Positions 1-64,000 of a stretch of 64,000 bases of DNA are shown one piece after another. The notes under the pieces were generated by a model. That model saw nothing but the letters and a program-made list of their open reading frames with translations. It searched no databases and was not told the origin of the DNA. A program made the position numbers and the translations under genes. The stretch covers positions 1 to 64,000 of the forward strand of contig JAJZAN010000004.1 of NCBI GenBank assembly GCA_021799435.1, given 5' to 3'. This stretch comes from Bacillota bacterium. GTDB taxonomy: Bacteria > Bacillota > Sulfobacillia > Sulfobacillales > Sulfobacillaceae. Position 1 is the stretch's first letter. Every line of letters starts with the position of its first letter.

Positions 1-5
1 GAGGT

Positions 6-35
6 TTGACACCCTTTCCACCCAACCCGTATAAT
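6..35 (+). promoter_or_regulatory. Sigma-A-type promoter for rpsU operon
   Basis: Consensus TTGACA (6-11), 18-nt spacer, TATAAT (30-35), about 47 nt upstream of the rpsU ATG. Confidence 0.8.
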
Positions 36-81
36 AAATTGAATAGACCCCAACCCGTGCGGGTGGAGGGGAGGGAGATTA

Positions 82-258
82 ATGTCAGAGGTCAAGGTCG
101 GCAAGAATGAAAGCCTTGATAGCGCCCTGCGCCGCTTCAAGCGCCAGATCCAGAAGGCCGGGGTGCTGTCCGAAGCACGCCGCCACGAGCACTATGAAAA
201 GCCGAGTGTTCGTCGCAAGAAAAAGTCTGAGGCGGCTCGGAAAAAGAAAAGCAAGTAA
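82..258 (+). CDS. rpsU: 30S ribosomal protein S21
   Basis: Own translation [60 protein letters not shown] gggagat upstream; absent from the ORF track because it is only 58 aa. Confidence 0.93.
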
Positions 259-269
259 GGGGTTCCAGC

Positions 270-728
270 ATGTCTCTTCGCGAACGGCTCAATGATGATT
301 TAAAACAAGCCATGCGTGACAAGGCTGCGGTCCGCTTGTCGGTCATCCGCGGCATCAAGGCGGCCGTGTTGCAAGCCGAGACCCGCGGCGAGCGCACGAC
401 CTTAGATGACTCCGGCATCGTGGCGGTTATCGCCAAAGAAGTCAAGGAGCGCCAGGATGCCATACCCGACTTCGAACGGGGCGGTCGGCAGGACTTGGTG
501 GACAAACTGGTTCAAGAAATCGCCGTGCTTCAGCAATATCTCCCGGAACCGCTGACGGAGTCGGAGTTGACCGCGCTTATTGCCGAGGCCCTGCAGGAAA
601 CGGGGGCCCAAGGTCCCAAGGACATGGGAAAGGTGATGGGGTGGCTGACGCCCCGTACGCGAGGACGGGTGGACGGAAGGATGGTCTCTGAGGCAGTCAA
701 AACAGCGCTTCAGAACCCCGCCGAATGA
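270..728 (+). CDS. yqeY: GatB/YqeY domain protein
   Basis: Sequence typical of YqeY (SLRERLNDDLKQAMRDKAAVRLSVIRGIKAAV...); follows rpsU as in Bacillus. Confidence 0.92.
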   Translation: MSLRERLNDDLKQAMRDKAAVRLSVIRGIKAAVLQAETRGERTTLDDSGIVAVIAKEVKERQDAIPDFERGGRQDLVDKLVQEIAVLQQYLPEPLTESELTALIAEALQETGAQGPKDMGKVMGWLTPRTRGRVDGRMVSEAVKTALQNPAE

Positions 729-1717
729 GGTTTTCTAAGGGCCGCGAGGCCCTTTTTTTCTTGGGTTTGGCGATTGCTGTCGCAGTGTTGTGGCAAGCTT
801 ATCCTCGTTCGCTTCGGGTGTCGAAAGTTCCGGGTTTGTGGATTTTCTACGCGCGCGCCACGGGTATCCACGAGGTGCTGTTTGGGCGTCCTTACACAGC
901 GCGCGGAAAACCCGCCGGGCCCGTCCTCCGCTTGGGTCGTTTAGGACTCGTGCAGGAGGCTCAAACGGCAACCGCGGGATCCAAGGGATGGGAGTGGGTT
1001 ACGACTGGTTGGAACGTCTTGGGTATCCACGGACGCGTGGTGGTGCGCCGGCCGGCGCCGCCCGGCGACCAAATTGTCTCGGTGGCCATGGTCGATGGCA
1101 CTCTGCAAGCGGTGGCGGAACGTTTGGACGGGAGCCATGTGCGGGTGTTGAGATGGGGGAGCCACGGGTGGATAGACGAACAGCGGCGGTTGCCGCTGGG
1201 AATTACCACGCTCGTCTCCGGTCCCCAAGACAGCGTGTGGGTCCTCACTGCCGAACCTGATCAGGCTCGGCTCACGGAAATCGCCGGCGGCCACACCCAG
1301 TACCACACCGGACCACTGGAACCCCAAGGAACGGCCGGTTTCGTGGGAGGCATGCCGGTCATCCCCTATGCGGTTGGCCAGAACACATTCGGGTATTGGA
1401 CCGGAACCCGGCATGACTTTTCCTCGGTGTATCACGCCGCTCTTAGTGTGACGGATACCACGCCGCTGTGGGGTCTGGGTGTCAAGGGCATGATCCCGTA
1501 TCGGGACGGCGCGTTTCAAACGGACAAGCTGGTGCCATGGCCCCGCCGGCAAGACACCACACCGGTGATCTTAACCGGCGGCGGTTCGTGGATTGCGATC
1601 TTAGACGGGTTTAGCCAAGGGCAGTGGTTCAATGTGGAGACGGGCCAATTTGGACCGCCGTTTCAAATAAACACGCCATGGTGGGCCGTCGTGCGGGCGG
1701 CCTCTTTGGGGTCATAA
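725..1717 (+). CDS. Hypothetical protein with N-terminal hydrophobic segment, possible beta-propeller-like repeats
   Basis: 330-aa ORF overlapping the yqeY stop; N-terminal TM/signal (ALFFLGLAIAVAVLW); no recognised family. Confidence 0.6.
   Translation: MRFSKGREALFFLGLAIAVAVLWQAYPRSLRVSKVPGLWIFYARATGIHEVLFGRPYTARGKPAGPVLRLGRLGLVQEAQTATAGSKGWEWVTTGWNVLGIHGRVVVRRPAPPGDQIVSVAMVDGTLQAVAERLDGSHVRVLRWGSHGWIDEQRRLPLGITTLVSGPQDSVWVLTAEPDQARLTEIAGGHTQYHTGPLEPQGTAGFVGGMPVIPYAVGQNTFGYWTGTRHDFSSVYHAALSVTDTTPLWGLGVKGMIPYRDGAFQTDKLVPWPRRQDTTPVILTGGGSWIAILDGFSQGQWFNVETGQFGPPFQINTPWWAVVRAASLGS
737..759 (+). terminator. Intrinsic terminator-like hairpin (rpsU-yqeY)
   Basis: AAGGGCC-GCGA-GGCCCTT followed by TTTTT; GNRA tetraloop. 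Confidence 0.75.
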
Positions 1718-2343
1718 ACACGGGGGTGGTGGAATGCGTCGTAACCACCGACCAAGTACCCGACCCGCGGGAACCCCATCTCCATGGTGTCCCGTGCAGC
1801 CAAAATGGCGCGGTCGTCACGGCCTGCCAAGAAGATGACGGGACGTTTGGGATCGAGGTCTCGGGCACCCTCTGGCCACGCTGAGAAGGCCAGGGAACGG
1901 GTGACTTGCGGGAACGGAAAGCGTTCCTGCTCAAAGGGCTCCCGGAGGTCGACGATCTCAGCATTGGGGTTGTCGTGCAGGTAGTTCAGGAAGCGGTCCG
2001 GAAACACCAGTTCTCCGATTTGGACAGGAAGCCCGCGTCCTTCCCAGGTACGCGGCAAGCTCGCAAAGATCCCGATGACATCGACTCCCACGGCATCAAT
2101 CTCCTGAGCAGCTACCTGACCCGCGACGGGAGAAGCTGCCACCACAATGACGCGCTCCCCGCGTTCCAAGCGATCCCCGGAAAGCATTTGGAATCCAAAC
2201 CGGGGTGCTGCTAGAGAGATGGCGCCTTGCAGGTGCAGATACACAAACTCTTGGGGCGTGCGAATGTCCACGAGCCTGGCGCCTCGCGATGTCTGGCGCT
2301 TGACGTCTTCGTATGAAAGGACGACGATGCTTAAATCCGGCAT
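1663..2343 (-). CDS. Tandem rhodanese-like domain protein (no cysteines)
   Basis: Two rhodanese-like halves (ARLVDIRTPQEFVYLHLQGAISL and AEIVDLREPFEQERFP...); translation contains no Cys. Confidence 0.75.
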   Translation of the reverse strand: MPDLSIVVLSYEDVKRQTSRGARLVDIRTPQEFVYLHLQGAISLAAPRFGFQMLSGDRLERGERVIVVAASPVAGQVAAQEIDAVGVDVIGIFASLPRTWEGRGLPVQIGELVFPDRFLNYLHDNPNAEIVDLREPFEQERFPFPQVTRSLAFSAWPEGARDLDPKRPVIFLAGRDDRAILAARDTMEMGFPRVGYLVGGYDAFHHPRVYDPKEAARTTAHHGVFI

Positions 2344-2372
2344 GAAGCTTCCCCTTTCCTATTACCTCCATC

Positions 2373-3035
2373 CTACGGTGATCGGCCCCATGCGGGCAAG
2401 CTATTAAGGGCTCTTGGCACCGACTGCTCAGGACTGAAATGGTGCAGTCCGGGAAGTGGAACATCCGGCTTTCCGGAAAAATCCCGCAGTACCAGAGGCC
2501 GCCCGAGCTGCTCTGCCAACTGGCTAAGGCGCCAGACGTCTTGAGGAGAGATACCGGCGGGCTGAAACCTGGGGTCTGAGGCGATAAGCCATGTCAAGGC
2601 GTTCCATCCGAAACTTTGCTGATCCAGCCAGATCGTATCGATGACCGTATCTAAGAGTGTCCTTAGGCTTGTCTCGGCCTGATGCAGGTTCAGGTCGTGA
2701 GGCCGTATCGCGACAAGCCGGACTAGTGGTCCGGTTTGCAAGGCGTGGTTCAACACGTCGAGGGCCGGATCCGCCAACCCTGTGGGCACCGAAATTTCAG
2801 CGGTGATGCCGATGGGTTTGGACCGTTTAGGGACTTTGGTCAGGCCGCGACAGTACCACTGCCCGCCACTGGTTGCCTGGATGGTCTCCTGAGACGGCCA
2901 AGGACCGGGGCTTTGGGAGATGATATGACCACGCCCTCGAAAGGACGAGAGGAATCGATGGGCCAGCCACGGACCGAAGGAAACATCCACGTTGGAAATG
3001 TCCAAGGTTGGGAGCCAGCACAGCGGTGTACTCAC
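2373..3035 (-). CDS. Hypothetical protein, translationally coupled to the upstream radical SAM gene
   Basis: GTG start at 3035 preceded by SD gggaggt and overlapping the TGA of the upstream gene (GTGA); no family recognised. Confidence 0.6.
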   Translation of the reverse strand: MSTPLCWLPTLDISNVDVSFGPWLAHRFLSSFRGRGHIISQSPGPWPSQETIQATSGGQWYCRGLTKVPKRSKPIGITAEISVPTGLADPALDVLNHALQTGPLVRLVAIRPHDLNLHQAETSLRTLLDTVIDTIWLDQQSFGWNALTWLIASDPRFQPAGISPQDVWRLSQLAEQLGRPLVLRDFSGKPDVPLPGLHHFSPEQSVPRALNSLPAWGRSP

Positions 3036-3856
3036 GGCAGCACCTCCCATATAGGTACTAGAACCCGCTCCGCGCCCGCAGACCCGAAGATGGCGTCGGT
3101 GTCCTCGGGTTCCTCAGCCCAATCCACGTAGACGGGGACCTCCGGCAGGTGCTGGCGCAGTTGGTTTACGGATGAAGCGGTGACCACCACGTTGGCATTG
3201 CCCAGAGCGCCCAGATGGGTTCCGTCACTCACCAGAGGCTTGACGTCGAGGTGGTGTGGTTTGACATCCTGAAGGACCTTGATGGAATCCGGCGACAATG
3301 AAAGTCCGGTTGGCGGAACCAGAATGCTCGCTGCAAACCGTAAGTCCGCTGCTCGAGCGGCGTCGGCCACCGTCAGCCACTCGGACTGGGTCAGGCGATA
3401 GGGGGCCCATTCCAGTGGAAGTCCGGACAGCCATAACTCCGCCCCGCCAGATCCCAGGAAATCTGCCCCAGCCCACTTTAAGAGACGCACCAGTTCACGG
3501 ACTGGGCGCCGCTCTTGGGTGTGGAAGTACCAGACTTCCACGGGGGAAAAGGCCATCAAAGGAGCCTGACTCAATTCTTTAATACGTCGAATCAGGTGCA
3601 GCCAATAGTCAAACGGCTCCTTGATGGACAGTCCGCCCCGCAGTTTCAGAAAGGCGGCGGCATCCCATGCGATGTCATCGGCTTGCAGTCGGTCTACACT
3701 CAGCCCCGGAGGCGCATCGGGCAGCGACATTCGCGGACTGGAGATGGCCAGCCGGCAAAAGGCACAGCCTGCCCAACACATCCGGCTGGTGGACAGACGG
3801 CCTACGGGTGTCAGGAGAGCCCGCTGCTCCGGCTCAAGGGAAAAGGAAACGGCCAT
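3032..3856 (-). CDS. Radical SAM protein resembling MqnC/MqnE (futalosine pathway)
   Basis: CWAGCAFC = CX3CX2C; LKLRGGLSIKEPFDYWLHLIRRIKELSQAPLMAFSPVEVWYF and LLKWAGADFLGSGGAEL match the layout of MqnC-type enzymes. Confidence 0.65.
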   Translation of the reverse strand: MAVSFSLEPEQRALLTPVGRLSTSRMCWAGCAFCRLAISSPRMSLPDAPPGLSVDRLQADDIAWDAAAFLKLRGGLSIKEPFDYWLHLIRRIKELSQAPLMAFSPVEVWYFHTQERRPVRELVRLLKWAGADFLGSGGAELWLSGLPLEWAPYRLTQSEWLTVADAARAADLRFAASILVPPTGLSLSPDSIKVLQDVKPHHLDVKPLVSDGTHLGALGNANVVVTASSVNQLRQHLPEVPVYVDWAEEPEDTDAIFGSAGAERVLVPIWEVLP

Positions 3857-3988
3857 GAGTCCTCCTCAACTAGATCTTGGTTTGTAGGTGACCATTCGAC
3901 ACCGTGTTCGGGGTCTCCTCCACAGATCGGTTTCATGAGTGTCTCGTGCCAGGCATAGCATGAAACAGGTTGGGACAGGAGGTTCGGA

Positions 3989-4273
3989 ATGAGCGGCAAG
4001 GGACGGACGATACAGCGGTTTACGGAGATGTTGGAAATCCCGCCGGAAATTTTGGTCAATGTCCCTCGGGTCGAGGTTGTGGGTCACCTGCAATTTCGCG
4101 TAGAAAACCATCGCGGGATTGAGCAATATGAACCGCATCGGGTCGTGCTGAAAATTCCCGATGGGCGGCTGGTGGTGACGGGACGCAACCTGGTGATTGG
4201 TTGGATCGACCGCAACGAGCTCTTGGTTACAGGTCAGGTCCGATCCCTGGTTTTTAAGGCAGGACAGCCATGA
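3989..4273 (+). CDS. yqfC: Sporulation protein YqfC
   Basis: 94 aa; position immediately before yqfD; typical YqfC/YabP-like sequence. Confidence 0.85.
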   Translation: MSGKGRTIQRFTEMLEIPPEILVNVPRVEVVGHLQFRVENHRGIEQYEPHRVVLKIPDGRLVVTGRNLVIGWIDRNELLVTGQVRSLVFKAGQP

Positions 4274-5490
4274 GTGGGGTATTGGTCCGAGTCTTTGGCG
4301 GATGGCGCATGGTCCGCATCCGTGGGCGCAAGGCGGAACGATTGTTGAGTCTCTTGGCTGAGCGCGGTTTCCGCATTTGGCGGGTTGTCCGGCGACGGGA
4401 CGAGCTTCACTGTCTGGTGACCGAGGAAGGATACGAGGTCCTGGCATCCTTGGCCGAGGAACTCGGGAGCGTGGACGTGGCGTCCCTGCGTCAGGGCGGT
4501 CTTCCTTTCCGCTGGCAGCAAGTGCGCCGGCGTCCTTTCCTGTTGGCTGGATTGGTCAGTGCGTGGGCACTGGTGTTATACGTCACATCGCACATCTGGG
4601 CCATCGAAGTGATTGTGCCCAATCTTTCACCCCCTGCGCGGCAGCAACTGGTTCGGGCCGCGGAGGTGGCGGGGCTCCGGATCGGCTCCCCCAGGTCGCA
4701 CCTTGATATTGCCAACATACGGCGCACGATGTTGGCTGAGCTGCCAGAGTACTCGTGGATCGGGCTTCATACTCACGGGGTGGTCGCGGTCATCGATGCC
4801 ATCCGTCTGGTCAACCGCCCCCCCGACCACTTGCCCCCGCGCCTCATCGCGACTGTGAGCGGCAAAGTGACCCGCGTCTATGTCTATATCGGCGCCGCAG
4901 AGGTGAGCCGCGGCGAGGCGGTGAAAAAAGGGCAGACGCTCATATCGGGGGTGGTCAGCGGGGAGCTCCCGGGCGGAGGAGACAAGCCTCGCGAGGAAAG
5001 TGTGGTGACCCCGGCCGAGGGACAGGTCATGGCTGACGTCACATACACAGAAAAGCTTTTTCAGCCCTTTAAAGAGGAGCGCCAGATGGAGATCGGCAAC
5101 GTCTATGTGCGGCGCTTCCTGGAATGGAACCGCAGTCAGGTGATGGAGATTCCGAATCCCTTGCCCATGTCGTTCACACACTATCGGGCAACAAAAATCG
5201 TCACGCCGGTGCGTTTTGCAGGGATAACGCTGCCGGTTCGTTTTATCGAGATGGTATATAATGAAACTGCGATCAGGACCGTGTCGCTGAGTCCCAAAGC
5301 CGCCGTGCAGTTGGGACGGGAGCGGGTGCTGAAGGCATTGGCCCGCCGAGTGCCACCCGGTGGTCAGCGGGTCAGCCAATCGATTATCGCGAGTCCCCAA
5401 CGCCGTGGAGTCTGGCTTACGGCAACATGGGTGATTAACCGCAACATCGCGGCGCCGCCGTCAAGGCCGGGCGCCAAACCGCAGTCATGA
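4270..5490 (+). CDS. yqfD: Sporulation protein YqfD
   Basis: 406 aa, single TM after N-terminal region, conserved synteny yqfC-yqfD-phoH; ATGA overlap with yqfC. Confidence 0.88.
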   Translation: MSGVLVRVFGGWRMVRIRGRKAERLLSLLAERGFRIWRVVRRRDELHCLVTEEGYEVLASLAEELGSVDVASLRQGGLPFRWQQVRRRPFLLAGLVSAWALVLYVTSHIWAIEVIVPNLSPPARQQLVRAAEVAGLRIGSPRSHLDIANIRRTMLAELPEYSWIGLHTHGVVAVIDAIRLVNRPPDHLPPRLIATVSGKVTRVYVYIGAAEVSRGEAVKKGQTLISGVVSGELPGGGDKPREESVVTPAEGQVMADVTYTEKLFQPFKEERQMEIGNVYVRRFLEWNRSQVMEIPNPLPMSFTHYRATKIVTPVRFAGITLPVRFIEMVYNETAIRTVSLSPKAAVQLGRERVLKALARRVPPGGQRVSQSIIASPQRRGVWLTATWVINRNIAAPPSRPGAKPQS

Positions 5491-5503
5491 AGGGGGACAC
5501 TGG

Positions 5504-6490
5504 TTGCCACAAAGCCAATGGGTGATCCAGGACAACCAAGCCGCGACGCTGTTGATGGGGCGCGGCGATGAGCATCTGAAGGCCCTGGAACGAGCGTTGC
5601 ATGTGAAGTTGACGGCGCGCGGGAACGTGATTGCGATTCAAGGTGCGGGCGAGGCACAAGAACGTGCCCAGCGGGTTTTGGATTTGCTGGCGGAATGGGT
5701 GTATGCCGGGCAGCCGTTGGGTGCCAATGTTTTGGAATCTGCCGTGCTGGCTGTCGCTGAGGGCGCAGAAAAACAATTTTTGCATTTGTTGACGGAAAAC
5801 ATTTACACCACCACATCCGGGCGGGTTGTTCGCCCCAGAACCTTGGGACAGCAGATCTATGTGGACGCCGTTCGCGAAAACACGCTGGTGTTTGGTGTGG
5901 GTCCGGCCGGAACCGGGAAAACTTATCTCGCGATGGCGATGGCGGTGTTTGCGTTAAAGGCGCATGAGGTGGAACGCATCGTGCTCACGCGGCCGGCCGT
6001 GGAAGCGGGAGAAAAGCTTGGTTTTCTGCCCGGCGCCTTGGAAGACAAAGTGGACCCTTACCTGCGTCCCTTGTATGACGCCTTATATGATCTCTTGGGA
6101 TCCGAGGCCGTAGAGAAGTACCGTGAGCGCGGAAACATTGAAGTGGCGCCCTTAGCATACATGCGGGGACGGACCTTGAGCCGGAGTTTTATCATCTTGG
6201 ACGAGGCTCAGAACTCCACTTATGAGCAGATGAAGATGGCGCTGACCCGTCTTGGCGAAGGATCCAAAATGGTGGTCACCGGCGATGAAACTCAGGTTGA
6301 CTTGGGTAAAGGGCAGCGGTCGGGGCTCCGGGTGGCCTCCAGGATTCTCGATGGGGTGGATGGCATCGGGGTGGTGCGGTTGACGGAAAAGGATGTCGTG
6401 CGTCATCCTTTGGTGGCAAAGATTATTCAAGCTTATCAACGGTTCGAGGAGGGGCAAGGGGACACCGACTATGAAGAAAACTCCCAGTGA
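5504..6490 (+). CDS. phoH: PhoH family ATPase (TTG start)
   Basis: GPAGTGKTYLAMAMAV Walker A, IILDEAQNST Walker B, RTLGQQIYVDAVRENTLVFGVGPAGTGKT typical PhoH. Confidence 0.92.
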   Translation: MPQSQWVIQDNQAATLLMGRGDEHLKALERALHVKLTARGNVIAIQGAGEAQERAQRVLDLLAEWVYAGQPLGANVLESAVLAVAEGAEKQFLHLLTENIYTTTSGRVVRPRTLGQQIYVDAVRENTLVFGVGPAGTGKTYLAMAMAVFALKAHEVERIVLTRPAVEAGEKLGFLPGALEDKVDPYLRPLYDALYDLLGSEAVEKYRERGNIEVAPLAYMRGRTLSRSFIILDEAQNSTYEQMKMALTRLGEGSKMVVTGDETQVDLGKGQRSGLRVASRILDGVDGIGVVRLTEKDVVRHPLVAKIIQAYQRFEEGQGDTDYEENSQ

Positions 6491-8666
6491 GGGGAGCTGG
6501 TCGCTCCGCATAGGAGAACGCTATCCATGGCTCAGTGAGGGGCTGGCACCGCAGCTTGGCATTGCGGCGCTGGTCTGGTTGCTCATTGTAACCATCTTTG
6601 CTGTGACCTTGTTCGCTCATCGGGTTGACGTGTCGGCTACAGATTTGGCCCCTCGAACCATTGTGGCCCCCTACGGCGTGGTGGATTGGTCCGCGACCGC
6701 TAAAGCACGTCAAGACGCCATGCAGAGCGTCCCAAAGTTTTATACGACCAACCCCAAAATTTTGAATCAGCAAAAACAAAAGGCGACGAACGACTACGCG
6801 TATATCTCCGCCCTGTCGGAAGACACCGCGGCGCCCCTCAGCGAACGGGAGGCGGCCTTGGCGTCCGCCATTCCCATCGGCCTGCCGAAGTCGGTCTGGG
6901 GCACAGTGCTGGCGCTGACCCCGACGGAGTTGGCGCAGTTGCAGCAAGACACCCTGGTCACGCTGTCGTCGGCGATGGGGAGCGGCGGCGTTCGCGACAG
7001 TGCCGTCGGGGTCCAGGAAGCCAAGACCTTTGTGGCCGGACTCACCCAGCAGGAATCCACGGATCCGTCCCTGCGGCTGTTCCTTACGACCTATACGCAG
7101 TCCTTGATTGTCCCCAATACATTCTTAAACAAGCAGGAGATCCGGACCCGCCGGCAGCAGGCTGCCAATCAGGTGCCGCCGGTGAAAATTCTTAAGGGCG
7201 AAGTGGTGGTCCAGGCCGGCCAGGTCGTGACACCGGGCGACATCACGGTGCTGAAGCAGCTGGGACTCTTGGACCAGGGGTTTGCCGTGGGACCCATCCT
7301 GGGGTCGATGATTTTCGTGACCGCGGTGGTGGCATTGGTGGGGGCTTATTTTTGGTACCTGCGCCGCAAGCTTCTCGGGTCGTGGCGCGTAGCCGCCATG
7401 GCCGGATTGATTATGGTGCTGGGCGTGGCCGCTGCAGACACCTTGAGCGGCGTACCCGGCCTCAGTTACCTGGTGGTGCCGACGGCGGCCATTATGGTGA
7501 CCGCCTTGGTTGACTCGGGACTGGGACTGGTGATAGCCGGGATTTTGGCGCTTGCCATCTCTGTGCTCACGGGTGCCGATCTCAATGTGGCGCTGGTGTC
7601 GTTCTTTGGAGGGATCGCCGGGGTGTTCGGCACCAGCCGGCTGTCCCAACGATACGATATCCTGCGCGCTGGGATTTTGGTAGGGATTGTCAACTTGCTG
7701 GCCCTCTTGGGATTGGATGTCATGGAGGGAGCCGGACTCCTGCAAACCCAGGTTTGGCAATATCTCATCTGGGCCATGGTGGACGGCATTTTTGCGTCCA
7801 TTCTGGCGATGGGGTCCATTCCCCTGTTGGAAGGCCCCTTCGGCGTCATTACCGCCATGAAACTGATCGAGCTCTCCAACCCCAATCAGCCGCTTCTGCG
7901 CAAGCTGTTGGTGGAAGCGCCGGGGACCTACCATCACAGCATTATGGTGGGAAACTTGGCTGAAGCCGGGACCGAGGCGGTGGGCGGCAATTCCTTGCTG
8001 GCTCGGGTGGGAGCGTACTATCATGACATCGGCAAGTCCAAGCGTCCGTACTTCTTTGTCGACAATCAATTCGGGGCTGAGAATCCGCACGACCGTCTGG
8101 CGCCTACGCTGTCCAGCATCATCATCTCCTCCCACGTCCGGGACGGGATTGAGTTGGCGCGTGAATATCGGGTGCCGGAGCCGATCGTCAACTTTATCCG
8201 CGAGCACCATGGCACCACGCTGATTCGATTCTTCTACCAAAAGGCCTTGGATCAGGATAATGGCGACGGAGTGGAAGAAGCGGATTTTCGGTATGATGGT
8301 CCGCGGCCGCAGTCTAAGGAAACTGCCATCGTGATGCTGGCGGATGCCAGCGAAGCGACCGTCCGCACGCTGAAGAACCCCACGCCGCAGGCCATTGAAC
8401 AAGTGGTGCGGCGGCTAATCAAGGAGCGGCTTGAAGATGGCCAGCTGGATGAATCGAACTTGACCCTCAAGGAACTGGATATTATTGCCCGGACCTTCAC
8501 CCGGGTCCTGACGGGCGTGTTTCACCAGCGAATCGAATATCCGGACCGGGTGCTCAAGGAAATGGAAAGGAGTCGTGGCAATGGAAATCGCGGTGGAAAG
8601 CCACCCCGATTGGTGCGCCGAATGGGAGGAGACAGCCCTCGCGGCGGCCCGCGCCGCTCTCACTAA
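6471..8666 (+). CDS. 7TM-HD (YqfF/PgpH-type) cyclic-di-AMP phosphodiesterase
   Basis: ATG at 6471 with SD gaggagggg; multiple TM helices then HD motif HHSIMVGNLAEAG...YYHDIGKSKRPYFFVDNQ; syntenic with yqfF. Confidence 0.9.
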   Translation: MKKTPSEGSWSLRIGERYPWLSEGLAPQLGIAALVWLLIVTIFAVTLFAHRVDVSATDLAPRTIVAPYGVVDWSATAKARQDAMQSVPKFYTTNPKILNQQKQKATNDYAYISALSEDTAAPLSEREAALASAIPIGLPKSVWGTVLALTPTELAQLQQDTLVTLSSAMGSGGVRDSAVGVQEAKTFVAGLTQQESTDPSLRLFLTTYTQSLIVPNTFLNKQEIRTRRQQAANQVPPVKILKGEVVVQAGQVVTPGDITVLKQLGLLDQGFAVGPILGSMIFVTAVVALVGAYFWYLRRKLLGSWRVAAMAGLIMVLGVAAADTLSGVPGLSYLVVPTAAIMVTALVDSGLGLVIAGILALAISVLTGADLNVALVSFFGGIAGVFGTSRLSQRYDILRAGILVGIVNLLALLGLDVMEGAGLLQTQVWQYLIWAMVDGIFASILAMGSIPLLEGPFGVITAMKLIELSNPNQPLLRKLLVEAPGTYHHSIMVGNLAEAGTEAVGGNSLLARVGAYYHDIGKSKRPYFFVDNQFGAENPHDRLAPTLSSIIISSHVRDGIELAREYRVPEPIVNFIREHHGTTLIRFFYQKALDQDNGDGVEEADFRYDGPRPQSKETAIVMLADASEATVRTLKNPTPQAIEQVVRRLIKERLEDGQLDESNLTLKELDIIARTFTRVLTGVFHQRIEYPDRVLKEMERSRGNGNRGGKPPRLVRRMGGDSPRGGPRRSH

Positions 8667-9030
8667 CCTTGGGGGGATGGAGGACGCGGAGCTTTCCCTC
8701 TTCTTGACCGACGACGAGACAGTCCATGAACTCAACCGCACCTACCGGGGCGTGGACAGAACCACGGATGTTTTGTCCTTCAGCCAGCGCGAGGGCGAGA
8801 ACCCCGATCTTTGGGACAACCTATTGGGAGATGTGATTATCTCGGTCGACCAGGCACAGCGGCAGGCTGCTGAATACGGCCACAGTATGGCTCGCGAGGT
8901 GGGCTTTCTAACCGTTCACGGGGTCCTGCATCTCTTGGGGTGGGATCATGAAGAGTCCGAGGATGAGCGGCGCATGATGGGGAAGACCGAGGATATCCTG
9001 GCCGCCATTGGGTTAACGCGTGAGGCCTGA
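8575..9030 (+). CDS. ybeY: Endoribonuclease YbeY
   Basis: Metal-binding HGVLHLLGWDHEES motif; GTG start. Confidence 0.93.
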   Translation: MAMEIAVESHPDWCAEWEETALAAARAALTNLGGMEDAELSLFLTDDETVHELNRTYRGVDRTTDVLSFSQREGENPDLWDNLLGDVIISVDQAQRQAAEYGHSMAREVGFLTVHGVLHLLGWDHEESEDERRMMGKTEDILAAIGLTREA

Positions 9031-9535
9031 CCGCGCCCGGGGATTTTGGGCCTCGTTTGGCTATGCTGGCCAAGGCGTCTGGCAGACTCTGCGGCAGCAG
9101 CGCAACATGCGCGTGCATGTCTCATTCGGCATGGCTGTTGCGGCTTTGGGCTGGATTCTGGGCCTCAGTCCGACCCGTTGGGCTGTGGTGGTGTTGGCCA
9201 TGGTGCCGGTGATGGGGCTGGAGCTCATGAACACGGCGGTGGAAGCGGTCGTGGACATCACGAGTCCGCACTATCATCCGCTTGCCAAGGTGGCCAAGGA
9301 TGCCGCGGCCGGATCCGTGTTGCTGGCGTCGGCCGGGGCTGTTGTTGTGGGCCTGTGGATGTTCCTCCCGGGACTGGGACATTTTGGGACACGTTTTATG
9401 GTACGATGGCATGAGGATGCTGCCCTGGTCGTGATGGTCGGGGTGGCCATGGCGGCGGCCTATGCGATCCTGTGGACGTGGGTGCCGGCGCGCAAGAGAG
9501 GCGAAGGAGGCCAGAACCGGTTCGGTGAGCAATAA
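9020..9535 (+). CDS. dgkA: Diacylglycerol/undecaprenol kinase family (DgkA) with C-terminal extension
   Basis: FGYAGQGVWQTLRQQRNMRVH...ELMNTAVEAVVD...AKDAAAGSVLL motifs. Confidence 0.88.
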   Translation: MRPDRARGFWASFGYAGQGVWQTLRQQRNMRVHVSFGMAVAALGWILGLSPTRWAVVVLAMVPVMGLELMNTAVEAVVDITSPHYHPLAKVAKDAAAGSVLLASAGAVVVGLWMFLPGLGHFGTRFMVRWHEDAALVVMVGVAMAAAYAILWTWVPARKRGEGGQNRFGEQ

Positions 9536-10787
9536 ATGGATTCCCATTGTGGCTCTCATAGTGGTAGTGGCCTTTTCAGCACTCTATTCCATGGCGGAGA
9601 CCGCCATGATGTCTTTGTCCCGGGGCAAAATTCGAAACCTCGCCGATAATCCTCAGTTTGACCGTCTGTCGCGTCTCTTGCACGATCCCAACCGTATGCT
9701 GGGAACGGTGCTGGTCGGCAACAACTTGGCCAACATTCTCGCCTCGACGTTAGCCACGGCGGTTTTTTTAAGCTATCTGGGCGGTTCTGGCGTGCTGGTT
9801 TCAACCGTGGTTATGACGGTGTTCATTTTACTGGCCGCTGAGATTACCCCAAAGACTTTTGCCTCGCACAATGCTGAGCGCGTAGCTCTGCGCTTAGCAC
9901 CCTTTTTAACTGTGTCCGCTGTGATTTTCCAGCCCGTGGTGCGGGCCTTGACCTGGGTTGGTGTCGGCATCATTCGGATTCTCGGCGGTAAGGCGGAGGG
10001 CGGCCGCCTCATGACCGAAGAGGAGCTCCGCACTTTGGTGGAAGTGGGCGAGGAGCAAGGCCTCTTAGAGGCCAATGAGCGGGACATGATACAAGGTGTG
10101 TTTGACTTCGGGGACACCGTGGTGCGCGAGGTGATGGTGCCGCGTATCGATGTGCAAGCCTTGCCGGAGACAGCCACGCTGGCTGAATTGTGGGATGCCT
10201 TGGTGGAGTGGGGGCACTCCCGAGTGCCCATTTATCGAAATACCATCGACGACATCACGGGGGTTATCTATGCCCGAGACGTCTTGGCCTACGGCCGGGA
10301 AAAGCCCCTCGATACCCCGGTGCAGGATTTGGCCCGACCGGTGCAATTTGTTCCTGAGACCAAAAAGATTGACAGTTTGTTTGCCGATTTCCGCCGCCAG
10401 CGAACCCAAATCGCCATTGTTATGGATGAGTATGGCGGGACAGCCGGCATTGTCACCGTTGAGGATTTGCTGGAGGAGATCGTGGGCGAGATCCAGGACG
10501 AGTATGACGAGGCGGAGGAAGAGCCGCTGACGGAACTCGCCCCCGGCGTCGTGGAAGTCGCTGGCTTGTTTGCATTGGACGAGCTGAACGAACGGTTTGA
10601 CTTGGATCTGCCGCACGAAGACTTCGACACGGTGGGCGGATTAGTCTTGCATCTTCTAGGTCGGGTTCCCATCGAGGGAGAAGTCGTGCACCTGGACAAC
10701 GTGGAAATTACGGTGGCCCAGGTGGTGGGGCGGCGTGTGGCCCGTGCGGTGGTGCGGATTTATGAGCCTCCCGAGGAGTCAAGTTAG
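9525..10787 (+). CDS. CNNM/HlyC-CorC family protein (DUF21, CBS, transporter-associated domains)
   Basis: N-terminal TM DUF21, VPRIDVQALPE CBS pair, C-terminal VAGLFALDELNERFDLDLPHEDFDTVGGLVLHLLGRVP; GTG start. Confidence 0.9.
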   Translation: MSNKWIPIVALIVVVAFSALYSMAETAMMSLSRGKIRNLADNPQFDRLSRLLHDPNRMLGTVLVGNNLANILASTLATAVFLSYLGGSGVLVSTVVMTVFILLAAEITPKTFASHNAERVALRLAPFLTVSAVIFQPVVRALTWVGVGIIRILGGKAEGGRLMTEEELRTLVEVGEEQGLLEANERDMIQGVFDFGDTVVREVMVPRIDVQALPETATLAELWDALVEWGHSRVPIYRNTIDDITGVIYARDVLAYGREKPLDTPVQDLARPVQFVPETKKIDSLFADFRRQRTQIAIVMDEYGGTAGIVTVEDLLEEIVGEIQDEYDEAEEEPLTELAPGVVEVAGLFALDELNERFDLDLPHEDFDTVGGLVLHLLGRVPIEGEVVHLDNVEITVAQVVGRRVARAVVRIYEPPEESS

Positions 10788-10825
10788 ATACGGGCATGAA
10801 CGGACAGTCTAGACGGAGGGACTCC

Positions 10826-11224
10826 ATGGACGAACAATTGTTGCACGAGGCAAAAAAGGCCCAACAGCGGGCATATGCGCCCTACTCAAACTTCAAGGTC
10901 GGTGCCGCCCTGTTGGCGGAGGACGGAACGATTATCACTGGCGGCAACGTGGAGAACGCCTCATACCCCATGGGTTGCTGTGCTGAACGGACGGCGGTGT
11001 ATGCTGCCGCGTCCGCCGGCCACCGGCGGTTTCAGCGCATTGCCATCGTGGGGCCGGGCCCCGACCTGATTAGCCCGTGCGGGGGATGCCGCCAGGTTTT
11101 GGCGGAATTCGGGGATATTGAAGTTGTGATGGCCGAAGCGTCGGGCCGCATCCCGGCGCGGGTCATGATGCTGAGCGAACTGTTGCCGGCCCGGTTTACC
11201 AAGGAGGATTTGGATGGCGTATAA
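10826..11224 (+). CDS. cdd: Cytidine deaminase
   Basis: AYAPYSNFKVGAALLAEDGTIITGGNVENASYPMGCCAERTAV...PCGGCRQVLAEF. Confidence 0.95.
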   Translation: MDEQLLHEAKKAQQRAYAPYSNFKVGAALLAEDGTIITGGNVENASYPMGCCAERTAVYAAASAGHRRFQRIAIVGPGPDLISPCGGCRQVLAEFGDIEVVMAEASGRIPARVMMLSELLPARFTKEDLDGV

Positions 11225-12104
11225 GTCGGGATTTGTGGCGCTGGTGGGCCGCCCCAATGTGGGTAAGTCCACGCTGCTCAATGCGCTCCTAGGGCGCAAG
11301 GTGGCCATAGCCACGAAGAAACCTCAGACCACCCGCAACCGCATTGTGGGGATTTTGCATCGTCCCGAGGCTCAAATTGTGCTGGTCGATACACCGGGCA
11401 TCCACCGAGCCGAGCACAAGCTGGGAGAACGCATGAACAAAACAGCCCGCTTGAGCGCCAAGGACGCTGACCTCATCTGGCATCTTGTGGACATCAGCCG
11501 CGCCCCTAATCAGGAGGATCGCTGGGTGGCGAAATTTTGCCGCGAGAGCGGCATACCGACCTGGCTCATCATGAACAAGGCGGATTTAGTGGAGCATGTC
11601 AAGGAGCGATGGGATCCCTATCGCGAGCTTATGCCCTACCAGAACCAGTTTGTGGTGTCGGCGTCCCGCGAGACGGGACTGGAGGCGTTGGTGTCCCAGG
11701 CTTGGGAGGTTATGCCCGAAGGGATGCCGTATTATCCGGAAGACATGGTGACCGATCAAAGTGAAGATTTTTATGTGGCCGAGGTGGTGCGCGAGCAGGT
11801 GTTGGAATTGACCCGGGAAGAGATTCCGTATTCGATCGCCGTGGTGGTGGATGAACGGATTCCCAGGCGGCCGGACTTGACCTATGTGCGTGCGACTATC
11901 TACGTCGAGCGGGAAGGGCAAAAAGGCATTCTCATTGGAGACAGTGGCAAGATGCTGAAGGATATTGGCCGCCGGGCCCGCACCGAACTGCAGGAATATT
12001 TCGGCCACCAAGTGTTTTTGGATTTATGGGTCAAGACTCGCGAGCGTTGGCGCGATCAGGATGCGTGGCTTAGGCGTTTGGGCTATGCGGACCCGGAGCG
12101 GTAA
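11214..12104 (+). CDS. era: GTPase Era
   Basis: GRPNVGKSTLLNAL, DTPGIH, NKADL, C-terminal KH domain. Confidence 0.96.
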   Translation: MAYKSGFVALVGRPNVGKSTLLNALLGRKVAIATKKPQTTRNRIVGILHRPEAQIVLVDTPGIHRAEHKLGERMNKTARLSAKDADLIWHLVDISRAPNQEDRWVAKFCRESGIPTWLIMNKADLVEHVKERWDPYRELMPYQNQFVVSASRETGLEALVSQAWEVMPEGMPYYPEDMVTDQSEDFYVAEVVREQVLELTREEIPYSIAVVVDERIPRRPDLTYVRATIYVEREGQKGILIGDSGKMLKDIGRRARTELQEYFGHQVFLDLWVKTRERWRDQDAWLRRLGYADPER

Positions 12105-12106
12105 CC

Positions 12107-12898
12107 GTGGCCATCTATCATGACCAGATGGTGGTCTTGAAATCCCGCGCCTATCGCGACCACGATGCGATTTTGACCTTGTTTGGGCGCACCAACGGCA
12201 AGGTGGCGGCCATCGCCAAGGGTGTGCGCCGCCCCAAGAGCAAGCTGGCGGGGCAGGCGGGCCCCCTGACATTTAGTGTGGTGACTCTCTATCATGGCCG
12301 TTCCAGCTTGGACACGGTGACGGAGGCGGACTTGCAGCGGGGCTTTCCCCGCGTCGCGGAGGACTTGGAGCGGTTAGGCTGGGCTATGGTGCTGGCTGAC
12401 GTCGTGGACCAGTTGTGGCCCGAACGGGAGGCGTCGGAGGAAAGTTTCGTCGTCCTGCTCTCAGCCTTGGACGCCTTAAACGAGGGGCGTTCGGCGGCCA
12501 GCGTGGGACTCGCGGCAGGGTTTCGATTTCTCCGCATAGCCGGTTTCTCCCCCGACTGGGACGCCTGCGGAGGCTGTCAGAAACCGCCTCTGAAGGGGCC
12601 TGTCACGGTCGACCTCGAGAACGGCATCGTGTATTGTGCCGATTGCCGCGCAGGCACATCGTCCGTCTGCGAACGCATTAGCCTTGGCAGTCTGCGTAGT
12701 TTACAATATTGGCTGAAAGACCATCCCAACAAATATGGACAAGCCGAAGTCAAAGGCAGCATGAAAGAGGAGCTGAAGCGCCTCTTTTTCCGATATGTGA
12801 TCCATGAAACGGCCCGGCCGCTGAAATCCTATGAATTTCTGGCCAACGTCGACCGGCTGTCCTCCGGTCCAGAAGGTGGCGAGAAGATTGACCATTGA
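12107..12898 (+). CDS. recO: DNA repair protein RecO
   Basis: N-terminal OB fold ([38 protein letters not shown]), CX2C...CX2C zinc motif; GTG start. Confidence 0.93.
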
Positions 12899-13739
12899 AG
12901 AAGTCATTCTGACGTTGAAGCAGTATTGGCGTGCGCAGGGTGTCATGCTGGCGGAGCCCTATGATTTGGAGATGGGGGCCGGCACCATGAACCCGCTCAC
13001 GTTTTTCCGGTCGCTGGGTCCTGAGCCTTGGCGGGTCGGCTATGTTCAGCCCAGCCGGCGCCCGGTCGACGGCCGCTATGGCGAAAATCCCAATCGTTTG
13101 TACCAGCATCACCAATTTCAAGTCATTCTTAAGCCGGCTCCCGACGACGTCATTGAGCTCTACCTCAAGAGCTTGGAAAGTCTGGGACTGGATCGCCGTC
13201 AACATGACGTACGGTTTGTGGAGGACAACTGGGAAGCCCCCACCATCGGTGCCGCAGGATTGGGATGGGAAGTGTGGCTGGATGGCATGGAGATTAGCCA
13301 GTTCACCTACTTCCAGCAAATGGCGGGGCAAGAATGTCGTCCGGTGGCGGTGGAGCTGACCTATGGCATTGAGCGTCTGACCAGTTATTTGGCCGGAGTG
13401 GACGATGTCTGGTCGCTGGAGTGGTCACCCGGGGTCAGCTACCGCGATCTTTTCGGACGTGTGGAATGGGAACAGGCTGCGTACAGCTTTGAAATGGCCG
13501 ATCCCGAGCTTTTAGTGCGGTTGTTTGATACCTACGAGGCGGAATCACGCCGTTTGGTGGACTTGGGGCTGGAACGCCCCGGGTACGAATATTTGGTCAA
13601 GGCATCGCATATTTTCAATACCTTGGATGCGCGTGGGGCGATTGCGGTGGTGCAGCGGCAAGCCTATATCGGCCGTCTCCGTCATCTCGCCCGACGCGTC
13701 GCGGAAGTGTACTTAGAGAGGACGACGGCCCGTGTCTAG
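12876..13739 (+). CDS. glyQ: Glycyl-tRNA synthetase alpha subunit
   Basis: [55 protein letters not shown] start inferred. Confidence 0.95.
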
Positions 13740-15762
13740 CCCAGAACGCAAAACCTTTGTTGTCGAAGTCGGGGTCGAGGAAATCCCCAGCCAGTACTTG
13801 CCGGACATGGGCCGCGACTTTGGTGAGCGGATGGCGACGGGCCTGCGAGAGGCGCGTCTCGGGTTTGAAGACCCGCGCACGTTTTACACCCCTCGGCGCC
13901 TGATCTGGACCGCTCAGCTGGCGCCGCGACAGGCGGCCGAAACCGAAATGGTGCGGGGGCCGGCGGTTTCGGTGGCCTTTAAGGAGGGTCTGCCGACTCC
14001 AGCCTTGGACGGCTTCCTGAAGCGCGTCGGGTTGCCAATCGATGCGCTTCAGCGCCAAGAGATTTCCGGCAAGGAGTATCTGCTGGCGCCGGTCAACAAG
14101 CCGACGCTTTCAGCCCAGGAGACGATTCCGGAGGTTTTAGCTCAGGTGCTGTCGGGATTGCCGCAGCCGCGCAGCATGCGCTGGCGGGCCGATGACGTGC
14201 GGTTCGTACGCCCGGTGCGTTGGCTGACGCTGCTCTTGGATGATCAGGTGCTGACCGGGGAGGCTTTGGGCGTAACGTCCGGATCATTGACGTATGGGAA
14301 CCGTACGGACCACCCCGACGCCCTTAGGGTTCACTCGGTGGATCAGTATTGGCAGGCCCTCAAAGAGGGCGCGGTGATGTGGGACCCTGTAGAGCGGCAA
14401 GAGACCATTCTCCTGCAGGGCCGCAAGCTGGCCCAAGATTCGGACGGCGAGGTGGACTTTGATCCCGGCCTTCTCGAAGAAGTGACCAATCTGGTGGAGT
14501 GGCCGACCGCGTTCGTGGGGCGATTCGACCCCGAGTTTCTCGAGGTGCCGGAACCCATCCTGATCACCTCCATGCGGGTGCACCAGCGTTATTTCCCCGT
14601 CCGTGGAGCCGACGGCCGCCTTCTGCCTCTCTTCATTGCAGTCCGCAACGGCATGGGTGACCGGTTGGACTTGGTCCGCCGTGGCAATGAGAAGGTTCTG
14701 AGGGCGCGTTTGTCGGATGCCCGTTATTTCTACGACTTGGACCGCCGCGAGCCTCTGGCCGCGCGCCGGGAGAAACTGGCCGAGGTGACCGTGCACGCGA
14801 AGCTTGGCACGTATGCCGATAAAGTCGAACGCGTCACCCGGCTGTTTCAGAGAACGCGCGATTGGTGGCCTCTAGACGCAGAGGGGGTCCGCGATTTCGA
14901 AGCGAGTGCGGCTCTGTACAAGTGCGACCTCCTGACTCAGGTGGTGGGTGAGTTCCCAGAACTCCAAGGGGAGATGGGGGCCATTTATGCGGGGCTGGAC
15001 GGGGCTCCTAAGGCCGTGCAGGACGCCATCCGGGATCAGTATCGGCCCGGCTTTCCCGGTGATCGGATGCCTCATGGCGCCTTGGGACAAGTCTTGGGTC
15101 TCTTGGATCGGGTGGATACCTTGATGTCTTTCTACCACGCCGGCATCAAGGCCACGGGGTCGGAAGACCCGTTTGGTCTGCGCCGCGCTGCGTTGGGTCT
15201 TGGTCGTATTGCCGCGGAAACACCGATTCTTCGCAGGACGGTGCGAGATCTGTTGCAGGAATCCCAAGACATGCTGGGTGCGGATGCTGCGGTGGCCGAG
15301 GAAGTCTATGGCTTGGTTAAGAGCCGGATGGCATCGTTTTTGGCGGATGTTTGGCCCGATTCCATCATCGCTGCCACCTTAGCCCGAGACTTCCCTTGGA
15401 CTGAACTGGGCGAGCGGCTGGCCTTCCTGAAGGGCTTGCCCTTGGATGCTGTCGAAGAGGTTTCGCAAGCGTACAAGCGGGTTCATCGGATTGCCCGCGA
15501 CGCTGAGGACACGGCCTGCCCGGCCGCCTATCAGGGCGTGGAGCGGACCTTGGCTGAGGAAGCGGAAGCATGTCTCGCGGTGCCAGCAGAAGATTTGAGC
15601 GGTTGGTGGCAAGCGGTTATCGCCATGATTCCGGTTGTGGGAGCATTCTTCGAGGAAGTGCTGGTCATGGATCCGGATCCTGACGTGCGGGCGGCCCGAT
15701 TGGGACTGGTGGTGCGGGTCGGCCGGGCGTTGGGCCGCTGCTACGCTTGGGAGTTGCTGTAG
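13732..15762 (+). CDS. glyS: Glycyl-tRNA synthetase beta subunit
   Basis: [14 protein letters not shown]...; overlaps glyQ; GTG start. Confidence 0.95.
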
Positions 15763-15777
15763 ACGAGGAGGGCCCGG

Positions 15778-16590
15778 ATGGCCGAAACGCGGGTATATAT
15801 TGTCTCGGATTCGTTGGGTGAGACTGCTGAACGGGTGGCGCACGGCGCTGCCATCCAGTTCGACACGGATGTCCGGATTGAGCGGGTGCCGTATGTCGTC
15901 AATCAAGAAGGCATCGACCGGGTGTTGAACCGGGCTGTGCGAGGCTCCTCCGTTATTGTCTATACCATGGTGCGGCCGGAGCTGCGGGAGTATTTGGCCA
16001 AGACGGCTGACGACCGGGGCATCCCACACGTGGATGTCATGGGGCCGGTGATGGGAGCCCTGCAGCAAGTGCTCCATTCCCCTCCCCGCCTTATTCCGGG
16101 GCTGAGTCACCGTCTTGACCAAGAGTACTTCGCACGTGTCGAAGCGGTGGAATTTGCGGTGAAGTATGATGATGGCAAGGATCCGAAAGGGATTCGAGAT
16201 GCTGATGTGGTACTGTTAGGGGTGTCGCGCACCAGCAAGACCCCGGTTAGCTTGTACTTGGCTAATCACCGCCTGAAAGTTGCCAATGTGCCCTTAGTGC
16301 CGGAAGTACCGGTGCCGGGCGAGGTATTTCGGGAAGGACGCCTGAAGGCGGTGGGATTGATGATCGAACCGGAACTGTTGATGTCGATTCGTCGGCAGCG
16401 GCTGAAAAGCCTGGGCCTCGGTTCGTCTGCGCAGTATGCCACGATGGAACGCATTATGGTAGAGCTGGATTATGCTTGGGATATTTTCAACCGGCTGAAG
16501 TGTCCGGTCGTCGATGTCAGTAATCATGCAGTCGAAGAGACCGCAACGCGGGTATTGGCGTTGCGCAATAAGGAGGCCACGGGTCAATGA
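15778..16590 (+). CDS. PPDK regulatory kinase/phosphorylase (PpsR/YqfL family)
   Basis: VYIVSDSLGETAERVAHGAAIQF, LLGVSRTSKTPVSLYLA; adjacent to ppdK. Confidence 0.93.
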   Translation: MAETRVYIVSDSLGETAERVAHGAAIQFDTDVRIERVPYVVNQEGIDRVLNRAVRGSSVIVYTMVRPELREYLAKTADDRGIPHVDVMGPVMGALQQVLHSPPRLIPGLSHRLDQEYFARVEAVEFAVKYDDGKDPKGIRDADVVLLGVSRTSKTPVSLYLANHRLKVANVPLVPEVPVPGEVFREGRLKAVGLMIEPELLMSIRRQRLKSLGLGSSAQYATMERIMVELDYAWDIFNRLKCPVVDVSNHAVEETATRVLALRNKEATGQ

Positions 16591-19223
16591 CGCGCTATGT
16601 CTACCAATTCGAAGAAGGTGACGGGCAAGATCGCAAGCGGCTCGGGGGGAAGGGTGCCGGTCTAGCGGAGATGAGCCGCATCGGACTTCCAGTTCCACCC
16701 GGGTTCACCATCACCACGGAGGCGTGCAACGCGTATCAGGCATCGGAACGGGTTCCCGATGGAATGATGGATGAGGTGTGGGACCATCTCGCCAACTTGG
16801 AAGAAAAATTGGGCCGTAAACTAGGCAGTGTGGAGCGTCCGCTCTTGGTTTCGGTCCGTTCAGGAGCCCCGATCTCCATGCCGGGGATGATGGACACGGT
16901 ATTAAATTTGGGGCTCAATCCCGATACCACGGAAGGCATGGCCAATCTTACCGGCAACCGTCGCTTTGCCCTGGACAGCTATCGGCGGTTCATTCAAATG
17001 TTCGCCAACGTGGTTATGCACATGGAACATGCACAGTTTGAACATATATTGGAGGCCGTAAAGCATCAGGCTGGGGTGCGGCTGGATACCGAGCTTAAAG
17101 AAGCCGACTTGGAAGTCGTGATCCGCCGTTACAAGGACATGGTGCAAAAAGAGACCGAACGCGCGTTCCCGGACGATCCCAAAGAGCAGCTGCAGATGGC
17201 CATCCTGGCCGTGTTTGATTCGTGGCGGAATCCGCGCGCGATTGTCTATCGCCGCCTCAACAAGATTCCGGAAGACCTGGGGACGGCGGTCAACGTGCAG
17301 TCGATGGTGTTCGGCAACATGGGCGACACGTCGGCGACTGGCGTGCTCTTTACCCGCAATCCCAACACCGGAGAGCCCGGCATGTACGGCGAGTACTTGA
17401 CCAACGCTCAGGGCGAGGATGTGGTCGCGGGCATCCGCACTCCCAAAGAAATTGGGCAAATGGCGGCTGAGATGCCCAAGACCTATCAAGAGCTGGTCGA
17501 TGTGTGTGCGCTCTTGGAGCGACACTACCGCGACATGCAGGACATCGAGTTTACTGTTCAAGAGGAGAAGCTCTACCTGTTGCAGACCCGGAGCGGCAAG
17601 CGCACCGCACGGGCTGCGGTAAAGATTGCCGTGGATTTGGCTGAGTCGGGCGTGATTACCCGGGATGAGGCGTTGCTTCGACAGGATCCCGACCAGGTTC
17701 AACGCCTCTTGTACCGGCAAATCGACCCCCATGCGGCGGTGGAACTGTTGGCCCAGGGGTTGCCTGCTTCACCGGGGGCTGCATCCGGCAAAGTGGTGTT
17801 CACGGCTGACGAGGCGGAGGCACGCGGACATGCGGGCGAGGCGGTCATTTTGGTCCGTCCTGAAACAACGCCCGACGACATCCATGGCATCGTGGCAGCG
17901 CAGGGCGTCCTGACCAGCCGCGGGGGCATGACTTCCCATGCCGCCATCGTAGCCCGTGGCATGGGCAAACCCGCCGTGACCGGCTGTGAGGCCGTCAGGA
18001 TCTCTTTGGCCGACGAAACCTTTACGGTGGATGGCCAGGTCATCGCCAAAGATACCGTCATCACCATCGACGGCGGCAGCGGCCGCGTCATGATGGGGCA
18101 GGTCGCCACGGTGGAGCCGGAACTGTCCGACGAGTTTACGCAGCTTTTGGCATGGGCGGACGAGAAGCGCCACCTGAAAGTTCACGCCAATGCCGACACG
18201 CCGGAAGACGCCGCCAAGGCCCGAGAATTTGGCGCCGTGGGCGTAGGCCTGTGCCGCACCGAGCACATGTTTATGGGTCAAGACCGCTTGCCGGTGGTGC
18301 AGGCCATGATTCTCGCCGAAACCTTGGAAGAGCGCCAAGAAGCCTTGAAGCAGCTCTTGCCGATGCAAGAGAGCGACTTTTATGGCATCCTCCTGGCCAT
18401 GGACGGCTATCCGGTCACGATTCGTCTCTTGGATCCGCCGCTGCACGAGTTCTTGCCGGACATTCCGGAAACCGAAAAAGCGATCGAGGCGGCCAAAAAA
18501 GCGGGTCAAACTGACGAGGTGGCCCACCTCGAAGCGGTCTTGCGCCGCGCGCGCAGTCTCTTCGAATTTAATCCCATGCTTGGATTCCGCGGCGTTCGAC
18601 TGGGCATCGTTTATCCCGAGATCTATGCCATGCAGGCCCGCGCCATTTTCCAAGCCCAAGCTCGTCTGTTAAAGGAAGGGCATCACCCAGACGTCGAGGT
18701 CATGATTCCCTTGGTGGGCATACCCGAAGAGCTGTCGCGGATGAAGGACATGGTCCAGGAGATTAACCGTGACGTGGGCAAGGAGCAGTCGGTGCAGCTG
18801 CCCTATAAGATTGGCACCATGATTGAGGTGCCACGGGCTGCCTTGGTGGCCGGCAGCATTGCCGAGCACGCCGAGTTCTTCAGCTTTGGCACCAATGACC
18901 TGACCCAGACCGCCTTTGGATACAGCCGCGACGACGCCGAATCCAAATTCCTTCCGACCTATTTGGCCGAGAAGATTCTGTCGGAGAATCCCTTTATGGT
19001 GCTGGACCGGAAAGGGGTCGGCCGGCTCATTGAAATCGCGGTCGCGGATGGCCGGGCTCAGCGTCCCTCACTCAAAGTGGGAATTTGCGGTGAGCATGGA
19101 GGCGACCCGTCGTCGATTGAGTTTTGCCACCTGAATGGCTTGAATTACGTGAGCTGCTCGCCTTTCCGGGTGCCGGTCGCGCGTCTGGCCGCGGCTCAAG
19201 CAGCATTGAAACACCGCTCATAG
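16587..19223 (+). CDS. ppdK: Pyruvate, phosphate dikinase
   Basis: 878 aa; GGMTSHAAIVARGMGKPAVTGC catalytic His loop, C-terminal PEP-binding domain. Confidence 0.96.
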   Translation: MTRYVYQFEEGDGQDRKRLGGKGAGLAEMSRIGLPVPPGFTITTEACNAYQASERVPDGMMDEVWDHLANLEEKLGRKLGSVERPLLVSVRSGAPISMPGMMDTVLNLGLNPDTTEGMANLTGNRRFALDSYRRFIQMFANVVMHMEHAQFEHILEAVKHQAGVRLDTELKEADLEVVIRRYKDMVQKETERAFPDDPKEQLQMAILAVFDSWRNPRAIVYRRLNKIPEDLGTAVNVQSMVFGNMGDTSATGVLFTRNPNTGEPGMYGEYLTNAQGEDVVAGIRTPKEIGQMAAEMPKTYQELVDVCALLERHYRDMQDIEFTVQEEKLYLLQTRSGKRTARAAVKIAVDLAESGVITRDEALLRQDPDQVQRLLYRQIDPHAAVELLAQGLPASPGAASGKVVFTADEAEARGHAGEAVILVRPETTPDDIHGIVAAQGVLTSRGGMTSHAAIVARGMGKPAVTGCEAVRISLADETFTVDGQVIAKDTVITIDGGSGRVMMGQVATVEPELSDEFTQLLAWADEKRHLKVHANADTPEDAAKAREFGAVGVGLCRTEHMFMGQDRLPVVQAMILAETLEERQEALKQLLPMQESDFYGILLAMDGYPVTIRLLDPPLHEFLPDIPETEKAIEAAKKAGQTDEVAHLEAVLRRARSLFEFNPMLGFRGVRLGIVYPEIYAMQARAIFQAQARLLKEGHHPDVEVMIPLVGIPEELSRMKDMVQEINRDVGKEQSVQLPYKIGTMIEVPRAALVAGSIAEHAEFFSFGTNDLTQTAFGYSRDDAESKFLPTYLAEKILSENPFMVLDRKGVGRLIEIAVADGRAQRPSLKVGICGEHGGDPSSIEFCHLNGLNYVSCSPFRVPVARLAAAQAALKHRS

Positions 19224-19243
19224 TGGCAGCGGTGGTGTGGATG

Positions 19244-19272
19244 GGACGCTCCTCGGAGCGTCCTCTTTTTTT
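19244..19272 (+). terminator. Intrinsic terminator after ppdK
   Basis: GGACGCTC-CTCG-GAGCGTCC then TCTTTTTTT. Confidence 0.85.
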
Positions 19273-19741
19273 GAGGGAGCGGTGGGGAGCGTATCCACAA
19301 AGGGATAGGGGCGGCGCCCATCGAATCAAGGGCATTAGGGAGGTGCCGTCGGCCTTTGGGTCGACACTGGCTGACTGGCAGGGCGCCGGGGATCGGGAAG
19401 AGCGGTGGCGCGAGCGTCTGATGACGGTGTCGTTCAACGTCGCGGCTCTCAAAGACGGTCGACCTGTTGAAATGGTTAGCGGCGTTCAGGGAGAGTTGGA
19501 TGTCGAACTGATCTCGCTATGGGTCGCGCCCTTTGCCAGAGGGCAGGGGGTGGGGGATAGACTAGTTGGTGCGGTCATGGCGTGGGCACGCGGCCAGGGC
19601 GCCGACCGGGTCGTGCTGAGCGTCAAAACGGATAATGAGCCGGCACGGCGTCTTTACGGTCGTCATGGCTTTGTGGAGGCCGGTCTGAGTCCTGAATCCG
19701 ATCCGGCCTCCCCAGAGGTTTGGTTTATCAGATTGTTGTAA
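19271..19741 (+). CDS. GNAT family N-acetyltransferase (start uncertain)
   Basis: ISLWVAPFARGQGVGDRLVGAVMAWARGQGADRVVLSVKTDNEPARRLYGRHGFVEAG; the ORF-track start at 19124 lies inside ppdK and before the terminator, so true start is downstream (TTG ~19271 or a rare codon). Confidence 0.75.
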   Translation: MRERWGAYPQRDRGGAHRIKGIREVPSAFGSTLADWQGAGDREERWRERLMTVSFNVAALKDGRPVEMVSGVQGELDVELISLWVAPFARGQGVGDRLVGAVMAWARGQGADRVVLSVKTDNEPARRLYGRHGFVEAGLSPESDPASPEVWFIRLL

Positions 19742-19768
19742 GCCAGCAGTAGAGGAGATGGGGACGAA

Positions 19769-21133
19769 CTGGGCCACCATGCAGCTTCACCACCAAGCGG
19801 GAGTGCGGCGGCGATCATTGAAGAGGCCATCCGATGGGAGAGCCGCGGGGACTGGGATGCCGCCCGTCAATGCTACCTCACGGTTCTTGAGCTGAATCCC
19901 GGGCATTATCGCGCACTGCTCAATCTGGGCGACTTGCTCCGCCGTACAGGATTTCGGAGTGCTGCCCGCCTTACCCTTCAGGAAGCCGCCCGCCTATACC
20001 CGGGTTTGGTCGAGCCCTGGCTGGCTCTGGGACACTTGGAACGCGAAGGCGAGGCTTGGCAGGCGTCTCGCGCGTCTTACGAAAAAGCTATTGCGCTCGA
20101 TCAGACATCATGGACCGCCCATCAGGGTCTAGCCTATGTACTGGAGGCGCTGGGGGACGCCGAAGATGCCGCCTGTCACCGCGACCTGGGGTTCGGCGCC
20201 CGGCCCCACGTCACCATTCCCTGTCTGGGGACACAAAGCCCGGTCCGGATTTTGCTGCTGGCTTCAACAACAGGAGGCGACACGCCCTGGGCGGGACTTT
20301 TGAACCGTCAGCAATATCAGGTGGAGGTTGTGGCATCGGAATATTGGGATACGACTGCTCCTCTGCCCCGCCATGACATCATCATCAATGCCGTGAGCGA
20401 CGCCGACGCGGCTTGGTCTGCCATGCAGGCGGCCGAGCGGCTCGTTCGCGTCAGCGGTCGTCCTGTCATCAATTCGCCCCAGGTGTTGCGAGGGACCGGG
20501 CGCCAGGCGGTATCGGAGCGCCTCAAAGGCATCGCGGAGGTGGAGACGGCGCGGATTATCCGCTGCTCCAAAAAAGCCTTGCTTAGTCATGGGCGGGAGG
20601 TCATCGCCCAAGCCGGATTGCACTTTCCCATACTCGTCCGATCCATTGGACATCATACCGGTCGGCACTTCGAACGGGTGGAAGATGTTCATGGGATTCC
20701 GGCAGCGATGGACCGACTGGCGGGTGAGGACTTATGGGTACTGGAATGGCTTCCTAGCCCACACGGGGGGGACATGCCGTACCGAAAATATCGGGTGATG
20801 ATGATTGGCGGTCGCCTGTATCCCGTCCATGCCGTATGGTCGCATGATTGGAAGGTTCACTACTTTTCCCGCGCAGAAACGGAATTGAGCCAAGAGATCC
20901 AGGAACGCTTTCTCCACGACATGGGAGCAGCATTGGGACCGCGTGCGATGTCGGCCTTGGCGGGGATTCAGATGGAACTGGGCTTAGACTATGGCGGGGT
21001 TGACTTCGACGTCTTACTGGACGGGCGGGTTCGGGTCTTCGAGGCCAATGCCACTATGGTTGTGCCTCCGGAGAAGGCCATCCTGTCTGCCGTGTCCCAA
21101 TTAATTGAAAGTCGCATTGGCCAGCGGCGTTGA
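19769..21133 (+). CDS. TPR-repeat protein with C-terminal ATP-grasp-like domain
   Basis: TPR-like reading frame extends upstream of the first ATG/GTG/TTG (EAIRWESRGDWDAARQCYLTVLELNPGHYRALLNLGDLLRRTGF); C-terminus ILVRSIGHHTGRHFERVED...YRKYRVMMIGGRLYPVHAVWS...DYGGVDFDVLLDGRVRVFEANATMVV is ATP-grasp-like; CTG 19769 proposed start. Confidence 0.65.
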   Translation: MGHHAASPPSGSAAAIIEEAIRWESRGDWDAARQCYLTVLELNPGHYRALLNLGDLLRRTGFRSAARLTLQEAARLYPGLVEPWLALGHLEREGEAWQASRASYEKAIALDQTSWTAHQGLAYVLEALGDAEDAACHRDLGFGARPHVTIPCLGTQSPVRILLLASTTGGDTPWAGLLNRQQYQVEVVASEYWDTTAPLPRHDIIINAVSDADAAWSAMQAAERLVRVSGRPVINSPQVLRGTGRQAVSERLKGIAEVETARIIRCSKKALLSHGREVIAQAGLHFPILVRSIGHHTGRHFERVEDVHGIPAAMDRLAGEDLWVLEWLPSPHGGDMPYRKYRVMMIGGRLYPVHAVWSHDWKVHYFSRAETELSQEIQERFLHDMGAALGPRAMSALAGIQMELGLDYGGVDFDVLLDGRVRVFEANATMVVPPEKAILSAVSQLIESRIGQRR

Positions 21134-21183
21134 TGGGCACGGCCGCGCCCTAGTCTTGGCGCGGGCATTAGGACGGTGCGCCT

Positions 21184-21194
21184 TATGGTATAAT
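21184..21194 (+). promoter_or_regulatory. Extended -10 promoter upstream of the MFS gene
   Basis: TATGGTATAAT extended -10. Confidence 0.55.
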
Positions 21195-21215
21195 GATTGA
21201 ATGGGAAGTGGGGAC

Positions 21216-22439
21216 ATGCAAGTCAACCGCAATCTCCGTTGGCTTTATGCGGGCCGCGCTCTTCGCAGTTTTATTACCGCATTTTTAACGGTCATCTTTC
21301 CGCTCTACCTTGCCAAATCAGGATATAGTGCCACCCGCATTGGATTGGTGCTCGCGATGTCCGGCGCGGTCACCGTGTTGCTGGTGGCCGCCGTAGGCCT
21401 CTTCGCCGACTTTTACGGCCGCCGCCGGGCGATTATCGGGTTGGCTCTACTGTCAACCGTGGGCGGTCTGGTGATGGGGTTAAGCAGCGGGTTTTGGCTG
21501 GCCGTTCTGGCTAGCGGACTAGGCGGTGTAGGGCGTGGCGGCGGTGCCGGAAGCGGAGGATCTTGGGGGCCTGTGTTTCCAGCCGAACAGCCCCTGGTGT
21601 CTGAATCGGTGGACGCGGACAAAAGAACCTGGGCCTTTGGCCGCATCTCCTTTATCGGAGTACTGGCGGGAGCGGTGGGTTCTGTTGTGGCCGGGGTGCC
21701 GGACTGGCTGCACCAGCAGGGATGGACTTGGGTGTCTGGCTATCGCGTCTTGTTCCTGGTGGGAGCGGTGCTGTCCATCGGCATGGCACTCGTGACTCTG
21801 CCCATAGCGGAGCGCCCGCGGGACGCTGTGAGAGCCGAGGATGCGCCCCCGCCAATCCCGCTGAAGACTCTCATGGGCCGTTTGGGGCTGACCAACGCGT
21901 TAAACGGACTTGGCTTCGGGTTTCTTGGGCCGATGCTGACTTACTGGTTTTACCGCCGTTTTGGCGTGGGCTCCGCCGAAATTGGCCTGCTCTACACACT
22001 GATTAACCTGGCGTCCGCATTTCCGTATCTCTGGTCGTCGGTGCTGGCCAAACGACTTGGAGCTGTCAAGACGGTCACCCTGACGCGAGGAGTTGGATTG
22101 GCCATGATGTTGACCATGGCATTCATGCCAACGTTTTGGTTAGCGGGACTCTTTTACCTCTTGCGGATGGTGTTCAATTCTCTCGGGATGCCAGCCCGGC
22201 AGTCGTTTGTCATGGGAGTTAGTGAGAGCCGGTACCGAAGCCGCATCTCAGCGTTTAGTTCTCTGCCTTCACAAATTACCTCTATGATTACCCCGGCGGT
22301 GGGCGGCGCCTTGATGGAGACCATTCTGGACATTCCCATTTATGGGGCGGTGTTTTTCATGACGCTGAACTTGGGCACGTACTGGTGGTCGTTCAGGCAA
22401 GTGCCCGAAGAGGGGGGTCAGCGACGCGGATCCTCTTAG
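21216..22439 (+). CDS. MFS transporter
   Basis: 12-TM-like hydrophobicity, GLFADFYGRRRAIIG MFS loop 2-3 motif; ATG 21216 with SD ggaagtgggg. Confidence 0.88.
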   Translation: MQVNRNLRWLYAGRALRSFITAFLTVIFPLYLAKSGYSATRIGLVLAMSGAVTVLLVAAVGLFADFYGRRRAIIGLALLSTVGGLVMGLSSGFWLAVLASGLGGVGRGGGAGSGGSWGPVFPAEQPLVSESVDADKRTWAFGRISFIGVLAGAVGSVVAGVPDWLHQQGWTWVSGYRVLFLVGAVLSIGMALVTLPIAERPRDAVRAEDAPPPIPLKTLMGRLGLTNALNGLGFGFLGPMLTYWFYRRFGVGSAEIGLLYTLINLASAFPYLWSSVLAKRLGAVKTVTLTRGVGLAMMLTMAFMPTFWLAGLFYLLRMVFNSLGMPARQSFVMGVSESRYRSRISAFSSLPSQITSMITPAVGGALMETILDIPIYGAVFFMTLNLGTYWWSFRQVPEEGGQRRGSS

Positions 22440-22513
22440 GTGAAGTTTTGCAGACCAGCAGGAAATTTAGGATTGATGACGAATTTTGATCGGTACGAAC
22501 GGGAGTGATTCCC

Positions 22514-24265
22514 ATGGCCTATGAGAGTCGGCAGGAATGGATTGACGCCGTGCGTCAGGCGGTCGACATTGTTGAGGTGGTTGGCCGGCATGTTCCGCTG
22601 AAACGAAAAGGCCGTCACTGGTGGGGGCTCTGTCCGTTTCACTCGGAGAAAACGCCGTCGTTCAGTGTCGATTCAGAGCAGCAGTTGTTTTACTGTTTTG
22701 GCTGCCATCAGGGAGGGACCGTTTTTACCTTCTTGATGAATGTCGAGGGACGGGAGTTCCGGGATGTGGTGGCAGTTCTGGCCGAAGAGGCGGGGATTCC
22801 AGAGCCCGAGGACGCGCAGCGGCCCACGGATCCGCATCAACGGCTAAAAGCCGTTCTCGAGTGGACCCAGGAGTATTTCCGGGACAGTTTTCGCCGTCAT
22901 GAGAGCCAAATGATGAAGTACTTGACCGACCGGGGCGTGGATCCCGGCCAAGTAGAACGCTTCATGATGGGCTTTGCGCCGGACGGCTGGAGTGGGCTAA
23001 AGGACTTGCTGTCGCGGCGCGGAGTGAGCCTAGACGAGATGGTCGAAGCCGGTGTCGTTGTGCGGCGTGAGCAGGGCGGCGGTTATGACCGGTGGCGTGG
23101 ACGGCTCATGTTCCCTATTTGGAATGCGGAAGGCCGGGTCGTGGCATTCGGAGGCCGCGCTCTCCAACCTGAGCAGGAGCCGAAGTACCTCAACTCCCCG
23201 GACACTGTGCTGTTCCATAAAGGACAGTTGTTATACGGCAGCCACATGGCTCGTCCTAGTTGGCGCAAGGGATCGCCGGTGTTAATTGTGGAGGGCTACT
23301 TTGATGTCGTCGCGTGTCACCAAGCAGGACTGACGCAAGCAGTGGGTCAGCTGGGGACAGCGCTCACGGACGTTCATGCCCGGTATATGGCGCGCTATGC
23401 GGAGGAGGCGGACCTCTTGCTGGATCAGGATGCGGCAGGCATGGAAGCGATGCGGCGAGCGTTCCTAACTCTGGCGGGCCAAGGATTCAAGGTCAATGTG
23501 GTGACGTTGCCGGAAGGCATCAAGGACCCCAGTGAACTGGTGCAACGAGAGGGCAGTGACGCGTTAAAACAGGCTGTGGGTCAAAAAATGCCGTATGTTG
23601 AGCACGCCATTCAGCATGCCTCTCGTTTCCCGGGACTCATGAATCCGCGCGGGCGTGCGGAAGCGGTAGAGCACCTGAAGCCGTTGATTTTGGCGGTCAA
23701 GGACCCGGTTGAGCGGGCCGGCTATGTGGAGATGGTTGGCAGGACGCTCAGAATTCAACCACAAATCCTATCACAAAGTTTTGGGGGTACGCAAGGGGTC
23801 CGGCATACAATCCCAAAAATTAGGCATAATATGGAGGTGACAGCGTCTGTCAAGCGGGGCCTGCCTCCTGTCGAGGTGCGGTTGTTGACGACGCTGAAGA
23901 ATCATCCGGATCAGGTGGAGAGAGTCAAGCAAGCACTGCCCGCGTGGGCGGCAGAAACTGCGGTGGCCGTGGTATTGGATGCCATTGTGCAGGGACGGCC
24001 GCTGTCACCCGGCGATTGGCTCCAGGAAGCGGATGGCCCGGCTGTCGAATCATTGTTGGCGGCCATGATGCAGTATCAAGAACCAGATGGAGGGAATGCG
24101 GCCATCGACGATTTAGTGTGGGCCTTGGATCGCGAGTATGCCCAACGCCGATATGACGAGATACAGGAGCTGGCGCGGCGCGGCGCAGCCAGTCGGGAAT
24201 TGATGGAGGAAGCCATGCGGCTCGGAGCGCGCATCGGACTGTACCAGCACCGGAGGGAGGGATAA
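22514..24265 (+). CDS. dnaG: DNA primase
   Basis: Zn finger [13 protein letters not shown]...[10 protein letters not shown], Toprim VEGYFDV; followed by sigA. Confidence 0.95.
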
Positions 24266-24267
24266 AC

Positions 24268-25380
24268 ATGGCTCAGGGAAAAGGCATCGTGCCGCAGATT
24301 GACGAAGTCAAGCAGCTAATCCGGCGGGGACAGGAGCGCGGTAAACTGTCCTACAGTGAAATTGTGGACACCCTGCAGTCGGTGGATCTTCCTCCCGATC
24401 AGATTGACAGCATCTACGAGATGTTTGGGGAGCTTGGAATCGAGCTGGTGGGTGAGCAAGTGACCCTGGAGACAGAACATGGGCCGTCGCCGGATGACGT
24501 GGAACCGGAGGTTGAGGAACCGGAACGCGAAGTTGTCGTGCCAGACGGGGTGGCCATTGACGACCCGGTTCGCATGTACCTGAAAGAGATTGGCCGCGTT
24601 CCTTTGTTGACGGCCGAGGAAGAAGTGGAGCTCGCTAAGCGGATCGAGGCAGGCGACGAAGAAGCAAAGCGGCAGTTGGCGGAGGCCAACCTGCGCTTGG
24701 TGGTTTCCATTGCCAAGCGATATGTGGGTCGTGGGATGCTGTTCTTGGATTTGATTCAGGAAGGCAACCTAGGACTCATCAAGGCGGTCGAAAAATTTGA
24801 CTATCGCAAGGGATACAAGTTCAGCACCTATGCCACCTGGTGGATTCGGCAGGCCATCACCCGTGCCATTGCGGACCAGGCCCGAACCATCCGGATCCCG
24901 GTGCACATGGTGGAAACCATCAACAAGCTGATTCGGGTACAACGCCAGTTGTTGCAGGAATACGGACGGGAGCCCCTGCCGGAGGAGATTGCCAAGGAAA
25001 TGGGCATCACCGTCGAGCGGGTGCGGGAAATTTTGAAGGTCGCACAGGAGCCTGTATCTCTAGAGACCCCGATTGGAGAAGAGGAAGACTCCCACTTGGG
25101 AGATTTCATTGAAGACGAGGACGCGCCGGCTCCTGCGGAAGCCGCCGGTTACCAGCTTCTCAAGGAGCAGTTGGAAGAAGTGCTCGACACCTTGACCAAC
25201 CGCGAGGAGAAAGTGTTGCGTCTGCGGTTCGGTCTCACGGACGGGCGGGCTCGGACCCTGGAAGAGGTGGGTCAGGTGTTTGGGGTAACGCGGGAGCGGA
25301 TTCGGCAAATCGAAGCCAAGGCGTTGCGCAAGCTCCGTCATCCGACCCGCAGCAAAAAGCTGAAGGACTACCTCGATTAA
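24268..25380 (+). CDS. rpoD: RNA polymerase primary sigma factor
   Basis: Regions 1.2-4.2 including [44 protein letters not shown] and [19 protein letters not shown]. Confidence 0.97.
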
Positions 25381-25400
25381 CTCTCGGTTTTCGTCATACA

Positions 25401-25426
25401 GGGACGCCCTTGCGCGTCCCTTTTTT
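25401..25426 (+). terminator. Intrinsic terminator after sigA
   Basis: GGGACGC-CCTTGC-GCGTCCC-TTTTTT. Confidence 0.85.
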
Positions 25427-25586
25427 CGCTGTTTAACAGGCCGCCGGCGCCGTAATATCGCGCGGCTGTCACTCGTCTTTTAACAGGAAAACGATTTTGG
25501 CATCGTGGGCACATGGACATACTAGCCCCGATCGGTATAGAGTAGTTCCGCGTACGAGATCTCAACAAAGAGGAGCGTGACCCATC

Positions 25587-27491
25587 ATCTGCGGGATAGC
25601 GGGCATTTGGCGGCGGGATCGGACGGTCGCGCAGCAAGAATTAGCGCTGATGCTGGAGGCGTTGCGGCATCGCGGTCCTGATGGCGATGGCTCCTTTATG
25701 GAGCGAGGATTGGGCCTAGGCATGCGTCGCCTGGCCATATTGGATGTCGCAAACGGACACCAGCCCTACGTTTCGGAAGACGGGCAGACCGTGGCTGTAT
25801 ACAACGGCGAGGTATACAACTATCCGGAGCTGAAAGAACTGGTGGTGTCGCGTGGTCACGAGCTTCGCAGCGATGCCGACGGCGAGGTGATTGTTCATCT
25901 CTACGAAGAATTTGGTGCACCATTTTTGGAACGGGTGACCGGCATGTTCGCCTTGGCTATTTGGGATCGGCGCCGCCAGGAACTGCTGCTGGCCCGCGAC
26001 CGCATCGGCCAAAAGCCCTTATACGTGCTGGAATCCGATCACACTTTTGCTTTCTCTTCAGAAATCAAGGCGTTCATGGGGCTGGAGCGGTTTCAGCCTG
26101 AAATTGATGAGCGCACCATTGCCAGCTACTTGGCGCACCGTTTTGTGCCGGCTCCGCAGACCTTGATCAAGAATGTTACCAAACTTCGTCCTGGAGAAGC
26201 GCTGCGGGTTAAACGCGATGGTCGCAAGGAGCGGTGGCTGTACTGGGAGCCGCGCTTAGAGGAGCCCGAGCGGAGCGGTTCCTTGCAAGAATGGACCGAG
26301 CAGTTGGACCACTTGTTGCAGGAGGTCGTGGTGAGCCACTTGGCCTCCGACGTGCCCCTGGGCATGTTTTTGTCGGGCGGAGTGGATTCCAGCGTGTTGA
26401 CAGCCTTGGCGGCGCGTTCCCACCATGGGCCGCTGCATGCTTGGTCGGCCGCGTTTCCGTCCACTTATCCGGGTTATGACGAGTTCGCCTGGGCCAAAAA
26501 GGTTGCGGACATGTATGAGACTCCCATCCACCGCGTAGATGTCGATCCCACCATCACCCCGGAACGCGTGCGCGAGTTGGCCTACATATTGGATGAGCCG
26601 ATGGCTGATCCGACGGTATTGCCATTGGACGGGGTGGCTGAGGCAGCCAGCCGCGCGAACACGGTGATGATATCGGGCGAGGGCGCTGACGAGATTTTCG
26701 GAGGCTACGCCGGGTATGGCGAGGTGCAAAGTTTAGCTTGGATCCGTCGCGTGCCCCCGGGGCTAAGGGCCTGGTGGATCCAGCATAATTTCAAGGGCTC
26801 CGGTGCCATGCGGCGGGCTGGCGAGCCCATCAGTGAACGGTATCGTGGTGTGGGCTTCACCTTCGATGCGGCGGAACAGGCGCAACTGCTGGTTCCGGAG
26901 CTGCGCCATGCGGACCGCACCGCTCCCATCCGCGAGTATTGGGAGACCCATCGCGATCTTTCGGAACTCCAGGCTATGCAAGGCTTTGATGTGCGATGGT
27001 TTCTCCCCGATGACGTTCTCTTGAAGGCCGACCGCATCGGTATGCATCACAACATCGAGATTCGGGTGCCCTATTGCGATCACCAGGTGGTGGAGCTGGC
27101 TCTGAAAATCCCCCTGGCGTTGCGCCGTGCCCGTCGCTTTGACAAGCGGGTCTTAAGAGGCGTGGCGGAGCGCTATCTCCCTAAGGATGTCGTCTACCGG
27201 CCCAAGAGCGGGTTTCCCACGCCGCTTACGGCGCTCTTGGCAGGACCTCTCTATGACATGGCTTACGATACCTTGACCGATTCCCAATTCAAGAGCCTCG
27301 GCTGGTTTGAAGCCGAGGCTGTCGAGGGATTGCTGGGACAATTGGCGGGTCGCTCTCCCGTTGCCGCACGCAAGGTGTATGCGCTCCTGATGCTGGAATT
27401 ATGGCGCCAAGAACTCGTTGTTAGCGGAAGCCAGCGGCTTAATGGCGCCCTTCGCTCACGGACAGCGCTTCTTCAAACGCCCCAGATGTGA
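25587..27491 (+). CDS. asnB: Asparagine synthetase (glutamine-hydrolysing), apparent ATC start
   Basis: Frame from 25587 reads (M)CGIAGIWRRDRTVAQQELALMLEALRHRGPDGDG; in-frame TGA at 25578; catalytic Cys2 requires ATC at 25587 (or 25584). Confidence 0.93.
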   Translation: MCGIAGIWRRDRTVAQQELALMLEALRHRGPDGDGSFMERGLGLGMRRLAILDVANGHQPYVSEDGQTVAVYNGEVYNYPELKELVVSRGHELRSDADGEVIVHLYEEFGAPFLERVTGMFALAIWDRRRQELLLARDRIGQKPLYVLESDHTFAFSSEIKAFMGLERFQPEIDERTIASYLAHRFVPAPQTLIKNVTKLRPGEALRVKRDGRKERWLYWEPRLEEPERSGSLQEWTEQLDHLLQEVVVSHLASDVPLGMFLSGGVDSSVLTALAARSHHGPLHAWSAAFPSTYPGYDEFAWAKKVADMYETPIHRVDVDPTITPERVRELAYILDEPMADPTVLPLDGVAEAASRANTVMISGEGADEIFGGYAGYGEVQSLAWIRRVPPGLRAWWIQHNFKGSGAMRRAGEPISERYRGVGFTFDAAEQAQLLVPELRHADRTAPIREYWETHRDLSELQAMQGFDVRWFLPDDVLLKADRIGMHHNIEIRVPYCDHQVVELALKIPLALRRARRFDKRVLRGVAERYLPKDVVYRPKSGFPTPLTALLAGPLYDMAYDTLTDSQFKSLGWFEAEAVEGLLGQLAGRSPVAARKVYALLMLELWRQELVVSGSQRLNGALRSRTALLQTPQM

Positions 27492-27720
27492 GTGCAGGTC
27501 CGGAGGCCCCTCCGGATAGCGCCCGGGCCGACACCCCATAAGCAGAGCGCGCTTGCCGGATGATGAGGGCGACGCGCTCTCGGGCGGCCTGGATTCGATA
27601 GATGTGATAGTCGCAAAAGTCCGGATCGGACCATTCAAAGGCGTGTTCTGCCTGCGCGAGTTCGCGCAAGGCCTGGTCGAGTGCTTCCCGCCAAGGATTG
27701 ACGCGGGGGGACGCTGCCAT
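27439..27720 (-). CDS. DUF2508/YaaL-like small protein
   Basis: WREALDQALRELAQAEHAFEWSDPDFCDYHIYRIQAARERVALIIRQAR resembles the YaaL layout; ATG 27720 with SD ggaga. Confidence 0.6.
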   Translation of the reverse strand: MAASPRVNPWREALDQALRELAQAEHAFEWSDPDFCDYHIYRIQAARERVALIIRQARSAYGVSARALSGGASGPALTSGAFEEALSVSEGRH

Positions 27721-27929
27721 GACATTCTCTCCTTTTGAGCATCCGATTTTAGCGCCAGCCCAACAGTTGCGGCTCGGCGATATTGCATGATATGCACCCA
27801 ATAGCAAGAATATGACATAATATGGAAAATATTTCTAGAGGTGCCGGCATGTTCCGGAGAATTCGCAACTAATTGTTCCAGTTTTGCCGCGAAGTGCTAG
27901 CATAGAGTCAGATAGCGAAAATGAGCGTC

Positions 27930-27999
27930 GAGGGCCGATGATGGCAATAATTTTGTGGCCGTGGCCCTCCCCGCCCTGACTGTTGGAGGGGTGACTCAA
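27930..27999 (+). promoter_or_regulatory. Candidate structured leader of the formate dehydrogenase operon
   Basis: GAGGGCC (27930-27936) can pair with GGCCCTC (27963-27969); the overlapping CCCTCC (27965-27970) can alternatively pair with the SD GGAGGG (27985-27990). Confidence 0.4.
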
Positions 28000-29916
28000 A
28001 TGGCAACAGCAGTACAAAAGCGCCGTGTTCGCCTGACGACACCATTGGTTCGCATCGACGGCGAGCTTAAGCCGGCGACGTGGGAGCAAGCATTGCGACG
28101 TGCCCAGGAATTGTTCCAGCCACTGATTTCGGAATCGAGCGGTGATGCCTTAGCCGTGTTCAGCTGCTCGAAATCAACGAACGAATTAAATTATTTGGCG
28201 TCTAAGTTTGCCCGGGCGGTATTCCGTACCAACAACGTGGATTCTTGCAACCGGACCTGACACGCTCCTTCGGTCGCGGGTCTCGCGGCTGTGTTTGGGA
28301 GCGGTGCCAGCACCAGTTCCTATGAGGAGTTTGAGAACACCGACCTCATTTTGTTGGTGGGGTCCAATGCGGCGGAAGCGCACCCGATTATCTTCCATCA
28401 CATGATGAAGGGCGTGCGCAAGGGGGCCACTTTGGTGGTGGTAGACCCGCGCCGCACGCTCACGACCAAGCGTGCCCACGAACATCTGCAAATCGCGGTG
28501 GGGAGCGACATCGCCCTGATAAATGCCATGATTCATGTCATTTTGCGGGACGGATTGGAGCACCGGGAGTTCATCAACCGTGCCACCAGCAATTTGGATG
28601 GGTTGAAGGCATCGGTTAAGGATTGGACTCCGGAGCGGGCGGAAGCCATTACGGGCATTGAGGCCTCTCGCATTGAGGCGGTTGCCCGGGCGTACGCACA
28701 GGCCCCGCGAGCCATGATTGGGTGGACCTTGGGCATCACGGAGCATCACAATGCGGTCGACAATGTCTTTGCCCTTATCAATCTGGCATTGGTGACCGGT
28801 CACGTGGGACGGTATGGATCGGGATTGAACCCTCTGCGGGGACAAAACAACGTCCAGGGAGGCGGCGACATGGGGTCGCTGCCCAATCGCTTGCCTGGAT
28901 TCCAGGACATTACTAATGCGGACGTGCGAGCGTCGTTTGAACGAGTGTGGGGTGTGCCTATCTCCGGAAAGCCTGGGTTGAACCAGTCGGAAATATTTGA
29001 GGGAATGGCCAACGGTACCGTACGGGGCCTCTATGTGATTGGCGAAAACCCGGTGGAGTCGGAAGCGAATCAGCACCACGTGCGACAACTATTCCAAGAT
29101 TTGGAAGTCCTGGTGGTGCAGGACATTTTCCTCACCTCCACGGGAGAACTTGCGGATGTGGTATTCCCGGCCCGGGTCTCGTTTGCGGAGAGCGCCGGAA
29201 CCTATACCAACAGCGAGCGCCGCGTGCAGTTGGTTCAACCAGCCCGGACAGCCCCGGGGGAAGCCCAAGACGACATCTGGATTATCACGCAGTTGGCCAA
29301 CGCCATGGGTGCCCAGTGGCCGATGTTGGATGCCGAAGGGGTCTTCGACGAGATGCGCCATCTGGCCCCCAATTTCCGTGGCATGACCTATGCCCGAATC
29401 CGCGAGCTGCACGGCTTGCAGTGGCCCTGTCCGGACGAATCACATCCTGGCACCCTGGTTCTGCACAGCCGTCTGTGGGACGACCAGGTTGCCGCCAAAG
29501 CGCCATTTCATGCGGTGGATTGGGATCCGCCGGTGGAGACGCCGGATGCCGATTATCCCTTCTTGTTGACGACCGGACGGCGTTTGGCCTTTTTCAACAC
29601 CGGTGTCCAGTCCAACGTCTATGACCATCCCCACAAGGTCGGTGAGTGGATGGAGATGAACCCGGCTGATGCCGACCGGCTTGGAGTTGACGACGGCGAC
29701 CTGGTCGAGGTCGGGTCGCGGCGCGGACAGTTAACCGTGGGCATTCGACGCTCGCATGCGGTTAAACCCGGAGTGGTGTTTTTAACTTTCCATTTCCCGG
29801 ATCATGTGAAGACCAACGTGCTGTCCATCGACGCCACTGACCCGAAGTCGGGAACAGCTGAATTTAAGGCGGCCGCCGTGCGGATCGCCAAAGCGGAGGC
29901 AAAGAATGCGGACTGA
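28000..29916 (+). CDS. Formate dehydrogenase catalytic (Mo/W-bisMGD) subunit, selenocysteine-containing, lacking the N-terminal Fe-S segment
   Basis: ORFs 27955-28260 and 28291-29916 are one frame; TGA 28258-28260 in context NNVDSCNRT(U)HAPSVAGL; SECIS-like hairpin directly downstream. Confidence 0.9.
28261..28303 (+). promoter_or_regulatory. Bacterial SECIS element
   Basis: CGCTCC(28263-28268)/GGAGCG(28298-28303) outer stem, GTCGCG(28273-28278)/CGCGGC(28284-28289) inner stem, apical loop GGTCT 18 nt after the TGA. Confidence 0.85.
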
Positions 29917-30325
29917 AACGGAGCAACAGGTGCGGTCCATCTTAGAAGGTATGCCCCGCGAGCGGGCCTCTCTCCTGCCTGCCTTGTGGACAGTGGTGGA
30001 CCAAATGGGTTGGGTTGACCAGGAGAGGATGGAAGCGGTGGCGGCCGTTTTGAATCTCCCGGTCGCCGACGTTTATGGCGTGGCGTCATTTTACGCCATG
30101 CTGCCATCCGACGGCCGCACCCAAGTTCGGGTGTGCGACGATGTGCTGTGCCATCTGGCGGGGAGTGAGCGCCTCCTGGACGCGGTGCGTGCACAAGGCT
30201 TGGACGCGGTGGCGTGGCCCTGCTTGGGGCGGTGCGATCAGGCACCGGCGGCGTTGGTCAACGCAAGTCCGGTGGTTCGGGCGACGGCCGAGAAGGTCCA
30301 GCGGGCCGCGCAGGGAGGGGAATGA
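29906..30325 (+). CDS. NuoE/FdsG-like 2Fe-2S subunit of formate dehydrogenase
   Basis: VCDDVLC ... PCLGRC cysteine pattern; GVASFYAML; operon position. Confidence 0.88.
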   Translation: MRTETEQQVRSILEGMPRERASLLPALWTVVDQMGWVDQERMEAVAAVLNLPVADVYGVASFYAMLPSDGRTQVRVCDDVLCHLAGSERLLDAVRAQGLDAVAWPCLGRCDQAPAALVNASPVVRATAEKVQRAAQGGE

Positions 30326-31545
30326 GCATGCGCGAATATCGATTGCTGCCGCCGGAGTCGGTTCGGTCGCATCCGGCCAGCTACGAACGCCTAGTGGAGA
30401 GGGGCTTCGAGCGAGCCCTGAACCGTACCCAGTCTTTGAGCCCGAAGACCATCATCCAGGAAGTGAGCGATGCGGGTATATTGGGCCGAGGGGGAGCCGC
30501 CTTTCCCACCGGACGCAAGTGGGCCAGTGTGGCCGAGGCGCCCTTTCGTCCCAAGTACGTGGTGATGAATGCGGACGAAAGCGAACCGGGTACCTTTAAG
30601 GACCGAGTGTTGTTGATGGATGACCCTCTGGGCGCGCTTACCGGAATGATTATTGCGGCACGGGCGGTGGGAGCCCACAAAGGGTACGTATACATTCGCG
30701 GGGAGTATCAGGATGTGGAGGCGCGGGTGGCGGAGGCGCTTCGGATGCTTGAGACGCGCGGATTTCTCGCCGATGGCCTGACCATTGAAATTCGGCGCGG
30801 TGCTGGCGCCTACATTGCAGGCGAAGAAACCGCGTTGTTCAATTCCATTGAAGGTCGGCGGCCAGAACCTCGCGTAAAGCCGCCCTTTCCCACCGTGCAC
30901 GGCTTATTCGGCAAACCCACGCTGATTCAGAACGTGGAGACATTGGCCAATGTCGCGGTGCTATTGAGCGAGAGCGTGCAGTGGTTTCGCGAAAAGGGCA
31001 CGGACAGGACGCCCGGCACCAAGCTGGTGTGCCTAAGCGGGGCTGTCCAAAACCCAGGGGTTTACGAAGTGGCCTTTGGGGTTCCCTTGAAAGAGATTCT
31101 GTTTTCTGAGGAACTGGGCGGCGGTCTGGCATCGGGGCGGGCGCTCCGGGCGGTCCTGTTGGGGGGGGCGGCCGGCACCTTTTTAACGCCGCAAGAGTTG
31201 GACGAGGTGCAGTACGACTACCCATCGCTGCGAAGCATCGGAGCCAGCATTGGCTCGGGAGCGGCCATGGTTTTTGACGACACGGTCGCGTTGGAAGACG
31301 TGTTGAAGCTCTTGGCGCACTTCTTCGCCGACGAGTCGTGTGGGCAGTGCGTGCCGTGCCGAGTGGGAACGCGGCGGATGATGGAGATTTTGGAGAGCCC
31401 CGATGGATTTGATGATGCCGAAAGGCTTCGGGATCTAGGCCGGGCCATGCAGGATGCGTCTATTTGTGGATTGGGCCAGACAGCACCCTTGGCACTATTG
31501 TCCTACATGGATCGACCGACTTTATGGAAAAGGAGTGCGGTCTGA
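30322..31545 (+). CDS. NuoF/FdsB-like NADH-binding FMN/4Fe-4S subunit
   Basis: GRGGAAFPTGRKW, NADESEPGTFKDR, GAGAYIAGEETALFNSIEGRR, ESCGQCVPCRVGT. Confidence 0.94.
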   Translation: MSMREYRLLPPESVRSHPASYERLVERGFERALNRTQSLSPKTIIQEVSDAGILGRGGAAFPTGRKWASVAEAPFRPKYVVMNADESEPGTFKDRVLLMDDPLGALTGMIIAARAVGAHKGYVYIRGEYQDVEARVAEALRMLETRGFLADGLTIEIRRGAGAYIAGEETALFNSIEGRRPEPRVKPPFPTVHGLFGKPTLIQNVETLANVAVLLSESVQWFREKGTDRTPGTKLVCLSGAVQNPGVYEVAFGVPLKEILFSEELGGGLASGRALRAVLLGGAAGTFLTPQELDEVQYDYPSLRSIGASIGSGAAMVFDDTVALEDVLKLLAHFFADESCGQCVPCRVGTRRMMEILESPDGFDDAERLRDLGRAMQDASICGLGQTAPLALLSYMDRPTLWKRSAV

Positions 31546-32393
31546 TGGCGGATATCACACTCACCATTGACGGTGTCCGGGTGACGGTTCCGGAAGGTAG
31601 TACCGTCCGGGAGGCCTGCGGGCAGTCGGGGGAGGCCCCGCCGGTTTTGTGCTTTCACGATAACTTGACACCAGCCAACGCTTGTCGCGCTTGTGTCGTG
31701 GAAGTAGAGGGCAGCCGGGCGCTGGTGGCGTCGTGCAGCCGCAAGGCCGAACAGGATATGGTGGTCCACACCCAGTCGGAGCGGGTGTTGAACGCCCGCC
31801 GGGTGGTCGGAGAACTTCTGGCCTCCACTTCCGATGTCAGCTTGGCTCCAGGGGTTCAGGACCTCCTCTCGCAGAACGCGGGCGATCCAGCTCGGTACCG
31901 TACCGGCGCCACCTGGGAGCAGCAGGTTTTGGATGACAATGGGCTTTACGTGCGGGACTATGCCAAATGCATTTTGTGCTACCGCTGTGTGGAAGCCTGT
32001 GGAGAGGATGCACAGAATACGTTTGCGATTACCGTGGCTGGGCGAGGATTTGAAGCGCACATTGACGCGGGTTTTGGACGGTCTATGCCGGATTCGGACT
32101 GCGTGTTCTGCGGCAACTGCGTGGCGGTCTGTCCTACGGGAGCGCTTATCGATCGATCCGAATATACACTTCGTCAGACGGGGGCGTGGCAGGAGGAGGC
32201 TGTCAGCACCACGGAGACGGTCTGCTCGTATTGCGGAGTCGGCTGTGACTTGGAGCTTCATGTGCTCGACAATCGGATCGTAAAGGTTACCTCGCCCATG
32301 GATCATCCGGTTACGCATGGAATGTTGTGCGTCAAGGGACGGTACGCCTACCAGTACGTGCAGATCGAGGACGAAATGCCAGAACGCGCGTAA
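31545..32393 (+). CDS. Formate dehydrogenase N-terminal module as a separate protein (NuoG-like 2Fe-2S, 2x[4Fe-4S] and Mo-enzyme 4Fe-4S segment)
   Basis: CFHDNLTPANACRACVVEV, CILCYRCVEAC, CVFCGNCVAVCPTGAL, then ETVCSYCGVGCDLELHV...GMLCVKGRYAYQYV and stop. Confidence 0.92.
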   Translation: MADITLTIDGVRVTVPEGSTVREACGQSGEAPPVLCFHDNLTPANACRACVVEVEGSRALVASCSRKAEQDMVVHTQSERVLNARRVVGELLASTSDVSLAPGVQDLLSQNAGDPARYRTGATWEQQVLDDNGLYVRDYAKCILCYRCVEACGEDAQNTFAITVAGRGFEAHIDAGFGRSMPDSDCVFCGNCVAVCPTGALIDRSEYTLRQTGAWQEEAVSTTETVCSYCGVGCDLELHVLDNRIVKVTSPMDHPVTHGMLCVKGRYAYQYVQIEDEMPERA

Positions 32394-32425
32394 ATAGGGC
32401 GCGTATTCGAAGGGGGGCTCTCGGA

Positions 32426-32926
32426 ATGGCCGAACAGGTCCCGGATTTGTCTTTGGTGCGCCGACTGAAAGCCAAGGGGCGATACGAGGAAGCACAGCGG
32501 CAGCTCGCGATTTGGCTGGAGAGCGATCCGGACAGTCCACGGCTGCTCTTCGAGATGGCTTTGGTTTTAGATAATCAAGGACGGGAAAAGGACGCTATTT
32601 CCTATTATGAGGCGGCCCTGGCGGGCGACTTGGATCCGGCCCATCGCGTGGATGCCCTGTTGGGCTTGGGGTCGAGTCTGCGCGTTGTGGGCCGCACCCA
32701 TGATTCGCACCGGGTCATGGCTGGGGCCGTGGAAGAGTTCCCGCATCATGTGGGCCTCAAAGTGTTCTATGCCCTGACATTGGAACAGATGGGGAACTTT
32801 GGCGACGCCATTTCTCTGCTCTTGGACATCATCGCGGACAGCGGTCGGGCGGAGTCTTTGGACGCCTACCGACCAGCACTCCGCTATTACCGCGACCACC
32901 GTCACGATTTTCGATCGGAGACTTAG
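32426..32926 (+). CDS. TPR-repeat protein
   Basis: Tandem TPR-like helices (RYEEAQRQLAIWLESDPDSPRLLFEMALVLDNQGREKDAISYYEAAL). Confidence 0.75.
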   Translation: MAEQVPDLSLVRRLKAKGRYEEAQRQLAIWLESDPDSPRLLFEMALVLDNQGREKDAISYYEAALAGDLDPAHRVDALLGLGSSLRVVGRTHDSHRVMAGAVEEFPHHVGLKVFYALTLEQMGNFGDAISLLLDIIADSGRAESLDAYRPALRYYRDHRHDFRSET

Positions 32927-33555
32927 GACACCACCCGCGCCACGGTCAGACCATCGCCGATGGGAAGAATGAGACTTTGAAGACGCGGATGGTCCGCCGC
33001 GTGCTGGTTGAATGCGCGAATGGCCTCCACGGCCGGACTGGTTATCTCCGGATCCAGCACCCGGCCGCCCTGCAGGGTATTGTCCGCCGTGATAATGGCG
33101 CCAGGACGCGCCAAGCGCACGGCATAGTCGAGGTAGATGGGATAGTTGTCCTTGTCTGCATCGATGAAGAAGAAGTCAAAGGTGCGGCCCTCATCCTCGA
33201 GCTGGGCCAGACTCTCGGCCGCCGGACCCACGCGGTAGGCAACGCGGTCCTTGAACCCGGCGCGGGTCAAATTGGCCAGAGCGACGTCCCGATAGTCAGG
33301 ACGAAGTTCCAATGAGGTCAGAGTGCCTCCGGCTGGCAGAGCACGGGCCAGCCATATGCCGGAGTACCCGCCTAATGCGCCAATTTCCAGCACATCCCGA
33401 CTTCCCGAAACTTGGATGAGCCAATTCAAGGCCGCTCCGGTCACGGTGGGAACGAAAATGGCGGGCATGCCGCGTTCCACGATGCCCGCCTTAACCATCT
33501 TCAAAATGTCGTCTTCGTGCACAAACACCTGATCGAGATACTGGTCAAAATTCAT
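32923..33555 (-). CDS. O-methyltransferase (SAM-dependent, COMT/CCoAOMT-like family 3)
   Basis: VLEIGALGGYSGIWLARALPAGGTLTSLELRPDY, FDFFFIDADKDNYPIYLDYAVRLARPGAIITADNTLQGG. Confidence 0.9.
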   Translation of the reverse strand: MNFDQYLDQVFVHEDDILKMVKAGIVERGMPAIFVPTVTGAALNWLIQVSGSRDVLEIGALGGYSGIWLARALPAGGTLTSLELRPDYRDVALANLTRAGFKDRVAYRVGPAAESLAQLEDEGRTFDFFFIDADKDNYPIYLDYAVRLARPGAIITADNTLQGGRVLDPEITSPAVEAIRAFNQHAADHPRLQSLILPIGDGLTVARVVS

Positions 33556-33588
33556 GCGCAGCTCCCTTCTGCTGGACAGGGCCCATGG

Positions 33589-34227
33589 CTAGGATTTTCG
33601 CATCAACTCCAAGACTTCCCGCCGCAATTCCGGCTGGGTTTGGAATGCGCCGCGGGCAGCGGTCGTGATGGTCTTGCTGCCAGGCTTTTGAATCCCCCGC
33701 ATGGACATACACAAGTGCTCTGCCTCAATCATGACGAGTGTTCCCGATGCCTGCAAGGCCTCGCTCAAAGTTTCCGCAATTTGATTGGTTAGGCGTTCCT
33801 GGACTTGCGGCCTTCTTGCGTAAGCCTCCACCAATCGGGCCAGCTTGGAGAGACCGGTCACCTCGTGGTTTTGGGGCAGATAGGCGACATGCGCTGTGCC
33901 GAAGAATGGCAGAAGATGATGTTCGCACGCGGAATAAAAGGGGATGTCTTTCACCAGCACCACCTCTTCGTGATCCACGTGAAACCGGGTGTCCAGAACA
34001 TCGGCCGGATTCATAGACAGTCCAGAAAAGATTTCTGCGTACATACGAGCGACGCGCGTGGGCGTGTCCACCAACCCTTCGCGGGTTGGGTCTTCGCCCA
34101 CGGCTTCTAATATCATTGTCACCGCTTGGGCGATCTTGGCCTGATCCACCGGACCTGCGGACAATGTTTCGGCGAAGTTCCAGGACTCCTGGTCCGCCAC
34201 GTCGTTGGTGAGCTTGCTATCAGCCAT
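33589..34227 (-). CDS. folE: GTP cyclohydrolase I
   Basis: [39 protein letters not shown]. Confidence 0.96.
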
Positions 34228-34285
34228 GCTGTCGCCTTCTCTCTCTTCGGTAAGAATTGCATGCTTGAATGGTTGTTCCTACTTC

Positions 34286-35299
34286 CTACCCGCCAATGCG
34301 GAACATCTCCACTTTGGGAAGGGAAGTCGTGCGTTCAGAACGCTCCTCAGAATATCGGACGTTTCTCGCCCGCCAAATGTTAACAATCTGTGCCCGGATC
34401 TCATCGTCGGTGGCGCCGTCCCTAAGGGGGGTACGCAAGTCGTATCCCCGCTGACCAAATAGACACAGATACAGTTGGCCCTCGGGAGATAGACGAGCCC
34501 GCGAGCAAGCGCCGCAAAACGGCTGGGTCACCGAGGTAATGACACCAAATTCGCCGCCGCCGTCGAGATACCGATAGCGGCGCGCCACGTCGCCGGGACG
34601 GTCGGGATCCACGGGTTCGATGGGCCACTCGCGGCTGATGCGCTCAACAATCTCTTGGGCAGGAACCACATCATCCATTCGCCACCCATTGGCGGTGCCG
34701 ACATCCATGTACTCGATGAAGCGGAGAACCTGTCCGGTATGGCGGAAATGGCCAGCCATGGCCACGACGTCTTGGTCGTTGACACCACGCTTGACGACCA
34801 TATTGATTTTGACTGGCGTCAAACCGGCCTCGGCGGCCGCTTGAATGGCGTCTAGGACCCGATTGACCGGAAATCCTACGTCATTGATGGACTGAAAGAC
34901 CTCATCATCGAGGGAGTCTAAGCTGATGGTGACGCGATGAAGCCCAGCTTCAGCAAGCTTCTTGGCGCGATCTGGGGTTAACAGGGCGCCGTTGCTGGTC
35001 ATAGCAATATCGTCGATGCCATCGATGCCGTGGAGCCTTTCAATTAAGGTGTCCAAATCGCGGCGCACCAACGGTTCTCCACCTGTGATGCGCAGCTTGT
35101 GTACGCCCAAGTCCCGAAAAATAGCTGCCAGGCGCGCAATTTCTTCGAACGTCAACAGCTCTCGGCGGGGCAAAAAGGCAAACGAGGGACCAAAGACCTC
35201 TTTAGGCATGCAGTAGACGCAACGAAAATTGCACCGGTCCGTGACCGAGATGCGCAGATCATGCAACGGGCGCTTCAGCGCATCGACCAATTCCGCCAT
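34286..35299 (-). CDS. moaA: GTP 3',8-cyclase MoaA
   Basis: ISVTDRCNFRCVYCMP, LRITGGEPLVRRD, C-terminal FCGACSRARLSPEGQLYLCLF. Confidence 0.96.
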   Translation of the reverse strand: MAELVDALKRPLHDLRISVTDRCNFRCVYCMPKEVFGPSFAFLPRRELLTFEEIARLAAIFRDLGVHKLRITGGEPLVRRDLDTLIERLHGIDGIDDIAMTSNGALLTPDRAKKLAEAGLHRVTISLDSLDDEVFQSINDVGFPVNRVLDAIQAAAEAGLTPVKINMVVKRGVNDQDVVAMAGHFRHTGQVLRFIEYMDVGTANGWRMDDVVPAQEIVERISREWPIEPVDPDRPGDVARRYRYLDGGGEFGVITSVTQPFCGACSRARLSPEGQLYLCLFGQRGYDLRTPLRDGATDDEIRAQIVNIWRARNVRYSEERSERTTSLPKVEMFRIGG

Positions 35300-35376
35300 T
35301 GTGTCCCTCCTTCCCTTAGGTAAGTTTTCTCACCTCATTGTATCACGAGCTGTCGCGAAACCGGTTTTGGTCATGG

Positions 35377-35409
35377 CAAAGCGGCGCTTGAAAGGGACGC
35401 GCCGCTTTG
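35377..35409 (-). terminator. Terminator-like hairpin downstream of the acyl-CoA ligase
   Basis: 11-bp perfect inverted repeat CAAAGCGGCGC...GCGCCGCTTTG; weak U-tract. Confidence 0.5.
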
Positions 35410-35421
35410 GGATGGAGCGAG

Positions 35422-36951
35422 TTATAGAATGCCGTCTCGGGCCATGGCCCTCAAATCGCGCTTCAGTATCTTGCCGCTGGCGTTATGGGGGAGTTCATCC
35501 ACGAAGTGATAATGCACGGGCAGCTTGTAGGAGGCGATGCGGTCTTTGGCGAAAAGACGCAAACGGTCTCCATCGAGCGGCGCGCCTGCCTTTTTGACGA
35601 TGACGGCGGCCACTTCTTCCCCATAAATGGTGTGGGGAACGCCGATGACCGCGCATTCCACCACATCAGGATGTTGATAGAGCACGTTTTCGACCTCCGC
35701 CGGGTAAATGTTCTGACCGCCGCGGATAATCATGTCTTTCTTACGGTCAATGATGTAGAGAAAGCCTTCGTTATCCAAATAACCGAGGTCGCCGGTGTGA
35801 TACCAGCCGTTTTGCACCGCATCATGCGTGGCCTGAGGGTTCTTGTAGTAACCCTTCATCAAGTTGACCCCTTGGGTCACCACTTCGCCCACCACTCCTG
35901 AAGGAAGCTCGTGGTCGTCGTCGTCGAAGACGGCGATGGTCATGCCGGGAAGAGGGCGCCCCACGGAGCCTGGCTTGGTCAATGCGTACTCGCCATCGAG
36001 ACCTGAGATGGCGGGGCTGTTTTCCGTCTGCCCGTAGAGATTCTTAATGGGGGCGTGGGGAAACCGGTTTTTGATGGTCTGTATAGTTTCCATCGGCATC
36101 AGGCTGGCGCCGTACGTGAGAATGCGGATGTCGGGAAAATTGTCCGCCAGGAACGTGGGGTCCTGAAGCAGAATGTGATACATGGCGGGCACTCCAAAGA
36201 AGACCGTGACGTGTTCGTCCTTCAGCAGTTGGTGGACTCGTTTGGGAGAAAACTCGTCGATGACGGCCGTAGCGCCCACCGTCAAGGGAGCCTGCAAAAA
36301 GACATGCTGGGCGCTGTGAAACAGGGGATACAGCGAGACGACGCGGTCGCCGGGATTAATGCCGACCAGGGTGCTGGTGGATTGATAGAACTGATAGGCG
36401 ATGTTGGCATGGGTCAGCATAACGCCTTTGGGCCGACCCGTCGTGCCCGAGGTGTAGAGAATGAGCGCGACATCCTCGGGCGCCGCCGGGGATGCATCCA
36501 GGGGGGCGGTAGATGCATCCTGAAGATGGCGGTGGAACTGAGAAAGCGCCATCCGCTGGCCCGAACCGGGTTCCGGCAGTTGGGCGATGAGAGCGTCTTC
36601 GGTGATAACCAGCTGGGGCTCGGCGTCTTGCATAATTTCGGCCACCTCGGGGCGGGCCAGCTTGGTATTGAGCGGGACAAAAACCATCCCAGAGGCCAGG
36701 ACGGCCCAATACAGCACTAGATAGGACCAATCGTTGCCGAGCATGGCGGCCACGCGGTCGCCCGGGGTGAGGCCCAACGACTCGAGACCCCGTTGATGTT
36801 GGAACACCCGTTGAGTCATTTCTTGGTAGGTCATGCGTCCGGTGGGAGCGACGACAGCCTCCCGATCGGGGTATTGATGGGCCATCTCCAAAACTTGGGG
36901 CCAAGGTTTTGTAAAGACGGTTTCTGGGATCGGTGGACCCAGAGAGGGCAT
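35422..36951 (-). CDS. AMP-binding acyl-CoA ligase/synthetase
   Basis: LYTSGTTGRPKGVMLTH, YGQTENSP, WYHTGDLGYLDNEGFLYIIDRKKDMIIRGGQNIYPAEVE. Confidence 0.95.
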   Translation of the reverse strand: MPSLGPPIPETVFTKPWPQVLEMAHQYPDREAVVAPTGRMTYQEMTQRVFQHQRGLESLGLTPGDRVAAMLGNDWSYLVLYWAVLASGMVFVPLNTKLARPEVAEIMQDAEPQLVITEDALIAQLPEPGSGQRMALSQFHRHLQDASTAPLDASPAAPEDVALILYTSGTTGRPKGVMLTHANIAYQFYQSTSTLVGINPGDRVVSLYPLFHSAQHVFLQAPLTVGATAVIDEFSPKRVHQLLKDEHVTVFFGVPAMYHILLQDPTFLADNFPDIRILTYGASLMPMETIQTIKNRFPHAPIKNLYGQTENSPAISGLDGEYALTKPGSVGRPLPGMTIAVFDDDDHELPSGVVGEVVTQGVNLMKGYYKNPQATHDAVQNGWYHTGDLGYLDNEGFLYIIDRKKDMIIRGGQNIYPAEVENVLYQHPDVVECAVIGVPHTIYGEEVAAVIVKKAGAPLDGDRLRLFAKDRIASYKLPVHYHFVDELPHNASGKILKRDLRAMARDGIL

Positions 36952-37159
36952 GGGCAGAACCTCCTTCAGGCAATTTAGTGGGAATTCGCGACGAGGCGAA
37001 CTTTTCCTGCCTCAGAATAGCCGGACGAGCGCTTTTGGGGGGGCCACAACGGTCGTTGACGCCGTGCTGTCAGCAAATCGGCCGTGTGAATGACGTGTGG
37101 CGAGCAGATTATGATTTATGATGTAATGAAAGGGAATTCGGCCAGAGAGGAAGGGAACT

Positions 37160-37639
37160 ATGGATATACCGCCCACGCCGCAGTCGGAGCGTTTGCATGA
37201 CCGCTGGGTCCAACATCGGATGCGCCAGCGGGTTGTCGGGACCTTGTCAGTCTTGGAGGACATTATCTATATTCTCTTAGCGGTTCTGTTTTTTCTGGCA
37301 TCGCTGTATATTATGGCCGACGCCGTGATATCCGCGAATTGGCACTCAGTCACCAGTTTGGTGGGAACAACGTTAGACCGGTTCCTGTTGGTCTTGATGC
37401 TGGCGGAGCTGCTGCACACGCTGCTTATTTTCTTGAGGACGCATCGCTTTCGCCATCAGCCCTTTCTGGTGGTGGGCATCATCGCCGCGATCCGCCGAAT
37501 TTTAGTGATTACGGCTCAGCAGGTGACTGATTTTGGCCATCCGTTGGGACCCTATCTTTGGGATCTAGGACTTACGGCTGGGGTGGTGCTGGCTTTGACG
37601 GTGGCCCTCCGGCTGAGTCCGCCGGAACGCGGGTTTTGA
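37160..37639 (+). CDS. PsiE-like phosphate-starvation-inducible membrane protein
   Basis: Four TM segments, LVLMLAELLHTLLIFLRTHRF...GIIAAIRRILV. Confidence 0.75.
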   Translation: MDIPPTPQSERLHDRWVQHRMRQRVVGTLSVLEDIIYILLAVLFFLASLYIMADAVISANWHSVTSLVGTTLDRFLLVLMLAELLHTLLIFLRTHRFRHQPFLVVGIIAAIRRILVITAQQVTDFGHPLGPYLWDLGLTAGVVLALTVALRLSPPERGF

Positions 37640-37652
37640 ACAAGGGGGAAAC

Positions 37653-38261
37653 ATGGAGTATCAGATAGCCAAAGAGTCCGAGAACCCCAAGTGTGTGGCC
37701 TTGCTGTTGCATGGCCGGGGAAGCGATGAAGAGGACTTGTTGCCCCTGGCGGGCCTGTTTGGCCCGGAGGCATGGACGGCTAGTCTTCGGGCACCTTACC
37801 CGTTCGGCCCCGGGTATGCTTGGTATGGCCTCAGTGCGGACGGTGGCGCCAACGTGACGCAGTTCAAAGACAGTGTTGAATCGGTGAGCCAGTTTATCGA
37901 CCAAATCTATGGTCGGTTTTTATTGCCGGTGTTTCTCCTGGGGTTTAGCCAAGGGGGCCTGATGGCGGCTCAAGTAGCTTTGGAGCGGCGCGGTGAAGAC
38001 TTGGCAGGCATCTTGGTGCTGAGTGCACCGCCTTCCCCCGTCGCAGTCGAGCCCGGACGCCTCGCCAATTTTCCGGTCTTTTGGGCGCATGGACTACAGG
38101 ATCCGGTGGTGACGTGGGATCGGGGGCAACGCATGCGCGGGACCTTGGAGTCGAGCCAAGCGGATCTGTCCAGCCATTCGTATCCCATGGGTCACATGAT
38201 CGTGAACGAGGAGATTGACGATATGCGTCGGTGGCTGGGCCAACATTCCGGCAGAAATTGA
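37653..38261 (+). CDS. Phospholipase/carboxylesterase family alpha/beta hydrolase
   Basis: LLHGRGSDEEDL, LLGFSQGGLMAAQVAL (GXSXG), C-terminal GHMI. Confidence 0.9.
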   Translation: MEYQIAKESENPKCVALLLHGRGSDEEDLLPLAGLFGPEAWTASLRAPYPFGPGYAWYGLSADGGANVTQFKDSVESVSQFIDQIYGRFLLPVFLLGFSQGGLMAAQVALERRGEDLAGILVLSAPPSPVAVEPGRLANFPVFWAHGLQDPVVTWDRGQRMRGTLESSQADLSSHSYPMGHMIVNEEIDDMRRWLGQHSGRN

Positions 38262-38321
38262 CAGAATCCGGTCTTGGAAGTAGAATTCGGAAAGACATTC
38301 GGACAAAAAGGGACGACGCCG

Positions 38322-38519
38322 GTGGATGACAGCCAAGAACACGACGGCAAGATGGATAAGTTGCGTGAGACATTAGAGAAAACCGTAAATGAGACAGGTT
38401 CATTGACGGATGAACGGGTTCTAACGGTATCCAAGATGTTGGACAAAGCCATCCTTGCCTACATGGAGAAGGAGAAGCCATCGAGCAAGGCCCGAACCAC
38501 AGCCAGGCGGTCCTCTTAA
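38322..38519 (+). CDS. Spo0E-like sporulation regulatory protein (start uncertain)
   Basis: DKLRETLEKTVNETGSLTDERVLTVSKMLDKAILAYME matches Spo0E S-x-x-L-D motif layout. Confidence 0.6.
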   Translation: MDDSQEHDGKMDKLRETLEKTVNETGSLTDERVLTVSKMLDKAILAYMEKEKPSSKARTTARRSS

Positions 38520-38530
38520 GAGGGCCGCCT
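38505..38530. terminator. Bidirectional terminator-like hairpin between convergent genes
   Basis: AGGCGGTCCTCTTAAGAGGGCCGCCT inverted repeat. Confidence 0.5.
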
Positions 38531-38548
38531 CACTTTCGTTGTGGTGGG

Positions 38549-39721
38549 TCAGCGCACCGTGTTTCCGGAACCCTGGTAGTAGTCCCGCAAGATGGTCTCA
38601 ACTTCGGGGCGAATGGTTTCCGGCGGCAGAAATCCGCCTTGTTTCAGGGTGGTCCGTACCCGAGTGCCGGACAGCATTTCGTGTTCGGAGGCGGGATGCG
38701 GACAAGTTTTTTGGGTGGCCATCTGCTCGCACTTCCGGCAATAGAAGGCGGGCTCTGCGGGCACAATGGCGATGCCAATGTCCTGGGGCTGAAACTGCTC
38801 GAAGATTCTCTGACTGGCCAGCGGGTGATAATAGGACCCGACCCCGGCGTGGTCACGACCGACAATAAAGTGAGTAAACCCGTAATTTTTTCTCGCCAGC
38901 GCATGAAGAATGGCCTCACGCGGCCCGGCATAACGCATGGCGGCAGGAAAACCCGAAAGAAAGGTCCGCTCTTTTGGGTAGTACTCCGACAGCAGCGCTC
39001 GATACACCTGCCATCGCACCGGAGCTGGCACATCGTCTGACTTGGTGGTCCCGATCAGAGGATGAATAACAAGACCGTCCACACCTTCTAGTACGACCTT
39101 CTGAACATACTCGTGTGCCCGGTGCAGGGGATTCCGGGTTTGAAAGGCGGCCACAGTGCGCCACCCGCGCTCCCGAATCAAGGTTCGCATCTCCCGCGGC
39201 GTCATCACCGGACTTTCAGGCCAGGTTGGTTCTTCGGTCAGAGTCACGGGACCGGCCAAGCGAATGGGGCTCTCCGCCATTAGGCGCCGCACGCCGGGGT
39301 GCTTGGGATCGTCCGTGCCATAAATGGCCCGCGCCTCTTCCTCCGGGTCCAGCCAGAAGATATCGTCGACATGCATAATGGCTGCGGTGTTGCCCGCATG
39401 CGTAAGCCGCACCAAGCGCGACTTTTTCACTCGCGCGGCCAGGTCATCGGAGATGGGGAGGGTGATGGGGATAGGCCACACCTCGCCGTCGGGGAGTCTC
39501 AAGTTGGAAAGCACTGTGCGCACTTGGTAACGGTCCTGAAAGCCGCGCAGAGGGCTGTAGGCACCGGTGGCCAAGCAGATGACGTCGTCGTAGTGGAATC
39601 GGTCCAGCGGTACCGCTGGAACATGCTGGAGCGTGTTGCCCAGTTCTTTCGCGATAGCCAACGGCAGTTCCTGCTCCGTAAGGAGCCCACCATGCGGTGG
39701 AATTAAAGATGCAGTCCGCAT
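38549..39721 (-). CDS. sat: Sulfate adenylyltransferase
   Basis: FQTRNPLHRAHEYVQK, IVGRDHAGVGSYY, FYCRKCEQMATQKTCPH...SGTRVR. Confidence 0.95.
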   Translation of the reverse strand: MRTASLIPPHGGLLTEQELPLAIAKELGNTLQHVPAVPLDRFHYDDVICLATGAYSPLRGFQDRYQVRTVLSNLRLPDGEVWPIPITLPISDDLAARVKKSRLVRLTHAGNTAAIMHVDDIFWLDPEEEARAIYGTDDPKHPGVRRLMAESPIRLAGPVTLTEEPTWPESPVMTPREMRTLIRERGWRTVAAFQTRNPLHRAHEYVQKVVLEGVDGLVIHPLIGTTKSDDVPAPVRWQVYRALLSEYYPKERTFLSGFPAAMRYAGPREAILHALARKNYGFTHFIVGRDHAGVGSYYHPLASQRIFEQFQPQDIGIAIVPAEPAFYCRKCEQMATQKTCPHPASEHEMLSGTRVRTTLKQGGFLPPETIRPEVETILRDYYQGSGNTVR

Positions 39722-40428
39722 TCTGTCTTCTCCTGTCCGGCCCAACGGCCTGCGCGCGGATCGTCGCCAGGGTTGACCGCTTGGGTGCAAGGCACACAGC
39801 CAATACTGGGATATCCCATGTCATGCAGGGGGTTGTAGGGCACGTTGTGCTTGACTAAATACCGAAACACATCTTTTTGCGTCCAAGCGGCCAGCGGATT
39901 GATTTTGACCAGCCCATGGTTGTTGTCGATTCCGACTACTGGGCTGTTCTTGCGAAACGGCGTCTGGTCGCGGCGAATGCCTGTAATCCAAGCGTTCTGG
40001 TCCTTCAGATAATTTTTCAAAGGCAGCACTTTGCGGATGTGGCAGCATTGATTCGGGGCCGTCGACCACAATGCGGGGCCGTGTTGCCGCGTCTGTTCCT
40101 CGAGGGTGAGATCGGTGGCCACCTGCACCGCTTGGAATCCGTAGCGATCCTCGGCTCGTCGAATGAGCTCGTAGGTTTCAGGGAACAACAGGCCGGTGTC
40201 TAAATAGAAGATGGTGGGATGACGGTCCACCCGTGTTAACATATCAATCAGCACCATATCTTCGGCACCGAAACTGGAAGCCAGCACGCGACCGTGCGGG
40301 TACTGCTGAACCGCCCATCGGACAGTTTCCTGAGCGCCCAGCGCTTCCAATTCCGGTGAGATTCGCTCCAGCGCTTCAGGCGAACGACGGTCCGCATCGT
40401 GCAGTTTGAGCATATCCAAAGGGTTCAC
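39703..40428 (-). CDS. cysH: Adenylylsulfate (APS) reductase, [4Fe-4S] CysH type
   Basis: SSFGAEDMVLIDML, NQCCHIRK and CVPCTQAVNPGDDPRAGRW...ECGLH (CC/CXXC motif); GTG start with SD aggagga. Confidence 0.94.
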   Translation of the reverse strand: MNPLDMLKLHDADRRSPEALERISPELEALGAQETVRWAVQQYPHGRVLASSFGAEDMVLIDMLTRVDRHPTIFYLDTGLLFPETYELIRRAEDRYGFQAVQVATDLTLEEQTRQHGPALWSTAPNQCCHIRKVLPLKNYLKDQNAWITGIRRDQTPFRKNSPVVGIDNNHGLVKINPLAAWTQKDVFRYLVKHNVPYNPLHDMGYPSIGCVPCTQAVNPGDDPRAGRWAGQEKTECGLHL

Positions 40429-40515
40429 GCTGTTCCTCCTTCTTGTGGAACGTCCCCCTGGGGTCATCCCAGGTTCAACACAATCGCTACACAATACGAA
40501 TGAGGCAAATAGGCG

Positions 40516-41706
40516 GTGCATGAGCAACTGATGACGAAATCTGGGATTCTAGTCGTCCTGGGGCTGGCGGTGGCATGCGCGGCCGCCGTGGGGCTGCATA
40601 AGAGCGTGGACCCGCCGGTGGTGGTCGCCGCCAAGGTTCGTCGACTGGGGCGAGTCTCCACGGCTTGGCATACCCATGCTGGCAGCGTGGCCTTGGACGT
40701 GGTGGGGGGCCCCCGCCTGTGGCGCTATCATGCGGGCATAGAACGGCCCATCGCCAGCGTCACGAAAATCATGACCGCAAATCTGGTTTTGACGCATCCT
40801 GGCATCTATCCGTGGCATCGCGTGATGACCATTACCCAGGCCGAGGTCTTGAACGACCGCCGTGGGCTGCTCAAGGCGGACAGTGAGGTGCCGTTGCGGT
40901 TGGGACAGCAGGTGGCGGTCGGCGACTTGCTGGAGGCGCTCATGCTGCCATCGGCGGACGATGGTGCTTGGGTGCTGGCCGACAATTACCCGGCAGGAAG
41001 TACGGCGTTCATGAGAGCCATGAACCAGCGGGCAATGTCCCTGGGGATGCGGCATACGCATTTTGTCGATCCGGATGGCGTCTACCACCTCGGTTATTCC
41101 ACCGCCGACGATCTCATGAAGCTCATCCGAGCGGACATGAAAATTGCCGCGTTTTGGCGGCTGGTGCGAACGAAGGCCGCCAATACCGCCTTCGGCAAGC
41201 TGACCAATTTGAACCAGCTGCTGTGGACATATCGCGGCGCCGTAGGCATCAAGACAGGATGGACGCCATGGGCTGGCAGTTGCTTAGCCTTCGCCGCCAC
41301 CCGGCGAATAGCGGGGCACTCCATAACCCTGCAGGGAGTGGTGTTGGGCGAGCCCTCGTTCGGGCCGATGTTCCAGGATGTGACCCAAATTCTCAACACA
41401 GGGTTTCAGTCATTGCACTACCAAGTCCTTTTGCCCAAGGGGGGGATTGTGGCCGAGGCGCGTGTTCAGGGCGGAATTCTAGCTGGTCGCGCTCGCGAAA
41501 CATTCGTGGTGTCCCGAACCTTAGGGGATTTTGCCACGGCAGCGGAGGCGCATTTGGTCTTGCGTTGGCTGCCGCACAAGAATCGCGACTATCGGGCGGG
41601 TCAAGTGGTCGCTTACGCAGGTTACCAGGAGCCCGGCTGGCGGACAGTGTGGGTTCCCGTGGTTGCGACGCGCACTATTTCGCTGGCGTGGTGGAACCGG
41701 ATTTGA
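40516..41706 (+). CDS. D-alanyl-D-alanine carboxypeptidase
   Basis: SVTKIMTAN (SXXK), LMLPSADDGAW (SXN-like), GIKTGWTPWAGSCLAFAATR (KTG). Confidence 0.9.
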   Translation: MHEQLMTKSGILVVLGLAVACAAAVGLHKSVDPPVVVAAKVRRLGRVSTAWHTHAGSVALDVVGGPRLWRYHAGIERPIASVTKIMTANLVLTHPGIYPWHRVMTITQAEVLNDRRGLLKADSEVPLRLGQQVAVGDLLEALMLPSADDGAWVLADNYPAGSTAFMRAMNQRAMSLGMRHTHFVDPDGVYHLGYSTADDLMKLIRADMKIAAFWRLVRTKAANTAFGKLTNLNQLLWTYRGAVGIKTGWTPWAGSCLAFAATRRIAGHSITLQGVVLGEPSFGPMFQDVTQILNTGFQSLHYQVLLPKGGIVAEARVQGGILAGRARETFVVSRTLGDFATAAEAHLVLRWLPHKNRDYRAGQVVAYAGYQEPGWRTVWVPVVATRTISLAWWNRI

Positions 41707-42646
41707 GACGGCCGTATGCCCAGTTGAGGATGTTTTCCGCATCCTGATATTCCGGTGGGAATCCGTTCTGACCGTGCATAATGACGCCCAACACCGTCAC
41801 GGGCTTACCGTTCACACGCCGCGTAGCCGCGAAGACCAGGTTGAATCCGGCCTCGGTGGTCCAGCCAGTCTTGACGCCGATGACTGTGGGATCCATGTAC
41901 AAAAGGCCGTTTAGGTTGGTGACGATGGGGTTGTAGGGTAACGCCGTGCGTTTGGTGTGCACGATCTGCCGGAACAGAGGATCTTCCATGTCGAGACGGG
42001 CAATGATAGCCAGGTCCCAAGCCGAACCGGACGACTGCGGTGAGAGACCATCGGGATCGCCGTAGCTGGTTTGGGCCATGCCCAGGATTTGGGCCGTGTG
42101 ATTCATTTTCTGGACGAAGGCGCCGACACCGCCGGCATCGGCCTCAGCCAGGGCGACGGCGGAATCATTGGCGGACCGCATCATCAAGGCATATAAGAGT
42201 TGACGGACCGTGAAATGATTGCCGACTGCCATGCGGATATCGGACCCGCTAGTGCCCGCCGCGGCGGGCGAAATGGTGACCTGTTGGCTTAAGGGCAGCG
42301 AGTGCAGAATCAGGTAAATGGTCATCAGCTTGGTGGTTGATGCCAACGGTCCCTTCAAATGGGGGTTGTCCTGCCACATGAGCTGGCCCGTGGTGAGGTT
42401 CCACAACACCCCGGAGTTCTCACCGATGGGAAACGGCAGTTTGTCGGCCGCGGTGACGGTCGGAAGAGTGACCGTGGCCGGTACCGGAAGCTTGGCAGGC
42501 GTGGCAAGAGCCAGGTGATGTTGCAGCAGTTTCACCTGTGCCTGGTGGTGAAAGCCGGTTGCCGCCAGCAAAATGACGATGACGAGCAACATCGCCCACG
42601 GTGTCCGTTGGCGTTTGGGAGCACGGGATTTGACAGCCGGCAGCAA
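41675..42646 (-). CDS. D-alanyl-D-alanine carboxypeptidase (second copy, convergent)
   Basis: ASTTKLMTIYLIL (SXXK), MMRSANDSAVALAE (SXN), GVKTGWTTEAGFNLVFAATR (KTG). Confidence 0.92.
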   Translation of the reverse strand: MLPAVKSRAPKRQRTPWAMLLVIVILLAATGFHHQAQVKLLQHHLALATPAKLPVPATVTLPTVTAADKLPFPIGENSGVLWNLTTGQLMWQDNPHLKGPLASTTKLMTIYLILHSLPLSQQVTISPAAAGTSGSDIRMAVGNHFTVRQLLYALMMRSANDSAVALAEADAGGVGAFVQKMNHTAQILGMAQTSYGDPDGLSPQSSGSAWDLAIIARLDMEDPLFRQIVHTKRTALPYNPIVTNLNGLLYMDPTVIGVKTGWTTEAGFNLVFAATRRVNGKPVTVLGVIMHGQNGFPPEYQDAENILNWAYGRLKSGSTTPAK

Positions 42647-42745
42647 GGAAAGTCCCCCTTGAAGTAGTTCATGTCCTATACTAGCAAAGGTCTAGAGAAC
42701 ATGGGCCGTCTCAAGGGACCAATTTCGGTGGGTAATTTCTGGGAT

Positions 42746-43618
42746 CTAACGGGGGGCTGGGCTGTGCGCCTCGGCCTCAATTTGAATGGTGACATGGTCG
42801 ATGTGGTGGGATTCCTTGAGGGACTGGCTGAGTTCTTCGATGACGCGCTGGCCTTCGCGGATGGTGTCGGTCTCCAACCGCACGTGGGCGGACAGGGCGT
42901 GATAACCGGGCGCGAGAGACCAGACGTGGACGTGGTGCACATCGTGCACGGCCGGGTGCTGCAGCATGAGCGCCCGAACGTCTTCAGGACGCGCGCCTGC
43001 CGGAGCGGCTTCCATTAAGATAAGGAGACTGGGACGGCCCGCCGCCCAACTGGACCATAAGATGAAAAGGCCGACGGCGATGGCGGCCAGAGAGTCCCAC
43101 TCCGGCCAGTGGGTCCAGCGAATAAGCAGGGCGGCGGCTAAGATGCCGACCGAGCTTAACGAATCCCCCAGCGCGTGCCAATACGCGGCCCGGCGATTGA
43201 CATCCGGATCGTGGTCAGCATGCAAAGTGCGGGTGACTGTCAGGTTCAGCACGAGCGTGACGACGGTCACCGCGATCATGATGGTGGAGTGGACGGGCTG
43301 AGGATGGGCTAAGCGAAACACGCCCGCGACAATCAGGGCTGCGGCCACACCGGCCAGGACCAACCCGTTGACAAAGGCCGCCAGAATTCCACTCCGTCCA
43401 TAGCCGTAACTCAACTGTTCGGTGGGAGGATTCTGCCCTACCTTGGCAGCATATAGGGCCAACCCCAGTGAGCCTACGTCGGTAAACAAGTGGCCGGCGT
43501 TGGAAAGCAGGGACAAACTGCCCGAATAGAGGGCGCCTACCAACTGGATGAGAAAAACGAGGCCGCTCAACGCGAGAGCCCACACAAACTGGCGAACGGC
43601 TGCGTTCGAGGTCATCAT
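42746..43618 (-). CDS. Cation diffusion facilitator (CzcD-like) transporter
   Basis: SNAGHLFTDVGSLGLALYA, AYWHALGDSLSSVGI, C-terminal VHDVHHVHVWSLAPG. Confidence 0.93.
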   Translation of the reverse strand: MMTSNAAVRQFVWALALSGLVFLIQLVGALYSGSLSLLSNAGHLFTDVGSLGLALYAAKVGQNPPTEQLSYGYGRSGILAAFVNGLVLAGVAAALIVAGVFRLAHPQPVHSTIMIAVTVVTLVLNLTVTRTLHADHDPDVNRRAAYWHALGDSLSSVGILAAALLIRWTHWPEWDSLAAIAVGLFILWSSWAAGRPSLLILMEAAPAGARPEDVRALMLQHPAVHDVHHVHVWSLAPGYHALSAHVRLETDTIREGQRVIEELSQSLKESHHIDHVTIQIEAEAHSPAPR

Positions 43619-43749
43619 GCACCTTCTCCCCGAAGTTTTCCTTATTATAGCCACTTGAATCATGGCAGGTGGGTCGTGCAAACAGGCTTTGACCCCAGGA
43701 CAAACATGGGCTATGATTCCTTCAGAAATCGAGAGATGGGGGTTGGACC

Positions 43750-44091
43750 TTGCAGCGCATTGAAAAGCCCTGGGGCTACGAACTGTGGTGGGCGGTGACG
43801 GATAAGTATGTGGGCAAGCTCATTCACGTAAACCAAGGACACTCGCTCAGCCTGCAGTACCATGTGAAAAAGCATGAAAGTATGTTCCTCATTGATGGAG
43901 AGGCCGAACTTCTATTAGATGGTGAAATCCGTCCCTTTCATGCGGGTGAGTCAGTGGTGATTGCCCCGCCGACCCGGCATCGGCTCACAGCTGTGACCGA
44001 CATTGATGTCATCGAGGTATCAACTCCCGAACTGGATGATGTGGTGCGACTCGAAGACCGCTATGGCCGGGAAGGGACCTCCAATCCCTAA
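43750..44091 (+). CDS. Cupin-fold mannose-6-phosphate isomerase-like protein (TTG start)
   Basis: EKPWGYELWWAVTDKYVGKLIHVNQGHSLSLQYHVKKHESMFLIDGEAELLLDGE. Confidence 0.85.
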   Translation: MQRIEKPWGYELWWAVTDKYVGKLIHVNQGHSLSLQYHVKKHESMFLIDGEAELLLDGEIRPFHAGESVVIAPPTRHRLTAVTDIDVIEVSTPELDDVVRLEDRYGREGTSNP

Positions 44092-44104
44092 TAAAGAAGA
44101 GAAG

Positions 44105-44141
44105 CGGCGGCCCTAGACATGGGCCGCCGCATCGATTTTTT
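44105..44141. terminator. Terminator of the cupin gene overlapping the 3' end of mrp
   Basis: GCGGCGGCCC-TAGACA T-GGGCCGCCGC-ATCGA-TTTTTT. Confidence 0.75.
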
Positions 44142-45246
44142 GTGCAATCTGCAAAAACACCTCGGATGCTTCTGAGTCAGGGGCGCTCAGCACAGCGGGC
44201 ATTCCGCGATCGCCGCCCTCGCGAACGGAGGACTCGAGTGGAACCTGCCCTAGGAGCGGCACTTCCAGTTCGCGGGAGAGTGCCTCGCCACCCCCGGTTC
44301 CGAACACCTCCATGCGCTGCCCACCGCCTAGAGGGATGTAGCTCATGTTCTCGATGACACCCAAAATCCGCTGCTGGGCGCGATGAGCAACATCAGCTGT
44401 GCGCATGGCGACTTCCCGGGCCAGAAGCTGCGGTGTGGTGACAATGATTAATGAAGCTTTCGGAAGCCGCGTGGCAACATCCAACGCCACATCTCCGGTG
44501 CCGGGAGGCAAGTCAATCAGCAAGTAGTCCAGTTCAGGCCAAGCCACGTCGGTGAAAAACTGTTGCATCATCTTGCCCAGCATGGGTCCGCGCCAGATAA
44601 CCGCCTGATTTTCCTTGACAAACATGCCCATGGAGACGACGTGAATCCCATTGGCGTTCCACGGGACAATCTTTTGTTCAGCATTGGCTTGGGCAGGCTG
44701 TCTCGCGCCCAGCATGCGGCCTTGCGAATACCCGTAGATGTCCATATCCATAACACCGACACGGAATCCCAAGCGGTTCAAGGCCATGGCCAAGTTGGCG
44801 GTCACAGTGGATTTTCCTACGCCGCCCTTGCCGCTGGCGATTCCCAGCACCACGGTGGAACTGGTCTCCTCCAAAAGGGGTGACCAGGTGCCGCTCTGGG
44901 GACCGGGAGGGGCGGGGGGGCTGTGAGGTTCGGCTCCTTCTTGGCCCTTGGCTTTTTGGCTTTGTTGAAAAGCGCGAGAAAATGCAGTGCGGCGTTCCTC
45001 ATCGTTCATCACGTCAAGATTGATGTGCACCGACTTCACACCAGGAAGCTTCATGACCGCGTCTTCCACGTCGCGCTCAATCTTTTGGTGCAAGGGACAG
45101 CCCTGAACCGTAAGGGCGACGTCCACATTGACAGCATCACCTTGAATGGTGATGTTGCGGACCATGTTCAGCGTAACAATGTCGTAATGCAATTCCGGAT
45201 CGGTTACGGTACCCAGTGCACTGAGTACCATGCCGTGATTCACCAT
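44113..45246 (-). CDS. Mrp/ApbC family Fe-S carrier ATPase with N-terminal MIP18 (DUF59) domain
   Basis: GIASGKGGVGKSTVTANLAMAL, LIDLPPGTGDVALD; N-terminal DPELHYDIVTLNMVRNI. Confidence 0.95.
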   Translation of the reverse strand: MVNHGMVLSALGTVTDPELHYDIVTLNMVRNITIQGDAVNVDVALTVQGCPLHQKIERDVEDAVMKLPGVKSVHINLDVMNDEERRTAFSRAFQQSQKAKGQEGAEPHSPPAPPGPQSGTWSPLLEETSSTVVLGIASGKGGVGKSTVTANLAMALNRLGFRVGVMDMDIYGYSQGRMLGARQPAQANAEQKIVPWNANGIHVVSMGMFVKENQAVIWRGPMLGKMMQQFFTDVAWPELDYLLIDLPPGTGDVALDVATRLPKASLIIVTTPQLLAREVAMRTADVAHRAQQRILGVIENMSYIPLGGGQRMEVFGTGGGEALSRELEVPLLGQVPLESSVREGGDRGMPAVLSAPDSEASEVFLQIAQKIDAAAHV

Positions 45247-45268
45247 CAGTGGTCACCTGCTTTTAAGT

Positions 45269-45568
45269 TTAGAATCCCAATAAACGCCGGCCTTCTTCGG
45301 TCAGCCGATCGGGAGTCCAAGGCGGATTCCAGACCATGGTGACGTGCACCTCTTTCACATCTGGCAAGGTCTCGATGGCCATCTCGGCAGCCCGGGCAAT
45401 GGTGTCATGCATAGGGCATCCGGGGGCCGTGAGGGTCATGGATACATCCACGTCACCCTCGTCACCGATGTCGACATTGTAGATAAGTCCCAAGTCGACT
45501 ACGTTCACCCCGATTTCCGGGTCTTCGACCTCTTTCAACACCGTCAGTACCTGATCTTCGCTGGGCAT
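45269..45568 (-). CDS. MIP18/SufT-like metal-sulfur cluster assembly protein
   Basis: EVEDPEIGVNVVDLGLIYNVDI...MTLTAPGCPMHDTI...WNPPWTPDRLTEEGRRLLGF. Confidence 0.93.
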   Translation of the reverse strand: MPSEDQVLTVLKEVEDPEIGVNVVDLGLIYNVDIGDEGDVDVSMTLTAPGCPMHDTIARAAEMAIETLPDVKEVHVTMVWNPPWTPDRLTEEGRRLLGF

Positions 45569-45800
45569 TGGGGGAACCTCCTTCCAACCAAATCTGACCG
45601 AACTACTCAGTATTATACTGCGAAACTCAAAGAATTTCTGTAATAGGGTGCCATCTGCCTACTAAATTAGTCTTGGAGGGGGACACTAAGACGATAGCAA
45701 TTTGAACCCGTGTTTCTTTCGTCAGCCAGTTCCGGGCTCTTGACTGAATCGGCATTCATCTTCCGTTATACAGCTTAGCGCACCTAGAGATAAATGGAGG

Positions 45801-46199
45801 ATGGCAGCGATGCAGGAAAGTGGCAAAGTCAGCTTGGCCCAGTTGATGTGGTGGAGCGTGCGCCTGGCCTGGGCGCGCAACAAGGGCAGTCGGCGTCGGT
45901 TTCGACAACTGATTTGGGCGGGACTGGAATGGCGGTGGAAAATGTACGTGCCTGAGGTGGCTCCGGGTTCGGAAACAGCTGTGGTGCAGGCCGTGTGGCT
46001 TGGGGCGTCCTTAGCTGCGCGTTCCTTGGTACGCTACCCCTTGCTGCCGCCCAAACTCAAGACCCGACTCACGTGGCTGATGCGGTTGGTGGGGAAGAAC
46101 AACGGCAAGGCCCTGGTGTCCGCGTATTTGGCGTGGACTTGGCTTCGGGACGCGGCTCTGGCAGCGGCGGACGTACCGGACGGTCATCTAGGCAGTTGA
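45801..46199 (+). CDS. Hypothetical protein
   Basis: 132-aa ORF with good SD (ggaggat); no recognised family. Confidence 0.55.
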   Translation: MAAMQESGKVSLAQLMWWSVRLAWARNKGSRRRFRQLIWAGLEWRWKMYVPEVAPGSETAVVQAVWLGASLAARSLVRYPLLPPKLKTRLTWLMRLVGKNNGKALVSAYLAWTWLRDAALAAADVPDGHLGS

Positions 46200-46206
46200 C
46201 GCAAGC

Positions 46207-46689
46207 TTAGCGGCGGTCTCGTCGGTAAAAACGCTGATTGCGCCACCAGAAATAGAGTGACGCGCCAATAAAGAGTGCGCCTACCACCACGCGCCCCACC
46301 ACATTGGGCTTGGCTTTTCCGACCGGATACACCTCCGAAGCCAAGAGCGTGTGGCGCGCTCCGTAGACGTCAACGGTGAGACGTCCACGCTCGGGGACAT
46401 CCCACGCTGTTTCATATTGATAGGAATTGAGGCGACGAAGCGCTGCACTGGCGTTGAGGCTCTTGCCGGTCTTGGTGACTAAGCGAAAGTCTGCTATGGT
46501 CGGGACGGTGTGGTGAGGGTGCGCAAAGGTTACCAGAAACAGGTCCCGTTGCGGGGCGCCGGGGGGATTGGGCAGGGCCTTCAGGTGTGCTGACTCAGCG
46601 CTGGCATAGGCAATGCCAGGACTTGCTGCCGCTAGGGCGGCGAGTCCGGCCCCGACGAACAGCATGCGCTTCCATAATCCCCTGGCCAT
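46207..46689 (-). CDS. CopC-like membrane-anchored secreted protein
   Basis: Signal peptide, AHLKALPNPPGAPQRDLFLVTFAHP..., C-terminal TM and Arg-rich tail. Confidence 0.6.
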   Translation of the reverse strand: MARGLWKRMLFVGAGLAALAAASPGIAYASAESAHLKALPNPPGAPQRDLFLVTFAHPHHTVPTIADFRLVTKTGKSLNASAALRRLNSYQYETAWDVPERGRLTVDVYGARHTLLASEVYPVGKAKPNVVGRVVVGALFIGASLYFWWRNQRFYRRDRR

Positions 46690-46847
46690 CCGAATTTCGC
46701 CCCCGTTTGGTACACTTTGAACATTATACCCGAAACGGGGAGATTGTCTCGGTTTCGGCGCTGAATCCTGCCCTTGTCGGCGAAGTTGAAGTTCCATACC
46801 GGAGAAGTTACAATGTGTCCATGTTGTGAAAGGGAGGGCCTTGGTCG

Positions 46848-47720
46848 GTGAGGTATATCCGAGCCACCGCGGAGGATCAGGCGCGGATACAGGAATTTTT
46901 GTCCCAGTTTGTGGATGATTATCTGTCGAAAAACATCGATGTTTATATGTCCCGAGAAACCGGCGGGCTCTACCTTGCGATGGACGACCAAGAGCAGATT
47001 GCGGCTTTGGCCGTCATCGACTTGACTCGGCCCAAGGAAGCGCATTTAGGCGGTCTGCGAGTGCGGCCCGACCTGCAGAATGGACCGACCGCATCGGATT
47101 TCATGGAATTTCAAGTGCAGGAATCGAAACGGTTGGGCGCCACCGTCATCCGGGCGCTGGTGGGACGCGGCAATGAGTTGTCGCAACAGGCTCTTCAGGA
47201 GAAGTTGGGCTTTCACGTCGTGGATGAGTGGGTTGTCGGGAGCATTCAGGGCTTTGTGGCCCCGGAGTATCCGGATGGCGGCGCCGGTCCCGCTTGGGCT
47301 GTAGACCGCGAACGGCTGCAAGCCTTCTTTAAGGAACACAGTGAGGATTTGTGGTCAGATCGCACGCATTGGCTTCCTCGGGCGTTGACCTTCGACGATG
47401 TGTGGCACGGCGTGGAGTTAGGCGCGGCAGCTATCGCGCCGCAAGACGCTGCGGAAAGCGTGGATACCCTGGTGCTGTTCGAAATTCACGAGGGGGACAT
47501 GCACGTCAAGTACTTGCGGTCGATGGGCCATCATTTGAAATCCTTGATTCAATACTTGTGGGTTGAGTGCCGCGCTTGGGGCGTTAATACCCTGCGCTTT
47601 GGGCTGCCCAGACAAGCGGCCGATAAGCTGGCGGAGGCGGCAGGAGTGCCGTTGGACCGTGAGTGGAACGGTGTGGTGCTGGAAATGCATGTGGGTTTGA
47701 CCTCCACGACGATGGTCTGA
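46848..47720 (+). CDS. GNAT family acetyltransferase
   Basis: MRYIRATAEDQARIQEFLSQFVDDY...LGGLRVRPDLQNG...RGNELSQQALQEKLGFHVVDEW. Confidence 0.75.
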   Translation: MRYIRATAEDQARIQEFLSQFVDDYLSKNIDVYMSRETGGLYLAMDDQEQIAALAVIDLTRPKEAHLGGLRVRPDLQNGPTASDFMEFQVQESKRLGATVIRALVGRGNELSQQALQEKLGFHVVDEWVVGSIQGFVAPEYPDGGAGPAWAVDRERLQAFFKEHSEDLWSDRTHWLPRALTFDDVWHGVELGAAAIAPQDAAESVDTLVLFEIHEGDMHVKYLRSMGHHLKSLIQYLWVECRAWGVNTLRFGLPRQAADKLAEAAGVPLDREWNGVVLEMHVGLTSTTMV

Positions 47721-47722
47721 CC

Positions 47723-48877
47723 ATGGCTTGGATCCGGCGCAGGTTAAAAGCCTGGTGGCCAGAGGGCAGAGCAGGTCGCCAGTTATGGCAGCATCTCCTG
47801 TTCAGCCGGCTGGCCCTTGTTTTGGTTGGGTGGATAGCCCTGGCGTTGTTGCCTTGGCAGTATTATTCGCCGACCTACGACACGACAAGCAACCCTTTGA
47901 TTTTAATGTGGATCCGATGGGACGCCTTATGGTACACGGGCATCGCGGCCCACGGTTATTGGACCCAAGCGCTGGCCTTCTTTCCGCTGTACCCCATGCT
48001 GATTGCCGTGGGGCATTTCTTGTTGCGCCTCCCAGTGGATGTCTCGGCCGTGGTGGTATCGAATGTGGCAATGGTACTGTTTGTGGTCACATTTTATCGT
48101 CTGGTTAGCGAATACTATGGAGGATTGACAGCGAGGCGTTCCGTATGGATGGCACTCATGTTTCCCACCGCCTTCTACATGTCGGCGGGGTACACCGAAT
48201 CGTTATTTTTGTGGCTTACCAGCGCCGCCTTTCTGGCGTCGGCTAAGCGGCAGTTTTGGTGGGCGGGCGTCTACGGTCTATTCGCGACGTTGACGCGCAA
48301 CGAAGGGTTATTTGTCGCCTTTCCGTTCCTCTGGGCATATTACCAAAAGCACGGATTCCGGTTGACACGCGATATTATTCCCATTTTTCTGATCCCGCTG
48401 GGCCTGGCCATTTTTATGGTCTATCAATGGCGGGACTTTGGGAACCCGTTGGGTTTCATGGCAGCTCAAAGTCTATGGGGACGGCACATCACCTGGCCTT
48501 GGAACGGAATTTTTATGGCGGTTGGGACAATCTGGAAAGGTGGTCCATTGCAACCTAACACTATTCTCAGTATGATAGACTTAGTCGCCGCATTGTCGTC
48601 CGGGGCGCTTTGGGTTTACAGTCTCAAACGGCGGTTTCCACCGGATTGGCTGGTATACTGGGGTGTGCTGTGGTTGATTGATGTGGCTGCACCGGCACCT
48701 CAGGGGCAGAGTCCGTTGCTGAGTATGTCACGACTGGTGCTGGCCCTATTTCCAAGCTTTGTAGCACTGGGCATACTAGCAAGGAATTCGGTGTGGCGGC
48801 GGATGCTTCAATGGGTGTTGCCGTCGTTGCAGGTAGTGTTTTTCGTGATTTTCGCTACCTGGCATTGGATCGCCTAA
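47723..48877 (+). CDS. PIG-V-like integral membrane mannosyltransferase
   Basis: MWIRWDALWYTGIAAHGYW...FFPLYPMLI, PTAFYMSAGYTESLFLW motifs of the PIG-V family. Confidence 0.8.
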   Translation: MAWIRRRLKAWWPEGRAGRQLWQHLLFSRLALVLVGWIALALLPWQYYSPTYDTTSNPLILMWIRWDALWYTGIAAHGYWTQALAFFPLYPMLIAVGHFLLRLPVDVSAVVVSNVAMVLFVVTFYRLVSEYYGGLTARRSVWMALMFPTAFYMSAGYTESLFLWLTSAAFLASAKRQFWWAGVYGLFATLTRNEGLFVAFPFLWAYYQKHGFRLTRDIIPIFLIPLGLAIFMVYQWRDFGNPLGFMAAQSLWGRHITWPWNGIFMAVGTIWKGGPLQPNTILSMIDLVAALSSGALWVYSLKRRFPPDWLVYWGVLWLIDVAAPAPQGQSPLLSMSRLVLALFPSFVALGILARNSVWRRMLQWVLPSLQVVFFVIFATWHWIA

Positions 48878-48880
48878 CCT

Positions 48881-49651
48881 GTGAAGGAGGCTCGTCAACT
48901 CGTGCAGGCCTTAGTGATACTGCCAACATATAACGAAATCGGGAACCTGGGAAACATGGTCGAGGCCATTTTGTCGCAGGGCTCCAACTTTGACGTCTTG
49001 GTGATAGATGACGGTTCACCGGATGGCACCGGGCTATTGGCCGACCACCTCAAAGAGGTGCACGGGGGCCGGGTGGAAGTGATCCATCGGCAAGGCAAAT
49101 TAGGTTTGGCAACCGCTTACCTGGCGGGATTTCGCTATGGGTTGCAGCGGGGATATGAGTATGTGTTCGAAATGGATGCAGATTTCTCTCACAACCCAGC
49201 TTACCTGCCGCAGTTTTTGGAGACGCTGCAGACGCAAGGGGCCGATTTGGTGTTGGGCTCCCGTTACGTCAGTGGCGGCGGCGCGACCCGTTGGCCATGG
49301 TACCGCAAGGTGATTTCCCGCGGCGGATCGTTGTACGCGTCCCGCATGCTGGGGGTTGACCTTCGCGATTTGACAGGTGGATTTAAGTGTTTCCGACGAT
49401 CGGTGTTGGAGACGATTAACCTGGAGTCCATTCAGTCCAGCGGCTACGGCTTCCAGATTGAGATGACGTATCGCGCGGTTGAATCGGGATTCAAGGTGGT
49501 CGAAATGCCGATTGTGTTTGAGGAACGGCGCGAGGGTCAAAGCAAAATGTCGCCCGCCATTTTTTTGGAGGCCTTTTGGATGGTGGCCAAGATGCGCGCC
49601 GAGCATGTGGCCAAGGGCGCGGATGCCCAACCGGAGCGGCTTCGCCCTTAA
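48881..49651 (+). CDS. Polyprenol monophosphomannose synthase (Dpm1-like GT2)
   Basis: VILPTYNEIGNLGNMVEAIL, DVLVIDDGSPDGTG, EMDADFSHNPAYLP, LTGGFKCFRR. Confidence 0.93.
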   Translation: MKEARQLVQALVILPTYNEIGNLGNMVEAILSQGSNFDVLVIDDGSPDGTGLLADHLKEVHGGRVEVIHRQGKLGLATAYLAGFRYGLQRGYEYVFEMDADFSHNPAYLPQFLETLQTQGADLVLGSRYVSGGGATRWPWYRKVISRGGSLYASRMLGVDLRDLTGGFKCFRRSVLETINLESIQSSGYGFQIEMTYRAVESGFKVVEMPIVFEERREGQSKMSPAIFLEAFWMVAKMRAEHVAKGADAQPERLRP

Positions 49652-50092
49652 ATGATTACACGCCTGATTAAGTACGGTTTGGTAGGAGCCAGCGGTGTTC
49701 TTGTCAACCTCGTGGTGTTGACCATTGCAGACCGACTCCTGCCGCATTTTCCGACCATCAGCTACCTATTTGCCGTGGAAGCCTCCATTATCTCCAACTA
49801 CCTCTTGAATGCCCGCTTCACCTTTCACCAGTCGCTCTCCTGGAAAGGGCTGGGGCAATATGACTTGGTGTCTGCGGCCGGGGCTATCATCCAAACGGGC
49901 ATCTACCGCTATCTGCTGACATGGCATTGGAGCCATGTGCCGGCGGACTTAGTGGCCATTCCTTTCGGAACCGGATTCGGGTTCCTGTTCTCATCGATTT
50001 GGGTGTTCAAAAAACGGGAGGTCGTGTATGAGCCAGACTCCCAGCGACCAGCTGTCGATCCCCACCCGCAAGGTACTGAAGGTCATCGCTGA
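49652..50092 (+). CDS. GtrA-like flippase-associated membrane protein
   Basis: RLIKYGLVGASGVLVNLVVL...SIISNYLLNARFTF. Confidence 0.9.
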   Translation: MITRLIKYGLVGASGVLVNLVVLTIADRLLPHFPTISYLFAVEASIISNYLLNARFTFHQSLSWKGLGQYDLVSAAGAIIQTGIYRYLLTWHWSHVPADLVAIPFGTGFGFLFSSIWVFKKREVVYEPDSQRPAVDPHPQGTEGHR

Positions 50093-50813
50093 TGCTGGCA
50101 CGGCGCTTTTGGCAAGTGGTGCTGAAGTTGCTCGGGTAGAAGACACCATGCAGCGTTTGGCTGCCGCCTACCATGTTGAGGCGGTGGAAGTGATTGTCCT
50201 GCCTACGGCCTTGTTTGTCAGCGCCGCAGGAAGCGATACCGTGATCCGCCGCATTCGCCGCCGGGCCGTCAATTTGGCCGTGGTGGCGGCGGTAAACCAG
50301 TTGTCTCGTGATGTGAGCCACAAACCCGTGCCGATTGGCGAGCTGGAAGAGCGCCTGAGCGAAGCCCGCCACACGGCCCGGTACCGCCCTGAGGCTAATC
50401 TGCTTTTCGCGGCGGTAGGCGCGGGCGCGATTAGCCAACTCATGGGCGGGGTTCGAGTCGACATCATTCCGGCGTTGGTCGCAGGTGCGTTCACCCAATT
50501 TGTGCGGGAACGGTTGCATCGGGCGGGCTTGGTGGGCGGTGTGGCAGACATGATTTCTGCTGTCGCTGCCGTGCTGCCTGGTGTCGCGGCCGCCCATTGG
50601 GACGTACCCCACCCGGGCGCGATATTGGTCGGCGGTATTATGGTTCTCACCCCGGGCCTTCTCATGACCACGGCCGTGCGGGACGGCATACAGGGGGACT
50701 TGTTGTCGGCGGCGGCACGAATCTTGGAGGCGCTCCTTTCGGCGGGCGCTATTGCGGCTGGGGCCAGTTTGCCGCTCTACGTGTACTTCGCAATGGGAGG
50801 CCGCTGGACATGA
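50028..50813 (+). CDS. Threonine/serine exporter ThrE-like, N-terminal half
   Basis: ADAGTALLASGAEVARVEDTMQRLAAAY...LLFAAVGAGAISQLMGG. Confidence 0.92.
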   Translation: MSQTPSDQLSIPTRKVLKVIADAGTALLASGAEVARVEDTMQRLAAAYHVEAVEVIVLPTALFVSAAGSDTVIRRIRRRAVNLAVVAAVNQLSRDVSHKPVPIGELEERLSEARHTARYRPEANLLFAAVGAGAISQLMGGVRVDIIPALVAGAFTQFVRERLHRAGLVGGVADMISAVAAVLPGVAAAHWDVPHPGAILVGGIMVLTPGLLMTTAVRDGIQGDLLSAAARILEALLSAGAIAAGASLPLYVYFAMGGRWT

Positions 50814-51247
50814 TTGAAAGCGCACTCTTGTCCGGTCTCACGGCCGTGGCGTTTGGTCTCTTGTATCAAGTCTCGGGGAGCACGCTGGTGGTGGCCGGCG
50901 TCATTGGCACGGTCTCCTGGGGCCTCTCCAGTTTGTTGTCGTCGATACCCGGCTCGGGTCTCTTGGGTGACTTTGTAGGTGCCCTGGTGGTCGGGGCCAT
51001 GGCAGAAATTGCAGCCAGCGTTCGGCACCAGCCCGCCTTGGTTTTCGTTGTCCCCGCTATTATTGTGTTTGTGCCTGGCGACCAGGTATACGAAAGCATG
51101 GTGGCCTTCTTGAAATCCCACTTCCTTAGCGGCATGCAATATGGCATGGGCGCCCTCATGGCGGCTGGCGCTTTGAGCGTAGGCCTAGCCTTGGCTACCG
51201 CTGTCATGCGCCCTATGCTGCGTCGCGGCAAGAGAAAGGCCGTATGA
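50810..51247 (+). CDS. Threonine/serine exporter ThrE-like, C-terminal half
   Basis: GLLYQVSGSTLVVAGVIGTVSW...PALVFVVPAIIVFVPGDQVYESM; ATGA overlap with previous gene. Confidence 0.9.
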   Translation: MIESALLSGLTAVAFGLLYQVSGSTLVVAGVIGTVSWGLSSLLSSIPGSGLLGDFVGALVVGAMAEIAASVRHQPALVFVVPAIIVFVPGDQVYESMVAFLKSHFLSGMQYGMGALMAAGALSVGLALATAVMRPMLRRGKRKAV

Positions 51248-51299
51248 CGCGACGCCGATTGCTTCACCCTAGCGTTACATTCCAGTGAGGGGTGAGAGC

Positions 51300-51497
51300 A
51301 TGGAGTTTCGTGTCTTAGGGGAAGAAGATACCAAAAACCGGTTTCGGCAATATTTAGCCTCCAATCCCGCATCTCGGCGGGGCTGGGTGGACTTGAGCCA
51401 GGATGCGGTGGTGGACGTCACGGATGAGTACCTGGAGCCCTTCCGAGAAATTGCTGCTAACTTTGGCTTGGAAGTGACTCCGGAAATGACGGAATAA
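51300..51497 (+). CDS. Small hypothetical protein
   Basis: 65 aa, ATG with SD ggtgagag; acidic soluble protein. Confidence 0.5.
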   Translation: MEFRVLGEEDTKNRFRQYLASNPASRRGWVDLSQDAVVDVTDEYLEPFREIAANFGLEVTPEMTE

Positions 51498-51771
51498 TCC
51501 CTTGGTCGACTAAACTGCGAAGAACAGACGGGGGATCTTGGGTGATGACGAAGATTTCCTGGGCTGCGCCGCTGGAGCGACCAATCAATTTAAAGCCGCT
51601 GGGAGTTAGATACTGAAAGGTAAAGCCTAAGGAGCCGCCGGTCTTGGGCTTAATGATGCCGGGGATGACGCCGTCGACAGCAGGAATTTGGGACAGAATC
51701 TTGAGCCCGTCTTCAATCGCTGGGACCACATGATGCTGCCGCTTCACCTTCTGTCGCCGGAACTTAGCCAT
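51457..51771 (-). CDS. DUF2103-like predicted metal-binding protein
   Basis: HHVVPAIEDGLKILSQIPAVDGVIPGIIKPKTGGSLGFTFQYLTPSGFKLIGRSSGAAQEIFVIT. Confidence 0.7.
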   Translation of the reverse strand: MAKFRRQKVKRQHHVVPAIEDGLKILSQIPAVDGVIPGIIKPKTGGSLGFTFQYLTPSGFKLIGRSSGAAQEIFVITQDPPSVLRSLVDQGIIPSFPESLPSQS

Positions 51772-51830
51772 CGCGCTCCTCCTCGTGTGTCCACTCCTTG
51801 GAACCATTGTACCTGTTGCCGCAAAGGAGG

Positions 51831-52373
51831 ATGCAGGGGATTACGGCCTTTTGCGAACGGTGCGGGAGCCGCATGGTTTCCCGCGTATTGGAAGGCAAGA
51901 ATCGTCAGGTGTGTGCCGCATGCAAATCAGTGCGCTATCCCGATATTGTGGCGGCGGTGTCGGCCATCGTCTACGACAGCAGAGACCGCATTCTTCTCGT
52001 CAAGAGGGCCATCGAGCCCGGCTACGGCCGCTGGGTGATCCCCGGGGGCTATGCGGAGAGCGGGGAGGCGTTGGACCGGGCAGCAGTCCGTGAAGTGCAG
52101 GAGGAAGCCCACTTGCAGGCAGGGGACGCTGTCTTGTCGGGCGTCTACTCCACGGCGGGTACCCATGTCGCCACGATTGTGTATGCCATGCCAGCGGAGC
52201 CCTATGAGAATGTTGAAGCGGGCAGCGAATCTCTTCGCGCCCGCTGGTTTCCGTTTCCCGAGATACCGTGGGAAGCGGTTTATTTCGAGTCGACCCGCCA
52301 AGCGATTCGAGACTGGCTCAAGAGGGGGTCGCCGACGAGAACCGATCAGCCCAGGAACTGCGCTCCTGAGTGA
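51831..52373 (+). CDS. NUDIX hydrolase with N-terminal zinc ribbon
   Basis: CERCGSRM...VCAACKSVRYPDI then GGYAESGEALDRAAVREVQEEAHL Nudix box. Confidence 0.93.
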   Translation: MQGITAFCERCGSRMVSRVLEGKNRQVCAACKSVRYPDIVAAVSAIVYDSRDRILLVKRAIEPGYGRWVIPGGYAESGEALDRAAVREVQEEAHLQAGDAVLSGVYSTAGTHVATIVYAMPAEPYENVEAGSESLRARWFPFPEIPWEAVYFESTRQAIRDWLKRGSPTRTDQPRNCAPE

Positions 52374-52992
52374 TGGCTTCCGGCAGGCGCACGTCGTTCC
52401 ACGGCTTCACAACCAATTCGCCGTTTTCAATGAGGGCTTTTTCCGGGTTGCCGCTGCCTTCCGAGTTGCCCAGAGCCAAAACGGATGCAATGCGGACTTG
52501 GCTCGGATCAAACCGCAGGGCATAGATGGTCCGGTTGGCATCGTCGGGTTGGCCGGCGTAGACTGTGCCTCGGAGCCATCCGAACACCATCACATCGCCG
52601 GCCGCCATGACGGTCGCGCCGGGATTGACATCGCCCACAATGATGAGGTCGCCTGCATGGGTGAGCCGCTGCCCGGAGCGAATGGTGTTCCGGACAACCT
52701 TGGGAGGGGCGACCAACTCCGGTCCACGGGTTTCGAGCGCCAGAAGACTCTGGCTCGATTCGCCCTGCTGAATGCCCCGGAGGGTCAGACCGGGAAAGTC
52801 CTGAAACACCGCCGTGATTTGCTCAAACAGGTCCGGGGTGACCACGACCGGAACCTCGATGAGGAGACTGGTCTTACCCAAAAAACCTTGATGATCTGTG
52901 AGGGTCCTGCGCAGATCCCGGAGTAGTTCCGGTGTTGAGGACACCTGCTTGGCGATGAGCCTGAGCCCTCGCCGGTCGCCTTTGATTTCCAT
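52318..52992 (-). CDS. minC: Septum site-determining protein MinC-like
   Basis: RNTIRSGQRLTHAGDLIIVGDVNPGATVMAAGDVMVFGWLRGTVYAG is the MinC C-terminal beta-helix. Confidence 0.88.
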   Translation of the reverse strand: MEIKGDRRGLRLIAKQVSSTPELLRDLRRTLTDHQGFLGKTSLLIEVPVVVTPDLFEQITAVFQDFPGLTLRGIQQGESSQSLLALETRGPELVAPPKVVRNTIRSGQRLTHAGDLIIVGDVNPGATVMAAGDVMVFGWLRGTVYAGQPDDANRTIYALRFDPSQVRIASVLALGNSEGSGNPEKALIENGELVVKPWNDVRLPEAITQERSSWADRFSSATPS

Positions 52993-53084
52993 CTGTCTCC
53001 ACCATCCTAAGAGCCGACAATTTGCCCATGAATTCGCGACAATCGATGGAATTTCCTGCCGGTTCGACGAAAAACTTTCGACAC

Positions 53085-53801
53085 TCAGCGATGGACAAGA
53101 TAAATGATGTCCTGTCCATGCTTGCGCTCCAGCCCTGTCTGTCGAAATCGCTGCTGTGCTAACCCTGCTAAGGCGGTGGAAACCGGTATGGGCATTTCTC
53201 CCAGCACGTAGCAGATGACTCGGTCGACAGCTGGGCGCGCGGCAATGGGCGAAATAGGGGCGGCAGGTTCCTGCCATTCCCAACCCATGTCTTCTCGAAT
53301 CCCGTCCCATGGCATGAGAAGCCAGGAGACGGGACTTTCGTGCTCCAACAGGCGTGCCAAGTTGTCGAGTCGAACCGACTGGCCCTGGGCTGCCACCAAC
53401 ATGCGGCAGTTCTCGGGGGCACTATGATATCTGGCCAACTTGTCCCGCCAATCGTCGGCTGATTCACTGCCGGTGTCTACCTCGAGCGCGATAATCCCCG
53501 GTTGATTTGCGAGGGTTAGAAGCGCATCGGGGCGGAATGGGTCATCCATGGACCATTGCGTGGTCCATGATTGCAACACGGGTACGAGGCGGCAATAGAC
53601 CTCAGCGCGCAGTTCGGCGTGGCGTCGGTGGCTCCCTTTGTGAAAACGGCGGGCATCCCAGAGTGCCCCGCGGTACCACAGGAACCAACGTTCCTGGGGG
53701 AGTGTGTCGCGGGTCGCTCCGAAGTACGCGGCCAGTTGTTCTTGCGAGAGAAAGCCGGTGTCCTTGAGCGCTTGCACGACATCAAATTGCGTGGGCACCA
53801 C
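53085..53801 (-). CDS. Replication-relaxation-like protein
   Basis: HRRHAELRAEVYCRLVPVLQSW...FRPDALLTLANQPGIIALEVDTGSESADDWRDKLARYH; overlaps the coupling protein gene. Confidence 0.6.
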   Translation of the reverse strand: MVPTQFDVVQALKDTGFLSQEQLAAYFGATRDTLPQERWFLWYRGALWDARRFHKGSHRRHAELRAEVYCRLVPVLQSWTTQWSMDDPFRPDALLTLANQPGIIALEVDTGSESADDWRDKLARYHSAPENCRMLVAAQGQSVRLDNLARLLEHESPVSWLLMPWDGIREDMGWEWQEPAAPISPIAARPAVDRVICYVLGEMPIPVSTALAGLAQQRFRQTGLERKHGQDIIYLVHR

Positions 53802-55263
53802 CTCCTCCGAGGGGATGATGAGGCAAATGCACTAAAATGGGCCGATTCAAGGAGCCGCGGCGGTTTAATTGCACCATGGCTTGGCCCCGCGGCAAATAGC
53901 GGACTGGCCGAGCTGGCAGGTAGGGCGCGGCTTGATGCAAAAAGCGATCTATGTCGTCCGCGGCCGTACCGCCCAGAATGATGCGCTGCCGTGCGTTGGC
54001 GGTAACCGCTTCGGCGAGCGCAGGACTTAATTGACCCATGTCTTGGTGCGCCAAGACGAGTCCGACCCGGTATCCGCGTGCTAGGGCAAGAAAGTCGGAC
54101 AAGTCCTCCGACACCCATTGATGAAATTCGTCGAGGTACAAGAAAGCGGGAGGATTGTCGTGGGCGGGATTGCGGCCATAGGCGGCCTGGGCAAGCCCGT
54201 GCCAGAGGAGAGAGCCGAGTGCTCTCGCGGTGGCCCCCAATTCCGCCAAGGGCAGGGTGCAGAGTACAACCCACCGGTCGTCCAAGACCTCTTTCCACGT
54301 GAAGTCGCCCACGCCCGTGAGAACGCGGCGAACATCGGGATTGGCCCACAGCAGTTCGAGGCGGTTGACGAGCCCTTGGCGATCCTCGCGGCTTGATCCT
54401 GAGCGCCTCGCCCATTGCTCACGAAAGTACTGCTGGGCGGCTTGGTCACCGGAGGCCTGCACGATTTGCTTTTGGATCCGGTCGTCGCGCAGAAAGGTGA
54501 GAAGTGTGCCTAAGTCTGCGTCGGCAGGGTTCGCCGCCTTGATGGCCCTCACACTGTGCAGCAGCATGATGCGAGCGGCCACGCGGTAATACGGGTGACC
54601 GCCGTCGCTAAGCTGGTCCAAGCACCAGGCGATACCTTCCGCAACCTGGCTGGCAGGACCATCCAGCGGGTTATAGTGTGGGCATGAAGGTTCCGCGGGA
54701 TTAACACGGATAATTCGGCGGCCGCTCTCACGCGCGACGCGATAGGCCGCGTCAGCCAAATCGCCCTTGGGATCCATCAGCACCAAGCCGTGGCCCATGC
54801 GAATATCCTGCGCTGCGAGCGGCATGAGCACGGAGGATGACTTTCCGGAACCCGTGGGGCCCAGCACATGGCAATGCAAAAATCGGTCCTCAGTGGTTAG
54901 CCGAACCGGCCATAACCAGCCCAGGCGCCGTCCCAGCAATGTGTTGGCATCCCCGGGACGAGCCATGATGAGGGCCATGCTGCCCACCGCCGCAGCACAA
55001 AGGGGGACAATCAGCCACGGATGCCAAGCGGCCAGGAGGCCGCCTGCGGCTAGAGCGGAAAGCCCAGCGGCTCGGAGGGTCCGGATCCACAGGGCGCGGA
55101 GAGATATCACCACTGTCGCAAGTGCCACGAGCCATGTGAGTCCGGCACTGCCGCCGCTGACCAGACGGGCTAGGGCGTCGAGCCAAAGCACAGACGCCAA
55201 ATATCCGAGCACGATTGCGCTGCCCCAAGCCACAAGTTGTTCGCGGTATGGGCGCATCGGCAT
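53782..55263 (-). CDS. Type IV conjugative coupling protein (VirD4/TraG-like)
   Basis: N-terminal TMs, HVLGPTGSGKSSSVLMPL Walker A, DPKGDL, FLYLDEFHQW Walker B; ATG ~55263. Confidence 0.88.
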   Translation of the reverse strand: MPMRPYREQLVAWGSAIVLGYLASVLWLDALARLVSGGSAGLTWLVALATVVISLRALWIRTLRAAGLSALAAGGLLAAWHPWLIVPLCAAAVGSMALIMARPGDANTLLGRRLGWLWPVRLTTEDRFLHCHVLGPTGSGKSSSVLMPLAAQDIRMGHGLVLMDPKGDLADAAYRVARESGRRIIRVNPAEPSCPHYNPLDGPASQVAEGIAWCLDQLSDGGHPYYRVAARIMLLHSVRAIKAANPADADLGTLLTFLRDDRIQKQIVQASGDQAAQQYFREQWARRSGSSREDRQGLVNRLELLWANPDVRRVLTGVGDFTWKEVLDDRWVVLCTLPLAELGATARALGSLLWHGLAQAAYGRNPAHDNPPAFLYLDEFHQWVSEDLSDFLALARGYRVGLVLAHQDMGQLSPALAEAVTANARQRIILGGTAADDIDRFLHQAAPYLPARPVRYLPRGQAMVQLNRRGSLNRPILVHLPHHPLGGGGAHAI

Positions 55264-55319
55264 CACCTTCTTAGGAAAGTCGATTCGTGGTCCCCTGGAG
55301 GAATCCTGCTTTTGACACC

Positions 55320-55480
55320 AATTTTCGGAGCCTTCGACAACAGGGGTCATGATACATCGAGCCTTCCGATCAGATTGGCCGGTTTCCCCTTGCATGGCTT
55401 GCCGTGCCATAGCTTCGTGTCTGATGCGGGGTCATGGCCCCGACCAGCTTCATACATGCGTCGACAAGGAAACCCCTTAA
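55320..55480. other. Candidate structured non-coding element
   Basis: GGTTTCC(cc)TTG (55381-) complementary to CAAGGAAACC (~55465-) enclosing ATGGC...GCCAT and CGGGG...CCCCG hairpins; no credible ORF. Confidence 0.4.
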
Positions 55481-55755
55481 ACAAAACAGAGGTCCACCAG
55501 TTTCCTGGCGACCTGATAGTTCGGGAACCCTTACCGATTGTGACGCCCAATAATGGGTGTATCTGCGTCCCGGAGTCCGTGTGTCCCTGGAACAGATTCG
55601 TGGACGGCATCGAGTGCTAGGTTCCAGCCATTTCGGTCGTCATGGCCCACGCGGGCCAGTGGATCCATGGGAGGTGACCGAGACGGCTGGGCATGTGATT
55701 AGGCAATTGGTGGCACAATTAATAGGAATGTGTCACTCGGAGTGGAGGGATTGCG

Positions 55756-56118
55756 ATGAGTCAGATAAGTATGGTGGCGCTTGCGGATCTTGATGACGCC
55801 GAGCGCATGAGCCAGATGCGGGCGATGTTTGAGCAGTTAGGGGGCCTGTCGGAGGCCGACCAGCTCCAAGCGTTACGGGGGATGATCTTGGAGATGGCCG
55901 AACAGGCCACGGATGCGCAATACTTGCGCCTCTGTGGGACTAATTTGACCCTGGCCGCGTCGATGCCGGATGAGCATGTGAAACCATTTTTAGCCGCGCG
56001 CATGACGGCATCAGCGAGTTTGCCTGCGCCGTATGCGGACCGCGACCGGCAACATGTGGAAGAAGCCATCGGTCAGGCGGACCCGGATGTTCGGACGAAA
56101 ATTACGCGGAACCTGTAG
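55756..56118 (+). CDS. Hypothetical protein
   Basis: 120 aa ORF, SD gtggagggat; no recognised family. Confidence 0.6.
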   Translation: MSQISMVALADLDDAERMSQMRAMFEQLGGLSEADQLQALRGMILEMAEQATDAQYLRLCGTNLTLAASMPDEHVKPFLAARMTASASLPAPYADRDRQHVEEAIGQADPDVRTKITRNL

Positions 56119-56136
56119 GAAATCGTGAAAGCCCCG

Positions 56137-56171
56137 AAAGCCCTCGGTTGATGGATGCCGAGGGCTTTGCC
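56137..56171 (+). terminator. Terminator-like hairpin
   Basis: AAAGCCCTCGG...CCGAGGGCTTT 11-bp inverted repeat immediately 3' of the 55756-56118 ORF. Confidence 0.65.
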
Positions 56172-56415
56172 TACCCAAATAACCATGCCGTATCGGCTTA
56201 CCCGCCCGTGCACACAGGCGCCCTCGTTACTTCGTCTAGCGAATCATCGGCATTCGGGGACGAATGTGCCGCAAGGACCCAGCGCCATAGGGCTGCCTGT
56301 GCCAGGGTGCCAGACAGGACGGGGCCCCTGCGGTTTTCCTCGCGCACATAGGAAGGAGGCTGCCCCTTGGGGTCGTATGGAACCCCTTGGAACAGCCTCG
56401 ATGAGAGGTTTGGAT

Positions 56416-57207
56416 TTACACTAACTGCGCTACCCGTTCGTCAGCCTCCGCTAATTGTACCTCCACCATGTGGGGGGCGATCGGGTCTCGGAGGGGTTCG
56501 CCGGACGCCCGTTGCTGCAACTGTTCCAACATCTTGTCGTAAGGACGCGACAGAGCCGGGGGACGATGGGCCAGCACGGTGTGCCCCTGCTTGCTCGCGA
56601 TCCCCAGATCCTTCACCCGTTCCAGCGCCTCGGAAAACAGGGCGCTGTGCGTGGCCTCGCGTTCTTCCAGGAACTCCAGTGTGCGCTTCAAACCGGGGTC
56701 CTGAATGTTGGAACGGAGCTGGAAGTAGACTTGACCCGCGCCTTGCTCGGCGGCGATGTCCGCCGTCAGGTTGGCCACTACATCACCGGTCGACTTAACA
56801 TACGCTCCGGTAAATGGTGCCCCCGACGAGTCGGCGACCAGTGGTCCAACGCCGCCTAGGTCAACCAGTTTGTGCAGAAGGGACGGGGCCTCCACCAAAG
56901 CTTGCCCGGTCGCCGCCATAGACGGCTTTAGCATGGGGGCTGCGTTGTACGGTGTCGCATCCATAGCCATGAGTTGGACGATCGCGGTTCCCACCATTTC
57001 CAGGTGACTAGCTTCTTCCACTGCAATATTCAACAACAACTGCCGTGTCACCGGATCGACGGTGCCGAAGCTCTGGGTGAAATATTGCAAGAGCGCCGTC
57101 AGCTCCCCGTTGGCACCGCCAAACTGCTCTTGCAGCATGGCTGCGGCACGGGGATCGTTGCCCGAAACTTCCACCGGAAATAGCATGATATCCTCATGTC
57201 TAAACAC
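56416..57207 (-). CDS. Manganese catalase (di-Mn)
   Basis: EQFGGANGELTALLQYFTQSF, LLNIAVEEASHLEMVGT, LTADIAAEQGAGQVYFQL, EEREATHSALF. Confidence 0.93.
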   Translation of the reverse strand: MFRHEDIMLFPVEVSGNDPRAAAMLQEQFGGANGELTALLQYFTQSFGTVDPVTRQLLLNIAVEEASHLEMVGTAIVQLMAMDATPYNAAPMLKPSMAATGQALVEAPSLLHKLVDLGGVGPLVADSSGAPFTGAYVKSTGDVVANLTADIAAEQGAGQVYFQLRSNIQDPGLKRTLEFLEEREATHSALFSEALERVKDLGIASKQGHTVLAHRPPALSRPYDKMLEQLQQRASGEPLRDPIAPHMVEVQLAEADERVAQLV

Positions 57208-57605
57208 ATGACCACCTCCCGCTTGTAATGTGTCCCCCATCACGGTACATCATGCTCTCGGCCGGCCATGCGGGTGGGACCTTGTGCTGATGAACCGCAG
57301 CTGACGGAGGAGAAACTGGGGCCAAGAGCGTCACCGGCTGCAAGGCGTTGGGCGGCACGAGCCAGGCGTCAACGCAGGAGTGGGATCTGCGGCACCCGCC
57401 CGGTTCCGGTCCTGGAGATGGGTTGACAGGCATGTGGCGTGTTGTAGGGACCCGCAGAGAGATCGGCATTGATGAATAATCGCTCGGCCGACACATAACT
57501 TTGCGTGGTTGGAGCAGCCTAACAGCGCTGGTTCCCAGTTTAGGGCTTTCTTTTTGCGGCTAGAAACTCCGTTTTTTCACCATAGCCCGGGGCAGCGTTC
57601 TGGCC

Positions 57606-58844
57606 TTATCCCCTCGGTGCTGCCGTGTCGAGAGCGCTGAGTTCTGCCTGATGCTGCGGCTTCAAAATGGCTGAAACCGCTGAGACGGACACGGCCACCG
57701 AGAGGAGAGTGGCGGTGACCATGACCGCCCGAATTCCCACACTGTCGGTGGCCCAACCTGCGGCGAGGATCAAGAGAATTTGGATCAACTGCTCGGGTGT
57801 GTTGCGAAGGTTCATGACCCGGCCCATCACGTCGGTCGAGACGGCTTGCTGCTGAAAGCTGGTAAAGCCCACTGATTGCGCGCCGCCAAACGTGCCTAAC
57901 AGGATCAGTCCCAGCACAGCCTGCGTAAAGCCGGGAGACAGGGCGTAGGTGAGGTAGCCCATGGTGGATCCGAGCATGCCCAAGACCAACAGCCACTTCA
58001 CGGATATCCGGTGCATGGCGCCGTTCAAGAGGAGGGCTCCGACCACATAGCCTGACCCGGCCGCCGTGACCATCATGGCAAAGCCGAAGTGTCCTAAATG
58101 CAGGGCTCGTGTGGCAAAGACAACCTCTTGAGAGTCGGCTGCCACGCCCAGCGCTAAGATGCCGATGCTGGCCACCAGCACCAGGCGGAAGAGGGGCGCT
58201 TGGCTCAGAACGTGCCAGGCTTTCTGCCAATCCTGCCTTGCCGTGTGCCAAAAGATGTTCGGCTCGCGAGCGCCTGGGGATGGGGCGGCCGCGAGTCGCG
58301 GCAACAGGAACATGGAGGCTGCGGAGAGGACGAAACTGACTCCATCGGACCACAGCGGCCGTTGCACGCCGCCTCTTAGCATCAAGAGCCCGGCGAGGGC
58401 GGGACCAACGAGGATGGCGCTGTAGCGGACCAAGGCGATTAAGCCGTTCAGTCGTTTTTGTCGTTCCGACGGGACAATCTGGGTTTGATAAGGCAGGAAG
58501 GCGTTCCCGAAGAAGACCCCCAGTACACCCAGCGCAGCAATGTCCAGATACACGAGCCAGAGATTGTGCAGATAGGGCATAAGCAGGAGGCCCGCCGCGC
58601 GCAGGATATCGGTGGTCATGAGAATGTCCCGACGGCTCAGGCGGTCCGTGATACTGCCTGCCCATGGGCTCACAATAAGGGCGCCCACGCGGCCCACCAG
58701 CCAGAGGCCGGCGACCGCCGTGGGCGAGTGTGTGAGACTCAAAACAAAGATATTGATGGCGACCAGGTACATGAGATCGCCAATGCTGGAGACGCCCCGG
58801 GCAAACACGAGCACAGCGATGCGGCGATTGGTTCGGGACGGCAT
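57606..58844 (-). CDS. MFS transporter
   Basis: 12-TM pattern, WAGSITDRLSRRDILMTTD. Confidence 0.9.
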   Translation of the reverse strand: MPSRTNRRIAVLVFARGVSSIGDLMYLVAINIFVLSLTHSPTAVAGLWLVGRVGALIVSPWAGSITDRLSRRDILMTTDILRAAGLLLMPYLHNLWLVYLDIAALGVLGVFFGNAFLPYQTQIVPSERQKRLNGLIALVRYSAILVGPALAGLLMLRGGVQRPLWSDGVSFVLSAASMFLLPRLAAAPSPGAREPNIFWHTARQDWQKAWHVLSQAPLFRLVLVASIGILALGVAADSQEVVFATRALHLGHFGFAMMVTAAGSGYVVGALLLNGAMHRISVKWLLVLGMLGSTMGYLTYALSPGFTQAVLGLILLGTFGGAQSVGFTSFQQQAVSTDVMGRVMNLRNTPEQLIQILLILAAGWATDSVGIRAVMVTATLLSVAVSVSAVSAILKPQHQAELSALDTAAPRG

Positions 58845-58851
58845 CACAGGC

Positions 58852-60282
58852 CTACATAGAAGCTCCGGTCCAATCGATGGGTTCAAGGAAGTCGAAACCC
58901 GCCAAGGCGCTCTCGAGACTCCTGGTGATGTGGTCCAGATGCTCGGGCGTGTCAGCCTCAGCGCGTGCCACGAGGGCTGGCTGGGTATTGGAGGCCCGAA
59001 CTAGACCCCATCCGTATGGGAACACGACCCGGACCCCGTCGATGTCGATGACTTTCACGGCAGAATCTTGACGGAAGTGGTCCTTCAGGGCCGTCACCAC
59101 GTCAGCCTTCTTGTCGTCCGGACAGTCGATGCGGATTTCAGGCGTGGACGGCAGGTTGGGGACGCTTTCCAACAGCGCGGAGAGCGGTTCCTCGGTGTTG
59201 GACAACAGCCGGAAAAGACGGCCAGCGGCGTAAAAGGCATCGTCATAGCCGTAGTACTCATCGGCAAAAAACATGTGGCCCGACATCTCGCCGGTGAACA
59301 CCGCGTTGAGTTCTCGCATTTTGGCCTTGATTAGCGAGTGGCCGGTCTTGTAGAACTGGGGTTTGGCACCCAGCCGTTCCAACTCGTCATAAAGGGTCTG
59401 AGAACATTTGACCTCGACGATGGCCGGTGTGCCGGGGTACTTGGCGGCAATCTCACGCCAATAGAGAATCATGAGGCGGTCTCCCCAGATAATTTGTCCC
59501 TTTTCGTCGACGACGCCAATGCGGTCGCCGTCACCGTCGAACGCCACGCCCAAATCCGCATGTTCCGCCTGGACGGTCTTAATGAGATCGGTCAGATTCT
59601 TGGCCACAACGGGGTCTGGGTGGTGGTTGGGGAAGGTCGGATCAGGAGTGCAGTATAAGGGAATCGCGTCCACACCGAACGCTTTCATCACGTCTTCGGC
59701 AAAGAGACTGGGGGTTCCGTTGCCACAGTCTACGACGACTTTCAAGGGGCGCGGCCCAAGCCGAATCTTTTCTTTCAGCATGGCCAGATAGGCGGGGACG
59801 GGATTGGCTTCGACTCGGGAGCCGCGTCCTTCGCGGAATTCGCCCCGCTCCATGATGCGGCGCACCTCTTGGATTTCTTCGCCGTAGATGGTGGACTTGC
59901 CGTGCGCCATCTTGAAGCCGTTATATTCGGCTGGATTGTGGCTGGCCGTAATCATGACGCCCGCTTCGCGGTCAAAGTGTACCCGCGCAAAGTAGAAAAT
60001 CGGAGTCGTGACTTGTCCGATGTCAATGACATGGATACCGGTGGCCATGAGGCCCTCAGCCATCGCATCGCGATACGCCGGCGACGAGGCCCGGCTGTCC
60101 CAGCCCAAAAGCGCTTCGGTCGCCCCGCGGTCTGCCAGATAAGTCCCGAAGGCTCGACCCAACCGGACAACATCGGCCTCGTTCATATCGATATCGACCA
60201 GACCGCGGATGTCATATTCCCGGAAAACGCTGCTATTCAAAAAGAAACCCGCCTTTCCTATACGTATCAGCTTTACCGCCAA
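58852..60282 (-). CDS. Phosphomannomutase/phosphoglucomutase
   Basis: FREYDIRG, GVMITASHNPAEYNGFKM phosphoserine loop, FDGDGDRIG metal-binding loop, GEMSGHMFF. Confidence 0.95.
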   Translation of the reverse strand: MAVKLIRIGKAGFFLNSSVFREYDIRGLVDIDMNEADVVRLGRAFGTYLADRGATEALLGWDSRASSPAYRDAMAEGLMATGIHVIDIGQVTTPIFYFARVHFDREAGVMITASHNPAEYNGFKMAHGKSTIYGEEIQEVRRIMERGEFREGRGSRVEANPVPAYLAMLKEKIRLGPRPLKVVVDCGNGTPSLFAEDVMKAFGVDAIPLYCTPDPTFPNHHPDPVVAKNLTDLIKTVQAEHADLGVAFDGDGDRIGVVDEKGQIIWGDRLMILYWREIAAKYPGTPAIVEVKCSQTLYDELERLGAKPQFYKTGHSLIKAKMRELNAVFTGEMSGHMFFADEYYGYDDAFYAAGRLFRLLSNTEEPLSALLESVPNLPSTPEIRIDCPDDKKADVVTALKDHFRQDSAVKVIDIDGVRVVFPYGWGLVRASNTQPALVARAEADTPEHLDHITRSLESALAGFDFLEPIDWTGASM

Positions 60283-60339
60283 TCATACCGCTTTTTTACT
60301 ACGGGGATATCAATCCCGCGAATTTTCTCTCAAAAAAAG

Positions 60340-60369
60340 TTGACTCTAATTACAACTGCACGGTAGAAT
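60340..60369 (+). promoter_or_regulatory. Sigma-A-type promoter of the NCS1 permease gene
   Basis: TTGACT (60340-60345), 18 nt, TAGAAT (60364-60369). Confidence 0.65.
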
Positions 60370-60444
60370 TCCGAACATAAACCTGTAGGATCACAACAAA
60401 TGTTCAGGTTTCCTGATCACTCGAATCTATTAAGGAGGTTTTTC

Positions 60445-61815
60445 ATGGCGGCGAACGAAGATGTTCGTTATGGCGATGAAATAGCGCAAATCGAACCGAT
60501 CGGCATCGAGCACATCAAAGAGTCGGAGCGCCACGGCAAGGTCTCTTCCGTTTTTACGCTGTGGTGGGGTGCCAATGTGGAGCTCGCTACGCTGACGACC
60601 GGCGTGGCAGCTGTCGGATTGTTTGGGCTAAGCTTCTGGCAGGCAGCCATCGGTCTCATCATCGGCAATATTCTTGGAGCCGCCATTCTGGGTTTGGTTT
60701 CCACCTTTGGCCCGCGATTGGGCGTGCCGCAGATGGTGCATTCGCGGGCGCCGTTCGGCTTTGTGGGCAACTTCTTGCCGGGGGCCTTCAACTTGATTGC
60801 CGGGGCCATGTGGTTCGCTGTCAACACGGTGTTGGGAACGTTTGCCTTCATGGCACTGTTCCACACCGACTTCTTTATCGGACTGCTAATTATGGTTGCA
60901 ATTCAGGTTATTGTCGCTGTCTACGGTTACAACATGATCCACGCGGTCGAGCGGTGGATGGCGGGTCTCCTGACCCTGGTTTTCATCGGCGTGTCGATTT
61001 TTGCCTTCTCGCACGCCCATTACGCCCTGCCTTTCAATCCCGTGCACACCTTGGGGGCATATACGGGAATCACCGGTGGCATTATCGAGGCCGCAGGATT
61101 GGCGCTCTCTTACCTGTTTGGATGGACTGTGTTTGGCTCGGACTACACTCGTTACCTTCCTAAGAGCACGAAGCCATCAGCCATTTTCGCCAACGCGGCG
61201 TCCTCGAACTTTGTGGCCGCTTTGTGGCTGGAACTGGTGGGCGTCGCGCTGGCTACGGTGTTTCCCGCGGCTGCCAACGGGAACCCGATTGGTCTCTTGT
61301 CGGGGATAAACCCGCATTGGCTGGTTGATTTGACCTTGTTGGCGGTCATGTTGGGTACAGTGACCGCGAACGTGCTGAACATCTATTCCGGGTCTCTATC
61401 GGCTTTGGTTATTCAGGTGCCCATTAAGCGTTGGATGGCGGCTGTCGCGGTCGGGATTATTGGGGCCGTGGTGGCCTATATCGGACACAAGGCCTACTAT
61501 TTGGACTTCGAAAACTTCTTGTTCTTGTTGGCTTATTGGTTGGCTCCGTGGTCAGCGGTTGTGTTGGTAGACTTCTTCCTGATCAACAAGGGAAATTATC
61601 CGGAATCCATCTTCTACAACCCCAAGCGTCTCTTCAATCGAGGCCTCTGGGCATGGCTGATTGGCATTGCGGTGTCGGTTCCGTTCTTCAACCAATCGTT
61701 GTACGTGGGCCCCATCGCATACCGCTATGGCCACTTGGGGGATATCTCTTACTATGTCAGCTTTGTCGTAGCCGGATTGATTTATTGGCTGATAGGCAAG
61801 CGTCAGAAGGCCTAG
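60445..61815 (+). CDS. NCS1 family nucleobase/cytosine permease-like transporter
   Basis: WWGANVELATLTTGVAAVGLFGLSFWQA, RAPFGFVGNFLPGAFNLIAG; SD aaggagg. Confidence 0.92.
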   Translation: MAANEDVRYGDEIAQIEPIGIEHIKESERHGKVSSVFTLWWGANVELATLTTGVAAVGLFGLSFWQAAIGLIIGNILGAAILGLVSTFGPRLGVPQMVHSRAPFGFVGNFLPGAFNLIAGAMWFAVNTVLGTFAFMALFHTDFFIGLLIMVAIQVIVAVYGYNMIHAVERWMAGLLTLVFIGVSIFAFSHAHYALPFNPVHTLGAYTGITGGIIEAAGLALSYLFGWTVFGSDYTRYLPKSTKPSAIFANAASSNFVAALWLELVGVALATVFPAAANGNPIGLLSGINPHWLVDLTLLAVMLGTVTANVLNIYSGSLSALVIQVPIKRWMAAVAVGIIGAVVAYIGHKAYYLDFENFLFLLAYWLAPWSAVVLVDFFLINKGNYPESIFYNPKRLFNRGLWAWLIGIAVSVPFFNQSLYVGPIAYRYGHLGDISYYVSFVVAGLIYWLIGKRQKA

Positions 61816-61830
61816 GAACGGTGACGCCAA

Positions 61831-61864
61831 GAGAAGGAGCCAGTCTTAGGACTGGCTCCTTCTC
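61831..61864 (+). terminator. Strong intrinsic hairpin after the NCS1 permease gene
   Basis: GAGAAGGAGCCAGTC-TTAG-GACTGGCTCCTTCTC, 15-bp perfect stem. Confidence 0.8.
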
Positions 61865-61919
61865 GGTCTTGCGGCACTGTTGTAAAATAGCTTCGAATGA
61901 TTTGTAGGGAGGAACCTGA

Positions 61920-62369
61920 GTGCAGATCCGGGCCTATCGTCCCCAGCATGATTTTCGGGCGCTCTTGGATGCGCAATGTGATCTCTATCAATTAAACTTT
62001 CCCCGATTTATCTGCACCCCGGTATTTTTGGCGGATCAGGCTCAGCGGCTCCGGGTGGCCGGTCGTCGGCCATTGGAAAACGGTATTTTCATCCTGGACG
62101 ATAACGGCACCATGGCCGGATTTGTGTGGGTGGCGGTACGCATGGATTTGCAAGGAGCCTATGGATCGGTGGACCAGGTCTATCTGAAGCCCGCATATCG
62201 GCGCCAGGGGCTGGGGAGTCTCCTCATGCAGGCCGCCGAAGATTTCGTGCGCCGGCAGGGCCTCAAAATAGCCAGGCTGTATGTGACGCAGGATAACCGG
62301 GATGCCGTGCGGCTATATGAGCGCAGCGGATATTCTGTGACCCGCTACGAGATGGAGCGGCCCTTATAG
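61920..62369 (+). CDS. GNAT family N-acetyltransferase
   Basis: VDQVYLKPAYRRQGLGSLLMQAAEDF...LYVTQDNRDAVRLYERSGY; GTG start. Confidence 0.9.
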   Translation: MQIRAYRPQHDFRALLDAQCDLYQLNFPRFICTPVFLADQAQRLRVAGRRPLENGIFILDDNGTMAGFVWVAVRMDLQGAYGSVDQVYLKPAYRRQGLGSLLMQAAEDFVRRQGLKIARLYVTQDNRDAVRLYERSGYSVTRYEMERPL

Positions 62370-62918
62370 CGTGCGCCGCTTCTCCATGAGCCAGCAATCC
62401 TCCCATACGCCTTCATGATATTCATGACAGATGAGCCGCGTTAAGATGACAAACCCGCACTTTTGGTAGACGTGGACGGCACGGGCGTTGGAGATTCGCG
62501 GATCGAGGATGACGCGATGGGCGCCCCAATAATTCAGCAAAGTGTCGGACGCCAACCGCGTCAATTGGGTGCCCAGACCGTGCCCCCATAACGAGGTCTC
62601 CCCTAAAAACATATCCATGCCGACACTGTATTCATACGCCGGAAAGCCAAATCGTTCGACGTCTTTGAAATGGAGCGGATACACTTGCAGAAATCCGGCA
62701 GGCTTATTATGCCATTCGACCATACAGCCCTGAACCGGGTGGCCGGTTTTCCTCATGTAGTGATGTTCGATGTAATCCCAGTCGGCTGGGGTGTCACGCC
62801 CATCATAATAGGTCAGCACCGTAGGGTCATTGAGCCAACGATACAAGTGCGGGCCGTCCCCGGCGGCCAGGGGTCGGATTGAGAGGGAGCCCTGGGCAGC
62901 CGAAAACCCTGCCACCAT
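62364..62918 (-). CDS. GNAT family (RimJ/AacC-like) acetyltransferase
   Basis: LSIRPLAAGDGPHLYRWLNDPTVLTYYDGRD...SLWGHGLGTQLTRLASDTLLNYWGAHRVILDPRISNARAVHVYQKCGF. Confidence 0.9.
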   Translation of the reverse strand: MVAGFSAAQGSLSIRPLAAGDGPHLYRWLNDPTVLTYYDGRDTPADWDYIEHHYMRKTGHPVQGCMVEWHNKPAGFLQVYPLHFKDVERFGFPAYEYSVGMDMFLGETSLWGHGLGTQLTRLASDTLLNYWGAHRVILDPRISNARAVHVYQKCGFVILTRLICHEYHEGVWEDCWLMEKRRTL

Positions 62919-62919
62919 G

Positions 62920-63444
62920 CTAGATTTCCGCCTCCATCCGACGAACCCGGTCTTGGATGCGGTCCTGATCGGACTCATGCAGGTGGGATAGATTGGCTGA
63001 CACCAGCGACCTTAAACTGTCCTCCACGGTGCGAAAAAGCTGGCACGCCAACTCCCGGTCCCAATGGGCGGGCGCGTAACCGGAGATGCTGGGATGGGCC
63101 GAAACCCCCAGACCCTCGTGGGCCCATTGCCAAATGGCCAGCGGGACCTCGGTTGCCGGCAGAAACGTATCCGGGCCTGGGTGCTCCATTACGCGCCGGA
63201 ATGCCGTGGCGTCGGCCGATGCCAGCCGCATGAGCTCCGACCGGGCTTGCCGGGCCAGGGCAATCTGGAAGCCAAGGTCAACCGCAGGCTGACGCTTTTG
63301 GGCTAGTCCCGCCACCATTTCCAGGAGTGCCCAGCCTTGGGCGCAAGCAAGGGCCGCCACGCTGCCGCCTGCCCAAACCGGGGTGGGACGTGCAACTAGA
63401 GAAAGCCAGTCATTGAGCGAGCTAGGGGTGAGATGATCGGGCAT
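62920..63444 (-). CDS. Cyclodeaminase/cyclohydrolase family protein (FchA-like)
   Basis: LVARPTPVWAGGSVAALACAQGWALLEMVAGLAQKR...RSELMRLASADATAFRRVMEH. Confidence 0.8.
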   Translation of the reverse strand: MPDHLTPSSLNDWLSLVARPTPVWAGGSVAALACAQGWALLEMVAGLAQKRQPAVDLGFQIALARQARSELMRLASADATAFRRVMEHPGPDTFLPATEVPLAIWQWAHEGLGVSAHPSISGYAPAHWDRELACQLFRTVEDSLRSLVSANLSHLHESDQDRIQDRVRRMEAEI

Positions 63445-63525
63445 AGTTCGCCTCCTTGCTCCCCATGGTACAGGTACCGCTGGCGGGAAACAATCTGTGC
63501 CGTGCGGGGACCTCTTATGGGCAAT

Positions 63526-63560
63526 AAAAACCGTCCCGCGAGGTGGCGGGACGGTTTTTT
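63526..63560. terminator. Bidirectional intrinsic terminator
   Basis: AAAAACCGTCCCGC-GAGGTG-GCGGGACGGTTTTTT. Confidence 0.88.
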
Positions 63561-63571
63561 GAGGAGTCTCT

Positions 63572-64000
63572 CTAAGGAATCGAAGGAGAGGTGCCCACCG
63601 ATGACGGCATAGTGATGGCGTGATTTGGTTCCTGACCCAAGGTGGCCGTAATGGACAGGGTCTTTCCGCCGCGATTGATGGTCAGCGTGACCGACTGTCC
63701 CACTCGGTGCTGCAACACCGCATCCTGCAACGCTTTGGCCGTGGTAACCGGCTTGCCGTCGACGGCGGTCACGATATCGCCCGGCTTTAATCCCGCTTGA
63801 GAGGCTGGACTATTGGGTTCGACATACGCGATCAGGACTCCAGTGGCCGTCGGCAGGTTGTACTGGCGCTTGACGGTGGCGTTGTCTGTGCTGATGAAAA
63901 CGCCCAGCCACGGACGTGATACATGTCCGGTCTTCATGAGCTGCGGCACCACTTCGTCCACGGTAGACGTGGGAATGGCAAATCCAATGCCTTGGCCCTG
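63572..64000 (-). CDS. HtrA/DegP-like serine protease, C-terminal PDZ part (truncated by window edge)
   Basis: Frame runs to the end as QGQGIGFAIPTSTVDEVVPQLMKTGHVSRPWLGVFIST...PASQAGLKPGDIVTAVDGKPV. Confidence 0.93.
   Translation of the reverse strand, partial: QGQGIGFAIPTSTVDEVVPQLMKTGHVSRPWLGVFISTDNATVKRQYNLPTATGVLIAYVEPNSPASQAGLKPGDIVTAVDGKPVTTAKALQDAVLQHRVGQSVTLTINRGGKTLSITATLGQEPNHAITMPSSVGTSPSIP

Follow-up and report, generated by a model that had tools for sequence, protein, structure and literature searches.

The question raised by this locus is whether two neighbouring ORFs, parted by a TGA, are the remains of a broken gene or together form a single selenoprotein gene, and, in the latter case, what kind of enzyme the gene would serve. 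We refer to the whole stretch of DNA that was analysed, 64,000 nucleotides long, as the window. The two ORFs, at 27955-28260 (101 aa) and 28291-29916 (541 aa), share one frame, with the TGA at 28258-28260 between them. The analysis led to the following features.

28000 to 29916, + strand: predicted catalytic (molybdopterin) subunit of a formate dehydrogenase (FDH), 638 aa, without the Fe4S4 domain; PF00384 and PF01568, TIGR01591 positions 49-672, AF2 pLDDT 85 with FDH fold matches.
28258 to 28260, + strand: predicted Sec codon, TGA, the same in 101 of 101 distinct split-type homologues.
28273 to 28289, + strand: apical SECIS stem-loop, GTCGCG-GGTCT-CGCGGC; SECIS_3 E=1e-7, covariation ranks 1, 3 and 11 of 2,415, silent-site ranks 1 and 2 of 86.
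29906 to 30325, + strand: NuoE/FdsG-like [2Fe-2S] thioredoxin-fold subunit (PF01257); its start overlaps the end of the catalytic gene by 11 nt.
30322 to 31545, + strand: NuoF/FdsB-like FMN and [4Fe-4S] subunit (PF01512, PF10589; TIGR01959, 387.5 bits), with an ATGA overlap with the preceding gene.
31545 to 32393, + strand: iron-sulfur subunit, 282 aa and 30.5 kDa, with [2Fe-2S], two ferredoxin [4Fe-4S] motifs and a C-terminal Molybdop_Fe4S4 domain (PF13510, Fer4, PF04879).
32211 to 32363, + strand: detached Fe4S4 domain, CX2CX3CX27C-V-K-G, predicted to hold the proximal cluster and to be equivalent to FdsA A1; motif in 80 of 80 complete homologous genes.

When UGA is read as Sec, the stretch from 28000 to 29916 yields a protein of 638 aa and 69.85 kDa in which Sec is residue 87. 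The translation around the TGA is TNNVDSCNRT-U-HAPSVAGLAAVFGSG, which from the Sec onward opens U-HAPSVAGL. A Shine-Dalgarno-like GGAGG lies upstream of the ATG at 28000, so this position is the likely start. The first-pass annotation had described two ORFs separated by an in-frame TGA, and this is confirmed by the shared frame and the intact 638-aa readthrough product. Its warning about misannotation was also borne out, in that a table-11 gene caller gives two ORFs where one gene stands.

For comparison, we collected homologues from 61 related genomes and from one genome per species for 84,980 species, which gave 126 loci, 109 of them distinct. These consist of 101 loci of the same type as the window, called split here because the Fe4S4 domain lies in another gene, and 8 fused relatives. 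The Sec codon column is TGA in all 101 split-type loci, which were selected for their resemblance to the window protein, by search patterns that did not include the Sec site. As expected of a bacterial selenoprotein, the in-frame UGA falls at a redox position that is conserved as Cys or Sec. Six of the 8 fused relatives have Cys (TGC or TGT) there, and the nearest of the eight (L094) has Sec. Columns 87 (Sec), 88 (His) and 280 (Arg) are invariant in an alignment of 36 sequences. The earlier proposal that the TGA occupies the Sec position of fdhF-type enzymes thus agrees with the homologues. From alignment with solved FDHs, Arg280 is the predicted equivalent of the catalytic Arg.

A hairpin follows the TGA at once. 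It consists of GTCGCG (28273-28278), the loop GGTCT (28279-28283) and CGCGGC (28284-28289), and the distance from TGA to loop is exactly 18 nt. A folding energy of -24.5 kcal/mol is computed for the 49 nt from the TGA onward, and none of 200 shuffles folds as well (z -3.25). The first-pass annotation had suggested a covariance-model check, which we ran with Rfam. In E-value mode, SECIS_3 matches the hairpin with 38.7 bits (E=1e-7), but this is below the gathering score of 63, and a default scan at the gathering threshold therefore reports no match over the hairpin. The 18-nt spacing and the GGUCU loop are also those of the SECIS_2 consensus, which is E. coli-like, in agreement with what the first-pass annotation states for E. 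coli fdhF.

We assessed conservation of the hairpin over the 101 sequences, numbering positions with the T of TGA as 1. All six apical pairs (16-32, 17-31, 18-30, 19-29, 20-28 and 21-27) are formed in 100% of the sequences. Among 2,415 column pairs, the strongest covariation is that of pair 21-27 (C-G in 71, G-C in 28), while 18-30 ranks third and 20-28 eleventh. The loop is GGTCT in 97 of the 101 loci. Silent variation was also compared over the 86 conserved four-fold degenerate codons of the gene as a whole. It is lowest at G94 and V92: the former is the loop's GGT in 96%, although GGT accounts for 13% of the Gly codons in the genes compared, and the latter is GTC in 93%. The residues flanking the loop (V or A before, A or T after) occur as A-A (49), V-A (33) and V-T (18), and never as A-T, which would disrupt pair 20-28 (hypergeometric 1e-6, a value that ignores relatedness). 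By this pattern, the protein sequence itself follows the hairpin at these residues.

An outer stem, CGCTCC/GGAGCG, was part of the hairpin as first described, and it does form in the window sequence. We rejected it as an element of the conserved SECIS, since most of its pairs are kept in only 17-69% of homologues: pairs 8-44 and 10-42 in 17-20%, and pairs 7-45, 9-43 and 12-40 in 56-69%. Pairs 6-46 and 11-41 are always formed and involve protein-constrained bases. The apical stem and its GGTCT loop at 18 nt are upheld by covariation and silent sites, and judging from these comparisons, selection is demonstrable for the apical stem-loop only. As a separate observation, four of the 101 loci (L068, L069, L140 and L186) have GGGCT in place of the GGTCT loop. 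Two genomes with this loop (G024 and G026) have selA, selB and selD, while tRNA-Sec is not over the Rfam cut-off; both are draft genomes, and the coincidence may be due to chance.

Reading UGA as Sec also calls for dedicated machinery, and the absence of selA, selB, selC and selD had been named beforehand as the result that would speak against it. All four were found in the source genome (G000, 90% complete), over curated cut-offs: selA (C31, 553.5 bits), selB (C135, 354.6 bits), selD (C199, 366.3 bits) and tRNA-Sec (C169, 70.1 bits), the last with anticodon TCA according to ARAGORN. A second match to RF01852 over the cut-off (C179) was rejected as a tRNA-Sec because ARAGORN identifies it as tRNA-Cys. 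The selD gene itself (L102; locus positions ~3001-3933) has an in-frame TGA, MTSKSG-U-GCKLGP. This is the second Sec codon of the genome, and selenophosphate synthetase would itself contain Sec. Two members of the family, G010 and G019 (96-97% complete), have no such FDH, and none of selA, selB, selD and tRNA-Sec is over the cut-off in them. In other phyla, selA was found in 30 of 30 genomes that carry the gene, in 29 over the cut-off and in one as two adjacent pieces.

It could still be argued that the TGA is a true stop, or a miscalled TGC or TGT, and that both ORFs are pseudogene remnants, as their separate calling under table 11 would suggest. Neither a sequencing error nor a decaying pseudogene is compatible with TGA in 101 of 101 distinct, independent homologues; in addition, the hairpin covaries, its silent sites are constrained, the genome has complete Sec machinery, and the remaining frame is intact and conserved. 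We regard the probability of this explanation as negligible. The comparisons support TGA 28258-28260 as the in-frame Sec codon of one intact gene, as opposed to a pseudogene.

The label fdhF-type is imprecise for this protein, which would correspond to an FdsA-like, NAD-linked FDH in its molybdopterin portion only, the Fe4S4 domain being encoded by a different gene of the operon. In a domain search, the catalytic protein gave PF00384 and PF01568 and no Fe4S4 domain PF04879. It scores 653.8 bits against TIGR01591 and misses the cut-off of 666.25 because the first 48 positions of the model are absent. Positions 1-53 of TIGR01591 match the C-terminus of the protein encoded at 31545-32393, behind a HoxU/NuoG-like region. 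The two proteins together tile Rhodobacter FdsA (6tg9) without a gap, the iron-sulfur protein covering 23-308 and the catalytic protein 308-935, which places the break at ~308. The AF2 model of the catalytic chain (pTM 0.83) has FDHs as its top fold matches; with TM-scores of 0.88-0.91 on the query, these are M. extorquens FDH1, E. coli FdhH and Rhodobacter FDHs. The solved FDH chains in the PDB that match the catalytic protein best align to it only from their residue 57 or later; these chains have room for an Fe4S4 domain and, judged by family, carry one in the same chain. The AF2 model of the iron-sulfur subunit (pLDDT 68, ferredoxin part weak) was left unused.

The same arrangement is seen in the homologues. 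A complete iron-sulfur gene is present in the sequence examined for 80 of the 101 split-type loci, and the other 21 comprise 6 cut by a contig end and 15 with no iron-sulfur gene in the stretch examined. All 80 have CX2CX3CXnC[VI]KG, and 76 end 10-25 residues past this motif. In a tree with the 8 fused relatives, a branch with SH-aLRT support of 100% separates all 84 split rows used from the fused ones. This supports, without proving, a single origin of the split, in a tree whose sample was picked by similarity to the window protein. Record titles assign the carriers to about nine phyla (Bacillota, Chloroflexota, Acidobacteriota, Actinomycetota, Gemmatimonadota, Planctomycetota, Rokuibacteriota, Myxococcota and Pseudomonadota), although most carriers are MAGs, in which binning errors are possible, and Pseudomonadota is represented by one MAG. 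By the same titles, they are mostly acid-mine, soil and groundwater bacteria.

The clusters can be predicted from cysteines. Sixteen are invariant in the iron-sulfur subunit (36, 47, 50, 64; 142, 145, 148, 152; 186, 189, 192, 196; 227, 230, 234, 262), and they would fit one [2Fe-2S] and three [4Fe-4S] clusters. The motif HX3CX2CX5C, which binds the His-ligated cluster A4 in FdsA, occurs in 0 of 30 split-clade iron-sulfur subunits and in 7 of the 8 fused relatives. In the R. capsulatus FDH, the direct path is Mo-A1-A2-A3-A5-B6-FMN, and A4 lies off this path at the dimer interface, where it may connect the two protomers (PMC7171172). Because the direct-path motifs are present and the missing one belongs to a cluster off the path, we predict that the direct chain is complete and that the bridge between protomers is lost. 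The split, the Sec codon and the loss of A4 are, as far as these motifs indicate, conserved features of a single clade that spans about nine phyla.

Four genes make up the operon, with the NuoE-like and NuoF-like genes between the two FDH halves. All three junctions overlap (by 11 nt, ATGA and TGATG, the last at the start of the iron-sulfur gene), which suggests translational coupling. Only a ribosome that has read through UGA 28258 arrives at the first overlap; if the genes are coupled, the operon would therefore depend on Sec decoding. On this basis, the UGA could double as a selenium switch, giving an 86-aa product at low selenium, and the full enzyme and the downstream subunits mainly with selenium. 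Since the argument for coupling is the overlaps alone, we put this forward tentatively and consider it rather doubtful; it would add to the explanation preferred here and not replace it.

Some further observations concern copy number and the rest of the window. In several genomes of the Sulfobacillus family, the catalytic gene of the split Sec-FDH is present in two or three copies that have diverged from each other: G005 (L065, L095, L096), G014 (L075, L077), G026 (L069, L097) and G029 (L076, L098). The ~16-kb stretch examined around the copy L098 contains neither a NuoE or NuoF gene nor an iron-sulfur gene. Within the window, 53782-55410 (- strand) partially matches PF02534, a type IV secretion conjugative DNA-transfer family, and 56416-57243 matches a phage family of unknown function; the right part of the window is possibly an integrated mobile element.

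The Sec codon, the SECIS, the Sec machinery, the split with its conservation and the cluster motifs were all established computationally. Taken together, they make it very probable that the four genes encode a soluble, Sec-containing, NAD+-linked FDH whose FdsA-type alpha subunit is divided between two polypeptides. Formate as substrate and NAD+ as acceptor are assigned by homology only, and from the same kind of evidence we infer the chain assembly, the electron path and a cytoplasmic enzyme with its proximal cluster supplied in trans. SelB, selenocysteyl-tRNA(UCA) and the in-message hairpin would decode UGA 28258 as Sec. Sec87 would coordinate the Mo (or W) of a bis-PGD site where, with His88 and Arg280, formate is bound and oxidised. 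Two electrons would pass to the metal and then singly across the subunit interface to the proximal [4Fe-4S] cluster, which the protein encoded at 31545-32393 would hold in its C-terminal domain. FdhH has a conserved Lys between pterin and cluster, and the Lys of C[VI]KG, here given in trans, is expected to occupy this place as in other FDHs. The onward route would be through the ferredoxin clusters, the [2Fe-2S] cluster and the FMN of the NuoF-like subunit to NAD+. As a general consideration, formate oxidation might give an acidophilic host both a source of reductant and a means to remove a toxic weak acid.

NuoE- and NuoF-like modules occur in bifurcating hydrogenases and FDHs as well, and the iron-sulfur subunit resembles the N-terminus of the NADH-dependent [FeFe] hydrogenase A6. 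These similarities would also accord with an electron-bifurcating or ferredoxin-linked CO2 reductase instead of a plain NAD+-linked FDH. However, the NuoF-like protein has FMN, SLBB and NADH_4Fe-4S domains only, with no extra ferredoxin domains, the operon has no hydrogenase gene, and the habitats in the record titles also count against a CO2 reductase. We therefore consider it improbable and retain the NAD+-linked FDH.

Searches of the open-access full-text literature yielded no account of the split or its clade, and neither is found by keyword in a 2026 selenoproteome review (PMC13188914). We lean towards the view that the enzyme represents an undescribed class of NAD-linked FDH, distributed over about nine phyla and always Sec-dependent as sampled, in which the proximal cluster and the Lys would come in trans from a HoxU-like subunit and A4 has been lost. 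Annotation of the Sec gene easily goes wrong: gene callers split it, Rfam by default misses its SECIS, and the curated FDH model scores it just under the cut-off. As a result, counts of the enzyme in soil, groundwater and acid-mine genomes are probably too low. The clade makes it possible to test Sec-dependent formate oxidation as a trait in several phyla. More can be learned from the split than from the Sec gene; because the catalytic chains of the FDHs found as PDB matches hold their own proximal cluster, the split clade would be a natural test of a cluster in trans and of the role of A4.

Putative cytoplasmic Sec-containing FDHs beside NuoEFG-like genes have been reported in all Sulfobacillus genomes (Justice et al. 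2014, PMC4378227). The window resembles these in genus group (its closest named relative is S. harzensis, 81%), in its predicted cytoplasmic Sec-FDH and in its NuoEFG-like neighbours, so the Sec finding is already known for the group; the FDH passage of that paper makes no mention of a split alpha subunit, a SECIS or a spread to other phyla. FdsABG of Rhodobacter capsulatus (6tg9/6tga, PMC7171172) is alike in modules: a catalytic domain, an N-terminal part with [2Fe-2S] and [4Fe-4S] clusters, and NuoF-like and NuoE-like subunits. In contrast to the single chain of FdsA, the alpha subunit of the window is encoded by two genes in reversed order; it would have Sec for Cys, and it lacks the A4 motif. 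E. coli FdhF (FDH-H) shares the Sec-His active site, the 18-nt spacing, the GGUCU loop and the fold (TM 0.89-0.91), but it has its own Fe4S4 domain, and its lower SECIS stem has no conserved counterpart in the split clade. Formylmethanofuran dehydrogenase FwdB/FwdD is a related molybdopterin enzyme that is likewise divided over two polypeptides, but there the cut lies at the C-terminal dinucleotide-binding domain, whereas in the enzyme of the window it lies at the N-terminal Fe4S4 domain.

Follow-up and report, generated by a model that had tools for sequence, protein, structure and literature searches.

The operon at positions 28000-32393 of the window (the whole 64,000-nucleotide stretch of DNA analysed, from a Bacillota bacterium of the family Sulfobacillaceae) very probably encodes a single soluble, NAD-linked, selenocysteine (Sec)-containing formate dehydrogenase (FDH) of the FdsABG kind, whose alpha subunit would be made as two chains that assemble in trans. 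Its four genes lie on the plus strand as a single compact unit, each overlapping its neighbour, in the order C-E-F-N: the catalytic part of the alpha subunit (C half), a NuoE-like gene (E), a NuoF-like gene (F) and the N-terminal part of the alpha subunit (N half). The reading frames and coordinates were confirmed, as was the observation of the first-pass annotation that the alpha subunit is encoded in two parts at opposite ends of the operon.

The gene for the C half (638 aa; 28000..29916, plus strand) starts with an ATG at 28000, downstream of a good ribosome-binding sequence (GGAGGGG), and stops at 29914-29916. Within its 3' end lies the start codon (29906) of E, which encodes a NuoE/FdsG-like [2Fe-2S] subunit (29906..30325, plus strand; PF01257). 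E shares an ATGA overlap with F, the gene of a NuoF/FdsB-like subunit with FMN, NAD(H) and 4Fe-4S sites (30322..31545, plus strand; PF01512 and PF10589). F in turn overlaps the gene of the N half through TGATG (31543-31547). The N half (282 aa; 31545..32393, plus strand; ATG at 31545, TAA at 32391-32393) consists of a HoxU-like Fer2 domain and two Fer4 domains (clusters A5, A3 and A2) together with the Mo-enzyme [4Fe-4S] domain (cluster A1). Both diaphorase subunits identified by Pfam are encoded within the operon, as in enzymes of the FdsABG type.

Alignment with the single-chain FdsA of Rhodobacter capsulatus (RcFdsA; 6tg9_A) placed residues 2-277 of the N half on positions 23-308 and residues 11-632 of the C half on positions 308-934. 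The two proteins tile RcFdsA without a gap and without any real overlap, as had been anticipated from the sequence alone. A similar picture emerged with the NCBIfam Fdh-alpha model (TIGR01591), of which the N half covers positions 1-53 (54.1 bits) and the C half positions 49-672 (653.8 bits, below the family cut-off of 666.25); neither half alone gives a full-length match above the cut-off, and jointly they span the model. In fused relatives the joint reads approximately CVKGRFGYxFIHHPDRLTxPLI. In the split clade the N half ends shortly past the motif CVKGR(Y/F)(G/A)(Y/F) and the C half begins a short way ahead of RLTxPL (in the window, 10 residues ahead of RLTTPLVR). The break thus falls at about residue 308 of RcFdsA, after the Mo-enzyme 4Fe-4S domain, and approximately 58 residues beyond the usual boundary between the HoxU-like and FdhF-like regions, which lies near residue 250 (PMC7171172). 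Of the earlier view that one polypeptide had been cut at the domain boundary and permuted, the cut and the permutation hold, but the site of the cut is not that usual boundary. The ends of the halves would meet at the correct place if a split intein or a comparable mechanism joined them after translation to give a single FdsA-like chain; the proteins nevertheless leave no room for an intein or for sortase-like tags, given how soon the N half stops after its terminal motif and how shortly before RLT the C half starts, and we regard such joining as very improbable.

The division is also apparent at the level of domains. Molybdopterin (PF00384) and Molydop_binding (PF01568) were found by Pfam in the C half, where Molybdop_Fe4S4 (PF04879) was not found; the latter is present in the N half instead, beside Fer2_4 and pairs of Fer4. 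In formate dehydrogenases of the MopB/DMSO reductase superfamily, one chain is expected to carry both the bis-MGD domains and the proximal 4Fe-4S domain, and this is not the arrangement found here. The active-site motifs of Fdh-alpha are kept on the C half (U87-H88 and PLRGQNNVQG), whose nearest PDB sequence is 7qv7_S.

Sec87 of the C half corresponds to an in-frame TGA at 28258..28260 (plus strand; context NRT-U-HAPS). Just 3' of this codon lies a putative SECIS hairpin (28263..28303, plus strand) with a GGUCU apical loop, which resembles the SECIS of bacterial fdhF; changes in its stem are compensated among relatives, as judged by eye from single-sequence folds. The genome from which the window derives encodes tRNA-Sec (UCA) and SelB, so that the features by which a bacterial selenoprotein is recognised (in-frame UGA, downstream SECIS-like hairpin, SelB and tRNA-Sec) were all found. 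FdhD, which acts in FDH maturation, is encoded in the same genome. Each of the 42 intact loci of the split clade has a single in-frame TGA accompanied by a SECIS-like hairpin, and Sec is the active-site residue in every one.

The first-pass annotation had assigned a 2Fe-2S, two 4Fe-4S and the Mo-enzyme 4Fe-4S site to the last protein of the operon, and all 16 ligand cysteines for A1, A2, A3 and A5 are indeed present in the N half of the window. The ligands of A1 are Cys227/230/234/262. A lysine that relays electrons at this position is known from E. coli FDH-H, and Lys264 is its equivalent. In the alignment of the clade, the 2Fe-2S and CxKG motifs were found in every split row. An AlphaFold model of the N half, built on a three-sequence alignment, had a pLDDT of 36.

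A further feature of the N half, overlooked in the first-pass annotation, is the absence of the His-ligated 4Fe-4S cluster A4, whose motif HxxxCxxC(x)nC was detected in none of the 42 split N halves. The motif is present in all fused relatives aligned across the whole N region, with the exception of the Caldinitratiruptor microaerophilus locus (L097). On inspection, the HoxU-like protein (U) of this locus proved to be encoded by a separate gene, so the locus is not fused, although our classifier had labelled it 'FUSED'. In the R. capsulatus enzyme A4 is situated at the dimer interface, off the direct electron path A1-A2-A3-A5-B6 (PMC7171172), and the path to FMN would therefore remain intact in the split enzyme, from which the dimer contact via A4 has probably been lost.

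The split arrangement is conserved well beyond the window. Among 34 searched genomes of Sulfobacillaceae, the N and C halves were both detected in the same 26 (26/26 positive genomes) and both were missing from the other 8. The order C-E-F-N was found in 42/42 loci having all four genes (the window and the S. harzensis locus being counted once each). Of the 39 genomes that contain these loci, 22 belong to the family, a further 4 to the order, a further 11 to the class and 2 to a second Bacillota class. Homologues of the C half in the order, class and phylum fall into two sets by identity: the split clade (54-100%), with frames mostly of 640-760 aa, and a set of no more than 52% identity made up of fused genes (frames from about 900 aa upwards) and genes of FdhF size.

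Three genomes with matches to the C half (G230, G350 and G588) are likely members of Limnochordia, and a formate dehydrogenase has been reported in three Limnochordales genomes (PMC11456536). G588 was matched in the C-half search only and was excluded from the 39-genome count. Beyond Bacillota the sampling comprised plasmid records only, in which there was no C match above approximately 44% identity and no member of the split clade among the matches listed. Two kinds of candidate were rejected in the course of the survey. N-half frames of about 355-370 aa in clostridia proved to be fused genes interrupted at the Sec UGA, and the long C frames of G230 and G350 (948-1133 aa) are not fusions, as the N half was found downstream in both.

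The survey bears directly on whether the locus might be a product of faulty assembly or sequencing, or of gene decay. The assembly containing the window is fragmented (228 contigs), which would favour such a reading; the same order is nevertheless present in a finished genome assigned to S. acidophilus DSM 10332, in the isolate S. harzensis and in about 36 more genomes, with the Sec codon and cluster ligands intact throughout. The reading is thus refuted, as is the misassembly that the first-pass annotation had named as a possible objection. A second FdhA of this type, which would also have counted against the proposal, was sought in the genome assembly and none was found.

A different question is whether the two halves belong to the same enzyme. 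The N half could be a stand-alone NuoG/HoxU-like carrier that works for a different complex, with the C half acting as a cluster-poor FDH that gives electrons directly to some other acceptor; proteins of the N-half type without a nearby catalytic partner do exist (L073), and HoxU-like subunits are shared by hydrogenases. Against this, the N half bears the Mo-enzyme 4Fe-4S domain and the relay lysine. Moreover, it is fixed in the operon in 42/42 intact loci, within Sulfobacillaceae it occurs only where the C half occurs, and the genome containing the window has a separate, fused NuoG. We therefore consider independent roles for the halves improbable. Given the conservation described above, we infer that the C and N halves would assemble in trans in the usual fold.

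According to the two-chain model, the C half would oxidise formate at its Mo (or W)-bis-MGD/Sec centre and hand the electrons across a protein-protein interface, by way of Lys264, to A1, the proximal [4Fe-4S] cluster held by the N half. From there they would continue through A2, A3 and the [2Fe-2S] cluster A5 into F, with its 4Fe-4S cluster and its FMN, where NAD(P)+ would be reduced (the acceptor being assigned by homology), with the NuoE-like E bearing a side [2Fe-2S] cluster. The step from the C half to the N half would span a subunit interface at a point where other FDHs use one chain.

The gene order suggests how the split may have arisen. Fused relatives mostly have the order E-F-[NC] or F-[NC]-E ([NC]-F-E and [NC]-E were each seen once), and C-E-F-N keeps the cyclic order of the two common arrangements, with the breakpoint within the catalytic gene. 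This points to a rotation of an E-F-N-C order with a break inside that gene; tandem duplication followed by loss of the ends would yield C-E-F-N. Since they are fused in the other FDHs seen, the Fe4S4 and catalytic domains would once have formed one chain. To this extent the earlier suggestion of a single ancestral polypeptide stands; this ancestor may or may not have been of full FdsA length. The ferredoxin part of the N half is nearest to the unfused HoxU-like U of Caldinitratiruptor, and the C half to the FdhF-type enzyme L090.

In the ferredoxin tree the N halves form one group (support 85/53), which is joined at 100/100 with U of C. microaerophilus, likewise HoxU-like but unfused. In the C-half trees the split rows and L090, which has its own 4Fe-4S domain, are placed together, also at 100/100. 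Pairwise distances of the N and C halves within the clade are correlated (r 0.88 for the ferredoxin part and 0.73 for the A1 domain), which fits joint inheritance, although shared descent alone is also expected to produce such a correlation.

These placements lend some weight to a mosaic origin, in which an unfused E-F-U module of the Caldinitratiruptor type captured the Fe4S4 domain from an enzyme of the FdhF type, whose remaining part became the C half. Besides the two groupings, the absence of A4 from both the N half and the C. microaerophilus U and the separate U and FdhF genes of that locus speak for it; against it, the L097 branch is long, the L090 sequence is truncated by the end of its contig and may lie inside or outside the split clade (p-AU 0.63), and the A1 domain, at 54 aa, offers too little sequence for placement. 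We regard this origin as a real possibility, a little short of an even chance. It competes with the rotation of a single catalytic gene over history only and leaves the working mechanism untouched.

Among the closest known systems is FdsGBACD of R. capsulatus (6tg9; PMC7171172), which has homologous NuoE-like, NuoF-like, HoxU-like ferredoxin, Mo-enzyme 4Fe-4S and FDH catalytic parts, and whose cluster path A1-A2-A3-A5-B6 is also the one predicted here. Its alpha subunit is, however, one chain of 958 aa, whereas that of the split clade is two chains parted by E and F; the split clade also has a rotated operon order, Sec in place of Cys and no His-ligated A4. The Sec-containing enzymes of the FdhF/FDH-H type (7qv7_S of the hydrogen-dependent CO2 reductase; 1aa6) share the same kind of Sec and SECIS with the C half, but FdhF keeps its own N-terminal 4Fe-4S domain, which in the split clade is encoded elsewhere in the operon, as a fusion with a HoxU-like protein. 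C. microaerophilus (PMC9933637) has a separate HoxU-like protein without A4, adjacent to NuoE and NuoF. It differs in its gene order (E-F-U-FdhF), in having Cys rather than Sec, and in the position of the break, which precedes the Mo-enzyme 4Fe-4S domain and so leaves A1 and the Mo site on one chain.

The ferredoxin-rich N-terminus of NuoG is well known as a subunit of its own in the HoxU of hydrogenases. To our knowledge HoxU lacks the Mo-enzyme 4Fe-4S domain. The likeness to HoxU drawn for FdsA covers just its first 250 residues (PMC7171172). A molybdopterin enzyme with its catalytic chain in two pieces is known in formylmethanofuran dehydrogenase (FwdB/FwdD), but there the C-terminal domain is split off and the proximal 4Fe-4S cluster remains with the active site; a split of the C-terminal domain is also recorded for Methanothermobacter wolfeii (PMC7171172).

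That Sulfobacillus has a cytoplasmic Sec-FDH 'syntenous' with homologues of NuoEFG, evidently encoded by the same genes, was already noted by Justice et al. (2014; PMC4378227). The available part of that article neither identifies 'NuoG' as the N-terminal portion that the FDH lacks nor mentions the permuted order. In the accessible portions of the open-access literature (including PMC8808070, PMC13397495 and PMC10100899), we found no description of a split FDH alpha subunit. It is worth mentioning that the split also affects annotation, as the C half scores just under the family-model cut-off and the N half may be taken for NuoG.

FDHs have been regarded as sharing a conserved core, a bis-MGD chain that carries its own proximal 4Fe-4S cluster (PMC7171172), and here this core is parted between two genes. 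The operon would be a clear example of a rotated gene order that cut a gene and lasted. A natural two-piece FDH is a test case for the assembly of clusters with the Mo/Sec site, and a separable catalytic chain may be of use in CO2-reduction work. Taken across the clade, the split enzymes probably represent a class of FDH in which the Mo/Sec site and the proximal 4Fe-4S cluster reside on separate polypeptides, born of an operon rotation that cut the catalytic gene in its FdhF-like region. Many bacteria have the divided core, among them cultured acidophiles that are employed in bioleaching.

The split formate dehydrogenase operon, which has the order C-E-F-N (Sec catalytic half, NuoE-like and NuoF-like proteins, ferredoxin-type N half), was present in two or three copies per genome in several genomes (G027, G029 and G017; loci L100, L113; L103, L111; and L108, L110). 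In genome G016 a C-half fragment was found adjoining a partial N half (L075:7380-7953): residues 13-52 of the former are followed directly by residues 132-281 of the latter, and in-frame stops were reported in the N-half match. This locus is probably the leftover of a deletion in a second C-E-F-N copy.

In the window, the operon is followed on the same strand by a gene for a TPR protein (32426-32926), also present in locus L007 but not seen in that of S. harzensis (L008). Beyond it, on the opposite strand, lie an O-methyltransferase gene, folE and the molybdenum cofactor gene moaA (32923-35299). Two tRNA-Sec genes were detected in the window's assembly, on contigs C169 (L009) and C72 (L010), which could reflect either two copies or contamination (estimated at 3.76%).

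An N-half-type protein was also identified in genome G385 (L073:5939-6880, minus strand), with no catalytic half, NuoE-like or NuoF-like gene nearby. It comprises Fer2, Fer4s and Mo-enzyme 4Fe-4S domains, then a stub beyond RxxxPFV.

In Caldinitratiruptor microaerophilus (G519), the operon order is NuoE-like, NuoF-like, HoxU-like, FdhF (L097:2460-6841). The HoxU-like protein and FdhF are encoded by two genes, not one, sharing one reading frame; at the boundary between them the first gene ends in a TGA stop, and the second has its own ribosome-binding sequence and begins with GTG. This break is another split point, distinct from that of the C-E-F-N clade.
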